DNA of 64,000 bases, taken from Psychroflexus salarius (GTDB taxonomy: Bacteria; Bacteroidota; Bacteroidia; Flavobacteriales; Flavobacteriaceae). Each line of letters opens with the position of its first letter. The stretch's first letter is position 1. Position numbers and translations under genes: made by a program. Under the pieces are notes generated by a model. The model searched no databases. It was given only the letters and a program-made list of their open reading frames with translations, and had not been told where the DNA came from. Positions 1-64,000 of the stretch are shown piece after piece. Where the stretch lies: positions 372,001-436,000 of the forward strand of contig NZ_FQTW01000001.1 of assembly GCF_900129035.1 (NCBI RefSeq). The letters are read 5' to 3'.

Positions 1-2162
1 GTATCTCCACCGCAATGAAACATGGCGATAATGTGTTGATGATTTTAGAGCATAAAACCAATCAACCCCAATTTTTCAGCCGTAATTTAATGTGTCCAAC
101 CACTGGCATGTCTTATCCAAATCCCGAGCCTAACAGTTTTTCATTTAATTCACCTAAAGGTGCATGTCAAAAATGTAATGGTATAGGAGAACTTTATGAG
201 GTTAATGTTGACCGAATTATTCCCGATCGAAGTTTATCAATTAAACAAGGTGCTTTAGAACCTCATGGGAAGTTTAAAAAAAGTAATTGGGTATTTAAAC
301 AAATTGAAGCCATCTCAGAACACTTCAACTTTAAGCTTGATACAGCAATAAACGATATTCCTTCAGAAGCGCTTCAGGTCATTTTATATGGCGGCAAAGC
401 AAACTTCAAAAAATTTAGTGAAGCTTCTAAGGTTAACAAACGCTTTAGTTACAACTTTGAAGGCGTTGCCAAATTTATCGCGCAAACATTTCATCAAAAA
501 GAATCTTCAGCAAGCTTAAAACGTTGGGCAAAGCAATATATGGACAAAAAAGCATGCGACCAATGTCATGGTTCAAGGCTCAACAAAATTGCAAGACATT
601 ATAAATTTATTAACAAAACCATCGAAGATTTAATCTCGATGGATATTGATGAATTATTTTCATTTTTTAATTCCGCTGAAAAACAACTATCAACTTCTGA
701 ACTTAAAATTGCTAAAGAAATTATTAAGGAAATTCAAACTCGGCTGAAGTTTTTAGTTGATGTAGGACTTAACTACCTGAATTTAAATCGTGGTTCAAAA
801 ACCTTATCTGGCGGTGAAGCTCAGCGTATTAGATTAGCAACACAAATTGGCTCACAGTTAGTTGGTGTCTTGTACATTTTAGACGAACCAAGTATTGGCC
901 TACATCAACGTGATAACGAAAAACTGATCAACTCTCTTGAAGCTTTGCGCGATTTAGGAAATTCTGTTTTAGTTGTTGAACATGATAAAGATATGATAGA
1001 ACGCGCTAATCATGTAATTGATATCGGTCCGTTTGCTGGCAAAAATGGCGGCGAAATTATCAGTCAAGGTCATCCCAAACATTTACAAAAAGCTTCAACG
1101 ATGACGGCTGATTATCTGTCGGGTAAAAAGCAGATTGAAATCCCCAAAAAACGCCGAAAAGGCAATGGAAAACATCTGCATTTAGTTGGCGCAAAAGGTA
1201 ATAATTTAAAAGATGTGTCTGTAAAAATTCCGCTTGGAACTTTAACGCTAGTCACAGGTGTTTCAGGAAGCGGAAAATCAACTTTAATTAATGAAACGCT
1301 TTACCCTATTTTAAATAATCACATTTATAATGGGGTAAAAGAACCTTTAAGCTTTAAAACAATTAGAGGTTTAAAACACATTGATAAGGTTATTGATATT
1401 AACCAACAACCTATCGGCAGAACGCCTCGTTCTAATCCAGCAACTTACACTGGCGTTTTCAGCGAAATTAGAAACTTATTTACAAAAACACCTGAAGCGC
1501 AAATTCGAGGTTATAAACCTGGGCGTTTTAGCTTTAATGTTAAAGGTGGTCGTTGCGAAACTTGTCGTGGTGGCGGTGTAAAAGTGATTGAAATGAACTT
1601 CTTGCCTGATGTTTATGTAGAATGCGAAACTTGTATGGGCAAACGCTTTAATCGCGAAACTTTAGAGATGCGTTACAAAGGCAAATCAATTAGTGATGTA
1701 CTAGAAATGACTATTGATGAAGCTACTGACTTTTTTGAGCCCATCCCAAAAATATACCGAAAACTCAAAACTATTAAAGATGTTGGTTTAGGATATATCA
1801 CTTTAGGTCAACAAAGCACAACACTTTCTGGTGGTGAAGCGCAACGCATAAAACTAGCAACAGAATTATCTAAACGAAGTACAGGAAATACCTTTTATAT
1901 TTTAGATGAACCTACAACTGGCTTACATTTTGAAGATATTAGAATATTGATGAATGTGCTACAAAAACTGGTAGATATTGGTAATACTGTTCTTATTATT
2001 GAACACAATCTAGACGTCATAAAACTAGCTGATTACATATTTGATATTGGCTATGAAGGTGGCAAAAATGGCGGACAACTAGTTGCTAAAGGAACACCTG
2101 AACAAATTATTAAAGACAAAAAGAGTTACACTGCAAGATTCTTGAAAAAAGAGTTAATTTAG
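1..2162 (+). CDS. uvrA: Excinuclease ABC subunit A, UvrA (5' end outside window)
   Basis: UvrA is the DNA-damage recognition ATPase of nucleotide excision repair and loads UvrB at lesions. The reading frame is open to the left edge of the window (first full codon at base 3). About 719 residues are visible, against roughly 940 for the family, so the N-terminal Walker A lies outside. Visible are two ABC signature motifs (LSGGEAQRIRLA and LSGGEAQRIKLA), the second Walker A (GVSGSGKST), Walker B segments ending ILDEP, and zinc-binding pairs (CQKC, CDQCHG, CETCRGGG with CETCMGK). It heads a tight same-strand group: the next gene starts 20 bases after the stop. Identification is secure; the true start is not visible. 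Confidence 0.97.
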   Translation, partial: ISTAMKHGDNVLMILEHKTNQPQFFSRNLMCPTTGMSYPNPEPNSFSFNSPKGACQKCNGIGELYEVNVDRIIPDRSLSIKQGALEPHGKFKKSNWVFKQIEAISEHFNFKLDTAINDIPSEALQVILYGGKANFKKFSEASKVNKRFSYNFEGVAKFIAQTFHQKESSASLKRWAKQYMDKKACDQCHGSRLNKIARHYKFINKTIEDLISMDIDELFSFFNSAEKQLSTSELKIAKEIIKEIQTRLKFLVDVGLNYLNLNRGSKTLSGGEAQRIRLATQIGSQLVGVLYILDEPSIGLHQRDNEKLINSLEALRDLGNSVLVVEHDKDMIERANHVIDIGPFAGKNGGEIISQGHPKHLQKASTMTADYLSGKKQIEIPKKRRKGNGKHLHLVGAKGNNLKDVSVKIPLGTLTLVTGVSGSGKSTLINETLYPILNNHIYNGVKEPLSFKTIRGLKHIDKVIDINQQPIGRTPRSNPATYTGVFSEIRNLFTKTPEAQIRGYKPGRFSFNVKGGRCETCRGGGVKVIEMNFLPDVYVECETCMGKRFNRETLEMRYKGKSISDVLEMTIDEATDFFEPIPKIYRKLKTIKDVGLGYITLGQQSTTLSGGEAQRIKLATELSKRSTGNTFYILDEPTTGLHFEDIRILMNVLQKLVDIGNTVLIIEHNLDVIKLADYIFDIGYEGGKNGGQLVAKGTPEQIIKDKKSYTARFLKKELI

Positions 2163-2182
2163 CGCTCCTAAAAAATTTAACT

Positions 2183-2869
2183 ATGGTGACTAAACATTAT
2201 AAAAACTGGAACGAAATAAAGACAAATGATAGCTGGGCATTATTTAAAATAATGAGTGAATTTGTTTATGGATATGAACGTATGAGTGAAATTGGCCCAT
2301 GTGTTTCTGTTTTTGGTTCTGCACGAATGAAGCCAGGAGATAAATATTATGAACTAGCGACCAAAGTTTCAAACAAAATTGTAGAAAAAGGCTTTGGTGT
2401 TATCACTGGCGGCGGACCTGGCATCATGGAAGCTGGCAATAAAGGTGCTTATGAAGGTGGCGGAACTTCAGTTGGATTAAATATAGATTTACCTTTTGAA
2501 CAACACGATAACCCTTATATTGATCGTGACAAAAATTTAGAATTTGATTACTTTTTTGTTAGAAAAGTGATGTTTGTAAAATATTCACAAGGCTTTGTGG
2601 TCATGCCTGGCGGTTTTGGCACTTTGGACGAACTTTTTGAAGCAATTACATTAATACAAACTAAAAAAATTGATGAATTCCCGATAATTTTAGTAGGCAA
2701 AGAATTTTGGAGTGGTTTAATAGACTGGATAAAGTCTACACTTTCTGAAAATTTTAAAACTGTAAGTCCGAGTGATCTCGACTTAATTCATTTAGTAGAT
2801 ACTGAAGATGAAGTTGCTAATATATTAGACCAATTTTACAGCAAATTCAACTTAAGCCCTAATTTTTAA
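2183..2869 (+). CDS. LOG family protein (TIGR00730-type Rossmann fold)
   Basis: This 228-residue protein has the LOG hallmark PGGFGTLDE (PGGxGTxxE) and the glycine-rich GGGPGIMEAGNKGA segment. Family members such as plant LOG and its bacterial relatives are nucleoside 5'-monophosphate phosphoribohydrolases, historically mislabelled lysine decarboxylases. The physiological substrate here is unknown. It follows uvrA by 20 bases and precedes the exported nuclease-like gene by 3 bases, so it is probably co-transcribed. There is no signal peptide, so it should be cytoplasmic. The family assignment is firm and the reaction is inferred from the family. Confidence 0.9.
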   Translation: MVTKHYKNWNEIKTNDSWALFKIMSEFVYGYERMSEIGPCVSVFGSARMKPGDKYYELATKVSNKIVEKGFGVITGGGPGIMEAGNKGAYEGGGTSVGLNIDLPFEQHDNPYIDRDKNLEFDYFFVRKVMFVKYSQGFVVMPGGFGTLDELFEAITLIQTKKIDEFPIILVGKEFWSGLIDWIKSTLSENFKTVSPSDLDLIHLVDTEDEVANILDQFYSKFNLSPNF

Positions 2870-2872
2870 TAC

Positions 2873-4117
2873 ATGCTAAAAAAACGAGTTTTACTGTTTA
2901 TTGCAGTATGTTTCTTAAATGGTTTCAATCGATTAAACAGTCAAGAAACCATTAAAACAATGTTTTATAATTTATTAAATTTTTCGGAAGCACCGCCAAC
3001 AGATCGGGCTGATATTTTAAACAATATTTTAGCGACATATCAACCAGATATTTTCATGGTTGCTGAATTACAATCACCAGCTGACCGAGATTTAATTTTA
3101 AACAATTCGTTTAATTATACAGGGCAAAACATAACAGCTGCACCATTTGTTTTTAACACTTCAGGTTTTGCTAGTCTTAATCAATTGGTGTTTTATGATG
3201 ATGATAAAATGACTTTAATTAGTTCGACTCAAATTCAAACTAACATTAGGGATATTAACCATTATAAGTTTGAGCTTTCCACCAATCAAAACGAAATTTT
3301 AGATGTTTTTGTGGCACATTTTAAAGCAGCTCAAGGCGATGAAAATGTTCAGGAACGTTTAGCTGAAGCCAATGCATTTATAAATTATGCTTCAAATAAT
3401 CTCACATCTAATTCTAACGTAATATTCGGAGGTGATTTTAATTTTTATACAGCACAAGAACCCGCTTTTCAGACCATCTTATTTGGTACTCAAAGCCTTT
3501 CTTTTTTAGATCCTATTAACAGAATGGGCGATTGGAACAGTAATTTTAATTTTCAAGATGTTCACACCCAAAGTACGAGGTTAAGCAATAATAGCTTTGA
3601 CAATTTTGGTGCTGGTGGAGGTTTAGATGATCGGTTTGACTTTATTTTTATTTCGGATAATCTAACTTCAGATAGCAACCCAATTCGGTACGCTGAAGGC
3701 AGTTATAAAGCCTATGGCAATAATGCTAATTGTTATAATGACAATATTAACTTCAGCAATTGCACTGGAACATTTTCGCAATCACTAAGAGATTTGCTTT
3801 ATGATATGAGTGACCATTTACCTGTTGTGATGAATCTTGAAATCGACTCTAATTTCTTAGCATCCCAACAATTTCAACTTAATAATTCGGTGAGTTTTTT
3901 AGAAGGCAATTTGGTCTCTGAAAGACTTCAACTTCAATTTAATGATAATGTGATTGGTAAAAAACTTCGTATTTACAACCAATTAGGCCAATTAGTCAAA
4001 CTTCATACAATAGAATCGAATATTGAAAGTTTAGATATTGAATCATTTAATAATGGCTTTTTCTTTCTTAAAATAGAACATTTAGATGGCGCATTAAAAT
4101 TCATAAAAAACCAATAA
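2873..4117 (+). CDS. Secreted endonuclease/exonuclease/phosphatase-fold protein with T9SS sorting domain
   Basis: This 414-residue exported protein starts with a signal peptide (about residues 1-24, ending LNSQ). The body has the endonuclease/exonuclease/phosphatase fold: MVAELQS carries the metal-binding Glu, FGGDFNF resembles the GDFN catalytic motif, and SDHLPVVM is the C-terminal His motif. The last 70 or so residues (RIYNQLGQLV, then NGFFFLKIE) look like a type A T9SS C-terminal sorting domain. The protein is therefore probably exported across the outer membrane and acts on extracellular nucleic acid or phosphoester substrates. It sits between the LOG gene and the M1-like gene with gaps of 3 and 1 bases. 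Exact substrate is unknown. Confidence 0.82.
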   Translation: MLKKRVLLFIAVCFLNGFNRLNSQETIKTMFYNLLNFSEAPPTDRADILNNILATYQPDIFMVAELQSPADRDLILNNSFNYTGQNITAAPFVFNTSGFASLNQLVFYDDDKMTLISSTQIQTNIRDINHYKFELSTNQNEILDVFVAHFKAAQGDENVQERLAEANAFINYASNNLTSNSNVIFGGDFNFYTAQEPAFQTILFGTQSLSFLDPINRMGDWNSNFNFQDVHTQSTRLSNNSFDNFGAGGGLDDRFDFIFISDNLTSDSNPIRYAEGSYKAYGNNANCYNDNINFSNCTGTFSQSLRDLLYDMSDHLPVVMNLEIDSNFLASQQFQLNNSVSFLEGNLVSERLQLQFNDNVIGKKLRIYNQLGQLVKLHTIESNIESLDIESFNNGFFFLKIEHLDGALKFIKNQ

Positions 4118-4118
4118 A

Positions 4119-6926
4119 TTGAAAACCCAAATTTATATTTTTTGTTGTCTTTTTATAGGTCTAATTAATGCACAGGAACGCCATAAAATTGAAGCAGAAA
4201 TTTATGGGAATGATAGCTTTAAGCAACTAGACGTTTCTCAAAAAGTCACATATTTCAACAATTCTAAACAGAAATTAGACACCCTATTTTTTTACGACTG
4301 GAACAATGCCTTCTCACAAAAAACAAGCCCTTTAGCAAAAAGATTTGCCGAAGAATATACACGAAAATTTCACTTTTCAAGCAAAGAAGAACGTGGCTAT
4401 ACGAAAATAAAAACAGCAAGTATAAATGGTGTTTCAGTTGAAGTTTCTCGTGTTAATCAACAGCCTGATCTAGCTTATATTATTCTTGATAAAGCACTTT
4501 TACCAAATCAAAATATTGACATCAATTTCACTTTTAAACTTCAAATACCTGACAAAAAATTTACGAAAGTTGGTTGGTCTGATACAAAGATTAGCTTAAA
4601 ACATTATTTACTTACACCAGCGATTTTTAATAAAAAATGGATTTTGTATAGTCATAAAGATTTAAACGATTTACCTATACAAGCGATAGATTATAAATTG
4701 AAAATTGATGTTCCAAAACACTTAATTCTAAATTCAAGTTTTGAAACTTCAAGGGTTGACTTTAGAGCTGATCGTAACCGTTTTACCCTTATTGAAGCTA
4801 ATAAGTATAATGCCGATTTATTTTTAACAACTACAAATGAATTTGAAACGGTAAAAACTGACGTAGTCGAAATTATTTCAAATATTGGTGATAGCAATTT
4901 AAGGCCTGAAATTAAAGCCATTATTAGTGATCGAATTGCGTTTTTTTTACAAAAGAAAATTGGCAAATTCCCTCACAAAAAAATTATTTTATCTGAAACT
5001 GATTACAATCTATCGCCCGTTTATGGTTTAAATCAGTTGCCAGAATTTATCAGACCATTTCCTGATGGGTTTCAATACGACATAAAGCTATTAAAAACCT
5101 TTACACGCCAATACTTAAGGCAATTCAAACAAGTTGACTCTCGCCAAGATGCTTGGTTATTAGATGCTATTTGCACCAAACTAATGATAGACTATGTAAA
5201 AACCTATTACCCAAACATGAAGCTTTTAGGAAGTTTTAGTGAGTTTTTTGGTGTTAAATGGTTTCACGCCTCAGACTTAAAGTTTAACGATCGGTATCAG
5301 TTTATTCACGAAACTATGATTCGTCAAAATTTAAGTCAACCTGCAAATTTACCACTTGACCATCAGCTTAAATTCAATCAACAACTTTCTAATCCCTATA
5401 AAATAGGCATAGGACTTGATTATCTATCTGATTATATAGGAACTAAAGCCTTGAACAAAGCTATTAAATTAAGTTTTACCAATGAAGCTTATCAATTTAC
5501 AGCTCAGGAATTTCAAAAGAACTTAAAACTTCAAACAGAGCAACCAATCGATTGGTTTTTTGACAATTATATTGGAAGCTATAAAGATATCGACTTTAAA
5601 ATTGGTGAAGTTAAACTTAGCCAAAATTCTACATCTATTGAAGTCGTTAATCTAACCAGAAACCCAATGCCTGTTAAACTAGGTTTGTATGATGATGATA
5701 CATTTTTGACTTCAATTTGGGTTGAAGCTTTCTCTGAAGAATCAAAAACAATCAAAATTGAAAATAGTAAAACTAATAAGTTTGTAATCAACTACGATTA
5801 TAAATTACCTGAATTCAACCAAAGAAACAATACAAAACGAAAAGGAAAATTATTAAATAAGCCCATTCAATTTCGATTTTTAGAAGATATTGAAGATCCA
5901 GATTATAATCAAGCTTTTGTAATTCCTGAATTTACTTACAATTTATATGACGGTTTAGCGCTAGGAACTAAATTATATAACACGTCTTTACTCCCAAAAA
6001 ACTTCAGTTATAAAATAAGCCCAAAATACGGTTTAGGAAGTAACGCCTTAGTTGGTTCTGCAGGCTTTGATCATAAGTTATTTTTTAAACAACAGCCACT
6101 TTTTCAAATCACTTACGGGTTAAACGGATCTAGGTTTTCTTACAATAACAACTTGTTTTACAATCGCTATTCTGGCTTTTTACAATTCAGTTATCGACCA
6201 ACAAATTTGAGAGATAATCGCCGGCATTACTTAACGCTTAGATCGGTTAATGTAGACCAAGATGAAAGCCCAATCATTGAAACAGAAGAACCAAATTATA
6301 ATGTTTTTAATATCAATTACAGTTTTCAAAACAAGAACTTAGATCATTTTTTTACCACAAGTATTGACTACGAAATTGCAAAAAAATTCAGTAAACTATC
6401 TGCTTCAGTCCGTTACAGAAAATTATTTAATAATAACCGTCAAATCAATCTCCGATTTTTTACAGGATTATTTTTATTTAATGACAATAATGATTCTGAC
6501 TATTTTAGTTTTGGTATAGATCGCCCGACTGATTATTTATTTGATTATAATTATTACGGTCGTAGTGAAGATAGTGGCGTATTTAGTCAACAATTTATTA
6601 TGGCAGACGCTGGATTTAAATCAATTTTTGAAGACCGGTTTGCCAATCAATGGGTTTCAAGTGTTAACATGAGTACAACTATTTGGAACTGGATTTTTGC
6701 CTATGGTGATGCTGGTTTTTTTAAAGATTCTGGTAATTCTGCAAAGTTTATTTACGATTCAGGCATTCGACTTAATCTTGTTGAAGATTATTTTGAATTA
6801 TATTTTCCAGTTTACTCAAATAATGGATGGGAACTTGCTGAAGACGCATATGATCAGCGCATTCGGTTTATTGCCACTTTAGACTTTAAAACCTTGTTAG
6901 GTCTATTTAAGCGAAAATGGTACTAA
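4119..6926 (+). CDS. M1-peptidase-like protein lacking HExxH, with C-terminal beta-barrel-like region
   Basis: This 935-residue exported protein starts at TTG one base after the preceding stop; the TTG directly precedes a good signal peptide (KTQIYIFCCLFIGLINAQ), which supports this unusual start. Residues of about 20-510 resemble gluzincin (M1) aminopeptidases, for example in the FFDNYIGSYKDIDFKI segment. The stretch where HExxH is expected (about 324-332) reads LLKTFTRQY, and the position of the downstream Glu ligand reads WLLDA. No HExxH occurs anywhere. From about residue 590 the sequence alternates aromatic and polar residues in many short strands and ends KRKWY, as in outer-membrane barrels. 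It is probably a non-catalytic surface or assembly protein. Function unknown. Confidence 0.72.
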   Translation: MKTQIYIFCCLFIGLINAQERHKIEAEIYGNDSFKQLDVSQKVTYFNNSKQKLDTLFFYDWNNAFSQKTSPLAKRFAEEYTRKFHFSSKEERGYTKIKTASINGVSVEVSRVNQQPDLAYIILDKALLPNQNIDINFTFKLQIPDKKFTKVGWSDTKISLKHYLLTPAIFNKKWILYSHKDLNDLPIQAIDYKLKIDVPKHLILNSSFETSRVDFRADRNRFTLIEANKYNADLFLTTTNEFETVKTDVVEIISNIGDSNLRPEIKAIISDRIAFFLQKKIGKFPHKKIILSETDYNLSPVYGLNQLPEFIRPFPDGFQYDIKLLKTFTRQYLRQFKQVDSRQDAWLLDAICTKLMIDYVKTYYPNMKLLGSFSEFFGVKWFHASDLKFNDRYQFIHETMIRQNLSQPANLPLDHQLKFNQQLSNPYKIGIGLDYLSDYIGTKALNKAIKLSFTNEAYQFTAQEFQKNLKLQTEQPIDWFFDNYIGSYKDIDFKIGEVKLSQNSTSIEVVNLTRNPMPVKLGLYDDDTFLTSIWVEAFSEESKTIKIENSKTNKFVINYDYKLPEFNQRNNTKRKGKLLNKPIQFRFLEDIEDPDYNQAFVIPEFTYNLYDGLALGTKLYNTSLLPKNFSYKISPKYGLGSNALVGSAGFDHKLFFKQQPLFQITYGLNGSRFSYNNNLFYNRYSGFLQFSYRPTNLRDNRRHYLTLRSVNVDQDESPIIETEEPNYNVFNINYSFQNKNLDHFFTTSIDYEIAKKFSKLSASVRYRKLFNNNRQINLRFFTGLFLFNDNNDSDYFSFGIDRPTDYLFDYNYYGRSEDSGVFSQQFIMADAGFKSIFEDRFANQWVSSVNMSTTIWNWIFAYGDAGFFKDSGNSAKFIYDSGIRLNLVEDYFELYFPVYSNNGWELAEDAYDQRIRFIATLDFKTLLGLFKRKWY

Positions 6927-6940
6927 ATATTAAAATTTAT

Positions 6941-6958
6941 GTTTTTATCAATAAAAAC
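6941..6958 (+). terminator. Weak hairpin after the M1-like gene
   Basis: An AT-only stem GTTTTTAT/ATAAAAAC with a very short loop lies 15 bases after the stop of the M1-like gene, followed by GATTTTAT rather than a clean T-run. It may end the uvrA operon but is thermodynamically poor. Confidence 0.3.
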
Positions 6959-7041
6959 GATTTTATACTGAAAATACTTCAACAAAACACCAAATAGCGA
7001 TTTATTTTTCAATAAAATTTAAAATTCAGTCAAAATTCATC

Positions 7042-7072
7042 TTGACATTTTAAGCTAATTTCTGTATCTTCG
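7042..7072 (+). promoter_or_regulatory. Flavobacterial sigma-A-type promoter of the E1 dehydrogenase gene
   Basis: TTGAC at 7042-7046 and TATCTTCG at 7065-7072 match the Bacteroidota pattern TTG-N19/20-TAnnTT(T/C)G. The -7 element lies about 20 bases upstream of the ATG at 7094, consistent with a short leader. This is the clearest promoter in the window. Confidence 0.65.
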
Positions 7073-7093
7073 CATCAATTCAAATTAAGACAA

Positions 7094-9502
7094 ATGCAGG
7101 AAAAGGTTCAAAATAAAGATATTTCTTTTGATGAATTTAAATCAGAAGTTTTAAATGATTATAAAATTGCTGTTACAAGTAGAGAGTGTAGCTTACTAGG
7201 TCGCAGAGAAGTCTTGACTGGTAAAGCTAAGTTTGGGATATTTGGTGATGGTAAAGAAGTACCTCAACTCGCTTGGGCAAAATCTTTCAAAAACGGTGAT
7301 TTTAGATCAGGTTACTACCGTGACCAAACCTTTATGATGGCTATAGGTGAATTAAGTATCGAACAGTTTTTTGCTGGTTTATATGCCAATACCGATCTTG
7401 ATGAAGAGCCAATGTCTGGTGGGCGACAAATGGGCGGTCATTTCATGACACATTCATTAAATAAAGATGGTTCCTGGAAAAACCTTACTGAACAAAAAAA
7501 TTCAAGCGCAGACATCTCTCCTACTGCAGGACAAATGCCTCGATTACTTGGCTTAGCCCAAGCCTCAAAAATTTATCGCCACGAATCTAATATAGATGGT
7601 ACTAATTTTTCTAAAAATGGTAATGAAATTGCTTGGGGAACAATTGGTAATGCTAGTACAAGTGAAGGTTTATTCTGGGAAACATTTAATGCGGCTGGTG
7701 TTTTACAAGTGCCAATGGTAATTAATGTTTGGGATGATGACTACGGAATTTCAGTTCATGCTCGACATCAAACGACTAAAGAAAATATTTCAAAAATTTT
7801 GATGGGTTTTCAGCGTGATGACAATGATGATGGTTATGAAATTATTGTTGTAAAAGGTTGGGATTATCCTGCATTAATTGAAGCCTACCAAAAAGCAGAA
7901 GCCATTGCCCGAGAAAAACATGTGCCCGTTTTAATTCATGTGGTCGAATTAACACAACCTCAAGGTCATTCTACTTCAGGCTCGCATGAACGTTATAAGG
8001 ATAAAGATCGTTTAGAGTGGGAAAAAGAACACGATTGCAACCTAAAAATGCGTCAATGGATGCTTGATAATGGTATTGCAACTGATGAAGAACTTAGTGA
8101 ACTCGAAAAGTCTATTAAAAAAGAAGTTCGTAACGGTAAAAAAGCAGCATGGACAGCCTTTGGTAAGCAAGCCAAAGCCTACAATAAAGAGTTAATTAAG
8201 TTACTAAAAGATTTAGCAGAAAGTAGTGAAAACAAATCATTCATAACTAACCTAGTTAATGAATTAAGTGATAATAGTGAGCCATTAAAAAGCATTGTTT
8301 ATGCAACAGGTCGTAAAGCTTTAAGATATGTTAGAAACGAATCTACTGAAGCAAAATCTAGCTTAATTAACTGGTTAAACGATTTTCAACAAAAAGTTCA
8401 ACCTGACTACAGTAGCCATTTATGGAGTCCTTATGAAGCTAGCGCTAAAAATATTGCCGAAGTTTTACCAGAATATGATAATGATTCAGAAACAGTTGAT
8501 GCACGTGTTATTATGCGTGACAATTTTGAAGCAATTTTTAAATCAAGACCACAAACTTTAGTGTTTGGTGAAGACTCTGGTGAAATTGGTGATGTAAATC
8601 AAGGCTTAGAAGGTTTACAAGAAAAATTTGGAGAATTACGAGTTTCAGATACAGGAATTAGGGAGGCGACTATCTTAGGCCAAGGTATTGGTATGGCATT
8701 AAGAGGTTTACGCCCTATTGCTGAAATTCAATATTTAGACTATTTGCTCTATGCTTTACAAATCATGAGCGATGATTTAGCCACAACGTTATATCGTTCA
8801 AAAGGAAAACAAAAAGCTCCATTAATTGTAAGAACACGTGGTCACAGACTTGAAGGCATCTGGCATTCAGGATCGCCAATGGGTGGTATTCTAAACTTAT
8901 TACGTGGTGTTAATGTTCTAGTTCCAAGAAATATGACAAAAGCAGCTGGATTCTATAATACCATGCTTGAAAGCGATGAACCAGCGCTAATTGTAGAATG
9001 CCTAAATGGCTACCGATTAAAAGAACAATTACCTACTAATTTAGGCGAATTTAAAACGCCTGTTGGTCAAGTTGAAACCATTAGAGAAGGAAATGATGTT
9101 AGTGTTGTATCATATGGTTCAACGCTTAGAATTATTGAAAAGGCTGCAAATGAACTTGAAGAAGTTGGTATTTCAGTTGAAATTATTGATGTTCAATCTC
9201 TACTTCCATTTGATTTAAATCATGATTTAGTTAAAAGCGTTGCTAAAACCAACCGATTATTAGTGGTTGATGAAGATGTACCAGGTGGTGCTTCTGCTTT
9301 TATCCTACAAAAGATTGTAGATGAACAAAATGCATATCAATATCTGGATAGTAAGCCACAAACACTAACAGCTAAAGCACACCGACCTGCTTATGGCACT
9401 GATGGTGATTACTTCTCTAAACCTTCAGCTGAAGATATTTTTGAAAAAGTATATAGCATTATGCATGAATTTAACCCAGCACAATTTCCGAAGTTGATGT
9501 AG
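7094..9502 (+). CDS. Fused alpha/beta E1 component, 2-oxoacid (branched-chain type) dehydrogenase
   Basis: The 802 residues join an E1-alpha half (about 1-390) and an E1-beta half (about 470-802), normally separate subunits. Fused versions are common in Bacteroidota. The thiamine-diphosphate region reads GTIGNASTSEGLFWETFNAA followed by INVWDDDYGISV. The beta half carries LVFGEDSGEIGDVNQGLEGL and GIREATILGQGIGMALRG. The enzyme would decarboxylate branched-chain 2-oxoacids and reductively acylate the lipoyl E2, supplying branched-chain acyl-CoA for iso-fatty acids. E2 and E3 are not in the window. It is a single-gene unit with its own promoter and a strong terminator. A pyruvate preference cannot be excluded. 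Confidence 0.88.
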   Translation: MQEKVQNKDISFDEFKSEVLNDYKIAVTSRECSLLGRREVLTGKAKFGIFGDGKEVPQLAWAKSFKNGDFRSGYYRDQTFMMAIGELSIEQFFAGLYANTDLDEEPMSGGRQMGGHFMTHSLNKDGSWKNLTEQKNSSADISPTAGQMPRLLGLAQASKIYRHESNIDGTNFSKNGNEIAWGTIGNASTSEGLFWETFNAAGVLQVPMVINVWDDDYGISVHARHQTTKENISKILMGFQRDDNDDGYEIIVVKGWDYPALIEAYQKAEAIAREKHVPVLIHVVELTQPQGHSTSGSHERYKDKDRLEWEKEHDCNLKMRQWMLDNGIATDEELSELEKSIKKEVRNGKKAAWTAFGKQAKAYNKELIKLLKDLAESSENKSFITNLVNELSDNSEPLKSIVYATGRKALRYVRNESTEAKSSLINWLNDFQQKVQPDYSSHLWSPYEASAKNIAEVLPEYDNDSETVDARVIMRDNFEAIFKSRPQTLVFGEDSGEIGDVNQGLEGLQEKFGELRVSDTGIREATILGQGIGMALRGLRPIAEIQYLDYLLYALQIMSDDLATTLYRSKGKQKAPLIVRTRGHRLEGIWHSGSPMGGILNLLRGVNVLVPRNMTKAAGFYNTMLESDEPALIVECLNGYRLKEQLPTNLGEFKTPVGQVETIREGNDVSVVSYGSTLRIIEKAANELEEVGISVEIIDVQSLLPFDLNHDLVKSVAKTNRLLVVDEDVPGGASAFILQKIVDEQNAYQYLDSKPQTLTAKAHRPAYGTDGDYFSKPSAEDIFEKVYSIMHEFNPAQFPKLM

Positions 9503-9526
9503 TTTAAATTCAGCTAATCACTCAAT

Positions 9527-9560
9527 ACCGATTTAATATATTAATTAAATCGGTTTTTTT
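9527..9560 (+). terminator. Rho-independent terminator of the E1 gene
   Basis: A perfect 11-bp stem ACCGATTTAAT/ATTAAATCGGT with a 6-base loop is followed by TTTTTT, beginning 25 bases after the E1 stop codon. Confidence 0.85.
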
Positions 9561-9741
9561 ATACCAAATTTTCTATGAAATGAGATAAAAGAAATTGAAT
9601 TATAGTTGTCTTAATCAAGGCAAAAAAAATTAATCCCGTCCCGACGTTTCGGGATCGGGACTAGCTACGTTTCATTTTTTTAACGAAGAGAAAGGCAATC
9701 AGAAACTATTTATTTGTCTTGTTTTATGGTATATTTGGTAT
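9561..9741. mobile_element. Candidate small non-autonomous (MITE/REP-like) element
   Basis: The gap between the E1 terminator and the ydbT-like gene is bounded by a perfect 9-base inverted repeat, ATACCAAAT (9561-9569) and ATTTGGTAT (9733-9741). Imperfect similarity continues inward (TTCTATGAAA against ATACCATAAA). In its middle is a GC-rich hairpin (9634-9660) unlike the surrounding AT-rich DNA. It has no coding potential. The right end overlaps the last base of the neighbouring stop codon. The element is inferred only from these ends and the hairpin; no second copy was noticed in the window. Confidence 0.4.
9634..9660. repeat. GC-rich palindrome (REP-like hairpin)
   Basis: TCCCG-TCCCGA, loop CGTT, TCGGGA-T-CGGGA: a 6-bp inner and a 5-bp outer stem separated by one bulged T. 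The arms are themselves duplicated (TCCCG twice, CGGGA twice). There is no T-run on either side, so it does not look like an ordinary terminator. Confidence 0.65.
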
Positions 9742-11285
9742 TACATCCATTCACTAGTATTAGACTCAACTTTAAATAAAATTTCGTTAGCCATTTGTAT
9801 TGCTTCTTGATGGTTTAAGTAATTGATCTTTAAGAATCCAGAAGCTGTGTATAGTATTAAATTACACATTCCAACACGTCGTTGATAAAAATTTTGCTTA
9901 ACGGCTACAGATTGAATTTTAAACAGCTCAATAAAGGCAGTATTGGTATGTATTGAGCCACCTCCAACTTTTATCATCGTTTCAGAAATAGCCACATAAC
10001 TTTTTTTAGTAGATAAGTAAACTAAAACAACTAAAAAAGCTAACAATAAAACTAAACCTACTACTATAAATGCTGAGTGCAACTGAATTACATACAACTG
10101 AAAAAGAATTAAAGCAATAAACAACACAGCTAAACGCAAACTTAAAACCCTAAACCTTAACCACTGCGTTTTAATAGAATTAAAGTTTATGCTTTGATAG
10201 TCGTTAATACCAAATAATGCTTCAAATAATAAATTAATATGATGCTTAGAAACACCTACAACACCAATTTTATTTTTAGTATTTAACTCTTCTGAACTTG
10301 CCTGACTGATATAGACATTACTAAATTTAAAAAATTGTCTTAATGGGTTGGTTTCAATTTCAAAAATTTGTGTCTTCTTGGCTTTTATAAGTTTATTAAC
10401 ACGTTTCAACAAGCCATATTGCACCATGTAGTTTTGGTCAACAGCAAAAAGCTTTAACTCAAAATATTGAATAATGGTCAGGGCGACCGTCAAAATAACA
10501 CCTATAACAATAACCATAAAAACAACTCCGATAATCACACTTAATAAACTCGGTAAATAAGCTTGAATTTGAGTTTCTAAATCAATATCAAATTTATTTG
10601 ATACCAAATCACCAAATGAATTATAGATATATGACAGAAAGGCCAAGATTACACCAATTCCCTTAAAGAAATTAGAGCTAATGCCAACTTTTAATAAATC
10701 AAGAAAACTTAATTTAAATAAGAGTTGTTTAGAGGCACTTTGCTTAGCTGAAGCAGACGTGTTACTATTTTCATCAGTAACTTCAACTGTTGTTTCTAAT
10801 TCCTGATTTAAGGCTATTTTTTGCTCAGTTAGTAATTCCTGCAAATGCTCGGCATCACCTTTGTCGAGTGCTTTAATTGTAACTTCAGCTTTGTCATTAC
10901 CAGCTGTTTCAATTTCTAAGCCTACAACATTTAAGACCTGCTGGATTAAATTCTGCTGAAGATTAATGTTTTGTATGCGCTCAAAAGGAATTTCGATTTG
11001 ACTCACATTAAAAATTCCGCTAGTGACAAAAAATGCCTCTTGACCAACATGAAATTTATAACGCTTATATGAAATATACGAAAAAACAAATTGGATAATC
11101 ACTAAAACAATTACCCCTAAAATAAAATAATGCAGATAGTCTCTAGCCTTACCACTTAATAATGGTATGGCTAAAATAGCAATGTTTTGCCGTATGCGTT
11201 TGACTAAATCAGCCAAAAATATGACGAATATCCCTCTAAATGATTGTAGAGTTGGTTCGCTAAACTTAGCTTGTTGACTCATCAC
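9741..11285 (-). CDS. Bacterial PH-domain membrane protein, YdbT-like
   Basis: This 514-residue membrane protein has repeated bPH2 (DUF304) modules. Each follows a pair of hydrophobic segments and carries the characteristic IPFERIQNINLQQN-type motif; the others read KAKKTQIFEIETNP and FIELFKIQSVAVKQN. About six membrane spans are visible. The upstream gene is its single-domain YdbS-like partner and overlaps it by 20 bases, the usual pairing of these families. The role of the pair is poorly defined; in Bacillus, YdbS/YdbT were linked to resistance to an antimicrobial peptide. The family call is firm; the function is not. Confidence 0.85.
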   Translation of the reverse strand: MMSQQAKFSEPTLQSFRGIFVIFLADLVKRIRQNIAILAIPLLSGKARDYLHYFILGVIVLVIIQFVFSYISYKRYKFHVGQEAFFVTSGIFNVSQIEIPFERIQNINLQQNLIQQVLNVVGLEIETAGNDKAEVTIKALDKGDAEHLQELLTEQKIALNQELETTVEVTDENSNTSASAKQSASKQLLFKLSFLDLLKVGISSNFFKGIGVILAFLSYIYNSFGDLVSNKFDIDLETQIQAYLPSLLSVIIGVVFMVIVIGVILTVALTIIQYFELKLFAVDQNYMVQYGLLKRVNKLIKAKKTQIFEIETNPLRQFFKFSNVYISQASSEELNTKNKIGVVGVSKHHINLLFEALFGINDYQSINFNSIKTQWLRFRVLSLRLAVLFIALILFQLYVIQLHSAFIVVGLVLLLAFLVVLVYLSTKKSYVAISETMIKVGGGSIHTNTAFIELFKIQSVAVKQNFYQRRVGMCNLILYTASGFLKINYLNHQEAIQMANEILFKVESNTSEWM

Positions 11286-11805
11286 TTAAATCAGAGTTTT
11301 GTTGCATCACATAAGCTTTTATTTGACTTGCTGTCCCTTTATCAAGTCCGTAAATTGCTAAATCTCCTGATGATGCACCAGCAGTATACAATTTAATAGC
11401 ATATAGGTTCTGCCATCTCAGGAAAATTCCTTGAATAACTTCAACATGTTGAATGCGTTTAAACGGCAAAACAGTTTCTTTGTGCACAAAAAAACCTTTC
11501 GAGAAATAAATATCATGATCTCGCAAGCCAAAAGTTCGTTTTTTAAAACCAGCTTCAACTTCAATCAACCATAGGCTTAAAACCAAACTCACAGTCGGAA
11601 TAAAAATATACCAGAATAGTTGCGGAAGGTCAAATTGAAAATAAATAGAACAAACAATAAAAATGAAAACAGGTAATACCAAGAACCCAATTTGAAGTCT
11701 TAAGATCTTAATGTACTTAGGATTGATAAACCGCGTTTCTATTTTTTGATAATCAGGCAAATCATTCAGATTTAAATCCTGATTTTTAAAGGTTTTGTCA
11801 AGCAT
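11266..11805 (-). CDS. Bacterial PH-domain protein, YdbS-like
   Basis: The protein is about 179 residues from the ATG at 11805, one base after the stop of the upstream SPOR gene. A longer open frame to 11865 would run through the 3' end of that gene, so the internal start is preferred. Two membrane segments (about residues 30-75) precede one bPH2 domain with the motif LPFKRIQHVEVIQG. It shares the -EWM/PH architecture of YdbS and overlaps the YdbT-like gene by 20 bases, which implies translational coupling and a two-protein membrane complex. Confidence 0.85.
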   Translation of the reverse strand: MLDKTFKNQDLNLNDLPDYQKIETRFINPKYIKILRLQIGFLVLPVFIFIVCSIYFQFDLPQLFWYIFIPTVSLVLSLWLIEVEAGFKKRTFGLRDHDIYFSKGFFVHKETVLPFKRIQHVEVIQGIFLRWQNLYAIKLYTAGASSGDLAIYGLDKGTASQIKAYVMQQNSDLSDESTS

Positions 11806-11806
11806 A

Positions 11807-12412
11807 TTATTCAATGATATCGACACGCTTAGAGTTGACATATTTTGCCGCAAATGCCTCATCAAAGCCTAATTCTTTTAAGGCTTCTCTAAGCTGCTTT
11901 GCTTCTTCTAGGGTTTTAAACAAACCAATAGAATATGAATTTAAATAATAGTTCTCATCACCTTTAATGAGTAGAAAATCTTTTGAAACTAAAGGCGTGT
12001 TAAAGCGCTCAAATGCGCCAATTTGTACTGCATAATATTCTGAAGGCTCTTGTAACTCAACTGAACTATTGCGTTGGCTTAGTTGACTTTGAAGCTGTTG
12101 TTTATCGGTTTGTAAGGTTTCAATTTGTTGTTTTAAGCTATCTAACTGCTGAGTATTGTCTTTTTGTACAACTTGACTTCCTGGAGATGTTATGCCCAAG
12201 CTACTAGGACTTGAATAAGTTAAACCTATAAAAATGAGTAATAGTACAAGGACAACAATAAATAAAGTTAAAAATGTCTTTTTTTGTTGAGCATTTTGGT
12301 CCTCTTGAGACTTTAAATCGCTTATAACTTCGTTTTGATGGTCAATTGTTTCTTGGTGTGATGAAACTTGATCTTTCAATTCGTTTAATTCTTCATCAGT
12401 CAAAATAGGCAT
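11807..12412 (-). CDS. Membrane-anchored SPOR-domain protein
   Basis: The 201 residues contain an N-terminal coiled-coil-like cytoplasmic part (LNELKDQVSSHQETIDHQNE), one membrane span (about 47-67, FLTLFIVVLVLLLIFIGLTY), a periplasmic coiled coil (LDSLKQQIETLQTDKQQLQ) and a C-terminal SPOR domain (from about 125, YYAVQIGAFERF to the end). SPOR domains bind denuded peptidoglycan at division sites, so a role in the cell envelope or division is likely. It lies 39 bases after menB and one base before the PH-domain pair, suggesting one operon. The specific role is not known. Confidence 0.85.
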   Translation of the reverse strand: MPILTDEELNELKDQVSSHQETIDHQNEVISDLKSQEDQNAQQKKTFLTLFIVVLVLLLIFIGLTYSSPSSLGITSPGSQVVQKDNTQQLDSLKQQIETLQTDKQQLQSQLSQRNSSVELQEPSEYYAVQIGAFERFNTPLVSKDFLLIKGDENYYLNSYSIGLFKTLEEAKQLREALKELGFDEAFAAKYVNSKRVDIIE

Positions 12413-12451
12413 GGTTTTTAGGTTTTGGTTATTTGTAAATTTACATAAAAA

Positions 12452-13282
12452 TTATGGAATCCATTTTTTATCAAAATTAGGCGCGCGTTTCTCTAAAAAA
12501 GCATTGCGACCCTCTTTAGCTTCATCTGTCATATAAGCTAATCGTGTGGCTTCACCTGCAAAGACTTGTTGACCAACCATACCATCATCAGTTAGATTCA
12601 TTGCAAATTTGAGCATTTTAATAGAAATTGGCGATTTTTGTAAAACCTCTTGTGCCCATTCAAAAGCGGTTTCTTCTAACTGGTCATGCGGAATCACAGC
12701 ATTAACCATTCCCATTTCATAAGCCTCTTGGGCAGAATAATTTCTCCCTAAGAAAAATATTTCACGAGCACGCTTTTGCCCGACCATTTTTGCTAAATAA
12801 GCAGAACCATAGCCACCATCAAAGCTAGTGACGTCTGCATCAGTCTGTTTAAAAATAGCATGTTCTTGACTAGCTAAAGTCATATCGCAAACCACATGTA
12901 AACTATGGCCACCACCGACAGCCCAACCAGGAACAACACAAATAACAGCTTTTGGCATAAACCGAATTAAACGCTGAACTTCTAAAATATTTAAACGATG
13001 GTAGCCATCTTCACCCACATAACCTTCTTTACCTCTAGCCTTTTGGTCGCCGCCGCTACAAAACGACCAAACACCATCTTTAGTTGATGGTCCTTCTGCT
13101 GAAAGCAAGATTGCGCCGATAGAAGAATCTTCTTGAGCATCATGAAAAGCATCTAACAACTCACTCGTTGTTTTAGGACGAAATGCATTTCTAACTTCGG
13201 GTCTATTAAAAGCAATTCTAGCTACACCATCACATTTTTTATACGTTATGTCCTGGTAATCTTTAACTTTAGTCCAATTCAT
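12452..13282 (-). CDS. menB: 1,4-dihydroxy-2-naphthoyl-CoA synthase
   Basis: MenB closes the second ring of menaquinone by a Dieckmann-type condensation of o-succinylbenzoyl-CoA. The 276-residue crotonase-fold protein is full length. It has the MenB-specific SFCSGGDQKARG, the oxyanion-hole segment VPGWAVGGGHSLHVVCD, the catalytic region QTDADVTSFDGGYGSAYLA, and the C-terminal RAPNFDKKWIP. No other men genes are in the window. It follows the cysteine dioxygenase gene by 10 bases. Confidence is high because DQKARG and SFDGGYGS distinguish MenB from other enoyl-CoA hydratases. Confidence 0.96.
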   Translation of the reverse strand: MNWTKVKDYQDITYKKCDGVARIAFNRPEVRNAFRPKTTSELLDAFHDAQEDSSIGAILLSAEGPSTKDGVWSFCSGGDQKARGKEGYVGEDGYHRLNILEVQRLIRFMPKAVICVVPGWAVGGGHSLHVVCDMTLASQEHAIFKQTDADVTSFDGGYGSAYLAKMVGQKRAREIFFLGRNYSAQEAYEMGMVNAVIPHDQLEETAFEWAQEVLQKSPISIKMLKFAMNLTDDGMVGQQVFAGEATRLAYMTDEAKEGRNAFLEKRAPNFDKKWIP

Positions 13283-13292
13283 TTTTTAAAAT

Positions 13293-13829
13293 TTATTTGA
13301 GTTCTGGTTTGGGTTTTTCACCTTTAATTGAATCATAATATAAGTCTTTATACTCAAATTTACCTTTTTCAGGATTGTAAGCACTACATTCATCTATAGG
13401 CGCTACATATAAGTGCAAACTCATCGATCGGCCATTGGCAATATTTTGTAAAGAATGATAGCCCAAATCGTCATTCATATAAGACAAACGTTCTTCAGTC
13501 ATCTTAACATCTGCTGTTTTTACCAGTTCATCATTTTTGGTTTGAAAACGTTGTTCTCTTAATTTTCCTTCAGCTAGATAAACCCAACATTCTTCACCAT
13601 TATGGCAATGAATAGGTGTATCTTGATCTTTTTCCCAACAAAGCAAAATAAGCTCATAATCTTCAGTACGTTCAACGCAATTTCTAGTATAGGCTTCATC
13701 TGAAAACATGGCATAAGGCTGAAGATCTTCAGAAGGAATCTTCATCTGCTTAGCGATATTTACATAATCATCGCCAGAGCAATTCGGCAGTTCATCTAAT
13801 AATTCTTGAAGTGAAGAAATTGTATTCAA
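13293..13829 (-). CDS. Cysteine dioxygenase
   Basis: The enzyme oxidises L-cysteine to cysteine sulfinate with a cupin-bound iron. Visible matches to eukaryotic-type CDO are YTRNCVERTEDYEL (substrate-binding Arg), TPIHCHNGEECWVYLAEG (two iron His and the Cys of the Cys-Tyr crosslink), GYHSLQN (third His), and LHLYVAPIDECSAYNP (crosslink Tyr). The open frame extends to a TTG at 13925, but this would overlap the divergent decarboxylase start and a likely promoter. A TTG at 13829 gives a family-like N-terminus (178 residues) and is preferred; there is no in-frame ATG before the conserved region. The divergent neighbour is a PLP decarboxylase that could use its product. Confidence 0.88.
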   Translation of the reverse strand: MNTISSLQELLDELPNCSGDDYVNIAKQMKIPSEDLQPYAMFSDEAYTRNCVERTEDYELILLCWEKDQDTPIHCHNGEECWVYLAEGKLREQRFQTKNDELVKTADVKMTEERLSYMNDDLGYHSLQNIANGRSMSLHLYVAPIDECSAYNPEKGKFEYKDLYYDSIKGEKPKPELK

Positions 13830-13886
13830 AATAAGACTTTTTGATAATTTAAGAATGTTGTAAGCAACTATAGTTCTAAAATTATA

Positions 13887-13894
13887 TATTTTCG
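13887..13894 (+). promoter_or_regulatory. Possible -7 element of the PLP decarboxylase gene
   Basis: TATTTTCG matches the flavobacterial TAnnTT(T/C)G -7 pattern, 25 bases upstream of the ATG at 13920. No convincing TTG was found at the right distance upstream, so this is tentative. Confidence 0.35.
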
Positions 13895-13919
13895 TAAAGA
13901 TAAATTTCACGACAGGCTT

Positions 13920-15296
13920 ATGCAAGAAGACTTAAAATTATTTCAGAAAATTTCAGAAAAGTTATTAAATAGTGAACAAAATAAAGGCGTTGTTGAACCT
14001 ATTTCTCCTCAAAAATTGTTTAACACTTTTAACCTAGATTTAGATGACGAAGCTTTACCTAAAAGTGAATTTGAGCAACTATTAACCGATGTTGTGCTTA
14101 ATACACCAAGAACCTCAACTAAACTGTTTTTTAATCAACTGTTTGGTGGGCGAAATCCAAAAGGAACTTTAGGTGAATTGCTAGCGGTAATGCTTAATAA
14201 TAGTATGTATACTTATAAAGTTGGTGGCCCACAAGTTGGTATTGAAAAAAATATTATTAAAAAAGTATGCCAAATGATTGGTTATGGCGACCAAGCTGAT
14301 GGTACTTTTCCGCCAGGTGGTTCTATGAGTAATTTTATGGGGATGCTCATGGCTCGTGATCGAAAAAATAGAACTATAAAACAAGAGGGTGTTTCTCAAA
14401 AATTAATTATTTACACTTCTGAAGCTTCACATTACTCAATTACCAAAAATGCCAGTTTTGGCGGTATTGGTGTTGGCCAAATTAGAAGTGTCAAGACTAA
14501 TCAGTTTGGACAAATGGACGTTTCGCATTTACAAGAACTTATTCACCAAGACAAAACCAATAATTTAGAACCGTTTTTTGTCAATGCAACCGCTGGAACC
14601 ACTGTACTAGGTGCTTTTGATGATATTAAAGCAATTCATGAGGTTATTAAAGACGATGATATATGGTTACATGTTGATGGCGCTTATTGTGGTTCAGTTA
14701 TTTTTAGCAAACACTACAAACATCTGGTTGAAGGCGTTGAGTTATCAGATTCTTTCAGTTTTAATGCGCATAAAATGCTTGGTGTGCCATTATCATGCTC
14801 AATTATTGTTACTCAAGACAAGCGTGATTTAAAACATTCTTTTTCATGTGATGCCAATTATCTATACCAAACTGACGACGACGACTATAACCTTGGTAAA
14901 AACTCTTTACAATGTGGCCGAAGAAATGATGCATTAAAGTTTTGGACACTATGGAAAGCCGTTGGAACCAAAGGACTCGAGGAACTTGTAAACCAACAGT
15001 TTAAATTAGCTGATACAGCTATAAACTACATAAAAAATCACCCTGATTACAAGCTACACAGTTATGAAAATTCTGTTTCAGTTTGCTTTAATTATAAAAA
15101 TGTTGATCCAAAAGATTTATGCAACTCACTTTATAAGGATGGCGAATTAATGGTAGGTTACGGTAGTTTTAATAACGAAACATTTGTGAGGTTGGTTACG
15201 ATTAATAGTGGAAACTCTGAAGAAGATATCTTAAACTTTTTTAAAGTCCTTGAAAGTTATGAAGCTGAAAATAAGCTGGAAGAAATTACAGCTTGA
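13920..15296 (+). CDS. PLP-dependent group II decarboxylase, cysteine-sulfinate/glutamate decarboxylase-like
   Basis: The 458 residues form a complete fold-type I decarboxylase. The PLP lysine lies in SFSFNAHKMLGVPLSCS, the cofactor Asp in WLHVDGAYCG, and the early GTLGELLAVMLNNSMYTYKV motif is typical of the GAD/CSAD group. Substrates of this group include glutamate, cysteine sulfinate and aspartate, and sequence alone does not separate them. The divergent neighbour is cysteine dioxygenase, whose product is cysteine sulfinate, so hypotaurine formation is the best contextual inference. The 3' end overlaps the convergent YkgJ gene by 11 bases. Confidence 0.85.
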   Translation: MQEDLKLFQKISEKLLNSEQNKGVVEPISPQKLFNTFNLDLDDEALPKSEFEQLLTDVVLNTPRTSTKLFFNQLFGGRNPKGTLGELLAVMLNNSMYTYKVGGPQVGIEKNIIKKVCQMIGYGDQADGTFPPGGSMSNFMGMLMARDRKNRTIKQEGVSQKLIIYTSEASHYSITKNASFGGIGVGQIRSVKTNQFGQMDVSHLQELIHQDKTNNLEPFFVNATAGTTVLGAFDDIKAIHEVIKDDDIWLHVDGAYCGSVIFSKHYKHLVEGVELSDSFSFNAHKMLGVPLSCSIIVTQDKRDLKHSFSCDANYLYQTDDDDYNLGKNSLQCGRRNDALKFWTLWKAVGTKGLEELVNQQFKLADTAINYIKNHPDYKLHSYENSVSVCFNYKNVDPKDLCNSLYKDGELMVGYGSFNNETFVRLVTINSGNSEEDILNFFKVLESYEAENKLEEITA

Positions 15297-15780
15297 TCCG
15301 TTCAAGCATTTTCTCGACAATCGAAAATGCAGCAGGACAAACCGCTGTATTTTTTAAGGTAAGATGGTTAATTTGGTAAAACTTTTTACGATTAGTGTGC
15401 GGAAATTCTGCACAAGCTTTAGGTCTAACATCATAAACCAAACAATAATTATCATTGGCCAAAAACGGGCAAGGCAGTTGTTTTAAAACATAGTCATTAT
15501 CCTCATCTAAACGTAAATAAGTATCAACAAATGCCGCTGGCTTTATTTTTAGATGCTTTGCTAAACGCTCAATATCTTTATTGGTGAATAATGGTCCTGT
15601 GGTTTTACAACAATTTGCACAAGACAAGCAGTCTATTTCTTCAAAAGTTTCATCGTGTAGATCTTGCATATCACGGTCAAGTGATTTCGGCTTTTTTTGA
15701 CGTAGCTTTTTCAAAAACTTTTGATGCAAGTTATGTCGTTCTTTTGCTAACTTTGGCAAATTTTTGATAAAGTCTTCCAT
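15286..15780 (-). CDS. YkgJ family cysteine-cluster protein
   Basis: The protein is 164 residues from the ATG at 15780. It contains the YkgJ/UPF0153 cysteine pattern CLSCANCC, then CPFLANDNYCLVYDVRPKAC and EFPH, a putative metal-chelating (zinc or iron-sulfur) motif. A longer frame to 15828 is open but adds a Cys-rich non-homologous N-terminus. The chosen ATG overlaps the divergent methyltransferase ATG within CCATGA. Homologous genes exist across many phyla with no established function. The 3' end overlaps the decarboxylase by 11 bases. Confidence 0.85.
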   Translation of the reverse strand: MEDFIKNLPKLAKERHNLHQKFLKKLRQKKPKSLDRDMQDLHDETFEEIDCLSCANCCKTTGPLFTNKDIERLAKHLKIKPAAFVDTYLRLDEDNDYVLKQLPCPFLANDNYCLVYDVRPKACAEFPHTNRKKFYQINHLTLKNTAVCPAAFSIVEKMLERIKL

Positions 15781-16510
15781 GACACAAAAGTACATCAATT
15801 TGAAACATCCTAAGCAAGATACCGACATATTTGGCCAAGCCGTAAAAAACTACTTCAATTTTAACGATGAAACACCAATTCAAGTTCACACTAAAAATTT
15901 TGACACTGATATAATACCAGTGGACTATTTATTTAGAACTGAAGATGAAATGCCTGAAATAGAACTTACAGCTTTAAAACTGGTTACAGGCAAAACACTT
16001 GATGTAGGCTGTTGTGCTGGAGCTCACGCTATGATACTGCAACATAATCAAGTTGAAGTTACTGCAATTGACACTTCTAGAAAATGTATTGAAGTTTGTA
16101 AAGAACGTGGACTAAAACAAGCTCATCAGCTAGATTTCTTTGAATTATCAGCTGAAGAATTCGGTCAATTTGAAACCATTTTATTGATGATGAATGGTAT
16201 TGGCATTGCTGGTACAATTCAAAATTTACCGCAGTTTTTTAACCAATTAAAACAACTACTACAACCAAACGGTCAAGTTCTATTAGATTCAACCGATTTA
16301 AATTACTTATTTGAAAAAGACGAATTTGAGCATTATTATGGTGAGATGACCTACGAAATCTCTTACAAAAATCAAATTTCGAAAGCTTTCAACTGGTTAT
16401 ATATTGACCAAGAATTATTACAAGAAATCGCACTCGATAATGGCTTTAAAACAGAGATTATTTTAAAATCTGACTCGAGCTATTTGGCAAAGCTGAATTT
16501 AATTAATTAG
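15779..16510 (+). CDS. Class I SAM-dependent methyltransferase
   Basis: The protein is about 243 residues from the ATG at 15779 (an ATG at 15764 in the same frame is possible). SAM motif I reads LDVGCCAGAHAM, followed by VTAIDTSRKCIEVC (acidic residue after beta-2) and ETILLMMNGIGIAG (motif IV region). The methyl acceptor cannot be deduced. Its start codon shares two bases with the divergent YkgJ gene, and its 3' end overlaps the convergent amidohydrolase by 8 bases. The very tight divergent pairing suggests shared regulation. Confidence 0.8.
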   Translation: MTQKYINLKHPKQDTDIFGQAVKNYFNFNDETPIQVHTKNFDTDIIPVDYLFRTEDEMPEIELTALKLVTGKTLDVGCCAGAHAMILQHNQVEVTAIDTSRKCIEVCKERGLKQAHQLDFFELSAEEFGQFETILLMMNGIGIAGTIQNLPQFFNQLKQLLQPNGQVLLDSTDLNYLFEKDEFEHYYGEMTYEISYKNQISKAFNWLYIDQELLQEIALDNGFKTEIILKSDSSYLAKLNLIN

Positions 16511-18143
16511 CCTTGTAAACCGTTTGCCCACCTATAATGGTTTGTAAAACTTCAGTATTTGGTACGTTTTGTATAGGAACTTGCATAATATCGCGATCAA
16601 GAATTACAAAATCTGCTAATTTCCCTGATTCAAGACTTCCTTTTTCAGTCTCTTCAAAATTAGCATAAGCAGCCCAAATGGTCATACCTCTTAGGGTTTC
16701 TTCTCTTGTCAAAGAATTTTCAATATTAAAACCATTTTCTGGGTACGCATTCAAGTCCTGTCGTGCAACAGCAGCATAAAATGTTAAAAAGGGATTTACT
16801 TTTTCTATTGGAAAGTCTGTTCCTAAAGCAATATTTCCAGCCGATTCTAAAATAGTTTTATAAGCATAAGCGTGTTTAATTCGGTCTTGCCCTAAACGTT
16901 CGTCTGCCCAATACATATCACTTGTGGCATGCGTTGGTTGTACTGATGCTAGAATATTATCTCCATCAAAAAATTTATAATCTTCAGGGTCTAAAACTTG
17001 CGCATGTTCAACACGCCAACGTTGATTGGATTTATGAGACAGTAATTTATCATAAGTTTGAAGCACAACATAATTAGCAGAGTCACCAATGGCATGTGTA
17101 TTCATTTGAAATGGCGAATTGCTAATTTGTTTAGCTAAATCATTAAATTCATTTAAACTAATCAATAGACTTCCAAAATGATTGGGTTGATCGCTGTAAT
17201 CTTCTTTTAAGGCTGCTCCTCTAGACCCTAAAGCACCATCTGCATAAACTTTAAAACTTCTAACATTTAAGTGTTTTGTTTTATAAATTCCATTCTCAAG
17301 GTAGTGTTTAATGTCTTCAGGATGATTTCTAATCATAGCATAAATTCGTGTTTTGAATTCATCAGATTTCTGTAATGAGTCTATGATTTGTATATTCTCA
17401 ACACTTAATCCAGCATCAACAACAGTTGTTAAGCCGTAAGATAATGTAATATCTTCAGCATTTTTGAGTGCCTTTGAAATATGATTTACATCTAAGCTTG
17501 GAAATGTATTTCTAACCAAACTCATCGGAGCATCAATCAGAACACCTGTTGGCTGGTTGTTTTTATCCTTAATGACTTCACCACCAAAAATGTTAGTTTC
17601 TGAATTTATATTTGCTAAATCTAAAGCCGCTTGATTAACTAACATGGCATGTCCATCAATTCTAGTTAGAGTCACTGGCACCTCAGGAAATAATAAATCT
17701 AGCGTATCTTTTGTTGGAAATTGTTTTGAAGGCCAATCATTTTGATCCCAACCGCGACCGATGATATAAGAAGTTTTAGGATTGTCTTCTACAAAATCTG
17801 TAATTCGCTTAACTACTTGCTTGTATGAGTTTGTTCCAAATAAATCGACTCGATTTAACTGTAAACCAAAATTCAGTATATGCGCATGTGCATCTATCAA
17901 GCCTGGTAAAACAGCTTTCCCGTCTAAGTTTACAATTTCTTCAGCATCAAATTTTTCAGTAAGTTCTTGACCACCAACAGCAACAATTGTATCTGCATTA
18001 ATAACTAGAGTATTGGCTTTAGAAAAATCTGAATCTACCGTATAAATATTAGCATTGGTAAATATACGATCAACTTCAATTTTAGGTGATTCGCATGATA
18101 GCGTTATAAAAACTAAACTTAATAAACAATAAAATAATCTCAT
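16503..18143 (-). CDS. Amidohydrolase lipoprotein (YtcJ-like)
   Basis: The 546 residues start with a lipoprotein signal (LLSLVFITLSC, lipobox Cys about residue 17), followed by an amidohydrolase superfamily body. This includes LPGLIDAHAHI (metal-binding HxH), the catalytic-core RVEHAQVLDPEDY, and NIALGTDFPIEKVNPF (late metal Asp). YtcJ-like members hydrolyse amide or imide bonds of unknown natural substrates. As a lipoprotein it should face the periplasm or cell surface. The start codon immediately follows the stop of the PiT-like permease gene (TAAATG), so the two are probably translated together. Confidence 0.86.
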   Translation of the reverse strand: MRLFYCLLSLVFITLSCESPKIEVDRIFTNANIYTVDSDFSKANTLVINADTIVAVGGQELTEKFDAEEIVNLDGKAVLPGLIDAHAHILNFGLQLNRVDLFGTNSYKQVVKRITDFVEDNPKTSYIIGRGWDQNDWPSKQFPTKDTLDLLFPEVPVTLTRIDGHAMLVNQAALDLANINSETNIFGGEVIKDKNNQPTGVLIDAPMSLVRNTFPSLDVNHISKALKNAEDITLSYGLTTVVDAGLSVENIQIIDSLQKSDEFKTRIYAMIRNHPEDIKHYLENGIYKTKHLNVRSFKVYADGALGSRGAALKEDYSDQPNHFGSLLISLNEFNDLAKQISNSPFQMNTHAIGDSANYVVLQTYDKLLSHKSNQRWRVEHAQVLDPEDYKFFDGDNILASVQPTHATSDMYWADERLGQDRIKHAYAYKTILESAGNIALGTDFPIEKVNPFLTFYAAVARQDLNAYPENGFNIENSLTREETLRGMTIWAAYANFEETEKGSLESGKLADFVILDRDIMQVPIQNVPNTEVLQTIIGGQTVYKAN

Positions 18144-19274
18144 TTAAAATAAATTGGTAACTGAATTAATAATTTCAGTCCTAATGGCTTTGTTACCACT
18201 TGCTGCTAATGCTACTGATATGAATAAACCAATCATAGCAGAACCAAAATCACGCGCAATCATATAAGCTGCCTTTTTCTTGTGCTTGTTTCCTTTTTTC
18301 TTTCTTGAAAGATTAATTGCTATTTCTCGGCCACCTATAATTCCCAAAAACACCCATGTTGTACTCATAGGAACTGTAGATATAAATAACTTGTAAATTA
18401 GTAAAATAACATAAGACAAGTCGATTAATGTCGCCGCTCTAATATCTGAAATACGTGTTTTTTCACTAACCACACCTTGTATTTTATCACCACGTAAGTA
18501 AAACAATAAGCCTAGACCAAAAAATATGGTTAAAGCAAACACTAAAAACTGTAATAAACTTTGCTCTCTAGGTAAGAATACGGCAATATTTGCGCCATCT
18601 TGCATTACCCAAGTTGCCCAAAGAGAACCACTAACCAACCATTGAACAATCACCCAATACTGGCTGTGTTTTCGGCTTTTAAAATACTTCCTAATCGTTT
18701 TGTAAGATAAATACCAAACTAGAAACGATAATACAAAAGCCATAATGTAGCCTGACCAACTTTTAAGAACAACTGAAGTGATACCCGATGTATCTGCACT
18801 AAAAACACTAAGTAATAAAAAAGTTGTAGATACCGGCATCCTTAAACGCGTCAGAATCAATAATACTAGTGGTGCTATAACTTGAAAAAACGTAAACTTA
18901 TCAGGATGTGGATAATCGGTGGTGCCATCTGGGTTAGTCAGACGTTGATAAGTAACATCACCATCAAAATAAATCCAACTAAATGTGACGGTTGCTAAAA
19001 AAATACCACCTATAAAAAGCCAAAGAATCCACCATTTTTTAGCCTTATTACTTTCAATAAAAGTTCCTAAAGATTGAATACTATCGTTTGCAACAGCAGC
19101 ATAGGCAGCAAAAAAGAAACCTATCCACATGGCTAGGTTTGCACTTGAAGTTGATGTTGCCGCAAGAATAATTCCTACAAGAACTATGATTAAGAAATTT
19201 TTCTCTTCAGTTAAGAAATCGAGTATGTTAAGATAAGGCTTGTCCCGATCGTAACGTTTAAACTTTTTGGCCAT
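18144..19274 (-). CDS. Divergent PiT-like (inorganic phosphate transporter family) membrane protein
   Basis: The 376 residues have about ten membrane segments. Two internal half-repeats recall the PiT signature: AYAAVANDSIQSLG with MPVSTTFLLLSVFS in the first half, and MQDGANIAVFLPR with VPMSTTWVFLGIIGG in the second. PiT proteins are H+ or Na+/phosphate symporters with GANDxAN and PVSTTH motifs, and both motif types are present here in altered form. Whether it carries phosphate is uncertain. It is followed without a gap by the amidohydrolase lipoprotein gene. The family link rests on motif similarity only. Confidence 0.6.
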   Translation of the reverse strand: MAKKFKRYDRDKPYLNILDFLTEEKNFLIIVLVGIILAATSTSSANLAMWIGFFFAAYAAVANDSIQSLGTFIESNKAKKWWILWLFIGGIFLATVTFSWIYFDGDVTYQRLTNPDGTTDYPHPDKFTFFQVIAPLVLLILTRLRMPVSTTFLLLSVFSADTSGITSVVLKSWSGYIMAFVLSFLVWYLSYKTIRKYFKSRKHSQYWVIVQWLVSGSLWATWVMQDGANIAVFLPREQSLLQFLVFALTIFFGLGLLFYLRGDKIQGVVSEKTRISDIRAATLIDLSYVILLIYKLFISTVPMSTTWVFLGIIGGREIAINLSRKKKGNKHKKKAAYMIARDFGSAMIGLFISVALAASGNKAIRTEIINSVTNLF

Positions 19275-19360
19275 TTGTTAATTTTGCTTCATTTGGTTGC
19301 ACAAATCTATTGTAACTTGAATTTTCTAATGTTTCTTTTATGTTAAGAAAAAGACTAATA

Positions 19361-21079
19361 TTACCAATCAAATTTATAGGTTAGACCTCCTAGAACTTGT
19401 ATCCCTTGAACTTGATAAGCCTTCCATCGTGGCTGATCAGCGCTTAATAAATTGTTTCCGTTAACAAAAACAGAAAAACGCTCGGTAATGGCGTAATCTA
19501 AGGCAAAATTTAAATCTATAAAAGAATCTAAGCTTTTCGTATATGTTTGTTGATTGCCTGTAACTACGCTTGTGGTTGTTCCATTAAAAGCTTGGCGCTC
19601 GCCAACAAAGAAAGTGGTTAAACCGAATCGCCATCTATCAGTAAAATTGTAATGACCGTAAAACTTAGCTTCAATTTCTGGACGATTCCAAGCTTCAACT
19701 TCGTTGTTTGTGTTGTAAGCAAAGTAATTAACGTCTAGTCCTAAATCAAGATCTTCATCTGGTGTATAATTAAAAGATAAACCAGCATTCAATTGTGTCA
19801 TATCATCATAAACAATTTCAAAACTGTTGTTTTGTGAGTAAGCATTGTTTGGTTCAAGATTTACTGTAGCAATGCTTGGCGCTTCGTAATTGTGTTTAAA
19901 AAGATAAGTGTTATCAAAATCAGCATAACCAAGCTTAGCAACCGCTGTTAACTTACCTATTTTAGTCTGTAGACCTAAACTGGCATCATACATTTTATTG
20001 GTTGGTGAAATCCTTAAATTTGGTGAAACAAATGGATTTTCATTTGCAAAATCACGATAGGTATTTTGTGATAAATCACCATCGATAATTGTAAACACAT
20101 TTAAGTTTTCTGTGATATTATAATTTGCACTGATTTTCGGATAGATAAAAAAGTTTGTTTCACTTTCTTCAACATTAGCATTTAAAACTACCTTGGCACC
20201 TGCATCAATTTCAATACCAGCAATATTAAACTGTGTGCGAGGTAAAACACTAATATTGTAAAAACTATAATCTGAAACATCAAGCGACTCATCGTAAGTT
20301 GTTGTTAAGTAGTTTAACTTCAACTGAAGGTCTAAAACTTGCTCGTAACCAACTAATAATTCAGATTTAAGCTCTAAATCGATAAAGTTTTCAGCAGAAT
20401 TAAAATCATCTGAAAAATTATAATAATTAAGATTTGCAGTTTTAACCCAAGTATCATAAAATTGAACGCCACCTTCTAAACCTAATTCAAGATAGGTTTG
20501 TGCTACATCGTCCTGAATAACATAATTAGTTGGTAATTGAATGCCGTACCAATTAAAAATATCGTGGTTCAAATTAATGCCAACATTCCATTTTAAGTTT
20601 CGCTCAGTTGAATGCAAGCCCAAACCCAAACTAGTATTAAAATAGTGGTCATCTACTAAAACATCTTCTATACCACCTTGTGAGGACAAATGACTAAAAT
20701 CTATGCTAATATTTTTTTGACGATCAATCGAAAAATCTGAATATAATTCACCTAAACCAGTGGTGAAATTTCCGAAACCAAGACGCGCATAACTATTGTA
20801 AAATCGTGGTTTAGGAGGTAAAATAACGCCAGATGCACGACCTTTAGCTGGCGTAAATGTTGAAGCTACCGGAATTGAAATAAACTTATAGTTAACTGAT
20901 TTTGGCTGAATTTCTAATTTGTTACTTTCGTTGGGTTTTTGTTTCACCTTAAAAGCATCATTAACTGTAGGAGAATATTGTTTAACAATAATCAATTTTT
21001 CGGTTGTGATGGTATCTTGTGCATTAGACCAATAGAAAGCGAAAAATACTGCTAATATTAATTTAAACCTTAACGCCAT
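19361..21079 (-). CDS. Outer-membrane beta-barrel protein (TonB-receptor-like, no plug)
   Basis: The protein is about 572 residues from the ATG at 21079; an upstream in-frame ATG at 21103 adds eight residues before the signal peptide. The signal (MALRFKLILAVFFAFYWSNAQ) is followed by a short proline-rich periplasmic segment (TPAKGRASGVILPPKPRFYN). Next come many alternating amphipathic strands and a C-terminal GGLTYKFDW, ending in an aromatic residue as outer-membrane barrels do. The strand pattern resembles TonB-dependent receptor barrels but the plug domain and TonB box are missing. Substrate or partner is unknown. It is divergent from the aldehyde dehydrogenase. Confidence 0.72.
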   Translation of the reverse strand: MALRFKLILAVFFAFYWSNAQDTITTEKLIIVKQYSPTVNDAFKVKQKPNESNKLEIQPKSVNYKFISIPVASTFTPAKGRASGVILPPKPRFYNSYARLGFGNFTTGLGELYSDFSIDRQKNISIDFSHLSSQGGIEDVLVDDHYFNTSLGLGLHSTERNLKWNVGINLNHDIFNWYGIQLPTNYVIQDDVAQTYLELGLEGGVQFYDTWVKTANLNYYNFSDDFNSAENFIDLELKSELLVGYEQVLDLQLKLNYLTTTYDESLDVSDYSFYNISVLPRTQFNIAGIEIDAGAKVVLNANVEESETNFFIYPKISANYNITENLNVFTIIDGDLSQNTYRDFANENPFVSPNLRISPTNKMYDASLGLQTKIGKLTAVAKLGYADFDNTYLFKHNYEAPSIATVNLEPNNAYSQNNSFEIVYDDMTQLNAGLSFNYTPDEDLDLGLDVNYFAYNTNNEVEAWNRPEIEAKFYGHYNFTDRWRFGLTTFFVGERQAFNGTTTSVVTGNQQTYTKSLDSFIDLNFALDYAITERFSVFVNGNNLLSADQPRWKAYQVQGIQVLGGLTYKFDW

Positions 21080-21172
21080 GAGATGTTTTATCTTTAGATT
21101 CACAAATTAACTAAACTTTACTGTAATAGTTAACTCAACTTTAGAGTATTTTATTTTATAACTCAATTAAAA

Positions 21173-22555
21173 ATGAGAGAAGCAGAGCTAATTAATTTAT
21201 ACCAGAGTCAAAAGAATTACTTCAAAACAAATCAAAATCCTGATTCTAAATCAATTATTTCCCAGTTAAAGTGTCTAAAAGCTGAAATTAAAGCCAATGA
21301 GCAACTAATTATTGAAGCTATACATGCTGATTTCAAGAAACCAGAATTTGAAGTATTGACCACCGAATTATTTGTGGTATACAAAGAACTCAATTTATTT
21401 ATTAAGAACATTAATTCATGGCGAAAGCCAAAACGCATCAGTTCTGATTGGCTTAACTTCCCTTCAACCGATAAAGTTTATCACGTGCCTTGGGGAAACT
21501 GCTTAATTATCGCACCCTGGAACTACCCTTTTCAGCTTGCCATTACACCACTAATTGGAGCGATAGCTTGCGGTAACACTGTTATTTTAAAACCTTCAGA
21601 ATATGCGCCAAACACAGCTAGAGTCTTAGAAACTATCATCAGCAATGTCTTTGACACCAAACAAGCTGCAGTAGTTCAAGGTGCTGTTGAAACCGCTCAA
21701 AATTTACTGAACTTAAAATGGGATTATGTGTTTTTTACAGGCAGTGTGCCAGTGGGTAAAATCGTAAGTCAAGCTATCGCAAAACACATGACACCTCATA
21801 CTTTAGAATTAGGTGGAAAAAACCCATGTATCATCACTAAACATGCTAACTTAAGCATAGCTACAAAACGTATTATTTGGGGTAAATTTATCAATGCTGG
21901 GCAAACTTGCATTGCTCCAGATTATATCTTGATTGATCAAACTCTAAAAACTGAATTTATTAAAGAATTTAAAAAACAGATTGAAGCGTTTTATGGTGAA
22001 AATATTCAAAAATCGACTGATTATAGCCGAATTATAAGCGATAAACATTTCGATCGTCTGAAAAATTTTATTGATACAGAACAAGTCATTTATGGTGGGC
22101 AAAACAATAGAAGTCATCGGTTTATAGCACCAAGTTTAATTGAAGCACCTAAACTTGATAGCGATATTATGCAAGAAGAAATTTTTGGACCACTTTTACC
22201 TATTTTTACTTTTCAAGATTTAAACGAAGTTGAAACAATCATCTATAAAATTGATAAGCCGCTTGCGCTTTACGCTTTCACAACCAACAAAGCTGAACAA
22301 AATTATTTAATCAAAAACTTCGATTTTGGTGGTGGTGTTATTAACGATTGTATTGTACATTTCGTCAATGACAAACTGCCTTTTGGTGGCGTTGGCGCAA
22401 GTGGTTTAGGCAATTACCACGGTAAACACTCATTTAAAACATTTACAAGACAAAAATCAATCGTACACCGTAAAAATTATATCGATATACCAATTAAGTA
22501 TCCGCCATATAACAAAACCAAGTTGTTTAAAAAATTTCTAAGTTGGTTCCGCTAA
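21173..22555 (+). CDS. Aldehyde dehydrogenase (fatty-aldehyde/class 3 type)
   Basis: The 460 residues contain all ALDH landmarks: VIAPWNYPFQLAITPLIGA-type N-motif, FTGSVPVGK (NAD loop), LELGGKNP (general base Glu), NAGQTCIAPDY (nucleophile Cys) and EEIFGPLLPI. The short length and C-terminal KTFTRQKSIVHR with a basic, hydrophobic tail (KLFKKFLSWF) match class 3 fatty-aldehyde dehydrogenases. It likely oxidises medium or long-chain aldehydes with NAD(P)+. The last 18 bases overlap the convergent pxpC. There are no obvious functional partners nearby. Confidence 0.92.
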   Translation: MREAELINLYQSQKNYFKTNQNPDSKSIISQLKCLKAEIKANEQLIIEAIHADFKKPEFEVLTTELFVVYKELNLFIKNINSWRKPKRISSDWLNFPSTDKVYHVPWGNCLIIAPWNYPFQLAITPLIGAIACGNTVILKPSEYAPNTARVLETIISNVFDTKQAAVVQGAVETAQNLLNLKWDYVFFTGSVPVGKIVSQAIAKHMTPHTLELGGKNPCIITKHANLSIATKRIIWGKFINAGQTCIAPDYILIDQTLKTEFIKEFKKQIEAFYGENIQKSTDYSRIISDKHFDRLKNFIDTEQVIYGGQNNRSHRFIAPSLIEAPKLDSDIMQEEIFGPLLPIFTFQDLNEVETIIYKIDKPLALYAFTTNKAEQNYLIKNFDFGGGVINDCIVHFVNDKLPFGGVGASGLGNYHGKHSFKTFTRQKSIVHRKNYIDIPIKYPPYNKTKLFKKFLSWFR

Positions 22556-23392
22556 GCTAAATTTTAGCTTTTGCCGTGGTCTAGCTTGTGCTAATTGACA
22601 AATTGAATCTTCAGTAAGTTGAAAAATGCGCGGATAACCACCAGTTACTTGCGCGTCTCGCATTAAAATAATTAGTTTTCCGCCTGAAGTAAATTGAACG
22701 GTTCCTGGCAAAACAGGAGACGTTATAATCTCTTCTAATTGATGATCTAAACGCTCACTGATTTGATACGCCATACGGTCAATTTGATTAGAAATACTAA
22801 ACTCTGCATGTAATAGTTGATACTGAACCGAATTAGATAATAACTTAAATTCAGGCAACTTAAAACATTTTAATTCAATAACTTCCGAAAAATTGAGTTG
22901 TGTGTTTACAGTTGAAATTTCATCAAAATTTTCAGCTGAAGTATTAAAATCTATAATAGAATTATTGTCAAGTTTAGCTTGATCAAAAACATGAGCATAA
23001 TAGCTCGAGCTACCCATTTTTTGTTCAATTTGAAATCCATTTTTTACAGCCAAGTAAGTCCACATTCCGCTTTTAACACGCTTAAGATGCAAAACATCTT
23101 CTGCAAAAACTTTATAAATTTCAAAAGCTTGAATCGGTTTACCATTTAAAAGAATATCTGCATCTAAAGCAGCAAAAACGATATAAGTTGACTTAAAAAA
23201 TTGAAATTTTGCACCTTGACCCATAATTTCAATAACAGGTGCTTGCTTAGGATTTCCTAAAATTCGGTTAGCATAAGTACTTAAACGTGAATCCATTACT
23301 CCCGAAATAGGAATACCCATTGTTAATCCCGAATAACGACCTTGGTCTTGTATACTCGCTAATGGACCAGATTTAATTACTTTAAGACTCAT
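22538..23392 (-). CDS. pxpC: 5-oxoprolinase subunit C
   Basis: The 284 residues carry the PxpC/KipA motifs: QDQGRYSGLTMGIPISGVMD at the N-terminus, ANRILGN, and the C-terminal RDAQVTGGYPRIFQL. PxpABC is the ATP-dependent prokaryotic 5-oxoprolinase that opens pyroglutamate to glutamate and disposes of a spontaneously formed glutamine cyclisation product. It overlaps pxpB by 11 bases and completes the operon. The 3' end overlaps the convergent aldehyde dehydrogenase by 18 bases. Confidence 0.92.
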   Translation of the reverse strand: MSLKVIKSGPLASIQDQGRYSGLTMGIPISGVMDSRLSTYANRILGNPKQAPVIEIMGQGAKFQFFKSTYIVFAALDADILLNGKPIQAFEIYKVFAEDVLHLKRVKSGMWTYLAVKNGFQIEQKMGSSSYYAHVFDQAKLDNNSIIDFNTSAENFDEISTVNTQLNFSEVIELKCFKLPEFKLLSNSVQYQLLHAEFSISNQIDRMAYQISERLDHQLEEIITSPVLPGTVQFTSGGKLIILMRDAQVTGGYPRIFQLTEDSICQLAQARPRQKLKFSLAEPT

Positions 23393-24128
23393 CTACAAAT
23401 CGATTTTGAAAATTAATATCAAGCTGTATTTCGGCTTTAATTTCGTCGTACTCATTTCTATTGATGGGTTTAAAACGAATCGTATCTCCAGCTTTTAAGA
23501 AAGTCTTTAGCTCTTTTGCATCAAACAGACACAAAGGCGTTTGACCGATGATTTGCCAACCTCCAGGCGAATTTACAGGATAAATACCAGTTTGACGACC
23601 TGCAATACCAACTGAACCAGCTGATATTTTTGGTCGCGGTTGAGACTTTCGAGGTAAATACAAGTCTTTTTTAACTTGTGATAAATACGGAAAACCAGGT
23701 AGAAATCCTATAAAATGAACGCGATAAGATTGTCCAGAATGCAAGCGTATTAAGTCTTGTTTAGATAACTCTTTTTTATGCTCGAATTCTTTGGCATCGA
23801 TTGAAAATTCATCGTCATAACAAGTTGGAATTATAACTGATCTGAAGCCTAGATTATAAGGTTCATTGGCATTTAAAAGCAGCTGTCTAAGCGCTACTTT
23901 TTCACCATAGAAATCATTTATAGTGAAATTATAAGTAACTAATAATGAATTATATGTAGAGTTTACCTGAAGTAATTTATCACTAATATTATCCAGTAAC
24001 CAACTTCGCTTTTGAAGCAACCAATCTAATGAAAAAAGTTGATGATTAGCATCAAAAGTTATTAAAATTGAACGTTCACTATACTTAACAATATTAGAAA
24101 TTATAGTAGATTTATCTTTCAATTTCAT
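23382..24128 (-). CDS. pxpB: 5-oxoprolinase subunit B
   Basis: The protein is 248 residues from the ATG at 24128, which overlaps pxpA by 17 bases. An upstream in-frame ATG at 24164 would overlap by 53 and adds a non-conserved N-terminus. Diagnostic motifs are IGFLPGFPYLSQV, LPRKSQPRPKISAGSVGIAG and SPGGWQIIGQTPLCLFD, which define the KipI/PxpB family. In Bacillus, the related KipI also inhibits sporulation kinase KinA, but the complete pxpABC set here points to 5-oxoproline hydrolysis. It works as a complex with PxpC. Confidence 0.92.
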   Translation of the reverse strand: MKLKDKSTIISNIVKYSERSILITFDANHQLFSLDWLLQKRSWLLDNISDKLLQVNSTYNSLLVTYNFTINDFYGEKVALRQLLLNANEPYNLGFRSVIIPTCYDDEFSIDAKEFEHKKELSKQDLIRLHSGQSYRVHFIGFLPGFPYLSQVKKDLYLPRKSQPRPKISAGSVGIAGRQTGIYPVNSPGGWQIIGQTPLCLFDAKELKTFLKAGDTIRFKPINRNEYDEIKAEIQLDINFQNRFVDES

Positions 24129-24843
24129 AACCAAATTTTGGGAGTTGTTCGTGTAAATACTCAAGGTGATTTAAGGTTAATTTTGAATCGCTATGTAAAC
24201 AAATTGTATCTATAGTTTGCTTTTTAATTTTTCCAGAAGTCGATATGATTTTTGCTTCAGCTAAATTTAAAACCTGATTAAAGATTGCTTTTGAAGTATC
24301 ATGCATTGCATTCGAAAATTTTCTTGGCGTTAAACTAAAATCATCTGCATAAGTGCGATCTGCGAAACCTTCAACCCAGTACTTAATTTTATCTGACTTA
24401 AAGTTTAACAGCTCAGATTCTGGCAAAGTAAAAACGACCACTTCCCTATTTAAATCTTCAATAACTTCAAAACATAATTTGGCTAAATCTTTATCTTTAG
24501 CTAAGTGATTATATAAAGCACCATGAAATTTAATATGATGCCAATCTGCATCTTCATCTTGACATAATTCTCTAAAATGATGTAATTGTGCGCTTAAAGA
24601 TAATCTCAATTCTTGCGAACTAATATTCATCAACTTACGACCAAAATTTTCTTTATCTGGAAATGAAGGATGTGCGCCTATTTTAACCTGATGTTGTTGC
24701 GCTTGTTGAATGGCTTTTTTTATACTTGTTTCAGTTCCATAATGACCACCACATGCAATATTACAACTTGAAATAAGTGGCATGATTTGTGACTCATACT
24801 CGTAACCTTCAGCTAAATCACAATTAATATTAATTGGTTTCAA
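24112..24843 (-). CDS. pxpA: 5-oxoprolinase subunit A (LamB/YcsF family)
   Basis: The 243 residues begin with the family signature INCDLAEGYEYE and SCNIACGGHYGTE, followed by KIGAHPSFPDKENFGR and the FHGALYNH metal-site-like segment. PxpA is the catalytic metal-dependent hydrolase-like subunit of 5-oxoprolinase. It is first in pxpA-pxpB-pxpC, divergent from the MuiA-like gene with 76 bases between. No dedicated regulator is adjacent. Confidence 0.93.
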   Translation of the reverse strand: MKPININCDLAEGYEYESQIMPLISSCNIACGGHYGTETSIKKAIQQAQQHQVKIGAHPSFPDKENFGRKLMNISSQELRLSLSAQLHHFRELCQDEDADWHHIKFHGALYNHLAKDKDLAKLCFEVIEDLNREVVVFTLPESELLNFKSDKIKYWVEGFADRTYADDFSLTPRKFSNAMHDTSKAIFNQVLNLAEAKIISTSGKIKKQTIDTICLHSDSKLTLNHLEYLHEQLPKFGYEIER

Positions 24844-24919
24844 ATTAGTTTTTGCTGAAATTTAATTATCATTTGCAAGATTTTAAAATTATTAACTACA
24901 TTTCCTAAAAATTAAATAT

Positions 24920-26803
24920 ATGCGATTATTATTTTTAATGACTCTCAGCTTTTTAAGCTTCTGTTCATTGGCTCAACAAAAATTAAAACTAACCCCTAAA
25001 ATAACTGAAGCAACTGTTTATAGAACAGGAGCAAAAGTGACAGCCGAAAAACAAGTTTATTTAAATCAAGGCGAAGCAGTTGTTGTTTTTGAAAATTTAT
25101 CTCCTAATATCGACAAAAACAGCATCCGCATTAAAGGACTTGACGGTATAAGCTTAAATTATTTCACTTATGAGACAGATTATTTAAAAAAACAAGATAT
25201 TTCAAAACAACTTGAAAACTTAAAAGAGCAACTATCTCGTATTAATCGGAAAATTGCCATAAAAACAAATCAAATTGATGCCTTAAATAAAGCGCAAGTC
25301 TTGTTAGAAAAAAATCAAGAGTTAAATACGTCTAATAATGAATTAACAGTCGCTAAGATGAATGCTTACGCTGAGTATTATAGGAATAAGATAGAAGATA
25401 TCAATACAAAAATATACGACTTGCAAGTTGAAACTATCGAACTCAAAACCGAACAAAGTGCACTTCAGCGTGAAATAAGAAAATTAAAAGGTCAGCAAAC
25501 AAATCATCGTGGAAAAATAAGTTTTAACCTTAAAGTCACTAAAGCATCTCAAAAAAAATTCAGTATAGATTATTTTATTTATGACGCTGGTTGGTTTCCA
25601 ACATTTGATCTTTCAGCAAAATCTATTAAAGATGATATGAATTTAGCCTACAAAGCTAAAGTCTACCAAGCATCAGGTCGCGATTGGTCTAACATCAAAC
25701 TCAGTTTATCGACCGCAAATCCAGAAACCGATACACAAATGCCTGAATTGAGTCCATTATATGTAAATTATTTATCTCGATACAATAAAAACACAAGCAA
25801 TTCTTACGATTTTAGTCATTTAAACTATAATAGAGGTGTTAGAAATGTTAGCGGTGTAGTTCTAGGCAATGACGGCTTGCCATTACCTGGCGTAAATGTT
25901 CAAGCTGGTAATAATGGCACACAAACTGATTTTGACGGCCGCTATAGTATCGATATTAACGGTGCAAAATATTTAACTTACAAATATTTAGGCTTTAAAA
26001 CAGCGCGGGTTCCAGTGTATAGCTCTACAATTACCCTAAATCTACTCACCGATGCTTCAGAATTAAGTGAAGTTGTTGTTACAGGATACGCAAAGTCTAA
26101 TAAAAGAAAAAGCAGTATAGAAACAGTAGAAAATGAAGAAGTTGTTTACGACAATGAAGTTTCTCAAATACCTGTCACTACAAATGAAGGTAATAGTTTT
26201 AGCTTTAGTTTTCCTAATGAAGTATCTCTAAAAAGCAGTTTAAATAACTCTAATTTTGACATCAATAATTATCAACTAAACACTGAATACAATTATTACA
26301 TCGCTTCAGAATACTCGAAAGCCGCTTATTTAATTGCAAAAATAAGCGATTGGCAAGATTTAGATTTAGTAAGCGGTGAGGCCAAAATTTACTTTAATAA
26401 TTCTTATGTTGGTCAAACTTCAATTGATGTCAACACAACCGATAAAGATTTACTGATTTCTTTGGGCAAAGATGATCAAGTAATCATTAACCGTACAGAT
26501 GTCAAACAAGAAAACAAGACCTCATTTTTTGGTTCAAATAAAATCATCACAAAAACATTTGAAATTGATATAAAAAACAACAAATCTTCAGCTATTTCAA
26601 TTTTGGTTGAAGAACGAACACCGATTTCACGCCAAGAAAATATTAAAGTTGAAGAAGTAACACATAATGCTGATTTCCGTGATGAAAAAACAGGCTATTT
26701 ACAATGGGAGTTTAAACTTCAACCTAAAGCTAACAAACAGTTGAAGTATTCTTATCAAATCAAATACCCAAAAGACAAAAACATCAATATTTCAGAACAA
26801 TAA
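24920..26803 (+). CDS. MuiA-like DUF4140/DUF4139 protein with inserted carboxypeptidase-regulatory domain
   Basis: This 627-residue exported protein has a signal peptide (about 1-19, SFLSFCSLAQQ), an N-terminal DUF4140-like domain (ATVYRTGAKVTAEKQV), a long coiled coil (about 90-190) and a DUF4139 beta-rich body (YDAGWFPTFDLSAKS; SLSTANPETDTQMPEL). About residues 308-392 interrupt the body with a carboxypeptidase D regulatory-like domain (VSGVVLGNDGLPLPGVNVQ, TDFDGRYSI, YLGFKTARV) ending in a TonB-box-like VVVTGY, as at the N-terminus of SusC proteins. Mucoidy-inhibitor homologs have no settled biochemical role. Stand-alone gene with a bidirectional terminator. Confidence 0.82.
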   Translation: MRLLFLMTLSFLSFCSLAQQKLKLTPKITEATVYRTGAKVTAEKQVYLNQGEAVVVFENLSPNIDKNSIRIKGLDGISLNYFTYETDYLKKQDISKQLENLKEQLSRINRKIAIKTNQIDALNKAQVLLEKNQELNTSNNELTVAKMNAYAEYYRNKIEDINTKIYDLQVETIELKTEQSALQREIRKLKGQQTNHRGKISFNLKVTKASQKKFSIDYFIYDAGWFPTFDLSAKSIKDDMNLAYKAKVYQASGRDWSNIKLSLSTANPETDTQMPELSPLYVNYLSRYNKNTSNSYDFSHLNYNRGVRNVSGVVLGNDGLPLPGVNVQAGNNGTQTDFDGRYSIDINGAKYLTYKYLGFKTARVPVYSSTITLNLLTDASELSEVVVTGYAKSNKRKSSIETVENEEVVYDNEVSQIPVTTNEGNSFSFSFPNEVSLKSSLNNSNFDINNYQLNTEYNYYIASEYSKAAYLIAKISDWQDLDLVSGEAKIYFNNSYVGQTSIDVNTTDKDLLISLGKDDQVIINRTDVKQENKTSFFGSNKIITKTFEIDIKNNKSSAISILVEERTPISRQENIKVEEVTHNADFRDEKTGYLQWEFKLQPKANKQLKYSYQIKYPKDKNINISEQ

Positions 26804-26835
26804 AATTCGCCTTAAATTCAGTATAAAATTTAATT

Positions 26836-26869
26836 TAAAAAGCGTTTTTCTTATTGAAAACGCTTTTTT
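26836..26869. terminator. Bidirectional terminator between MuiA-like gene and comM
   Basis: The stem AAAAGCGTTTT/AAAACGCTTTT is flanked by an A-run on the left and a T-run on the right, placed between the convergent stops at 26803 and 26875. It can serve both strands. Confidence 0.8.
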
Positions 26870-26874
26870 AATTT

Positions 26875-28413
26875 TTAGCCCAGCCAACCATCACGGTCTA
26901 GACTTCGATATTGAATTGCTTCAGAAATATGCGTGCCAGTTATTGAATCGCAGCCTTCTAAATCAGCAATAGTCCTTGCAACTTTTAATATACGGTCATA
27001 AGCGCGAGCCGATAAATTTAATCGCTCCATTGCTGTTTTTAATAAATCTTTTGAAGCTTCGTCAAGCTTACAAAAGCTTTTGATTTGCTTAACACCCATT
27101 TGAGCATTATAATGAATATGACTAATTTCTGCGAAGCGTTTAGTTTGAATTTGACGCGCAGCAGTTACGCGTTTTCTAATTTCAACACTAGATTCAGCTT
27201 TAGATTGGTCGCTCAACTTTTCAAATGGAACAGGCGTTACTTCAATATGAATATCAATTCGGTCTAATAAAGGTCCGCTAATTTTACTCAAATAGCGTTG
27301 CATTTCAGCTGGTGAAGACGTTACAGGCGCATCAGGATCATTAAAATAGCCGCCTGGACTTGGGTTCATACTCGCGACTAACATGAAACTAGATGGATAA
27401 GTGACCGTAAACTTTGCTCGTGAAATGGTAACTTCTCTATCTTCTAAAGGCTGTCGCATAACTTCTAATACAGTTCGCTTAAACTCTGGTAGTTCGTCTA
27501 AAAACAAAACGCCATTATGTGAAAGTGAAATTTCTCCTGGTTGCGGATAAGCACCACCACCAACCAAAGCAACATCTGAAATGGTATGATGTGGACTTCT
27601 AAAAGGCCGCTCAGCCATTAAGCCTATTTGACCGTTAGTGCGCCCAACTACAGAATGAATTTTAGTGGTTTCAAGCGCTTCTTGTAAAGACATTGGCGGC
27701 AAAATACTTGGCAAGCGTTTGGCTAACATTGTTTTACCTGAGCCAGGTGGACCAATCATAATAATATTATGTCCACCAGCAGCTGCAATTTCCATACAAC
27801 GTTTGATAGACTCTTGGCCTTTCACTTCAGAAAAATCGTATTCAGGTGATAACAAGCTATCATAAAAAACGGCACGTGTGTCAATTACAGTTGGTTCAAG
27901 CGGCTTTTCGTCATCAAAAAACGAAATAACTTCGGTAATATTTTCAACGCCGTAAACTTCTAAACCATCAACAATAGCTGCTTCTTTGGCATTTTGAGCT
28001 GGCAATATAAAACCTTTATAACCTTCTTCTTTAGCTTTTATGGCAATAGGTAAAGCCCCTTTTATTGGTTGCAAACTTCCATCCAGTGACAATTCACCCA
28101 TAATGATGTAATCATGAATTTTCTCTGATTTAATTTGCGACGAAGCTGCAAGTATCCCCAATGCTAATGACAAATCGTAAGCTGAACCTTCTTTACGAAG
28201 ATCGGCAGGTGCCATATTAACAATGATTTTTTTACCCGGAAATTTAAAGCCGTTATTTTTCAAAGCAGCCTGTATTCTGAAGCTACTTTCGCGAATAGCA
28301 TTATCAGGTAAACCTACCAGATGGTAACCTATACCTTTTTCCATATTAATCTCAATGGTAATTGTTGTGGCTTCAACACCAAATACAGCGCTTCCAAAAA
28401 CTTTAATTAACAT
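26875..28413 (-). CDS. YifB/ComM family Mg-chelatase-like AAA+ ATPase
   Basis: The 512 residues comprise an N-terminal S5/Lon-protease-like domain (VEATTITIEINMEKGIGYHL), an AAA+ core with Walker A GPPGSGKTMLAKR and Walker B GVLFLDELPEF, and a C-terminal Mg-chelatase domain (FSARAYDRILKVARTIADLE type). In competent bacteria ComM is a hexameric helicase that promotes branch migration during transformation. YifB homologs occur widely in non-competent species too. It is full length with no nearby competence genes. Confidence 0.93.
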   Translation of the reverse strand: MLIKVFGSAVFGVEATTITIEINMEKGIGYHLVGLPDNAIRESSFRIQAALKNNGFKFPGKKIIVNMAPADLRKEGSAYDLSLALGILAASSQIKSEKIHDYIIMGELSLDGSLQPIKGALPIAIKAKEEGYKGFILPAQNAKEAAIVDGLEVYGVENITEVISFFDDEKPLEPTVIDTRAVFYDSLLSPEYDFSEVKGQESIKRCMEIAAAGGHNIIMIGPPGSGKTMLAKRLPSILPPMSLQEALETTKIHSVVGRTNGQIGLMAERPFRSPHHTISDVALVGGGAYPQPGEISLSHNGVLFLDELPEFKRTVLEVMRQPLEDREVTISRAKFTVTYPSSFMLVASMNPSPGGYFNDPDAPVTSSPAEMQRYLSKISGPLLDRIDIHIEVTPVPFEKLSDQSKAESSVEIRKRVTAARQIQTKRFAEISHIHYNAQMGVKQIKSFCKLDEASKDLLKTAMERLNLSARAYDRILKVARTIADLEGCDSITGTHISEAIQYRSLDRDGWLG

Positions 28414-28480
28414 AAATAATAGATTAGTTACGCTAAATATAATAATAAAATTTAATTATTTACCCTATTGGGTTATATAA

Positions 28481-28509
28481 AAAGCCTATCAAAAAAATTG
28501 ATAGGCTTT
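28481..28509 (-). terminator. Terminator downstream of pgi
   Basis: A 12-bp perfect stem AAAGCCTATCAA/TTGATAGGCTTT with a 5-base loop lies 27 bases past the pgi stop on the minus strand and is followed there by TTTATATAA. It separates the glycolytic genes from comM. Confidence 0.7.
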
Positions 28510-28535
28510 AAGATGATATATGACAACATACCTAA

Positions 28536-30176
28536 TTATGACTTATACAGCTTCATAAGAGCTTCTGTAGATTGATCATGTGTTCCTGTTGAAGTTTTTG
28601 ATTTGAGTTCGTTTAATATTGAGTTTGCCAGTTGCTTGCCTAACTCAACGCCCCATTGATCGAAACTAAAAATGTTCCAGATAACGCCCTGAACAAAAAT
28701 TTTATGTTCGTACATTGCTATTAAACTTCCTAGGTTACGTGGCGTCAATTTGTCGATTAAGATTGAAGTTGTTGGTCGGTTACCTTCAAACACTTTAAAA
28801 GGTAATAAACGTTCGACTTCTTCTGCACTGATGTTTTTAGATTCTAACTCTTTTCTCACCTCTTCGGCAGTTTTACCTTTTAATAAGGCTTCTGTTTGAG
28901 CTAAGAAGTTTGCCATTAAAATATCGTGATGCTTTTTATCACCAAATAATGAATTTTTAAACCCGATGAAATCAGCTGGTATTAATTTAGTTCCTTGATG
29001 CAATAGCTGAAAAAATGCATGTTGCGAATTTGTGCCAGGTTCACCCCAAACTAAGTTTCCTGTTTGGTAATTGACTTTTTTGCCATCACGATCAACACTT
29101 TTACCATTACTTTCCATTGAAGCTTGTTGTAAATAAGGCGCTAATTTTTGTAGATATTGTGTGTAAGGAATAATCGCTTCACTTTCAGCATCTAAAAAAT
29201 TATTGTACCAAATACTTATTAATGCAGAAATAACAGGTATGTTTTCAGAAAAATCGGCGTTTCTAAAATGTTGATCCATTTCTTCTGCACCTTTCAAAAG
29301 GGCTTTAAAATTTTCAAAACCTATTGACAAAGCAATAGACAAGCCAACTGATGACCATAATGAATAGCGGCCGCCAACCCAATCGTACATCGGATAGATA
29401 TTATCGCTTGCAATTCCAAAGTTTTTAACCGCTTCAAGGTTTGTAGAGACCGCTACAAAATTATCTTTAATGCTTTCTTTATTAGTGTCGTTTAAAAACC
29501 ATTCTCTAACCGTGTTGGCGTTAGTTAAGGTTTCCTGAGTAGTAAACGACTTAGAAACGATTAAAAATAAAGTGGTTTCTGGGTTTAATTTTTTTAAAGT
29601 TTGATGTACATGATCACCTTCTACATTTGAGATAAAGTGGGTTTTTAAACCTTTGTTATAGTACTGCAGAGCTTCAGTAACCATATTAGGTCCCAAATCT
29701 GAACCACCTATGCCAATATTAACCACGTCTGTAAAAGTCTTGCCAGCATAAGATTTCCATTCTCCAGAATGAACTTTATCAACAAAAGACTGCATTTGCT
29801 GTAAAACAGCTTCAACCTTAAGAACTATATTTTCTCCATCAACTTCAATCGAAGTCGTTTTTGATTGACGTAATGCTGTATGCAAAACAGCGCGATTTTC
29901 GGTTTGATTAATTTTATCTCCTGTGAAATAAGCTTCAATAGCATCTTTAAGCTTTGCTTCTTCTGCAAGTTGAAGTAATTCAGATTTAATGTTTGGGGAA
30001 ATTAAATGTTTCGAATAATCAAATACAAATTCATTGAATTTAACATGAAAATTTTCAAATCGATTGATATCTGATTCAAAATATTCTAAGATAGAATCAT
30101 TTTCAGCTTTACTTGCCGATTCTTTTAAAGAATTCCAAGCCTTTAATTGATTTGGGTTTAAATTATGTAAAGGCAT
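28536..30176 (-). CDS. pgi: Glucose-6-phosphate isomerase
   Basis: This 546-residue protein is a full-length bacterial-type PGI interconverting glucose-6-P and fructose-6-P. Signatures include NIGIGGSDLGPNMV, the SIS segments LFLIVSKSFTTQETLTNA and MYDWVGGRYSLWSSVGLS, MESNGKSVDRDG, and the C-terminal IWNIFSFDQWGVELGKQLA. The start codon overlaps the stop of the sugar-kinase gene as TAATG, implying translational coupling. Its place next to the starch locus fits a role in channelling glucose-6-P from GH65/PgmB into glycolysis. Confidence 0.97.
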   Translation of the reverse strand: MPLHNLNPNQLKAWNSLKESASKAENDSILEYFESDINRFENFHVKFNEFVFDYSKHLISPNIKSELLQLAEEAKLKDAIEAYFTGDKINQTENRAVLHTALRQSKTTSIEVDGENIVLKVEAVLQQMQSFVDKVHSGEWKSYAGKTFTDVVNIGIGGSDLGPNMVTEALQYYNKGLKTHFISNVEGDHVHQTLKKLNPETTLFLIVSKSFTTQETLTNANTVREWFLNDTNKESIKDNFVAVSTNLEAVKNFGIASDNIYPMYDWVGGRYSLWSSVGLSIALSIGFENFKALLKGAEEMDQHFRNADFSENIPVISALISIWYNNFLDAESEAIIPYTQYLQKLAPYLQQASMESNGKSVDRDGKKVNYQTGNLVWGEPGTNSQHAFFQLLHQGTKLIPADFIGFKNSLFGDKKHHDILMANFLAQTEALLKGKTAEEVRKELESKNISAEEVERLLPFKVFEGNRPTTSILIDKLTPRNLGSLIAMYEHKIFVQGVIWNIFSFDQWGVELGKQLANSILNELKSKTSTGTHDQSTEALMKLYKS

Positions 30177-31039
30177 TACTCAGGTTTTATAACGTTGTTT
30201 TTGTAATGTGCTATAAGCCCGTCTATAGGCCGTCTAATAATATTGCCGATATTAAGATGGTAACGTTTAGCCACATCACGAATAATATCTTCAGAGAAAA
30301 AAGCGATAGAACCAATAAAATGAATTGGTACATTTTGGGCTTGTTTAAAACACATCACGCGCCGTTCTATAAACTTCTCCATCCCTTCATAAATCAATTT
30401 ATAAAAATAACCATTTCTCTCTTCAGCTGTAAAAATAAATTCAGCAAAAGAAGCTAAATAGGTATTTGGATTCTCTTCTTTGTAAACATTATGCTTAATT
30501 ACATCAGCATTTAAATCATAACGCTTTTCAAACTCAACCGCTAATTCAATCGGCATGGTTTTGTAGTAATAATTTCGGATCAATCGTTTACCAAAATAGT
30601 TTCCACTAGCTTCATCCATAAGAACGTAGCCAAGTGATTCGACTTCCATATGTACATGTTTACCATCAAAATAACATGAATTTGAGCCTGTTCCTAAAAT
30701 ACATACAATTCCAGGTTCATTTGTAGCTGCGAGAGCAGCTGCAGCCATATCTTCATCGACATTTATTTCATCTGAAGCTTTAAAAAAATCCTTGAGTATT
30801 TTGGTGAGGTTTTGTTTTGGTGTATTTGTACCGCAACCTGCACCAAAAAAATCAACTCGGTCTACTTTGTTGATGACAGACTTTAGCTCATCATTTTCGT
30901 GTAAACGTTCTTTAAGAATATGAGGTTTAAAAACAGCAGGGTTTAAGCCTTTAGTTCTTGTACGAAGAACAACTTCTGCATTTTGATTAAGTAAAATCCA
31001 ATCGCATTTAGTTGAACCTCCATCAGCAATTAAAATCAT
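30176..31039 (-). CDS. BadF/BadG/BcrA-type sugar kinase (N-acetylglucosamine kinase-like)
   Basis: The 287 residues form an ASKHA-fold kinase. Phosphate-binding loops are ILIADGGSTKCDWIL and CILGTGSNSCYFDG, with FIGSIAFF in the adenosine motif region. Relatives are annotated as N-acetylglucosamine or hexosamine kinases. Because it is fused by TAATG to pgi and flanked by pfkA/gapA and the maltose locus, phosphorylation of free glucose released by maltose phosphorylase is an attractive alternative. The family is clear; the sugar substrate is inference. It is separated from gapA by a terminator-like hairpin. Confidence 0.8.
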   Translation of the reverse strand: MILIADGGSTKCDWILLNQNAEVVLRTRTKGLNPAVFKPHILKERLHENDELKSVINKVDRVDFFGAGCGTNTPKQNLTKILKDFFKASDEINVDEDMAAAALAATNEPGIVCILGTGSNSCYFDGKHVHMEVESLGYVLMDEASGNYFGKRLIRNYYYKTMPIELAVEFEKRYDLNADVIKHNVYKEENPNTYLASFAEFIFTAEERNGYFYKLIYEGMEKFIERRVMCFKQAQNVPIHFIGSIAFFSEDIIRDVAKRYHLNIGNIIRRPIDGLIAHYKNNVIKPE

Positions 31040-31057
31040 AATTTTAAGGTATTAAAA

Positions 31058-31087
31058 AAGCCTATTTGAGGATTTTCAAATAGGCTT
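31058..31087 (-). terminator. Terminator downstream of gapA
   Basis: An 11-12 bp stem (AAGCCTATTTGA/TCAAATAGGCTT) is followed on the minus strand by TTTTTT, located between the gapA stop and the kinase start. It would reduce read-through from pfkA-gapA into the kinase-pgi pair. Confidence 0.75.
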
Positions 31088-31103
31088 AAAAGGTAAGGTT
31101 TAC

Positions 31104-32102
31104 TTATAATTTTGCAATATGCATTGCTAAATCTACTAATTTGCTTGAATAACCGTACTCGTTGTCATACCAAGAAATTATTTTAAAGAAATTATCATTT
31201 AGTGCAATACCAGCATTAGCATCAAAATTTGAAGTTGCCTCTTCTGATACAAAATCTTGTGATACAACCTCATCATCCACATAATTTAATACGCCTTTTA
31301 GCGGACCATCAGCCGCTTTTTTCATCGCAGCTTTAACTTGGTCATAAGATACTGACCTTTCAGTTCTTACCGTTAAGTCAACTACAGAAACATCAGCAGT
31401 TGGTACACGGAAAGCCATACCTGTTAGTTTACCGTCAACTTCTTTAATTACTTTACCAACGGCAACAGCTGCACCAGTACTTGTTGGTATAATGTTATTG
31501 ATGGCACTACGACCTAATCTGTAATTCTTACGAGAAGGTGAATCTACCGTGTATTGTGTTGATGTTGCAGCGTGAATCGTTGTCATTAAGCCTTCAACAA
31601 TACCAAATTCATCATTCATCACTTTAGCGATTGGTGCTAAACAGTTGGTTGTACACGAAGCATTAGATACAACTGTATCTTGAGCAGTAGCGTCTTCATG
31701 ATTAACACCCATTACAAACATTGGTGCTGTTTTTGAAGGAGCTGAAATAACCACTTTTTTAGCGCCAGCTTCTAGGTGTGCTGAAGCATTATCTTTTTCT
31801 TTAAAGATTCCTGTACAATCTAGTATAATATCTGCTTCAACAGCATCCCATTTTAAATCAGCTGGATTTTTTTCAGCTGTAATACGGATTGTTTTGCCGT
31901 CAACTACAAGATGTCCATCTTGAACTTCGACAGATTTATTAAACTTTCCGTGAACAGAATCATATTTTAGCATGTAGGCTAAATGATCTACTTCAAGTAA
32001 GTCATTAATTCCTACTATTTCAATGTTTTCATTTTCAGAAGCAATTCTAAACGCAAGGCGTCCAATTCTTCCAAATCCGTTAATTCCAATTTTTGTTTTC
32101 AT
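31104..32102 (-). CDS. gapA: Glyceraldehyde-3-phosphate dehydrogenase, type I
   Basis: The 332 residues are full length: [16 protein letters not shown] (NAD binding), [12 protein letters not shown] (catalytic Cys), [13 protein letters not shown] and [16 protein letters not shown]. It converts glyceraldehyde-3-P to 1,3-bisphosphoglycerate. It follows pfkA by 31 bases and is probably co-transcribed with it. Confidence 0.98.
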
Positions 32103-32133
32103 AAATTAAAAATTTTGTGCCTGATGGCTCAAC

Positions 32134-33120
32134 TTAAGTCGAGACTATATCGGCAACTCTTATTAAATCGTTATCTATTGTTTTTTGGCCATTTATAGCG
32201 ACTTCGAAAGGTACGTGAACTATTTTTTTATGGCTCACTCCTACCATGATATTGCTTTTACCATCAATCAAAGCATCAACTGCTGCAACACCCAGTCGAC
32301 TAGCTAAAACTCGATCATAACAACTTGGTGATCCACCACGTTGAATATGCCCTAAGACGGTAACTTTGACCTCATATTCTGGTAAGTTATCTTGGATATA
32401 GCCTGCTAGTTTGGTAATATTTTTACCAATTTGGTCACCTTCAGCAACAACTACAATACTTGAGGTTTTACCTGAAGTTCGACTTTTTCTTAAAGACTCT
32501 AAAAGACGATTTGTTCCAAGATCTTCTTCGGGAATTAAAATCTCTTCTGCGCCAGCTCCTACACCACTATTTAAAGCAATATCACCAGCATCGCGCCCCA
32601 TAACTTCAACTAGAAATAGACGATCATGAGAACTTGCGGTATCTCTAATTTTATCGATTGCCTCAACGACTGTGTTTAAAGCCGTATCGTAGCCAATTGT
32701 AAAATCAGTACCATTAATATCATTATCTATAGTTCCTGGAATACCAATAACTGGTATATCAAATTCGTTACTAAATATAGAGGCACCTGTAAAAGTTCCA
32801 TCTCCGCCAATAACCACTAAAGCATCAACATCTCTATTTTTCAAGTTTTGATAGGCTTTTTGACGACCTTCAGCTTCCCTAAAATCTTTTGAACGTGCTG
32901 ACTTTAGAAAAGTACCACCGCGGTTAATAATATTTTTAACGGAACGCGCATCAAGGTCTATGAAGTCATTTTCAATTAAACCTTGAAAGCCTCGATATAC
33001 ACCAACACATTTTAGGTTTTGATAAGTTGTATTACGCACTACTGCTCTAATAGCAGCGTTCATTCCAGGTGAATCTCCACCTGATGTTAAAACGGCAATT
33101 TTATTAAGTTTTGTATTCAT
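32134..33120 (-). CDS. pfkA: ATP-dependent 6-phosphofructokinase
   Basis: The 328 residues match the bacterial PFK-A family: TSGGDSPGMNAAIRAVVR (ATP site), VIGGDGTFTGA, and GTIDNDINGTDFTIGYDTAL with the catalytic Asp. GDGT (GGDGT) indicates ATP rather than pyrophosphate dependence. LGHIQRGGSPSCYDRVLASR is the usual fructose-6-P segment. It is first in a pfkA-gapA pair. Upstream lies a possible LacI-type half-palindrome at 33171-33180. Confidence 0.97.
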   Translation of the reverse strand: MNTKLNKIAVLTSGGDSPGMNAAIRAVVRNTTYQNLKCVGVYRGFQGLIENDFIDLDARSVKNIINRGGTFLKSARSKDFREAEGRQKAYQNLKNRDVDALVVIGGDGTFTGASIFSNEFDIPVIGIPGTIDNDINGTDFTIGYDTALNTVVEAIDKIRDTASSHDRLFLVEVMGRDAGDIALNSGVGAGAEEILIPEEDLGTNRLLESLRKSRTSGKTSSIVVVAEGDQIGKNITKLAGYIQDNLPEYEVKVTVLGHIQRGGSPSCYDRVLASRLGVAAVDALIDGKSNIMVGVSHKKIVHVPFEVAINGQKTIDNDLIRVADIVST

Positions 33121-33170
33121 TACCTCAAATTTAAATTAAATATACATCATAACCTAAATCAAAACTCTTC

Positions 33171-33180
33171 TAAAACGTTT
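33171..33180. promoter_or_regulatory. AAACGTTT palindrome upstream of pfkA (possible LacI-family site)
   Basis: TAAAACGTTT contains the perfect 8-base palindrome AAACGTTT and shares AAAACGTT with the stronger operator-like site upstream of susC. It lies about 50 bases before the pfkA start. The outer flanks are not symmetric, so binding is uncertain. Confidence 0.3.
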
Positions 33181-33225
33181 GCGGTTGATAACTATTTAAT
33201 ATTTAACTAATAAAAGCTTAATTTT

Positions 33226-34671
33226 TTATGGTTTTAATAAAATTCGATATTCCCAAGGCTCAAAATTATGTAAATCCTCAGAATTTAATGAAATATCTTT
33301 ATCTGTCATAGCATCTTTAAAATCACCATTTATTTCAGCTGAAAATGATTTAGGCTCATCACTCATATTGGCCATAAAAATTAATTCAGAATTGTTTTTT
33401 AATCGTTTAAAAGCCAAAATATTAGCATCTTCAGATGTGGTTATACGCTGGTAATTAGCTGCTTTTTTAGCACCATCTAAAGCATCAATTGTGTTTTTTA
33501 ATTTCCCTAGTTTCTCTAAAACTGGCCAAACTTTAGCTCTGGTTTTTGGTATACTATCTTTTTCGAAGAACTTTAGACGCTTATTCATGTCATATTCCTG
33601 ACCACTGTAAATTAAGGGCATGCCTGGCAAAGTATATGAAAATGCTAACATTGTTTCTGAAGCATCGCCAAGACGTTCTTTTACTGTTCCATTCCATGAA
33701 TTTTCATCATGATTAGTTATAAAATTCATTAAATAATCATCTTCTTGGTATGTTGTGTCAATTTTTTTCATGTAATTATCCCAATCGTTGACATTCATTT
33801 TACCTTGCGCTATTTCATTCATGATATGATGTCCTTCCCAATTATAACCCATATCAAAAGCTTCATAAAACAGGTCTTTATCTTCACTTTCGGCTAACAT
33901 AAAAACAGGTTTAATTTCTTTAAGTTGTGGTACAATTTGATTCCAATAATCAGTGGGTACATTTCCTGCGACATCACATCTAAAACCATCTATATTATGC
34001 TCTTTTACCCAATATAACATTTCAGCATTCATAGCATTCCATAAGTCTTTATTTTCATAATTAAGGTGAGCAACATCGGTCCAGCCCCAAGATTCGCCTG
34101 TGTCAGGGTTAATAGGATCTGTCACATTACCATCTTTGTCTTTATGATAGTATTCTGGGTGTTGTTCAATCCATTTATGATCCCAACCTGTATGATTAGC
34201 TACCCAATCTAAAATAACATACATATCGTTTTCGTGAGCTGTTTTTACTAACTCATCAAAATCTTGTTTTGTGCCATAATTTGAATTTACAGCGGTATAG
34301 TCTGAAATTGCATAGTAACTGCCTAAATATTTCTTTTTTTCTTCTGGATCTTTTATGTCTTCGATTGAAAGGTCTCCTGTTGCCTTTCGGTTTTTCATAG
34401 AAATTGGGTAGACTGGCATTAACCAAATTACTTTTACACCAAGTTGCTTTAATTGTGGAATATCTTTCGTAAAAGCATCAAAAGTACCTTCTGGTGAATA
34501 TTGACGAATATTAGCTTCATAAATAACAGAATTTGCTAAAACTTGGTTTGAAACAGGTTTAATAATTGATTTTTTCTCTTGGTTTTGATTGTCTTGTTTA
34601 GGCGCTTCATTACAAGCTAAAAACAAAACTGAACAACAAACAAGAAGACTTAAAAACTTTATATTTTTCAT
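33226..34671 (-). CDS. GH13 alpha-amylase family lipoprotein
   Basis: The 481 residues begin with a lipoprotein signal (VLFLAC, Cys 20). The GH13 barrel shows the conserved regions: VILDWVANHTG, GFRCDVAG (nucleophile Asp about 233), MLAESED (acid/base Glu about 261) and FITNHDEN (Asp about 322). A short C-terminal beta domain follows (NNSELIFMANMSDEP). There are few acidic residues after Cys 20, so a periplasm-facing anchor is as likely as surface display. It is the last gene of the minus-strand starch genes and should cleave maltodextrins. Confidence 0.92.
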   Translation of the reverse strand: MKNIKFLSLLVCCSVLFLACNEAPKQDNQNQEKKSIIKPVSNQVLANSVIYEANIRQYSPEGTFDAFTKDIPQLKQLGVKVIWLMPVYPISMKNRKATGDLSIEDIKDPEEKKKYLGSYYAISDYTAVNSNYGTKQDFDELVKTAHENDMYVILDWVANHTGWDHKWIEQHPEYYHKDKDGNVTDPINPDTGESWGWTDVAHLNYENKDLWNAMNAEMLYWVKEHNIDGFRCDVAGNVPTDYWNQIVPQLKEIKPVFMLAESEDKDLFYEAFDMGYNWEGHHIMNEIAQGKMNVNDWDNYMKKIDTTYQEDDYLMNFITNHDENSWNGTVKERLGDASETMLAFSYTLPGMPLIYSGQEYDMNKRLKFFEKDSIPKTRAKVWPVLEKLGKLKNTIDALDGAKKAANYQRITTSEDANILAFKRLKNNSELIFMANMSDEPKSFSAEINGDFKDAMTDKDISLNSEDLHNFEPWEYRILLKP

Positions 34672-34706
34672 ATTGATTTATTTTTTGATTTTAATTTAAA
34701 AAAGTG

Positions 34707-36602
34707 TTATTCTTTAGTTGTGAACATTGAGAATCCTGGTTTCAGTTGAAGTTGTTTCGTCCAATTAAAACTTGTATTTTCAAGAACATCATGAAACTGA
34801 ACGCCGTTTAAATTTAATTCTTCAAATTTTGACAGGTCTAATGAACGAGACTCTTCATTAGTGTTAAGAAAAACAGCAACAACTTGGTTTTGATGAATTC
34901 TAAAAATAGGATAAATACCATCAAAAGGAGCAAAATGAACCATTCGGCCTTCTAAAATAGCTTCAGAAGTTTTTCTGAAATTCAAAATTGTTTTTAAAAA
35001 GCCTTGAAAGTCTAACTGTGTATCTGATAAGTTTTTTCGTGTAAAGGCATTTTGAAAATCTCCTTTCCAACCACCAGGAAAATCAGTTCTTATAAGTCCA
35101 TGATCACCTCTCTTATCTGAATTTTCCATCAAAATTTCAGTACCGTAATAAATTTGTGGTGTTCTTGGTAAACTTAAAATTAAGCCAACAGCCATTTTAG
35201 TTTTATCAACATCTTCATTTAATTGTGTAAAGATGCGGTCCATATCATGATTATCTGGAAAAATCATGACATCTTTTGGTCTTGGATAGTAAAAGTCATT
35301 AGCTAAAGTCTCATAGATTTTAACCAAGCCTTTTCCCCAACCATCATTGCCTTCATTTAATGCCTGAACAATTTTCATTTGCATCGGAAAATCCATTACA
35401 GAGCGTAAATTAGAGTTGTAGCCATCGCTATTATTTTGTCCTTGCTGCCAATAGCCAACAACTAATTGGTCTGTAGACCATTCTTCGCCAACGATATTGA
35501 AATTAGGATATTCTGCCATAATTGCTCCAGCCCAATCAGACATAAATTCTTTATTGGGATAAGGATAAGTATCTTGCCGAATTCCATGAAGTTGAAGTGT
35601 TTCGACCCACCAAATGCTATTTTGAATGATATACTTTGCTAGAAAAGGATTTTTTTGATTTAAATCTGGCATGGTCGGTACAAACCAACCTTCGTGCATA
35701 ATTTTAGAATCTAAATTAGAAGCATAAGGATCTTGATTAGTCGTTCTTCGGTGATTAGAAGTTGGTAATTCTTTTTTTGACTGGTAAACATTTTGAAAAT
35801 TTAACCAATCTTCAAAAGGTAAATCATCCATCCACCAATGCTCGCTACCGCAATGGTTAGCAACCATATCCATTATTAAACCTATTCCCTTTTCTGAAGC
35901 TTTTTGCGATAAGTCTTTATACAATTCTAAATTACCAAATCTGGGATCAACTTCGTAAAAATCTGTAATTGCATAACCATGATAAGATGAAGACTCCATA
36001 TCATTTGTAAGTAAAGGACTTGACCAAATACTTGTAAAACCCATATCAGAAATATAATCAAGATGATTGATAATTCCTTGAATATCACCTCCATGACGCG
36101 CATAATTATTGTTACGGTCAATCTTTGTTTCACGCATAGTTTTGACGACATCATTCTTGGTGTTTCCGTTTGCAAAACGGTCAGGTGTAATTAGGTAAAT
36201 AGCATCAGTATGGTTAAACCCTACAAAGTCTTCAGCTGGTTTCTCTCTAGATTGTAATTCGAAGTCAAAAACCAAATTTTTAGTGCCCTTTTTAATAAAT
36301 TGAATTTCAATAGATCCAGGACTTGCTTTTTCTGAAATTGAAAGATCAATAAATAGATAGTTAGGACTATCTGCTTTATGGATTTTAGTTATTTCAACCC
36401 CATCATAATTTAACTTAGGCTCATAAGTTGAAATTTCTTCTGCATGAACCAATAGTTGAATGTTATTCATTTCCATTCCAACCCACCAGTTTGGTGGCTC
36501 TACCCGTAAGTTTTGAGCTTTCAATTGAACAGAAAACAAACCCAAAACAAAAAAACAACAAAAACTTAATTTCAAAAATGCTAAGTGCTTTTTATATTCC
36601 AT
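34707..36602 (-). CDS. SusA-like GH13 (cyclomaltodextrinase/neopullulanase type)
   Basis: The protein is about 631 residues from the ATG at 36602, four bases after the GH97 stop; an in-frame ATG at 36617 overlaps that gene by 11 bases. After a signal peptide (SFCCFFVLGLFSVQLKAQ) comes the cyclomaltodextrinase N-domain (VEPPNWWVGMEMNNIQLLVH), then the GH13 barrel with GLIMDMVANHCG, GIRQDTYPYP (nucleophile), VGEEWS (acid/base) and FPDNHDMDR. This is the architecture of Bacteroides SusA, a periplasmic neopullulanase that shortens imported maltooligosaccharides. It forms a cluster with GH97 and the lipoprotein GH13. Confidence 0.93.
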   Translation of the reverse strand: MEYKKHLAFLKLSFCCFFVLGLFSVQLKAQNLRVEPPNWWVGMEMNNIQLLVHAEEISTYEPKLNYDGVEITKIHKADSPNYLFIDLSISEKASPGSIEIQFIKKGTKNLVFDFELQSREKPAEDFVGFNHTDAIYLITPDRFANGNTKNDVVKTMRETKIDRNNNYARHGGDIQGIINHLDYISDMGFTSIWSSPLLTNDMESSSYHGYAITDFYEVDPRFGNLELYKDLSQKASEKGIGLIMDMVANHCGSEHWWMDDLPFEDWLNFQNVYQSKKELPTSNHRRTTNQDPYASNLDSKIMHEGWFVPTMPDLNQKNPFLAKYIIQNSIWWVETLQLHGIRQDTYPYPNKEFMSDWAGAIMAEYPNFNIVGEEWSTDQLVVGYWQQGQNNSDGYNSNLRSVMDFPMQMKIVQALNEGNDGWGKGLVKIYETLANDFYYPRPKDVMIFPDNHDMDRIFTQLNEDVDKTKMAVGLILSLPRTPQIYYGTEILMENSDKRGDHGLIRTDFPGGWKGDFQNAFTRKNLSDTQLDFQGFLKTILNFRKTSEAILEGRMVHFAPFDGIYPIFRIHQNQVVAVFLNTNEESRSLDLSKFEELNLNGVQFHDVLENTSFNWTKQLQLKPGFSMFTTKE

Positions 36603-36606
36603 AATT

Positions 36607-38733
<2,127 letters not shown>

Positions 38734-38739
38734 TTAATT

Positions 38740-38781
38740 AACTTCAACAGACCTGTAATATTAATTTGATCTGTTGAAGTT
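38740..38781 (-). terminator. Intercistronic hairpin between GH65 and GH97 genes
   Basis: A perfect 12-bp inverted repeat AACTTCAACAGA/TCTGTTGAAGTT with an 18-base loop lies between the GH65 stop (38791) and the GH97 start (38715). On the minus strand it is followed by AATTAACC, not a T-run, so it may act as an mRNA processing or stability element rather than a full terminator. Confidence 0.45.
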
Positions 38782-38790
38782 TATAAAAAT

Positions 38791-41094
38791 TTAAGCACTT
38801 ACGGTTTCAGCTTGAATAGTTCTAGATTCACCATTAACCATAACTTGTATTTGTTCTGCGCCTTTCAACTGAAAATCGACACCAGATTTTGAAACTGTTA
38901 CCGTTAAAATCTGATTTCTAAAATTCACTTTGAATGAATAAGAATCCCATTGAGATGGAATTTTAGGCGCAAAATGAAGCTGATTATTTTTTACACGCAT
39001 TCCGCCAAAACCTTCAACAATGCTCATCCAAGTTCCGGCCATAGATGTAATATGGCAACCTTCTTCTACCTCTTTATTATAGTCGTCAAGATCTAAGCGT
39101 GAGGTTCTTAAGTAAAACTGATAAGCTTGATCCATACGGTTTAATAAAGCAGCTTGAATGCTATGAACACAAGGAGATAAAGATGATTCATGAACTGTAA
39201 ATGGTTCATAAAAATCAAAGTGGCGCTCAAGTTCTTCAGTTGAAAAGTGATCCTCAAAAAAGTAAAATCCTTGAAGCGTATCGGCTTGTTTAATGTAAGG
39301 TGAACGTAAAATTCTATCCCAAGACCAATATTGATTAATAGGTCTCAATTTTGGGTCTAAATCACTAACCTTAATCATTTCTTTATCTAAAAACCCGTCT
39401 TGTTGTAAATAAACTTGATGTTCTTCAGAAAAAGGAAAATACATTTTATCTGAAACCGCTTTCATTTGCGTTAACTCAACTTCAGTTAATTTCGTTTTAT
39501 GTAAAATTCTTGAAAAGTCTTCAGGATAATTTTCTTTTAAAATTTCGAAATTTTCTAACATATAATCGATACACCATTTTGCCATATAATTGGTATAAAA
39601 ATTATTATTAACGTTATTTTCATACTCATTTGGTCCCGTAACACCTAGAATAACATATTGGTTTTTTTGTTTAGAAAAAGTGGCTCTTTGTTGCCAAAAA
39701 CGAGCAATAGCGATTAAAACTTCCATTCCCATATCAACTATGTAAGAATAGTCATTTGTAAAACGGTGGTAGTTGAAAATTGCAAAAGCAATTGCACCAT
39801 TTCTATGAATTTCTTCAAACGTAATCTCCCATTCATTGTGTGATTCTTCGCCATTCATGGTGACCATAGGATAAAGAGCAGCTCCATTTTCAAAACCTAA
39901 CTTTTCTGCATTTTCTATAGCTTTATCTAAGTGCTTATAACGGTATTTCAGCAAGTTTTTGGCTACTTCCTGATTTTTTGTGGCCATATAAAATGGTAAA
40001 CAATAAGCTTCTGTGTCCCAATAAGTACTACCGCCATATTTTTCGCCTGTAAAACCTTTAGGACCAATGTTTAAGCGATGATCTGTTCCGGTGTAAGTTT
40101 GGTTAAGTTGAAAGATGTTAAACCTGATACCTTGTTGCGCTTTAACATCTCCATTAATACTTATATCACTCATCTCCCAAATTGAAGACCAAGCTTCTTT
40201 TTGTTCTTGTAATAGTTGAAGGTAACCAAGTTGATTTGTGGTTTGTAAAACTTGCTTAGCGGCATTAATTAACTGATCTTCAGCATAATTTAAAGACGTT
40301 GTATATCCAGCAATTTTCTGTAGTGTGAAACAATCGTTTGCATTAACTTTTGTTGTGTACTTCAAAGCAACTTTAGCATCAGTTTTAAATACTTCTGGTG
40401 AAAGTTCTACTTGTTCATGATTAATCAATAAACGAGATTCCATAAATGTACACACCTGATAATTGGTTTTCATGGTGTGAGACCTTATAAAGGCTTGATG
40501 ATCTTCGGTTTGACTACCTAATATATTCCAAAATTTATCGTCCCAATTAGAATCTTGGTTTGTAATTCCGGCATCAATATATGGTGCATAAGAAATATTA
40601 GCTGAAGCATTTAAAGGTGTAATGTTATAATTGATAACGCCAACTTCATTATGTGCTAAGCTTAAAAAACGTGTAGCTTCTACTTCAATTTGAATGTCAT
40701 TAGGAAGCGTGGCAATAAAGCTCCGTTTGTGCCAGCCTTCTTTCATATTCAATTCGCGCTTAAAGTTTTTAACTTCTTTACAAGTATTGAGATCAAATGT
40801 TTCACCTTCAATAGTGATATGGATTCCTATAAAATTAGGCGCATTTAAAACTTTAGCGAAATATTCAGGATAGCCATTTTTCCACCAGCCAACACGGGTT
40901 TTATCAGGGTAATAAATACCGCCAATGTAGCTTCCTTGAAAGCTTGGTCCTGAGTAATCTTCTTCAAAATTAGCACGTTGTCCCATCGCGCCATTTCCTA
41001 GACTAAAAAGGCTTTCTGAAGACTTAACATTAGACTTATCGAAACCATTTTCAATAATAGACCACTCATTTGGTGTGATATAATCTTGGTTCAT
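38791..41094 (-). CDS. GH65 maltose phosphorylase
   Basis: The 767 residues show GH65 phosphorylase features: GYTGEKYGG-type loop (GFTGEKYGGSTYWDTEAYCL), GPNEYENNVNNNFYTNYM with the general acid Glu, and ESSLSPCVHSIQAALL. The enzyme cleaves maltose with phosphate to glucose and beta-glucose-1-P, saving one ATP per disaccharide. There is no signal peptide, so it is cytoplasmic. It sits 13 bases after pgmB, the enzyme that uses its product. Trehalose or kojibiose phosphorylase is possible by family, but the locus makes maltose by far the likeliest. Confidence 0.92.
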   Translation of the reverse strand: MNQDYITPNEWSIIENGFDKSNVKSSESLFSLGNGAMGQRANFEEDYSGPSFQGSYIGGIYYPDKTRVGWWKNGYPEYFAKVLNAPNFIGIHITIEGETFDLNTCKEVKNFKRELNMKEGWHKRSFIATLPNDIQIEVEATRFLSLAHNEVGVINYNITPLNASANISYAPYIDAGITNQDSNWDDKFWNILGSQTEDHQAFIRSHTMKTNYQVCTFMESRLLINHEQVELSPEVFKTDAKVALKYTTKVNANDCFTLQKIAGYTTSLNYAEDQLINAAKQVLQTTNQLGYLQLLQEQKEAWSSIWEMSDISINGDVKAQQGIRFNIFQLNQTYTGTDHRLNIGPKGFTGEKYGGSTYWDTEAYCLPFYMATKNQEVAKNLLKYRYKHLDKAIENAEKLGFENGAALYPMVTMNGEESHNEWEITFEEIHRNGAIAFAIFNYHRFTNDYSYIVDMGMEVLIAIARFWQQRATFSKQKNQYVILGVTGPNEYENNVNNNFYTNYMAKWCIDYMLENFEILKENYPEDFSRILHKTKLTEVELTQMKAVSDKMYFPFSEEHQVYLQQDGFLDKEMIKVSDLDPKLRPINQYWSWDRILRSPYIKQADTLQGFYFFEDHFSTEELERHFDFYEPFTVHESSLSPCVHSIQAALLNRMDQAYQFYLRTSRLDLDDYNKEVEEGCHITSMAGTWMSIVEGFGGMRVKNNQLHFAPKIPSQWDSYSFKVNFRNQILTVTVSKSGVDFQLKGAEQIQVMVNGESRTIQAETVSA

Positions 41095-41107
41095 TGTTTC
41101 TTTAATT

Positions 41108-41764
41108 TTATTGATTTAGGAGTTTTTCTAAAAAATTTTGACTGATTTCGGTGAAATCTGAAAATACGTAATTGGCCTCGCCTAAAACAGAAGTTTTGCC
41201 AATACCAATACTTAACATCTCAGCTGTGTTTGCTGCTTGAACACCAGCAACTGAATCTTCAAAAACAACGCAATTTTGAGGTTCACAATCTAATTGCTTG
41301 GCGGCTGTTAAAAAAACCTGCGGGTCTGGCTTTGCTTTGGTTACGACAGTACCATCAACTATAGCATCAAAATAATGCGTTAAATTAACCTGTTTTAAAA
41401 TTCGCTTGGCATTTTTACTTGCCGAACCTAATGCAATAGGAATTTCTTTAGACTTTAAGAAATCTAAGGTTGACTTGACATCTGGCAAGATATCATCTTG
41501 GGTCATCTGGTCTACAAAACTAAGATACTCTGTGTTTTTTTGTTGCATCAGGCTATCAAACTTTTCTTGAGGTAATTCTTTGTTACCCCATTGAAGTATT
41601 TTTTCAAGCGATTTAATTCGGCTGACGCCCTTAAGCTGTTCGTTTTCTTTTTCTGTAAAATTAATATCGATGGAGTTAGCAAGGTTTTTCCAAGCAAGAA
41701 AATGGAATTTAGCAGTATCTACAATTACGCCATCGAGGTCGAATATAATTGATGTTTTAGTCAT
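41108..41764 (-). CDS. pgmB: Beta-phosphoglucomutase
   Basis: The 218 residues form a HAD-superfamily protein with FDLDGVIVDTAKFHFLAWK (nucleophile Asp, acid/base Asp and the cap His-Trp), KGVSRIKSLEKIL, ALGSASKNAKRIL and KAKPDPQVFLTAA followed by FEDSVAGVQAA. These are specific to beta-PGM, which converts beta-glucose-1-P to glucose-6-P. It overlaps the MFS gene by 8 bases and precedes GH65, a classic maltose phosphorolysis pair. Confidence 0.95.
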   Translation of the reverse strand: MTKTSIIFDLDGVIVDTAKFHFLAWKNLANSIDINFTEKENEQLKGVSRIKSLEKILQWGNKELPQEKFDSLMQQKNTEYLSFVDQMTQDDILPDVKSTLDFLKSKEIPIALGSASKNAKRILKQVNLTHYFDAIVDGTVVTKAKPDPQVFLTAAKQLDCEPQNCVVFEDSVAGVQAANTAEMLSIGIGKTSVLGEANYVFSDFTEISQNFLEKLLNQ

Positions 41765-43148
41765 GATTTAAATTTTGATTCTTAGTCTGAATATCGTCTA
41801 CATCTTTAACTTTTATAACTAAAAAAGCTGCTATAACCATGCTTATACCTGATAACAATAATGCAAATATAGCTTGATTTCCATAGGCATATTTAACCAA
41901 TGGACCGCCAATAACTCCATTTAATATTTGAGGCAAAACAATAAAAAAATTGAAAATACCCATGTAAACGCCCATTTTCTTAGGATTTATGGCACCTGCA
42001 AGAATAGCATACGGCATTGATAAAATACTTGCCCAAGCTATTCCTATACCTATCATAGGCAATATAAGCCAATAACGATCAGGCATGATGTAAATTGAAA
42101 TAAAACTTAAGCCGCCAATTAGTAAAGCATAAAAGTGGGTTTTCTTTCTACCAATTTTTTTAGCGATTTTTGGAAGATAAATAGCTACTGGAATGGAGAC
42201 GAGATTATAAACCCCAAATAAAATCCCAACCCAATCGCCGGCTTCATTAAATAGTTCGCTAGACGAATCTGTATGTGGCAACCCGTAAAAATGTTGTGCG
42301 ATTGCAGGAGTTGAAAACACCCACATTCCAAATAATGCAAACCAAGAAAAAAACTGGACCCAGCTTAATTGTTTCATGGTTGGCGGCATTTTTACAAAAT
42401 CAACAAAAATATCACTAAGCTTTGCCTTTTCTTCTTCAATAAGGGTTGTTGCTGAGTTTTGTTCATTTAATTTATTTTCAGCTTGCTCTATAAGTTTAAG
42501 TTCTTCAGGAGAATATTCTTTTGTTTTAGCAATAGTCACTAAAATTGAAACTAATAGTACAACAGCACCAATGATAAATGACCATATAAGATTTAAAGGA
42601 ACATTACCTTCAATGGCACGATTGCTTAGGCCAAAATACTCTGATAACACGTATGGCAACCAAGACCCAATCACGGCTCCAATACCAATTAAAATTGTTT
42701 GTACAGAAAAACCTAGCGTTCGTTGTTCTTTATCAAGAACATCGGCTACCAAAGCCCGAAATGGCTCCATTGAAATGTTAAATGATATATCCATAATCAT
42801 TAACATTCCTGTACCGACCCACAAGGCAGGCAAAAAAGCGATAAATAAATCTGCTTGCGGTAAAAGAATTAAGCCAATTGATGCTAATATAGCACCAATT
42901 AAAAAATAAGGTTTTCTTCTTCCTAATTTCGTCCAGGTATTATCACTATAATGCCCAACTAAAGGTTGAACTATTAAACCTGTTATTGGCGCGATAAGCC
43001 AAAACCATGATAGCTGATGAACTTCTGCACCAAAGGTTTGTAAAATTCTGCTTGCAAAACCATTTTGCAGTGCGAAACCCATTTGAATACCTAAAAAGCC
43101 AAAGCTAAGGTAAATAATTTCTAAGGTAGAAAGTTTGCGTTTTTGCAT
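41757..43148 (-). CDS. MFS maltose/maltodextrin transporter, SLC45-like
   Basis: The 463 residues have about twelve membrane segments and a long central loop (about 195-245). The cytoplasmic motif HYSDNTWTKLGRRKPYFLIGA matches the sucrose/maltose transporter (SLC45, GPH-like) subgroup. It would import maltose or short dextrins across the inner membrane by proton symport. It is the first gene of the MFS-pgmB-GH65 unit; the initiating ATG sits at the edge of an inverted repeat (43149-43172). Confidence 0.88.
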   Translation of the reverse strand: MQKRKLSTLEIIYLSFGFLGIQMGFALQNGFASRILQTFGAEVHQLSWFWLIAPITGLIVQPLVGHYSDNTWTKLGRRKPYFLIGAILASIGLILLPQADLFIAFLPALWVGTGMLMIMDISFNISMEPFRALVADVLDKEQRTLGFSVQTILIGIGAVIGSWLPYVLSEYFGLSNRAIEGNVPLNLIWSFIIGAVVLLVSILVTIAKTKEYSPEELKLIEQAENKLNEQNSATTLIEEEKAKLSDIFVDFVKMPPTMKQLSWVQFFSWFALFGMWVFSTPAIAQHFYGLPHTDSSSELFNEAGDWVGILFGVYNLVSIPVAIYLPKIAKKIGRKKTHFYALLIGGLSFISIYIMPDRYWLILPMIGIGIAWASILSMPYAILAGAINPKKMGVYMGIFNFFIVLPQILNGVIGGPLVKYAYGNQAIFALLLSGISMVIAAFLVIKVKDVDDIQTKNQNLNHD

Positions 43149-43172
43149 ATCGTTTTATTTGATTAAAACGAT
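43149..43172. promoter_or_regulatory. Inverted repeat in the leader of the MFS gene
   Basis: ATCGTTTT (43149-43156) and AAAACGAT (43165-43172) form a perfect 8-base inverted repeat with an 8-base spacer directly upstream of the MFS start codon on the minus strand. It could be a protein-binding site or an mRNA hairpin covering the translation start. Confidence 0.5.
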
Positions 43173-43206
43173 AAGTCAAGAATTAATTTCAAAACTTATC
43201 TTAAAT

Positions 43207-43222
43207 AGGAAGTAAAAGTATA
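43207..43222. promoter_or_regulatory. 16-base motif shared with the susC leader (copy 1)
   Basis: AGGAAGTAAAAGTATA occurs here, between lacI and the MFS gene, and again at 44467-44482 upstream of susC, same strand and identical. Two exact copies confined to the two regulated intergenic regions suggest a common cis element. Confidence 0.45.
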
Positions 43223-43254
43223 AGCTTTGATTATTTGGACAAATATATCAAAAA

Positions 43255-44313
43255 TTATGACTCATTACTATTCAAAGTCGTTTCTCTTTCTATAATATCT
43301 GTCTCAACAACAACCGTTTTATAATTTTCATCTTCTGTTTCATCGGTGCTTTCAAGCCTATTGATAAGGAGTTTTGCGGCTTGACTACCCATGGCTTTAC
43401 CATGTTGACTGACCGTAGTTAATGGCGGAAATGCGTGCTTTGAAAGTACACCATCAGTAAAACCTACAAATTGAATGTCTTGAGGGATAGAATAACCTAA
43501 TTCTCTTGCAGCCTTCATTGCTGTTATAGCATAGAGCTCATTTACAGCGAAAATAGCATCAATTTCATTATGTTTTAAATAATTTTTTATTTGAGTCTCT
43601 AAATGTAAAAGTTCATCTTGAGGTTTGTTGTTATCTTCAATCTTAAGAATAAGATTTTCATCTAAATTGATATTATTAAATTGTAAAGCCTCGACATAAC
43701 CTTTAGTTCTTAAACGTCCAACACTAACGTAATCTTCGGTTGTGATAATCCCAACTTTTTTAGCGCCCGAATCTATTAATTTTTGAACCGCTTTTCGTGA
43801 AGTGGCTATATCATCTACTACTATTTTATCGCAAATAATTTCATCTAAAACCCGATCAAACATAACTATTGGTATACCTTGATCAATCGTTTCAAATAAG
43901 TGGTGATAATCTTTTAGGGCTAATGTCTCCTTCGCAACTGAAATAATAAAACCATCGATACTCCCATTAGCAAGCATTTCAAGATTAATCACCTCTTTAT
44001 CAAAAGACTCGTTAGATAAACCAACAATAACATTATAACCATGAGAGTTTGCGTAATCTTCAATACCTGAAATGACAGTAGTAAAGAAATGGTGAACAAT
44101 CTCAGGAATAATAACACCAAGCGTTTTAGTTTTCTTATTTTTTAAACTTAAAGCAATATTGTTGGGTTTGTAATTGTAGAGTTTAGCAAAGGCCCGAACT
44201 TTTTCTTTCGTTTCATCACTTATTTCTTTACTATCGCGAAGCGCCTTAGACACTGTTGAAACGGAAACATCTAACTCCTTGGCTATAATCTTCAAAGTGG
44301 GCTTTTGTCTCAT
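43255..44313 (-). CDS. LacI-family transcriptional regulator of the maltose/starch locus
   Basis: The 352 residues begin with a LacI HTH (TLKIIAKELDVSVSTVSKAL) and hinge (YNYKPNNIALSLKNKKTKTLG), followed by a periplasmic-binding-protein-like sensor domain (GVIIPEIVHHFFTTVISGIE; VVDDIATSRKAVQKLI; FVGFTDGVLSKHAFPPLTTV). It is divergent from susC and upstream of the MFS operon. A near-perfect LacI-type palindrome lies in the susC intergenic region at 44403-44418. Flavobacterial starch loci use this type in place of the Bacteroides SusR. The effector is presumably maltose or a dextrin. Confidence 0.93.
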   Translation of the reverse strand: MRQKPTLKIIAKELDVSVSTVSKALRDSKEISDETKEKVRAFAKLYNYKPNNIALSLKNKKTKTLGVIIPEIVHHFFTTVISGIEDYANSHGYNVIVGLSNESFDKEVINLEMLANGSIDGFIISVAKETLALKDYHHLFETIDQGIPIVMFDRVLDEIICDKIVVDDIATSRKAVQKLIDSGAKKVGIITTEDYVSVGRLRTKGYVEALQFNNINLDENLILKIEDNNKPQDELLHLETQIKNYLKHNEIDAIFAVNELYAITAMKAARELGYSIPQDIQFVGFTDGVLSKHAFPPLTTVSQHGKAMGSQAAKLLINRLESTDETEDENYKTVVVETDIIERETTLNSNES

Positions 44314-44402
44314 TTTTTACAATATCTGGAATTATTTCCTAAAAATACTAACTAATTCGAAAAAAACAGCCATTAAATAAAATATCTGAAAAAGTTTTCA
44401 AC

Positions 44403-44418
44403 ACGAAAACGTTATCGT
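44403..44418. promoter_or_regulatory. LacI-family operator between lacI and susC
   Basis: ACGAAAACGTTATCGT is a 16-base palindrome with 14 symmetric positions and the CG centre typical of LacI-family operators. It lies upstream of the putative susC -33 element, about 90 bases from both start codons. Confidence 0.65.
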
Positions 44419-44430
44419 AGATTTATTGAG

Positions 44431-44461
44431 TTTGAGTATACATTTAGTTTACATACTTTTA
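44431..44461 (+). promoter_or_regulatory. Putative susC promoter
   Basis: TTTG at 44431-44434 and TACTTTTA at 44454-44461 are separated by 19 bases, close to the Bacteroidota TTTG-N19-TAnnTTTG pattern. The last position deviates from G. The LacI-type site lies 13 bases upstream of the -33 element. Confidence 0.4.
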
Positions 44462-44482
44462 ACATCAGGAAGTAAAAGTATA
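44453..44482. promoter_or_regulatory. Inverted repeat and 16-base motif (copy 2) in susC leader
   Basis: ATACTTTTA (44453-44461) and TAAAAGTAT (44473-44481) form a perfect 9-base inverted repeat with an 11-base spacer. The right part includes AGGAAGTAAAAGTATA (44467-44482), identical to the copy at 43207-43222. It ends 25 bases before the susC ATG. Confidence 0.5.
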
Positions 44483-44507
44483 TTAATTCTAATTTAAATT
44501 TTTACGT

Positions 44508-47423
44508 ATGCAAACAATTAAACATTTGGGCTTTATACTACTATTATTGCCCATTAGCCTCTTTGCCCAACAAACTGTTAAAGGTACTGTTGTCGGTGAA
44601 GATGGTGTGCCAATTCCTGGTGTTAATATTTCTATAGAAAACACTAACAAGGGAACAACTACCGATTTTGATGGTAATTACTCAATCGTTGTAGAACAAA
44701 ATCAAGTGCTAAAGTTCTCGTATTTAGGCTTTAAGCCGAAAAAAGTAACTTACACTAATCAAAATGAAATTAACATTACACTTCAACTTGACACAGCTGT
44801 TTTAGAAGAAGTTGTCGTTGTTGGTTATGGTACTGCAAAGAAAGAAGACTTAACTGGAGCGGTTGATTTGGTAACTCCAAAAGATTTCAACAAAGGTCCA
44901 ATTAATTCAGCACAACAACTTATTACTGGTAAAATTGCTGGTGTTAATGTTACCTCAGCATCAGGTTCACCTGGTGATGGCCAAAATATTACAATTAGAG
45001 GTTTAGGCTCATTATCCTTAACTAGTGAGCCACTTTATGTTATTGATGGTGTACCAATTGATAATGGTGGCGTTGGTGGTTCTCGTAATCCATTAAATAT
45101 TATTAACCCTAACGATATTGCAAGCATCACGGTTTTAAAAGATGCTTCAGCTACAGCTATTTATGGTTCTCGTGCCGCGAATGGTGTTATCCAAATTACA
45201 ACTAAAAAAGGAAAAGACACCAAAGAATTTCGTTTTAATACATCCTATAATAGAACCATTAGAAATACTGTAGAAACTGTTGATGTACTAGGTGCTTCAG
45301 AATTTAGAAACTTAGTACAAACAATTGGTAATGAAAATCAGATTTCAAGATTAGGTGATGCTAATACAGATTGGCAAGACCAGATTTATGCTGATCAAGC
45401 CATGGGTGGTGAATTTAATACGAGTGCATTAGGTAATGCCTATGGTGTACCAATGCGCGTGTCTTTAGGTTATTCTGACCAGAATGGTATTTTAAGAGGC
45501 GATAACTTTTCAAGGTTAACAGGGTCTTTAAACCTGACGCCTACTCTATTAGACGAAAAGCTAAAGTTGACTTTTAATGCAAGAGGTTCTTATGTAGAAA
45601 ATACATTTGCAGATCGTGGTGCTATCGGCGCAGCCGTGGCTTTTGACCCGACTCAACCGGTATTCGACGAAAATTCGCCGTTTGCCAATTACTACACTTG
45701 GTTAGATGGTGATCGTCAGCGTGGTTTAGCTACAACAAACCCAGTTGCTTTATTAGATTTAATTGATGACACTTCTGAAGTAAGAAGATTTATTACCAAC
45801 TTAAAAGCAGATTATAAATTAACCGATGAGTTGACTGCAACTATAAATGCTGGTTATGACGAATCTAATAGTAATGGAAGACGTATAACTTCTAGTGATA
45901 TTCCTACATCAGATGCTCCTGGAAGCGGTTTGCAAACAGGCGCTAGAACTGAATTTAGCCAAATCCAAAAAAACAAATTATTTGATGCTTACCTCAATTA
46001 TAAAGGTAGCTTTAACGATGTGCATAACATTGATGCTACAGCTGGTTATTCTTACCAGGAGTTTGAATTTGATAACTTTAGCTATGATAGCGAGCGCGAG
46101 GAACAAGGCTTAGAATCTGAATTCATCGACAAATCTAGAAGCGTATTATTATCTTATTTTGGGCGTGTTAACTATAATTTTGATAGTAAATACTTAGTCA
46201 CAGCAACCCTAAGAGCTGATGCCTCGTCTAAATTAAATCCAGACGATCGTTGGGGTTATTTTCCATCATTTTCAGCAGCTTGGAATATCCATAATGAAGA
46301 TTTTATCGAAGAATCTAGCGTCATTAATGAATTGAAATTAAGAGCTGGTTATGGTGAAGTTGGTAACGTAAATGGTTTAGGAGATTACCGATTTTTAACA
46401 CGTTATGTTGCTAGTCAACAAACAGCTAATTATCAGTTTGGAAATTCATTTTTACAAACCTTCAGACCAGAGCCAGTCAATGAAAATTTAAAATGGGAAG
46501 TCGGTTCAACTATAAACGTTGGTTTAGATTATGCTATTTTAGATAATCGTATTTCTGGTTCAGTAAATGCTTACAGAAGAGAAACAAAAGATTTAATTGC
46601 ATTTACGCTTGTAGATCCATTTACAAACTTCGGTAACCGTATTGATGCTAATATTGGTGATATGGTTAATGAAGGTATAGAATTTACTTTAAACCTTAGA
46701 CCAGTTGATACTGATGATTTTCAATGGGACATCAATTACAACATATCATTTAATGAAAATGAAATTACAAGACTACCAGACGAACAAAACGTTGGTGGTA
46801 TAAGTGGTGGTACAGGTAATAATGTTCAAATTCATCGCGAAGGTGAAGCGCCTTTTAGCTTTTATGTTTACGAACAAGTTTATGACTCAAACGGTAGCCC
46901 TATAGAAGGTGTTTTTGTAGATAGAAACAGCGACGGAATCATAAATAATGATGACCGATACATTAAAGAAGATCCTTATGCAGATGTGCTTATGGGCTTA
47001 AACACTAACTTAAGCTATAAAAACTGGGATTTATCTATTCAATCTAGAGCAAGCCTTGGTAACTATGCTTATGATAATGTAGCTTCTGCTAATGGGTATG
47101 AAAGACGAGCAACTGATAATCAGATTTTATCAAACCTTCACGTTGATTATTTAAATACAGGTTTCAAAACTATTACTGAACAAAACTTGTTAAGTGATTA
47201 TTATGTACAAGAAGCCTCATTTTTTAGAATTGATAATATAACTTTAGGTTATAATTTTGATAGTTTATCAAAAAATGCGAATTTTAGGGTGTATGGATCT
47301 TTACAAAACGCTTTAGTTGTAACCGATTATGATGGTATCGATCCTGAAATTTCTGGAGGAATTGATAACAATTTCTATCCAAGACCAAGAACACTAGTTA
47401 TTGGTGTTAATGTTGATTTTTAA
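44508..47423 (+). CDS. susC: SusC/RagA-family TonB-dependent outer-membrane transporter
   Basis: The 971 residues show a signal peptide (LLLLPISLFAQQ), a carboxypeptidase-regulatory-like domain (VKGTVVGEDGVPIPGVNIS to FSYLGFKPKK), the TonB box LEEVVVVGYGTAKK, and the SusC plug (TGKIAGVNVTSASGSPGDG, ITIRGLGSLSLTSEPLYVID, KDASATAIYGSRAANGVI). A 22-strand-type barrel follows, ending VIGVNVDF. It imports maltooligosaccharides with SusD as lid. It is first in susC-susD-susE; the gap to susD is 6 bases. Its length is within the range for short-type SusC proteins. Confidence 0.97.
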   Translation: MQTIKHLGFILLLLPISLFAQQTVKGTVVGEDGVPIPGVNISIENTNKGTTTDFDGNYSIVVEQNQVLKFSYLGFKPKKVTYTNQNEINITLQLDTAVLEEVVVVGYGTAKKEDLTGAVDLVTPKDFNKGPINSAQQLITGKIAGVNVTSASGSPGDGQNITIRGLGSLSLTSEPLYVIDGVPIDNGGVGGSRNPLNIINPNDIASITVLKDASATAIYGSRAANGVIQITTKKGKDTKEFRFNTSYNRTIRNTVETVDVLGASEFRNLVQTIGNENQISRLGDANTDWQDQIYADQAMGGEFNTSALGNAYGVPMRVSLGYSDQNGILRGDNFSRLTGSLNLTPTLLDEKLKLTFNARGSYVENTFADRGAIGAAVAFDPTQPVFDENSPFANYYTWLDGDRQRGLATTNPVALLDLIDDTSEVRRFITNLKADYKLTDELTATINAGYDESNSNGRRITSSDIPTSDAPGSGLQTGARTEFSQIQKNKLFDAYLNYKGSFNDVHNIDATAGYSYQEFEFDNFSYDSEREEQGLESEFIDKSRSVLLSYFGRVNYNFDSKYLVTATLRADASSKLNPDDRWGYFPSFSAAWNIHNEDFIEESSVINELKLRAGYGEVGNVNGLGDYRFLTRYVASQQTANYQFGNSFLQTFRPEPVNENLKWEVGSTINVGLDYAILDNRISGSVNAYRRETKDLIAFTLVDPFTNFGNRIDANIGDMVNEGIEFTLNLRPVDTDDFQWDINYNISFNENEITRLPDEQNVGGISGGTGNNVQIHREGEAPFSFYVYEQVYDSNGSPIEGVFVDRNSDGIINNDDRYIKEDPYADVLMGLNTNLSYKNWDLSIQSRASLGNYAYDNVASANGYERRATDNQILSNLHVDYLNTGFKTITEQNLLSDYYVQEASFFRIDNITLGYNFDSLSKNANFRVYGSLQNALVVTDYDGIDPEISGGIDNNFYPRPRTLVIGVNVDF

Positions 47424-47429
47424 AAAAAA

Positions 47430-49325
47430 ATGAAAATGAAAAGAACGAGTTTAAAATTTAGTTTTATTGCACTTTCTGCTTTATTGGTAATGTCTTGCCA
47501 CGATGAGTTAGACCAAACACCGATAGATCCAGATACTGTAACTGAACAAGATGTATTTGCAGATGCAAGTCAAGCAAAAGGCGCGCTTGCCAAATTATAC
47601 GCAAGTTTAGCCTTAACAGGACAACAAGGTCCTGCAGGCCAACCAGATATTTCTGGTATAGATGAAGGTTTTTCACAATACACTAGAATGCTGTATAATC
47701 TAAACGAACTAACAACTGATCATGCTGTTGTTGGTTGGGGTGATCCAGGTTTACCTGATTTACATGCTATGTCTTGGTCTTCAGGTAACGATTTTACAGA
47801 AGCCATGTATTATAGATTAGCCCAAGAGGTTTCATTTACTAACTCTTTTATTGCAAATGCAAACCTGTTAACAGACCCTATTGTTGAACAGTATATTGCC
47901 GAAGCAAGGTTTTTAAGAGCCTTTGCTTATTATAATTTAATGGATTTATATGGTAATGTGCCATTAACTACTGAAATTTCAACTGAATTACCTGAACAAG
48001 CTTCAAGAGCTGAGATTTTTAGTTTTGTTGAACAAGAACTTCTAGATATCCAAAGTTCACTAGCAACAGATGGTTCTAATGAATACGGTCGCGTTGATGA
48101 AGTAGCCGCTTGGGCATTATTGTCTAAATTATATTTAAATGCTGAAGTATTCACTGGTGAAGCTAGATACAATGAAGCAGTAGAATTTTCTGAAAAAGTG
48201 ATTAATTCATCATATAGTATTAATACAAATGATGCCAACGGAAATGGCTCTGCCTACGATGAATTATTTTTAGCTGATAATAATGTGAACGGCGCTCAAA
48301 ACGAATTTATATTTGCTTTAAACTTTGATGGCTTACAATCACAAACATTTGGAGGAACAACATTCTTAACACATGCCTCAATTGGTGGTAATATGAACGC
48401 TTTAGATTATGGCGTTAATGCAGGTTGGGCTGGCTTAAGAACAACTGATGCATTAGTGAAAAAATTTGATGTTACCGATGATGCATTGAATAACTCTTTT
48501 AACACAATTTCTAATTGGGCAATCATTGGTAGTGCAACACCAAATGGATGGAATGATCCTGACACAGATATGTATGAAGTTGGTACAGATGTTTATCAAA
48601 TTTTCGCTACATTGTCTGATGGCGAAATGAAGTTTAGAAGAGATAATGATTGGGCTGTAAATTATGGCGGCGCTGATGGTAATGCAGAACTCAACGGTGG
48701 TAACATCAGTGTAGATGCTGGTCGTTATTTAATTACTTTAGACTTAAATAACAATACCTACACACTTGAGTCAATTTATAATGATTTACCAGATGCTAGA
48801 GCAATGTTTTATACAAATGGACAAAGTTTAGAAATTGAGGAAATTCCTCCTTTTGAACAGGGTTTTGCTGTAACCAAGTTTAAAAATATTGACTCTAATG
48901 GTAATCAAGGCAGTGATAATACTGGTAATTATGTAGACACAGACTACCCAGTGATCAGATTACCTGAAATCTATCTAAATTACGCTGAAGCAACACTTCG
49001 CGGTGGAAATGGTAGTGAGGCTACAGCAGTTAACTTAATAAATGAAATTAGAGAGCGAGCGTATGGAAATTCTAGTGCAAGCATCAATAGTTCAGATTTA
49101 ACATTAGAATTTGTTCTAGATGAACGCTCAAGAGAACTTTATTGGGAAGGCCAACGTAGAACAGATTTAATTAGATACAATCTTTTTACAACAAACGATT
49201 ACTTATGGCCTTTTAAAGGAGATGCACAAAATGGTGTTTCAGTTCCTGAATTTAGAACGCTATTTCCTATTCCAAACGACTTATTATCAATTAATCCAAA
49301 TTTGACACAAAATGAAGGCTATTAA
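47430..49325 (+). CDS. susD: SusD/RagB-family starch-binding lipoprotein with embedded SusE-type module
   Basis: The 631 residues start with a lipoprotein signal (SALLVMSC); the acidic HDELD after the Cys fits a surface lipoprotein export signal. The SusD alpha-helical fold is evident (FVEQELLDIQSSLATDG, EARFLRAFAYYNLMDLYG, VIRLPEIYLNYAEATLRGG, ERSRELYWEGQRRTDLIRY). About residues 358-448 do not belong to SusD; they match the starch-binding repeats of the next gene, SusE. The protein is correspondingly longer than typical SusD proteins (about 520-560). It overlaps susE by 14 bases. It captures oligosaccharides and closes over SusC. Confidence 0.96.
   Translation: MKMKRTSLKFSFIALSALLVMSCHDELDQTPIDPDTVTEQDVFADASQAKGALAKLYASLALTGQQGPAGQPDISGIDEGFSQYTRMLYNLNELTTDHAVVGWGDPGLPDLHAMSWSSGNDFTEAMYYRLAQEVSFTNSFIANANLLTDPIVEQYIAEARFLRAFAYYNLMDLYGNVPLTTEISTELPEQASRAEIFSFVEQELLDIQSSLATDGSNEYGRVDEVAAWALLSKLYLNAEVFTGEARYNEAVEFSEKVINSSYSINTNDANGNGSAYDELFLADNNVNGAQNEFIFALNFDGLQSQTFGGTTFLTHASIGGNMNALDYGVNAGWAGLRTTDALVKKFDVTDDALNNSFNTISNWAIIGSATPNGWNDPDTDMYEVGTDVYQIFATLSDGEMKFRRDNDWAVNYGGADGNAELNGGNISVDAGRYLITLDLNNNTYTLESIYNDLPDARAMFYTNGQSLEIEEIPPFEQGFAVTKFKNIDSNGNQGSDNTGNYVDTDYPVIRLPEIYLNYAEATLRGGNGSEATAVNLINEIRERAYGNSSASINSSDLTLEFVLDERSRELYWEGQRRTDLIRYNLFTTNDYLWPFKGDAQNGVSVPEFRTLFPIPNDLLSINPNLTQNEGY
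48501..48775 (+). other. SusE-type carbohydrate-binding module embedded within susD
   Basis: This encodes about residues 358-448 of SusD: NWAIIGSATPNGW, then LSDGEMKFRRDNDWAVNYGG and AGRYLITLDLNNNTYTLES. The same motifs occur in each of the three SusE repeats, strongest to repeat 1 in the first half (GSATPGGW, DGEMKFRENNDWAVNYG) and to repeat 2 in the second half (GHYIITLDLNSQTYELE). SusD-like sequence resumes on both sides. Confidence 0.85.
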
Positions 49326-50652
49326 TCAATTAACTTTTTTAAAGTTATTTTCTATAATCATCGCTCTCGGTTTATGGAGTTGTGATGACCAAGAATTAAC
49401 TCAAATTAATGAAAATGCTAACACAGCCCTATCGCTATCTATTGATGCGGTTGTGATGACTGAAGATAACACTAATGAAGAAATCTTAACGGCTACTTGG
49501 ACAAAACCAGACTTTGGTTTCCAGTCAGTTCCTGAATACACCATTGAAGTTGATATGATGGGTAACGATTTTAGTAGTCCTAGGTTAGTAAATGTAGGCA
49601 GAAATACTTCAAAAGTATTTACTTCTGAAGAACTCAACAGTATCTTATTAAACCTAGGTGCTACACCAATGGAAGTTAATCAAATAGAAATGAGATTACT
49701 TGTAAGTTTAAGTGATGCCCAAGAAAGTTACACTCAACCTGTAGGTCTTGAAGCCACACCTTTTTCTTCAATTCTAGATTTATCAACTAATTTAGGTGTT
49801 GTTGGTAGTGCCACGCCTGGCGGTTGGAGTTCAACAAATGAAACTCCTATTCAAGATATTCCATTTTATTCGACTTCTGAAAACAATGTGGTTGTTGCCT
49901 ATGCAACATTAAGAGATGGTGAAATGAAATTCAGAGAGAATAATGATTGGGCAGTCAATTATGGTGATGATGGAAATGATGGCTCTTTAGAGCCTAACGG
50001 TGCAAATATTCCAGTGAGTGCAGGCAATTACAAAATAACCGTTAATACTGAAACTTTAGAATGGTCTATTGAAGAGTATTCTTGGGGAATTGTAGGCGGT
50101 GCTACTGTCTACGGTTGGGACACACCAGACATAAAATTTGAATATAACCCTTTTCAAGATAATTGGAAAGCCGCTGCTACATTGACTGATGGTGAAATAA
50201 AATTCCGTCAAAATGAAGAATGGAGTTTTGACTATGGTGATAATGGCGCAGATGGAACACTTGACCAAGGTGGTGATAATATTGCAGTTGAAGCTGGACA
50301 TTACATCATCACATTAGATTTAAACAGTCAAACTTATGAATTAGAACCAACTGATTTGTGGGGTCTTGTTGGTAGCGGTACTACATTTGGCTGGGATGCA
50401 CCTGATCCAGATAAATTTTTACCTGATTTCGGAATTAACGAAGGTATGTACTACTTAAATGGTGTTGAAATTGGTGCAGGAGAAGTTAAAGTTAGACAAA
50501 ACGAAGATTGGGGCGTTAATTACGGTGATGATGGAAATGACGGAACGCTAGAATTAGGCGGTGCTAATATTCCTGCAACACCAGGTATTTACAATGTTGA
50601 AATGAATTTTACAGTAAATCCACCGACTATTAACTTTTACCCTTGGCAATAA
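49312..50652 (+). CDS. susE: SusE-like surface lipoprotein with three starch-binding modules
   Basis: The 446 residues have a lipoprotein signal (IIALGLWSC followed by acidic DDQE, fitting surface export), an N-terminal SusE Ig-like domain (about 25-155, LTATWTKPDFGFQSVPEYTI) and three tandem modules of about 92-96 residues starting near 160, 257 and 349. Each module has the order GxVGxATxxGW, DGExKFRxNxxW, YGDxGxDGxL, AGxYxITxxL. In Bacteroides SusE/SusF such modules each bind starch and retain it at the surface. The start overlaps susD by 14 bases. A hairpin follows before the amylase gene. Confidence 0.92.
   Translation: MKAINQLTFLKLFSIIIALGLWSCDDQELTQINENANTALSLSIDAVVMTEDNTNEEILTATWTKPDFGFQSVPEYTIEVDMMGNDFSSPRLVNVGRNTSKVFTSEELNSILLNLGATPMEVNQIEMRLLVSLSDAQESYTQPVGLEATPFSSILDLSTNLGVVGSATPGGWSSTNETPIQDIPFYSTSENNVVVAYATLRDGEMKFRENNDWAVNYGDDGNDGSLEPNGANIPVSAGNYKITVNTETLEWSIEEYSWGIVGGATVYGWDTPDIKFEYNPFQDNWKAAATLTDGEIKFRQNEEWSFDYGDNGADGTLDQGGDNIAVEAGHYIITLDLNSQTYELEPTDLWGLVGSGTTFGWDAPDPDKFLPDFGINEGMYYLNGVEIGAGEVKVRQNEDWGVNYGDDGNDGTLELGGANIPATPGIYNVEMNFTVNPPTINFYPWQ
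49789..50649 (+). repeat. Three tandem SusE/F-type module repeats
   Basis: Repeats start near 49789, 50080 and 50356. Conserved landmarks are GSATPGGW/GGATVYGW/GSGTTFGW and NDWAVNYGDDGNDG/EEWSFDYGDNGADG/EDWGVNYGDDGNDG. They are diverged at DNA level, so the repeats are not a recent tandem expansion. Confidence 0.88.
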
Positions 50653-50666
50653 GGTCTAAATTACAT

Positions 50667-50695
50667 AAAGGTCTACTTGAAGAGTAGGCCTTTTT
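50667..50695 (+). terminator. Terminator-like hairpin between susE and the amylase gene
   Basis: The stem AAAGGTCTACT/AGTAGGCCTTT (11 bp with one G-U pair) and a 5-base loop are followed by a short T-run. It begins 15 bases after the susE stop and ends 15 bases before the amylase ATG, so it may attenuate or separate amylase expression. Confidence 0.65.
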
Positions 50696-50709
50696 AAATT
50701 CTAAAATTT

Positions 50710-53559
50710 ATGAAAAAAAATCTACTTTTAATAATAAGTCTTTTATTAGGGGCAATCAGCTTAGCTCAGCAACAGACAGGGAATTTTACAATCACTCCAC
50801 CTAGTTTTGAGCAAGATGATGAAATTACAATCACTTTATCTGGTGTTGTTCCAGGAGTTTGGAGTACAAGTGATGTTTATTTGTGGGCTTGGTACACGAA
50901 TGCTAATGGTCAACAATTCGACTCGCCTACTAATGGCTCGTGGACAAGTTCTAGTGAATCACAAAAAATGACCAATAATGGTGATGGTACTTTTTCATTT
51001 ACAATGACTCCAACCGACTTTTACGGTGCGACTGACATTGTTGAAATTGGCATGCTTGCTAAAGCTAAAGATGGTACAGGCGATAAAAAAACACAAGACT
51101 TTGTAACCGATGTTGGAACATTTCAGTTAACGCTTAATGCACCTCAAGAAGACTTAAACGTAATCCAAAACGGTGACAACTTTTCTATTTCAGCCTCAAA
51201 CTCAGCTGGGAATGCCACTTATGTTTTATCTGCTAATGGAAGTGTAATTAATACTCAAACAGGTATTAACACGTATTCTTATACCGATACAAACATTACT
51301 GAGAATAAAGAGTATATTCTAGAAGTGACCCAAGGTTCTATAACTTTTACAAGAGAGTTTTCAGTTATCGCTGAACCAACCATTAACTCGGTTGCTATGC
51401 CAGCTGATTATGAAGATGGTATCAATTATATTAGTGATACTGAAGCCATTTTAGTTTTAAATGCACCTGAAAAAGATTTTGTTTACGTTGCAGGTAGCTT
51501 TAATAACTGGAATCCTGACGGAACCTATGCTATGAATATTGATCCTACGAGAGATAATAAATTTTGGATTTCATTAGATGGTTTAACACCTGGACAAATT
51601 GAAACCTATCAATATTGGGTTGTAGACCAAACACCAGTTAATGGTTCGCCTAAAGTAGTAAAAACTGCAGACCCATTTTCAACTTTGGTTTTATCACCTT
51701 TTGATGATCCTGGAATTCCAACAAATTCATATCCTAACTTACCTCAATATCCTGATGGTCAAGAACGTGAAGTGAGTGTCTTACAAACAGCAAAGCCAGA
51801 ATATAACTGGCAAGTAACTGATTTTGAAAAACCTAAAAAGGAAGATCTTGTGGTTTATGAAGTTCTAGTTAGAGATTTCGATGGTGACAGAAACTACCAA
51901 GATTTAATCGATAAGATAAACTATTTTAAAGATTTAAACATCAATGCCATTCACCTTATGCCAGTGATGGAATTTGAAGGCAACGAAAGTTGGGGATATA
52001 ATACAGCTTTTCATATGGCTTTAGACAAATTCTATGGGACTGAAAATAAACTTAAAGAGTTCATAGATTTATGTCATCAAAATGATATTGCTGTCATTCT
52101 TGACTTGGTATTAAATCATGCTTATGGTCGTAATCCTATGGTAAGAATGTGGATGAATGATCCTGATGGTGATGGTTGGGGCGGACCTTCAATAGAAAAT
52201 CCCTACTTCAACACGTCTCCTCGACATAGCTATAATGTAGGTAACGATTTTAATCATCAAAGTGATTTTACTCAATACTACACTGAACGTGTCATCAAAC
52301 ACTGGATTCAAGAGTTTAAAATTGATGGCTTTAGATGGGATTTAACAAAAGGCTTTACTCAAAATTGTTCAGGCTCTAATGAATCATGCACAAATAGTTA
52401 CCAACAAGATCGCGTAGATGTTTTAAAATCTTACGCTGACTATTCATGGTCGTTAGATGATAGCCATTACGTTATTTTTGAACATTTAGGCCAAGATAAT
52501 GAAGAACAGCAATGGGCTAATTATCGCTTAAATGAGAATAAAGGAATTATGCTTTGGGGCAAGATGACAGACCAATATAATCAACTTACAATGGGCTTTA
52601 ATTCTAATAATGATATTACTAGAATGGGTCACGAAAGCCGTGGTTTTAATGCACCTCGATTAATGGGCTATGCCGAAAGTCATGATGAAGAACGCTTGAT
52701 GTATAAAAATCTAGAATTTGGAAACACTTCAAACGCTTCTCATAATGTACAAAATTTAAACACAGCTCTATCTCGCATGTCTGCACTTGGCGCTGTTACA
52801 ATGACTATTCCTGGCCCTAAAATGATTTGGCATTTCGGAGATTTAGGGATGGAAAACTCTATTTTTACTTGTAATGATGGTAGTGTCAACTTACCAGGTG
52901 GTACTGATGGTGACTGTAAACTTGACACTAAACCTCAACCACAGTGGACGAATAATTGGCTCAACGACCCTATAAGAAGTCAGATTTATAATGATTGGGC
53001 AAGATTACACGAATTAAAAATTGATGAAGATGTTTTTGAAGGTGATTATGCCATAAATTCTGGTAATACTTTAACACCACGTATTTATGTATTTGACAAC
53101 AACTTACCTGCTTCATCACTTAAAAACGTGGTGGTCCTTGCTAACTTTGATGTTACTGCAAGAAATATCACGCCTGATTTTCCTTATACCGGTGAATGGT
53201 ACGACTTAATGGATGAAACAGGTTCAACTTCTATAAATGTAAATAACACTTCAGCAGCTATTAATATTCCTGCTGGAGAATTTAGAATTTACGGAAATGC
53301 ACCTTCAACTTTAAGCAACAACCAGTTTAATCAAGAGAAAATTGCATTGTATCCTAATCCTACTTCAAATGCATTCAAGCTATCAGTTAATGTAAAAACT
53401 GTAAAAATTTATAATACGCTTGGCAAGGAAGTTAAATCTTTTAAAGCTGTAAATGCGCATCAAATTTTGAATATATCAGAACTTAAAACTGGTTTGTTTT
53501 TTGTACAAATTACAGATGAATCTGATGTAAAAGAAACTCTTAAGCTTATTAAACGTTAA
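50710..53559 (+). CDS. Secreted GH13 alpha-amylase with CBM-like domains and T9SS sorting domain
   Basis: The 949 residues have a signal peptide (LLLGAISLAQQ) and two N-terminal beta domains. The first reads FTITPPSFEQDDEITIT; the second, CBM48-like, has VYVAGSFNNWNPDG (about 260-330). The GH13 barrel has VILDLVLNHAYG, GFRWDLTKGF (nucleophile Asp 544), VIFEHLG (Glu 591) and ESHDEERL (Asp 659). The C-terminal LYPNPTSNAFKLSV to GLFFVQITDE region is a type A T9SS sorting domain. It is the likely extracellular starch-cleaving enzyme feeding SusCDE, equivalent in role to Bacteroides SusG but secreted by a different route. Confidence 0.93.
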   Translation: MKKNLLLIISLLLGAISLAQQQTGNFTITPPSFEQDDEITITLSGVVPGVWSTSDVYLWAWYTNANGQQFDSPTNGSWTSSSESQKMTNNGDGTFSFTMTPTDFYGATDIVEIGMLAKAKDGTGDKKTQDFVTDVGTFQLTLNAPQEDLNVIQNGDNFSISASNSAGNATYVLSANGSVINTQTGINTYSYTDTNITENKEYILEVTQGSITFTREFSVIAEPTINSVAMPADYEDGINYISDTEAILVLNAPEKDFVYVAGSFNNWNPDGTYAMNIDPTRDNKFWISLDGLTPGQIETYQYWVVDQTPVNGSPKVVKTADPFSTLVLSPFDDPGIPTNSYPNLPQYPDGQEREVSVLQTAKPEYNWQVTDFEKPKKEDLVVYEVLVRDFDGDRNYQDLIDKINYFKDLNINAIHLMPVMEFEGNESWGYNTAFHMALDKFYGTENKLKEFIDLCHQNDIAVILDLVLNHAYGRNPMVRMWMNDPDGDGWGGPSIENPYFNTSPRHSYNVGNDFNHQSDFTQYYTERVIKHWIQEFKIDGFRWDLTKGFTQNCSGSNESCTNSYQQDRVDVLKSYADYSWSLDDSHYVIFEHLGQDNEEQQWANYRLNENKGIMLWGKMTDQYNQLTMGFNSNNDITRMGHESRGFNAPRLMGYAESHDEERLMYKNLEFGNTSNASHNVQNLNTALSRMSALGAVTMTIPGPKMIWHFGDLGMENSIFTCNDGSVNLPGGTDGDCKLDTKPQPQWTNNWLNDPIRSQIYNDWARLHELKIDEDVFEGDYAINSGNTLTPRIYVFDNNLPASSLKNVVVLANFDVTARNITPDFPYTGEWYDLMDETGSTSINVNNTSAAINIPAGEFRIYGNAPSTLSNNQFNQEKIALYPNPTSNAFKLSVNVKTVKIYNTLGKEVKSFKAVNAHQILNISELKTGLFFVQITDESDVKETLKLIKR

Positions 53560-53580
53560 GTTTGCTTAGTTTCGATCAAT

Positions 53581-53609
53581 AAAAAAGCGCCCAGATTGGG
53601 CGCTTTTTT
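53581..53609. terminator. Bidirectional terminator between amylase and nitroreductase genes
   Basis: AAAAAAGCGCCCA, loop GAT, TGGGCGCTTTTTT: a 13-bp perfect stem with GC core, A-run and T-run on opposite sides, between convergent genes. Its right edge touches the nitroreductase stop codon at 53609. Confidence 0.9.
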
Positions 53610-54241
53610 TATTTAATTTCTATTATAGTTTCACTTAATGGTCTTCTCACTTTTTTAAAACTGGCAAACTCATCATCATTTGAACGGTAACCTATGGCAC
53701 AAACTAAAACTGATTTGAGATTTTTAGATTTTAAATCTAAAACTTCATCGTATTTGTGAGGAAGAAAACCTTCCATAGGAGAAGCATCAACTCTCTCTAA
53801 AGCACAAATAGTTAATACATTACCTAAAGCTAAATAAGCCTGGTTTTTAGCCCATTTTGAAATTTCATCATCTGTTTTTTTATCAAAATCATTAATTAAA
53901 AACTCCCTAAAAGGTGATAAAATTTCATCAGGTGTCTCTCTAATTGACTTAATAAGTTCAAAGTTATCTTCAATAAAGGCTTGATTAATCCTTTCTTCTC
54001 TACAAATTACTAATAAATGAGAAGCTGTTTTAACTTGTTGTTGATTAAAACTGTGTCTAAATAATTCATCTTTTAGATCTTTATTAGAAATCACAACTAA
54101 TTTTAGTGGTTGCAGACCATATGAAGTTGGCGTCAAGTTAAAACCCTCAATGATTCTTTGTAAAATCGATTGAGGAACTATTTTATTATCGTCAAATTTT
54201 TTAGCGGCATAGCGCCATTTTAAAGCTTCAATCGTATCCAT
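53609..54241 (-). CDS. Nitroreductase-family NAD(P)H-dependent oxidoreductase
   Basis: The 210 residues form a flavin-dependent nitroreductase-fold protein (NfsB-like): ALKWRYAAKKFDDNKIVPQ, FNLTPTSYGLQPLKLVVIS (FMN contacts), and VDASPMEGFLPHKYDEVL. These enzymes reduce nitroaromatics, quinones or flavins in vitro; the physiological substrate is undefined. It is about 70 bases downstream of the DUF1853 gene and shares its stop with a strong terminator. Confidence 0.92.
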   Translation of the reverse strand: MDTIEALKWRYAAKKFDDNKIVPQSILQRIIEGFNLTPTSYGLQPLKLVVISNKDLKDELFRHSFNQQQVKTASHLLVICREERINQAFIEDNFELIKSIRETPDEILSPFREFLINDFDKKTDDEISKWAKNQAYLALGNVLTICALERVDASPMEGFLPHKYDEVLDLKSKNLKSVLVCAIGYRSNDDEFASFKKVRRPLSETIIEIK

Positions 54242-54311
54242 TTAATTATTTTGTGCAAATATAGGAAGCTAAAAGTTAGACAACTTACAAAGTTTACTTA
54301 AAAGAATTCAC

Positions 54312-55130
54312 TTACCAGTTTGTCAAAAAAAGTTTAAAAGAATACCCAGTAGGATCTTTCATAAACAATAATGCAGATCTACCTGAAGATAAATAATTAT
54401 CAATCTCAGGACGAATTTGCTCTAATGTAAACCACTGCTCCACTCTAATTGCAGAATTAAACCAGTTTAATTTTTGTGGCATCATAAATTGAAAATCTTT
54501 CCAGTCTTGACTGTAAAATAATTGTTTTGAGAGCCACTCACCTTCAACTTGAACATTAGTTAATGTGCTAAATTCTGGTAACTTTTCCTGAAATGGCTTA
54601 AACAGCATGGCCTTAAAACATAATCTTTGTTGAATAGATTTTTGTTTTAGTCTCAAACTATCAAGTTCAGAAGTGGCATTTTTTTGGTATAAAAGTGGAA
54701 ATTGTTTAGTCTTGAGTTTATGTAATTTATCCTCAAAACGATCTCTTCTATTTGGACCAATCCAACAAAAATCGGCTGTAGTTGATAAGCTGGCATCAAA
54801 TAAATAAACTTTATAAACCAATTCAAGTTGAAAAACTTCAGCTGTTACTAAATCCCGAACAAGAAAATCAAATTCACCTAAGGTTTGCTTCTGTTTAACA
54901 ATTTGAAGGCTATGAGCAATCACTTCATATTGCTCAGATTGTTGTAATGCTTCAAGCATAAAAAGTTCGGCTCTTTTACCTATAAATTTCTGATTGGTTT
55001 CAAATTGTGGTGACAAAGAATAATTGTCGGGTTTAAAATCAAAAACCCTGATGTTTTTTATAAAATCATCAGGGTTTTGTACAAGCAAAGGTGTTTTAAA
55101 AAAAGCTTTATATTGGTCTTTGATTTTCAT
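54312..55130 (-). CDS. DUF1853 family protein (possible PD-(D/E)xK-like fold)
   Basis: The 272 residues resemble DUF1853 proteins: FIGKRAELFMLEALQQSEQY, QTLGEFDFLVRD, FQLELVYKVYLFD and WIGPNRRDRFEDKLHKLKTKQ. The order Glu ... GEFDFL ... ELVYK is reminiscent of PD-(D/E)xK nuclease cores, but no activity is established for the family. The start codon overlaps the deoD stop as TAATG, so it is translated with the nucleoside catabolism genes. The function remains unknown. Confidence 0.75.
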   Translation of the reverse strand: MKIKDQYKAFFKTPLLVQNPDDFIKNIRVFDFKPDNYSLSPQFETNQKFIGKRAELFMLEALQQSEQYEVIAHSLQIVKQKQTLGEFDFLVRDLVTAEVFQLELVYKVYLFDASLSTTADFCWIGPNRRDRFEDKLHKLKTKQFPLLYQKNATSELDSLRLKQKSIQQRLCFKAMLFKPFQEKLPEFSTLTNVQVEGEWLSKQLFYSQDWKDFQFMMPQKLNWFNSAIRVEQWFTLEQIRPEIDNYLSSGRSALLFMKDPTGYSFKLFLTNW

Positions 55131-55828
55131 TAAATCACATCTAATGCGATGTCTATCATTTTAGAAAAAGTGGTTTCACGATCTTCGGCACTAGTTACTT
55201 CACCAGTAACGAGTGAATCAGAAATTGTTAAAATAGCTAGGGCTTCTACTCCAAATTTTGCAGCGATTGAATATAGAGCAGCTGCTTCCATCTCAACACA
55301 TAAAACATTGTAAGCCGCCCATTTTTTATAATCGTCTTTTTGGTCTGTATAAAACAAGTCTGATGATAAAACATTACCTGCTTTTATTTGAATTGATCTG
55401 CTTTTGGCAGCTTCAACTGCTTTTTGAAATAAATTAAAGCTCGCTGTTGGAGCAAAATCGCCACCATCAAACCTATTACGGTTTATAGCTGAGTTTGTTG
55501 AAGCTGACATTGCTAGAACAACGTCTCTCAGTTCGATATCTTTTTGCATAGAACCAGCACTTCCGACGCGAATTAATTTTTTTGCGCCATAATCATTTAT
55601 CAATTCGTGAGCATAAATACTAAATGAAGGCAAACCCATGCCTGTACCTTGAACGGACACCTTTTTGCCTTTGTAAGTTCCTGTATAACCAAACATATTT
55701 CTAACATCGTTATAACATTTGGGATTTTCAAAATAAGTTTCGGCTATCCATTTAGCGCGAAGCGGATCGCCAGGTAACAATACAGTTTCTGCGATTTCAT
55801 TAGTTTGGGCTTTAATATGTAAACTCAT
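55130..55828 (-). CDS. deoD: Purine-nucleoside phosphorylase, DeoD type
   Basis: The 232 residues match hexameric [20 protein letters not shown] (phosphate site), [47 protein letters not shown] and [12 protein letters not shown]. It cleaves purine (deoxy)nucleosides to base and (deoxy)ribose-1-P. It is TAATG-coupled to deoC upstream and to the DUF1853 gene downstream. The deo pair implies deoxynucleoside salvage and catabolism. Confidence 0.96.
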
Positions 55829-56490
55829 TAATAATCGTCTTTAGAGGTTAAACCATTCATAATTGCAACACCTGAAGAAGCGCCTAATCGATGTACGCCT
55901 AAATCTATAAACATTTGTGCTGTTTTAGCATCACGTATTCCTCCAGAAGCTTTAAGTTTAACTTGATTTGAAACGCTAGCTTTCATAATTTTAATAGCTT
56001 CAACTGTAGCGCCACCACTGCCAAAACCTGTTGAAGTTTTAACATAATTTGCACCAGCTTTTTCTGAAATTTCTGAGGCTATTTTGATTTCTTCGTCTGT
56101 TAAGTTACAAGTTTCTAGAATTACTTTTAGCGTGAAGTTACCAACTGCTTTTTTTACTTCAGCAATATCTTCTTTAACACGGTCTAATTCACCAGATTTT
56201 AAAAAGGATTGGTTGATGACCATGTCAAATTCGGTTGCACCATCTTTTAAGGCTTGACGTGCTTCTTCAACTTTTGCTTTAGTTGACGTGTTACCAAGTG
56301 GAAAACCAATTACTGTACAAATTTTAACACTAGAATCTTTTAACAATTCTGTGGCTAACTCTACAAAACAAGGATTAATACAAACACTTGCAAATTGATA
56401 AGTTTTAGCTTCTTTACAAAGTTGTTTAATATCTGAAATGCTAGTGGTTGCTTTTAAAGCTGTATGATCTATAAATTGATTAATTGACAT
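55828..56490 (-). CDS. deoC: Deoxyribose-phosphate aldolase
   Basis: The 220 residues form a class I aldolase with [37 protein letters not shown] (Schiff-base Lys) and [14 protein letters not shown]. It splits deoxyribose-5-P to acetaldehyde and glyceraldehyde-3-P. It lies 11 bases after ychF and is TAATG-coupled to deoD. Confidence 0.97.
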
Positions 56491-56501
56491 GTGTTTATAT
56501 T

Positions 56502-57596
56502 TTAAACATTAAATCTAAAATTCATAATATCGCCATCTTGTACGATATATTCTTTTCCTTCAACACTTAATTTCCCTGCTTCTCGTACTTTTGCTTCGCT
56601 ACCCAAAGTTACAAAGTCATTATATTTAATCACTTCTGCTCTAATAAATCCTTTTTGAAAATCTGTGTGTATAACGCCTGCAGCTTCAGGTGCTGTAGCA
56701 CCTACTTTTACTGTCCAAGCCCGAACTTCCTTTTCGCCTGCTGTGAAATAAGTTTGTTGATTTAGTAATTTATAGGCTGAACGAATAAGCTTGGCAACGC
56801 CAGCTTCTTCTAAGCCAATATCTTCTAAAAACAATTGGCGTTCTTCAAAATCTTCTAATTCGGCTATATCGGCTTCTATACCTACTGCTAAAACTAAAAT
56901 TTCGGCATTTTCATCTTTAACTGATGCCTTTACTTTTTCAACATAAGCATTGCCATTTACAGCCGATTTTTCGTCGACATTACAAACATACATGACGGGC
57001 TTATCTGTAATAAATTGTAAGGGTTTTACAAATGCTTCTCGATCGTCTTTATCAATATTTATAGCTCTTACAGAAGTTCCTTCTTCTAAGCCTTTTTTAA
57101 GTTGTTCTAAAACAGCAAGTTCTTTTTGAGCTTCTTTTTGCCCGGTTTTTGCCGCACGTTTTACTTTCTCAAGTTTTTTTTCGACGGTCTCTAAATCCTT
57201 CAATTGAAGTTCTAAGTCTATAGTTTCTTTATCATTTATGGGATCTATTTTACCATCAACATGAACAACATTATCATCATCAAAACAACGTAAAACATGC
57301 AAAATTGCATCGGTTTCTCTAATGTTTCCTAAAAATTGATTTCCTAAACCTTCACCTTTGCTAGCACCTTTTACAAGACCTGCAATATCAACAATTTCAA
57401 CTGTTGCAGGAATTACTCGCTCTGGATTTACTAAACTCTCCAGTTTAAGTAGTCTTTTATCGGGAACGTTCACGACACCTACATTAGGTTCAATAGTACA
57501 AAACGGGAAATTTGCACTTTGTGCTTTTGCGTTAGATAAAGAGTTAAATAAGGTAGATTTTCCTACATTTGGTAAACCAACAATTCCTGCTTTCAT
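56502..57596 (-). CDS. ychF: Redox-regulated P-loop ATPase YchF (OLA1/Obg family)
   Basis: The 364 residues are full length: GLPNVGKSTLFNSLSNAKAQ (G1), NFPFCTIEPNVGVVNVPD, VDIAGLVKGASKGEGLGNQF (G3), VCNVDEKS (altered G4, the change giving ATP over GTP preference), and the C-terminal TGS-like domain (FTAGEKEVRAWTVK; TDFQKGFIRAEVI). It is a ribosome-associated ATPase involved in stress response. It is first of the ychF-deoC-deoD-DUF1853 group, with a promoter-like TACTTTTG just upstream. Confidence 0.97.
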   Translation of the reverse strand: MKAGIVGLPNVGKSTLFNSLSNAKAQSANFPFCTIEPNVGVVNVPDKRLLKLESLVNPERVIPATVEIVDIAGLVKGASKGEGLGNQFLGNIRETDAILHVLRCFDDDNVVHVDGKIDPINDKETIDLELQLKDLETVEKKLEKVKRAAKTGQKEAQKELAVLEQLKKGLEEGTSVRAINIDKDDREAFVKPLQFITDKPVMYVCNVDEKSAVNGNAYVEKVKASVKDENAEILVLAVGIEADIAELEDFEERQLFLEDIGLEEAGVAKLIRSAYKLLNQQTYFTAGEKEVRAWTVKVGATAPEAAGVIHTDFQKGFIRAEVIKYNDFVTLGSEAKVREAGKLSVEGKEYIVQDGDIMNFRFNV

Positions 57597-57617
57597 AAAT
57601 TAATTATTTAAGGATTG

Positions 57618-57625
57618 CAAAAGTA
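57618..57625 (-). promoter_or_regulatory. Probable -7 element of ychF
   Basis: On the minus strand TACTTTTG followed by CA matches TAnnTTTG exactly, 21 bases upstream of the ychF start. A clear -33 element was not found, so confidence is limited. Confidence 0.45.
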
Positions 57626-57686
57626 AGGATTATCATAATAAAAAGTCTAAGAAATAGACTTCAACTTATAAAATAGAACTTATACA

Positions 57687-57833
57687 ATGAAATTTAATCG
57701 ATCTACACTTCTTTATACTATTGCGGCTTTAATTACAATTTATGGTTTAGTAACCGGCCGGTTTATATTTATTTTATTGGCGTTTCCATTAGGTTTGTTT
57801 AATTACACGAAAGACAATTCAGATAAAAAATAG
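57687..57833 (+). CDS. Small hydrophobic membrane protein (48 aa)
   Basis: An ATG at 57687 opens a 48-codon frame ending TAG. The product has two hydrophobic stretches (LLYTIAALITIYGLV and FIFILLAFPLGLF) separated by TGR, with a polar tail NYTKDNSDKK. This is a coherent two-span or hairpin membrane peptide and not a typical random frame. It lies between ychF (divergent) and a conserved small-protein gene. No homology could be named. Confidence 0.5.
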   Translation: MKFNRSTLLYTIAALITIYGLVTGRFIFILLAFPLGLFNYTKDNSDKK

Positions 57834-57900
57834 AACGTTAATCTTAATTTAAATACAAGCCTTGACTTCTATTATATTATTAATTTTAAACAAAAACATA

Positions 57901-58206
57901 ATGGATAAAAATCATACACTTTCAACTAAAATAAACGATTTAAAAGAAGATGGTTATACGATAGATTTTAAACTTACCGAAAATGCTTTAGAATCTGACA
58001 GCGAAAATTCATACTCTGAAAATGATTTTATTGTAGATAAAGTCTATAGATTTGAAGGCATGTCTAACCCGTCTGATAATTCTATTTTATATGCCATTAC
58101 AACAGAAGATGGCAAAAAAGGGATTCTTGTTGATGGTTATGGCGTTTCTGGTGGTCAAACTAGTAAATCTATTCAAGAAAAACTCAATTTATCTTTAAAT
58201 AGATAG
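57901..58206 (+). CDS. Small conserved Bacteroidota protein of unknown function
   Basis: The protein is 101 residues from the ATG at 57901; an upstream in-frame start adds a poorly supported N-terminus (LILNKN). The sequence has INDLKEDGYTIDF, an acidic middle (SDSENSYSENDFIVDKVYRF) and EGMSNPSDNSILYAI with GILVDGYGVSGG. Similar proteins are common in Flavobacteriia and are sometimes labelled phosphoribosylpyrophosphate synthetase, but there is no PRPP-binding loop and the length is far too short. It is upstream of dps. Confidence 0.75.
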   Translation: MDKNHTLSTKINDLKEDGYTIDFKLTENALESDSENSYSENDFIVDKVYRFEGMSNPSDNSILYAITTEDGKKGILVDGYGVSGGQTSKSIQEKLNLSLNR

Positions 58207-58247
58207 AAAATTAAATAAAGTTTAATTAATAAAAAACAAATATAATT

Positions 58248-58721
58248 ATGGGTTATTTAAATTTAGAATCAACTGATTTAACTGTGAAAGAACTAAATGT
58301 ACTATTAGCTGATTATCAATTATATTATCAAAAATTAAGAAATTATCACTGGAATATAGTCGGTAAAAGTTTCTTTGATTTACACGAAAAGTTTGAAGAA
58401 ATGTATGATGATGCAAAGCTTAAAATCGATGAAATTGCAGAAAGAATTTTAACTTTAAGAAAGCATCCTGTTAGTAATTTGTCTGATTACCTAAAAATTT
58501 CTAATTTAGAAGAATCTGCATCAGATATTAATGATGTAGCTATGGTTAATAACTTATTAAATGATCATGGTAAACTCATTAAACAAATGAGACAAGTAGT
58601 AAGTGTTGCAGATAAAAATGGTGACGAAGGTACTATAGATTTAATTGGTGCTTACATCCGTGAATTAGAAAAAACAAGTTGGATGCTAGATGCTTGGGTT
58701 AAAAGTGTTGATGATAAATAA
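58248..58721 (+). CDS. dps: Dps family ferritin-like DNA-protection protein
   Basis: The 157 residues form a four-helix ferritin-like protein. The inter-subunit ferroxidase ligands are in LRNYHWNIVGKSFFDLHEKF and EEMYDDA (His, Asp/His, Glu). It oxidises and stores iron with hydrogen peroxide as oxidant and often coats DNA under stress. It lies 7 bases before the mechanosensitive channel gene, so the two are probably one stress-related operon. Confidence 0.93.
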   Translation: MGYLNLESTDLTVKELNVLLADYQLYYQKLRNYHWNIVGKSFFDLHEKFEEMYDDAKLKIDEIAERILTLRKHPVSNLSDYLKISNLEESASDINDVAMVNNLLNDHGKLIKQMRQVVSVADKNGDEGTIDLIGAYIRELEKTSWMLDAWVKSVDDK

Positions 58722-58728
58722 TTATTAA

Positions 58729-59646
58729 ATGAAAGAAGCCGATATATTAGACCAAACACAAAGTGTTTGGTCTTCTTTTTACGAAAAAATTTTTGTTTGG
58801 ATAAATGAATTTATAGATAGTTTACCCAACTTAATTTTAGCAATAATAGTATTTATCCTTTTTATTATCATCTCTAAATATGCAGGAAAACTATTTAATA
58901 AAATTCTAGCACGAAGCTCTACACAAGCCTCTATTAGAGTAATTTCGGTAAAAGTTTTAAAAGCCGTTATTGGCCTGATAGGCTTTTTTATTGCTTTAGG
59001 AATTTTAAATTTAAATACTGTTTTAACTTCAGTCCTCGGAGCGGCTGGTGTTGTAGGTTTAGCAGTAGGTTTGGCCTTGCAAGGTACATTAAATAATACC
59101 TTTTCAGGTGTAATTATTAGTTTCTTACCAAAAATTCAAATTAACGACTGGATTGAAACGAATGATTTTGCAGGCAAGGTGATTGATATCAATTTAAGAA
59201 GTGTTGTTTTGCAAACTGCAGATAATAATCACGTCATGATTCCGAACTCTAAGATTGTAGATTCGGCTTTTAAAAACTTCAGTAGCGACCCACGTGGTCG
59301 TGTTACAGTTTCATGCGGTGTTGGCTATGAAAGTGATTTAGATGAAGTTCAACAAATAACAACCGATGCTATCGAAGCTATTTTTAAACAAAAATTCAAT
59401 GAAGAAATTGAATTTTTTTATACTGGTTTTGGAAATAGCTCAATTAATTATATCATACGGTTTTGGACAAAAGTTGAAAATCAAAAAGATATTTATACTG
59501 CTCAACATCAAGCTATTTTAGCGATTAAAAGAGCCTACAATAAACATGATATCAACATACCATTCCCAATAAGAACACTAGATTTTGGTAAAAATAAATT
59601 TAGATCTGAAGTTTTAGATATTCGACATCAATCAGATGAAAATTAA
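58729..59646 (+). CDS. Small-conductance mechanosensitive channel (MscS family)
   Basis: The 305 residues have membrane spans at about 25-55, 75-95 and 100-130. The pore helix region is AGVVGLAVGLALQGTLNNTFSGVIISF, followed by the MscS beta domain (INDWIETNDFAGKVIDINLRSVVL; VMIPNSKIVDSAFKNFS). The Gly/Ala-rich helix matches the MscS pore. It opens under membrane tension to release solutes on hypo-osmotic shock. It is co-directional with dps; the 3' end is 3 bases from the convergent bshA stop. Confidence 0.94.
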   Translation: MKEADILDQTQSVWSSFYEKIFVWINEFIDSLPNLILAIIVFILFIIISKYAGKLFNKILARSSTQASIRVISVKVLKAVIGLIGFFIALGILNLNTVLTSVLGAAGVVGLAVGLALQGTLNNTFSGVIISFLPKIQINDWIETNDFAGKVIDINLRSVVLQTADNNHVMIPNSKIVDSAFKNFSSDPRGRVTVSCGVGYESDLDEVQQITTDAIEAIFKQKFNEEIEFFYTGFGNSSINYIIRFWTKVENQKDIYTAQHQAILAIKRAYNKHDINIPFPIRTLDFGKNKFRSEVLDIRHQSDEN

Positions 59647-59649
59647 GAC

Positions 59650-60771
59650 TTATTGAATCATTTCTTCATATAGCGCTTCGTATTTTGGTACAATAGCTTT
59701 TACATCAAATTGAAGCGCTGTTTTCTTAGCATTAACCTTAAAATTTTCTAGTCTTGCTTCATTAGATAAAATATGGAGCGCATTTTTAGCCATGTCTTCA
59801 ACATCTCCTAAATCAGATAAAAACCCTGAAACACCATGCTTATTAACTTCTGGTATTCCACCAGTATTTGTTGAAATCACAGGAACGCTATAAGCCATTG
59901 CTTCTAAAGCAGCAAGACCAAAACTTTCTTTTTTGGATGGTAACAAAAACAAGTCTGAAAAACAAAGTATTTTTTCGACCTCATTACTCTTTCCTAGAAA
60001 AATAATATCTTGTCTAACGTTTAGTTTATGAGCTAAAACTGAAGCATTTTCGCGTTCAGGCCCATCACCAACAATAATTAATTTGGCCTTCAACTGTTGC
60101 CTGATTTTAGCAAATACCTTAATTACATCACTAATTCGTTTTACTGGACGTAAATTACTAACATGTGTAATTATTTTCTCATCATCATTAGCCATTAAAT
60201 GCCTTTGGCAGTTACCAACATCAAACTTAACTTTCTCAAAATCAATAAAATTAGGGATGACATTAATATCTTTATTGATATCAAAAATATCAAGCGTATT
60301 TTCTTTTAAACTTTGAGAAACAGAGGTTACTAAATTACTTTGATTGATACTAAAGTTAACCGCTGGCTTGTAAAATGAATGGCTACCAACCAAAGTAATG
60401 TCTGTACCATGCAATGTTGTAATCATTGGTAAATTAATACCTTCATCCTGAAGCATTTGCTGTGCCATAAATCCAGCATAAGCATGCGGAATAGCATAAT
60501 GGACATGAAGCAAATCAATTTGATGCTGTTTAACAACTGTAACAAGCTTACTTGACAGTGCTAACTCATAAGGTTGATAGTGAAATAATGGATATTCAGG
60601 TACAATTACCTCGTGATATTTGATTTGGTGAGACAAATATTCTAATCTAACGGGCTGTTTGTATGTAACAAAGTGTATTTCATGTCCGCGTTTGGAAAGC
60701 GCGATTCCTAATTCTGTTGCAACTACTCCGCTTCCACCAAAAGTTGGGTAGCAAACAATGGCTATCTTCAT
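59650..60771 (-). CDS. bshA: N-acetyl-alpha-D-glucosaminyl L-malate synthase
   Basis: The 373 residues form a GT4-family glycosyltransferase with BshA-specific MKIAIVCYPTFGGSGVVATE, HVHYAIPHAYAGFMA, TTLHGTDITLVGSH, and the UDP-sugar motif KESFGLAALEAMA with PVISTNTGGIPEV. It condenses UDP-GlcNAc and L-malate in the first step of bacillithiol synthesis. No bshB or bshC lies in the window. It follows the GH3/serine-hydrolase gene by 75 bases on the same strand. Confidence 0.95.
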   Translation of the reverse strand: MKIAIVCYPTFGGSGVVATELGIALSKRGHEIHFVTYKQPVRLEYLSHQIKYHEVIVPEYPLFHYQPYELALSSKLVTVVKQHQIDLLHVHYAIPHAYAGFMAQQMLQDEGINLPMITTLHGTDITLVGSHSFYKPAVNFSINQSNLVTSVSQSLKENTLDIFDINKDINVIPNFIDFEKVKFDVGNCQRHLMANDDEKIITHVSNLRPVKRISDVIKVFAKIRQQLKAKLIIVGDGPERENASVLAHKLNVRQDIIFLGKSNEVEKILCFSDLFLLPSKKESFGLAALEAMAYSVPVISTNTGGIPEVNKHGVSGFLSDLGDVEDMAKNALHILSNEARLENFKVNAKKTALQFDVKAIVPKYEALYEEMIQ

Positions 60772-60846
60772 ATCTTAAAAATGAAATTAAACCACTAATT
60801 TAGAATTTTATAAACTAAGAAATCTTAAATAAAATCAAATTTAATT

Positions 60847-63744
60847 TTATATATCAAGTGAATCATAAATAACCTGCTGAATTTTGGTGCGAATATCTTC
60901 ATCAATCAGTTTTCTGTTTGAAGCATCCGGATGAATTCGGTTGGATAAAAAGACATATAAAATTCCAGTTGAAGGATCTGCCCAAGTATAAGTTCCTGTA
61001 AATCCTGAATGACCAAAACTAGTCATGGAAACGCAACCACAAGTAGGACCAACATCATCTAGTTGCGGCTTATCAAAGCCTAAACCTCGCCTAACATCTT
61101 TATCACAATAATAACAAGTATTAAAAGCTTGAATGGTTGAAGGCTTAAAATAGGTTCTACCACCAAAAGTACCTTCATTCAGGTACATTTGCATAAACTG
61201 AGCTACACTTCTAGCATTCCCAAATAAGCCGGCATGACCACCAACTCCGCCAAGCATTGCGGCGCCTTGGTCATGAACATTACCATGAACTAATTGTTTA
61301 CGCCAAATTTGATCATTTTCGGTTGGTGTAATTTCAGATAGAGTTTTATGCCGTTTAGGGTAAAAAAACATATTTTTAATATGCATTGTTTTATAAAAAT
61401 CATTTTGAATGATAGTGTGAATTGAATCTTTGTAAGATCGCTCAATAAACTGTTTTAAAAAGTAGAAAGGAAGATCTGAATATTTATATTCAACTTCTTC
61501 TAAAAGTTCAGATGAAGCTATTTCAGCATAAATTGAGTCCTGATAATCTTCTCTTAAATATAAATTTTCAGTGACTGGAATACTGAATTTTTTTGAAGGC
61601 ATTTTGCGATAGTAATTATCTAAACTATCTAAAGTTGAAGCATAAAAAGGAATCCAGGCTTGTAAACCAGCATAATGTGATAGCATTCGTTTAACCGTAA
61701 TATTAGCCTTGTTTGTTGTATCTAGTTCAGGTAATAAATTTGAAAGATTATCATGAATGCTGACCTTGCCTTCTTCAACCAAACGCATAAATAAAGGTAA
61801 TGTTGATAAGATTTTAGTTAATGATGCTAAATCATAAACATCTGTAGATTTGACAGGTATCTTATTTTCATAAGTATGAAAACCCAAAGATTTATCGTAA
61901 AAAATATGTCCATTTTTAGCTATAATAACTTGAACACCTGGTGACATTTTCTGTTCAATAACTTCGGTTAATAAGCTATCAACTTCAGCGAGTTTAGCTG
62001 TGTTAAACCCTAAATTTTGAGGATAATCATATCCCATTCTTCCTAAAGTAGAGTTTTGATAACCTGTTCCAACGGGAAAAGCATTGGTAATAGAAACTGG
62101 CAAGCGACCTTGAGCTTTTGTAGCACCAAAAATAATTTCAGCAGCTACTTGTTGCGCATCATCAGCATTTTGGTAGGCTTGTAAAATCACTTCAATTGGT
62201 AAAAATGAATTAAGGTCAAGCAATGCATACGGACTTGTAAAATTTACAAAAACTAACTTATGTTCTCTAGATATGGCATCTAATAATTTAATTTCAGATG
62301 TTGTTAAGCTGTATGATTTCCAAGGGTTTTCATCAGATTTATGATGACTTATAATAACCTGATCTGCAAACTTCAACTCTTCTAAAAGATTAGGATTTTC
62401 TATTGAAAATGAATTGATTTCAGCATAATTTGAAAGTGTTTCAATAAACTTGTTATTCTCTGCATCACCTAATTTTATATAAGCTATTTTAGAGTGTTGA
62501 GTTTCTGCAATTGGAATACTATTTAAATCATTCTTAACCAAAGTTATCGCCTCTTTAAATGCCTTAAAACGAGTTGCCTTGTTTTTATCTGTATTAAGAT
62601 CAGAAGCCAAATTTTTAAGTGATACAGGTTGATAGTTATTTAAACCAACCTTGTATTTAGCGTAAAGTATTTTTTTAACTGAGTGCGTTAATCTTGATTT
62701 AGTAATTGTTCCGTTATTGTAGGCATTTTTTATTTGTTTAATAGCAGCTTCTAAATTGTTTGGTATAAGTAAAACATCATTTCCCGCTAAAAAGGCCTTT
62801 AACTCAACAATGCCTTTATCTCCAAACTCACTAGCACCTTTCATATTTAAAGCATCGGTAAAAATTAATCCAGAGAACTGAAGTTGATTAATCAAAAGTG
62901 AATCGACTACTTTAGATGATAATGAGGTTGGCAAACCTTCTTGCTCGGTTAATTTTGGAACATTTAAGTGGGCAACCATTACGCTGCTAAGTCCTTGTTT
63001 AAATAGCTTTTTATAGGGATATAATTCGACTGAATCTAAACGTTTTACATTAAAATCAAGACTTGGCAGGGTTTTGTGTGAGTCTTGATCAGTATCACCA
63101 TGACCTGGAAAATGTTTGGCATTTGCCAAGACACCTTCAGCTTGAAAGCCTTTAATTAAAGCCAGGGCTTTTTGGGTAACCTGATTACGATCTTCACCAA
63201 AAGAGCGGTTTCCTATAATAGGGTTTTTAGGATTAGTATTAATATCTACAACAGGTGCAAAATTTACATGAACACCAAGCCGCTTGCTGTGCTGAGCAAT
63301 TTGTTGTCCAACCTCAAAAACCGTATTATTATTGGTTATTGCGCCAAGTGTCATGTTATAAGGAAAAGAGAAAGTTTCATCTAAACGCATTGACAAACCC
63401 CATTCGGCATCCATTCCTATTAATAAAGGAACTTGGGCTAGTTGTTGAAATTCATTTGTAAGTTGTATTTGTTGTTTGGCAGTACCTTTAGAAAATATAA
63501 CACCACCTATATGAAATTTTTTTATTTTATTTTTAAGGCTATTAATTTCAGCTGAAGACGCACTTGAAAATACATCTACCATAAATAATTGACCTATTTT
63601 TTGCTCTAAAGTTAATGTATTATAAATACTATCAACCCATTTCCGTTGCTCCAAGTGATTTTCAGAAATAAGTGGTTTAACTTGTTGAGCGTAAAAAAAA
63701 TTGACTGCTAAAACAGCCAATAATAAAATAGTGTTTTTTTGCAT
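60847..63744 (-). CDS. Fusion of GH3 glycosidase and beta-lactamase-type serine hydrolase
   Basis: The 965 residues join two enzymes. A signal peptide precedes a NagZ-like GH3 domain (about 25-590) with MDAEWGLSMRL, KHFPGHGDTDQDSHKTLPSL and LIFTDALNMKG (nucleophile Asp). A class C beta-lactamase-like domain follows (about 600-965) with SLTKIL (Ser-x-x-Lys), a YSD tyrosine motif and GHSGFTGTYTW. GH3 NagZ enzymes remove N-acetylglucosamine from muropeptides; serine hydrolases of this type act on peptidoglycan peptides or esters. Joint processing of cell-wall fragments in the periplasm is the inference. Both active sites look intact. Confidence 0.9.
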   Translation of the reverse strand: MQKNTILLLAVLAVNFFYAQQVKPLISENHLEQRKWVDSIYNTLTLEQKIGQLFMVDVFSSASSAEINSLKNKIKKFHIGGVIFSKGTAKQQIQLTNEFQQLAQVPLLIGMDAEWGLSMRLDETFSFPYNMTLGAITNNNTVFEVGQQIAQHSKRLGVHVNFAPVVDINTNPKNPIIGNRSFGEDRNQVTQKALALIKGFQAEGVLANAKHFPGHGDTDQDSHKTLPSLDFNVKRLDSVELYPYKKLFKQGLSSVMVAHLNVPKLTEQEGLPTSLSSKVVDSLLINQLQFSGLIFTDALNMKGASEFGDKGIVELKAFLAGNDVLLIPNNLEAAIKQIKNAYNNGTITKSRLTHSVKKILYAKYKVGLNNYQPVSLKNLASDLNTDKNKATRFKAFKEAITLVKNDLNSIPIAETQHSKIAYIKLGDAENNKFIETLSNYAEINSFSIENPNLLEELKFADQVIISHHKSDENPWKSYSLTTSEIKLLDAISREHKLVFVNFTSPYALLDLNSFLPIEVILQAYQNADDAQQVAAEIIFGATKAQGRLPVSITNAFPVGTGYQNSTLGRMGYDYPQNLGFNTAKLAEVDSLLTEVIEQKMSPGVQVIIAKNGHIFYDKSLGFHTYENKIPVKSTDVYDLASLTKILSTLPLFMRLVEEGKVSIHDNLSNLLPELDTTNKANITVKRMLSHYAGLQAWIPFYASTLDSLDNYYRKMPSKKFSIPVTENLYLREDYQDSIYAEIASSELLEEVEYKYSDLPFYFLKQFIERSYKDSIHTIIQNDFYKTMHIKNMFFYPKRHKTLSEITPTENDQIWRKQLVHGNVHDQGAAMLGGVGGHAGLFGNARSVAQFMQMYLNEGTFGGRTYFKPSTIQAFNTCYYCDKDVRRGLGFDKPQLDDVGPTCGCVSMTSFGHSGFTGTYTWADPSTGILYVFLSNRIHPDASNRKLIDEDIRTKIQQVIYDSLDI

Positions 63745-63747
63745 AAG

Positions 63748-64000
63748 TTATTTAAGTAATCGCGCATGCCAACTTTCCTCTAATGGAATTTCCCAGAAAT
63801 CATCAAATTCAGCTTTTGTATTGACTAAATTATTGAAAACAATTGTTTGTCTAGAAACAGCTTTTTGCTTTACCATTTTTTTGAAGTCTTTCAAGTTTTT
63901 GTGAGCAACAAAATCACCTTGTTTGTAACTTACATTCATTTTATCTAGCAAATCAACTTTGTAATCTTCCTCTAAAAACTGAATAAACCTTACTGAAGCA
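63748..64000 (-). CDS. C-terminus of a small conserved Flavobacteriia protein (cut by window end)
   Basis: The frame is open to the right edge and yields about 84 residues: ASVRFIQFLEEDYKVDLLDK, NVSYKQGDFVAHKNLKDFKK, IVFNNLVNTKAEFDDFWEIP, ESWHARLLK. The match is to a roughly 160-residue Bacteroidota family often labelled ABC transporter ATPase, though no Walker motif exists in it. No function can be assigned. It ends 3 bases before the GH3 fusion gene start and is likely in its operon. Confidence 0.7.
   Translation of the reverse strand, partial: ASVRFIQFLEEDYKVDLLDKMNVSYKQGDFVAHKNLKDFKKMVKQKAVSRQTIVFNNLVNTKAEFDDFWEIPLEESWHARLLK

Follow-up and report, generated by a model that had tools for sequence, protein, structure and literature searches.

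A SusE/F-type module within the SusD lipoprotein of a putative alpha-glucan locus in Psychroflexus salarius

The locus and its SusD protein

The stretch of Psychroflexus salarius DNA analysed here, 64,000 nucleotides long and referred to as the window in the following, holds a SusC/SusD pair together with genes for a SusE lipoprotein and an amylase-like protein. The TonB-dependent transporter SusC (44508..47423, + strand, 971 aa) is recognized by the Pfam models Plug, CarbopepD_reg_2 and TonB barrel and by TIGR04056 (OMP_RagA_SusC, 757.6 bits). It is followed by the SusD lipoprotein with the embedded module that is the subject of this study (47430..49325, +, 631 aa), by SusE (49312..50652, +, 446 aa) and by a GH13 alpha-amylase-like protein with a T9SS sorting tail (50710..53559, +; PF00128, PF18962; TIGR04183). 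SusE consists of a PF14292 domain (2.1e-23) and three modules (PF16411, 4e-11), which lie at 49792..50070, 50083..50343 and 50359..50616 (all +) and give profile matches of 108.6, 113.7 and 87.1 bits, respectively. The opposite strand encodes a LacI-type regulator (43255..44313, −; PF00356, PF13377), a GH97 protein (36607–38715, −), a GH65 protein (38791–41094, −), a HAD hydrolase (41108–41764, −) and an MFS transporter (41757–43148, −). From their neighbourhood, we infer that the latter four (36607..43148) act together in one alpha-glucan locus.

SusD matches the Pfam families PF07980 (120.4 bits, cut-off 23.1; 1.6e-34) and PF14322 (38.7 bits, cut-off 27). The NCBIfam model for SusD (NF033071), which is of the kind 'exception', matches over its whole length with 450.3 bits, below its curated cut-off of 725, and the name SusD is therefore used here in a wider sense. 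The closest sequence matches in the PDB are 3jys and SusD of Bacteroides thetaiotaomicron (B. theta). Both align in two blocks, at residues 26–346 and 447–631 in the case of B. theta SusD (3ck7) and at residues 43–351 and 451–631 in that of 3jys, and both skip the stretch between these blocks. An earlier note on this DNA, made from the letters alone, had stated that normal SusD sequence lies on either side of a foreign segment, and the two alignment blocks bear this out; neither structure aligns with the protein end to end. The N-terminal core comprises residues 23–346 (47496..48467, +), as delimited by the alignment with B. theta SusD and by conservation, and the C-terminal core residues 455–631 (48792..49322, +), as delimited by Pfam and the alignments with the PDB chains.

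A model of full-length SusD has a mean pLDDT of 82.3, and its top Foldseek matches are again 3jys (TM by target 0.88) and B. theta SusD (3ck9, 0.82), with E<=1.8e-33. We further checked five positions of the starch site, namely R86, W103, D105, F307 and W333. Their counterparts in B. theta SusD, which we take to be the binding residues R81, W98, N101, Y296 and W320, fit the letters of the 3ck7 chain with a constant offset of 24; the arginine and both tryptophans are kept, while N101 corresponds to D105 and Y296 to F307, both conservative replacements. R86, W103, D105 and W333 are identical in all 71 module-bearing and all 23 insert-free rows of the window's family, and also in the insert-bearing groups of two further families described below (f24 and f5), with some loci repeated in these groups. 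All of them have an aromatic residue at position 307; a glycine stands there in two rows (L127, L128) with an insert of about 77 residues. The lipobox cysteine, C23, is invariant in 80 rows. Judged by sequence and model, the SusD core is intact, and the protein is an otherwise ordinary alpha-glucan SusD. It shares its core fold, the five starch-site positions, the lipoprotein cysteine and the place beside SusC with B. theta SusD (3ck7–3ck9, 3ckb, 3ckc) and 3jys. Unlike the window's protein, however, these have no embedded module, with just 38 and 5 unaligned residues at the site, respectively.

The embedded module and its insertion site

The insert lies in a loop about 14 residues past the starch-site tryptophan W333, between the conserved anchors LVxKF and DxRAMF. 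By anchor comparison, it spans residues 347–454 (48468..48791, +), that is, 108 residues, which remain unaligned in B. theta SusD and 3jys. Between the same anchors, 23 insert-free relatives have 3 (n=4), 16 (n=3) or 17 residues (n=16), and 66 measured carriers have 106–122; one row (L045) stands outside this comparison. Likewise, among 105 SusD frames in 110 loci, some of which were taken twice, the gap between the matched flanks is 97–113 residues in proteins with the module and −6 to +8 in those without it, matches that missed either flank having been dropped.

The module itself, of a type that may be called X25-like, covers residues 363–446 (48516..48767, +; profile match 102.8 bits). This falls within the segment in which the earlier note had recognized a SusE/F-type module (48501–48775, residues 358–449). 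The likeness of this segment to the modules of the neighbouring SusE, on which the note had relied, is pronounced: its BLOSUM62 local score against SusE is 228, compared with 37.5 ± 6.4 and a maximum of 71 in 1000 shuffles, and the SusD flanks score only 41 and 35. On the DNA level, SusE repeat 1 shares 77% identity with a 62-nt stretch of the insert. Against Pfam, the isolated segment matches PF16411 (SusF_SusE) with 28.2 bits (cut-off 27.5), whereas the match within the full protein stays under the cut-off at 24.8 bits. In an alignment of SusD and SusE modules, 70 of 75 match PF16411 at E<=0.01. PF14292 is absent from the Pfam matches of SusD at E<=1, so that the insert corresponds to a module and not to a whole SusE. 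A search of the window's own genome with the module alignment returned four copies at E<=0.01, the one in SusD and the three in SusE.

Modelled alone, with 75 aligned modules of its kind as input, the segment is predicted to form a nine-stranded beta domain (mean pLDDT 95.3), and the same nine strands recur within the full SusD model (block means 89–96), as expected for the separate beta domain that the note had anticipated. Its first four Foldseek matches, all to proteins that have starch-binding domains, are the X25-2 module of Sca5 from Ruminococcus bromii, the pullulanase BaPul, SusF and the starch-binding domain of AmyP (probability 0.98–1.00, E 0.0045–0.15, none at E<=0.001); the matches to Sca5 X25-2, BaPul and SusF have E-values of 0.0045–0.017 and a probability of 1.00. 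Taken together, profile, alignment and model confirm that, in the window's alpha-glucan SusD, a single SusE/F-type (PF16411, X25-like) beta module breaks up the SusD sequence.

A more specific proposal, that the module is a chimera with repeat 1 of SusE in its first half and repeat 2 in its second, did not hold. Both halves are about equally near to both repeats (20/42 and 22/42 identities with repeat 1, 19/42 and 23/42 with repeat 2), which rules such a chimera out.

Distribution and origin of the insert

The nearest relative of the window's SusD is that of Psychroflexus curvus (L001), at 90% identity, the core of which is equal to that of another genome of the genus (G174). An insert at the same site is present in three Psychroflexus genomes, with module identities of 85% and 56%. 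Beyond the genus, we followed the note's suggestion to survey flavobacterial SusD homologs. In an even draw of 299 genomes of the family, 77 matched SusD at E<=1e-90, a threshold near which carriers are favoured, since the query for this search and for that of the phylum carried the module. The module is present in 30 of the 77 (frames of 622–664 aa, matched through the module) and absent from 47 (frames of 523–561 aa); a further sampling bias is that one of the six search patterns for SusD relatives falls inside the module.

In a core tree computed without the module for 91 SusD proteins of the family (68 with and 23 without insert, after removal of 10 duplicates and the five fragments L056, L101, L105, L110 and L092), four changes of state are needed. 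Insert-free rows are scattered among insert-bearing ones, and the four rows from Psychroflexus, of which two are the window's own, cluster with 19 rows that lack the insert (support 99). The insert-free SusD proteins of L067, L072, L074 and L076, which also occupy scattered positions, each have exactly 3 residues at the junction, and this exactness suggests that the loop was cleanly lost or exchanged more than once. Two other genomes of the family (L127 and L128; G572 and G601) have 76–77 residues in the same loop that do not match the module profile; the segment of L128, the one scanned, has no Pfam match. In L020, the gene downstream of a module-bearing SusD (7853–9070) has no first-type modules and carries PF14292, and genes without first-type modules also follow SusD in L014, L034, L037, L039, L040, L041, L043, L052 and L053. 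It seems that SusE changed its type in these loci, of which L020 was tested, while the module in SusD stayed. L004 is labelled Chlorobiota, a label that is probably wrong, since its SusD core duplicates that of a row of the window's family, by identities and length L104 (G232).

A search of 395 genomes of the phylum revealed further SusD proteins with inserts. In a second family (f24), 12 of 92 genomes have a SusD of 639–670 aa that holds a second module type in the same loop; the 21 matching genomes divide into these 12, 8 with an insert-free SusD and 1 with a fragment. The only f24 SusD scanned (L115) exceeds the Pfam cut-offs of PF16411 as well as X25. A third family (f5) carries its inserts in this loop too: a tandem query matched, end to end, a SusD of 725–770 aa in 40 of 150 genomes. 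All 30 of these that were fetched contain two modules, one of the second type followed by one of the first (weakest second-module score 13.7 bits), and the modules of f5 SusE follow the same order. The remaining matches in f5 comprise one SusD in pieces and 37 genomes with an insert-free SusD, so classified by frame and match length, 13 of them after reading.

PF14292 is missing from many f5 genomes. It is absent from all 22 genomes in which the locus of the tandem SusD showed no two-module SusE (17/17 and 5/5), of which 10 placed in the core tree form one clade and are thus not independent. Overall, it is absent from 25 of the 40 carriers of a tandem-module SusD and from 27 of the 37 genomes with an insert-free SusD (2/6 and 25/31). 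As this absence is common with or without the insert, the loss of SusE is not tied to the capture, and we rejected the idea that the fusion replaced SusE. Eight f5 loci (L221, 1227–3005, and its counterparts in L222–L228) encode proteins of 593–626 aa with five tandem first-type modules beside SusC/SusD, seen in 8/8 such loci read at 15 kb; the protein of L221, the one scanned, has a T9SS tail, and PF14292 is absent from the L221–L228 genomes. Modules also extend into putative amylases of genomes other than the window's, where we considered them as a conceivable substitute for the one in SusD. Proteins of 769–773 aa in L233 (2675–4990), L234 (3481–5787) and L235 (5911–8229) have three SusE-type modules at their C-terminus, and those of L233 and L234 carry GH13 by Pfam; the SusD proteins of these three loci have no module.

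For the history of the module in the window's family, we compared trees of the modules themselves. The deep forks of these are weak, as they come from quick trees on 87 (264- and 120-module sets) or 98 columns (cross-family set). In a free tree of 264 modules, from which modules shorter than 75 aa, identical ones and those of SusE proteins with other than two or three modules had been dropped, the 68 flavobacterial SusD modules form one clade save for one row (L094). A single clade of these modules is not rejected in this set (AU p 0.511), nor in two others (AU p 0.545, and AU p 0.878 with 41 of 120 subsampled modules), and in all three sets the tree that holds the SusD modules together outscores the free tree. 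The insert is older than the species compared, and its better-scored history, which we regard as likely, is one old capture in the window's family, inherited mainly vertically along with SusD, with some losses.

Across families, the picture is more complex. The cross-family module tree unites the f24 SusD modules in a clade (97), next to which branch 14 of 19 first modules of f24 SusE (fork 90); the SusD modules from the window's family are placed among SusE modules of that family. A joint clade of the two groups of SusD modules is rejected (AU p 0.0004); joining the window-family modules with the second modules of f5 is not (AU p 0.164), nor is joining the f24 modules with the first modules of f5 (AU p 0.371). 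These tests, as well as the one with AU p 0.545, used 128 of 201 modules, from a set without the SusE modules of L004 and L174, the L169 rows, L126_f24D1 and L186_f5D2. Since the modules of the window's family and f24 are not one clade, either modules were captured at least twice, or an ancestral tandem pair was reduced by different losses. In a core tree of 104 SusD proteins, from which 12 of the 30 f5 rows were left out and in which the window-family rows were subsampled, insert-bearing and insert-free clades are interleaved, with 12 label changes, at least 8 of which are forced by starred branches.

Two other histories have to be weighed against a capture in each family. The inserts could derive from one ancestral tandem insertion, a second-type followed by a first-type module, of which the families lost different parts. 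The presence of both types in tandem in f5 and the joins of f5 modules that were not rejected agree with this, yet the f24 modules cluster beside SusE modules of their own family, and the interleaving in the 104-protein tree would call for many losses; we therefore judge a common tandem ancestor to be rather unlikely, though a serious contender. Much less credible is a separate, chimera-free capture from SusE in the Psychroflexus line, older than the species. It would fit the 62-nt stretch of similarity to SusE repeat 1, the grouping of the Psychroflexus SusD cores with insert-free ones and the position of the window's module, which lies outside the main SusD-module clade in two free quick trees (cross-family and 120-module). 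Against it stand the lack of a half-and-half repeat pattern, the identical insertion site in 30 sampled genomes of the family and the better scores of trees that keep the SusD modules together. A very recent local capture is contradicted by the same-site inserts in the three Psychroflexus and the 30 sampled family genomes, and together with the single module clade that is not rejected, this renders a recent recombination unlikely. Of the neighbour-gene recombination proposed in the earlier note, the kinship with the SusE module family stands, while the chimera does not and a recent event is unlikely.

Putative function and significance

Within the module, three residues stand out by their conservation. 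Trp374 (48549..48551, +) and Trp408 (48651..48653, +), two putative sugar platforms, are tryptophans in 27/27 sampled SusD modules of the window's family and in 12/12 of f24; Lys401 (48630..48632, +), a putative ligand contact, is a lysine in 27/27 of the family. Given the invariance of the three in all 27 family modules, a putative second starch site is the best reading. X25 modules are described in sections of PMC9112005 as using two tryptophans each, with tryptophan pairs binding starch, and SusF modules as binding maltooligosaccharides. That SusD is the moving lid of the SusCD complex is taken from sections of published SusCD work (PMC7782687) and not from a modelled complex. An extra starch-binding site on this lid, as the earlier note had envisaged, is thus plausible, if putative.

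If so, the module, held covalently on the SusD lid, would be a working alpha-glucan binder. The lid would have two grips on the chain, one by SusD's own site and one by the module, which would raise its avidity for long or branched alpha-glucan, and the lid-borne module could keep the chain near the mouth of SusC. In effect, the lid would incorporate a surface glycan-binding module, alongside the SusE that remains a protein apart. We consider this explanation as a whole, an X25-like module captured long ago into a SusD loop where it works as an alpha-glucan binder and gives the lid a second grip, to be probable, albeit with clear reservations: X25 modules of Sca5 failed to bind when taken singly (sections of PMC9112005), and a SusE with modules of its own still adjoins SusD.

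These reservations lead to the question of whether the module needs to bind starch at all. It could instead act like a part of SusE that aids uptake by SusCD independently of starch binding, for example by holding the lid or by docking SusE or the amylase. According to work cited in sections of PMC9599597 (Foley 2018), B. theta SusE can restore uptake without the aid of its starch-binding sites, and an action of SusE on SusCD that lets SusD open was proposed; in the dextran utilisome, moreover, the SGBP lies nearest to SusD (sections of PMC7618045). The f5 family points the same way. Among its 22 SusD proteins without a two-module SusE at the locus, 5 of 22 first modules and 10 of 19 second modules retain W374, although the core starch site has its R, W, D and W in 22/22. 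One f5 clade has thus retained modules with decayed Trp/Lys residues, and binding cannot be the whole story there. A purely structural role would require neither of the two tryptophans that are invariant in the window's family and f24, however, and we regard it as unlikely for these proteins. More improbable still, to the point of being hard to maintain, is a neutral, functionless insertion into a loop that merely tolerates extra domains. The loop is indeed variable among the family members compared (3, 16–17 or 106–122 residues), two genomes fill it with residues that match no module, and insert-free proteins occur among insert-bearing ones. Nevertheless, the module core and its Trp/Lys residues are conserved in SusD proteins that are about 42–50% identical in their N-terminal core, and SusE-type modules, from the same pathway, turn up as inserts time and again. 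From these patterns, we therefore read the module as a second starch site in the case of the window's family, possibly with a binding-independent role elsewhere, as in f5. Tentatively, and with less confidence than we place in a second grip, one may go further and view this loop of the alpha-glucan SusD as a recurrent docking slot, into which SusE-type modules moved several times in Bacteroidota, as a single module, as one of the other type or in tandem. As cis-tethered SGBPs, they might bind starch or, where the residues have decayed, open the lid in a SusE-like manner.

Among known systems, the modules of SusE and SusF (SusF, 4fe9; BT3088 SGBPdex, 9sji and 9sje) belong to the same sequence family and fold as that of the window, yet they are tandem domains of a separate lipoprotein, whereas the window has a single module in a SusD loop, without the PF14292 domain. 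CBM58 of SusG, inserted in domain B of this amylase, is likewise a starch-binding module inside a Sus surface protein, but its host is an enzyme and not a transporter lid (sections of PMC11267923). Looped and open forms of marine alpha-glucan SusD vary near the SusD binding site in the same kind of locus and bacteria (PMC11093988). At about 17 residues, their loop matches in length the stretch of 16–17 residues in most insert-free relatives, from which we infer that it is the loop of the insertion site. The main text of that paper uses 'insertion' 0 times and 'domain' once, and the sections considered mention no embedded module. More generally, full-text searches of openly accessible papers, judged by titles, opening lines of abstracts and sections, yielded no description of a SusE-type module inside SusD, which may nevertheless be known from elsewhere.

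Large nutrients enter Bacteroidota through SusCD complexes, and the way in which SusE/F-type proteins assist the lid is not yet settled (sections of PMC7782687, PMC9599597 and PMC7618045). A natural fusion of a SusE-type module with the lid fixes the geometry of the two, and close relatives with and without the module lend themselves to paired tests. In many such loci, a possible second binding site would go unnoticed if SusD were annotated as a single-domain protein.
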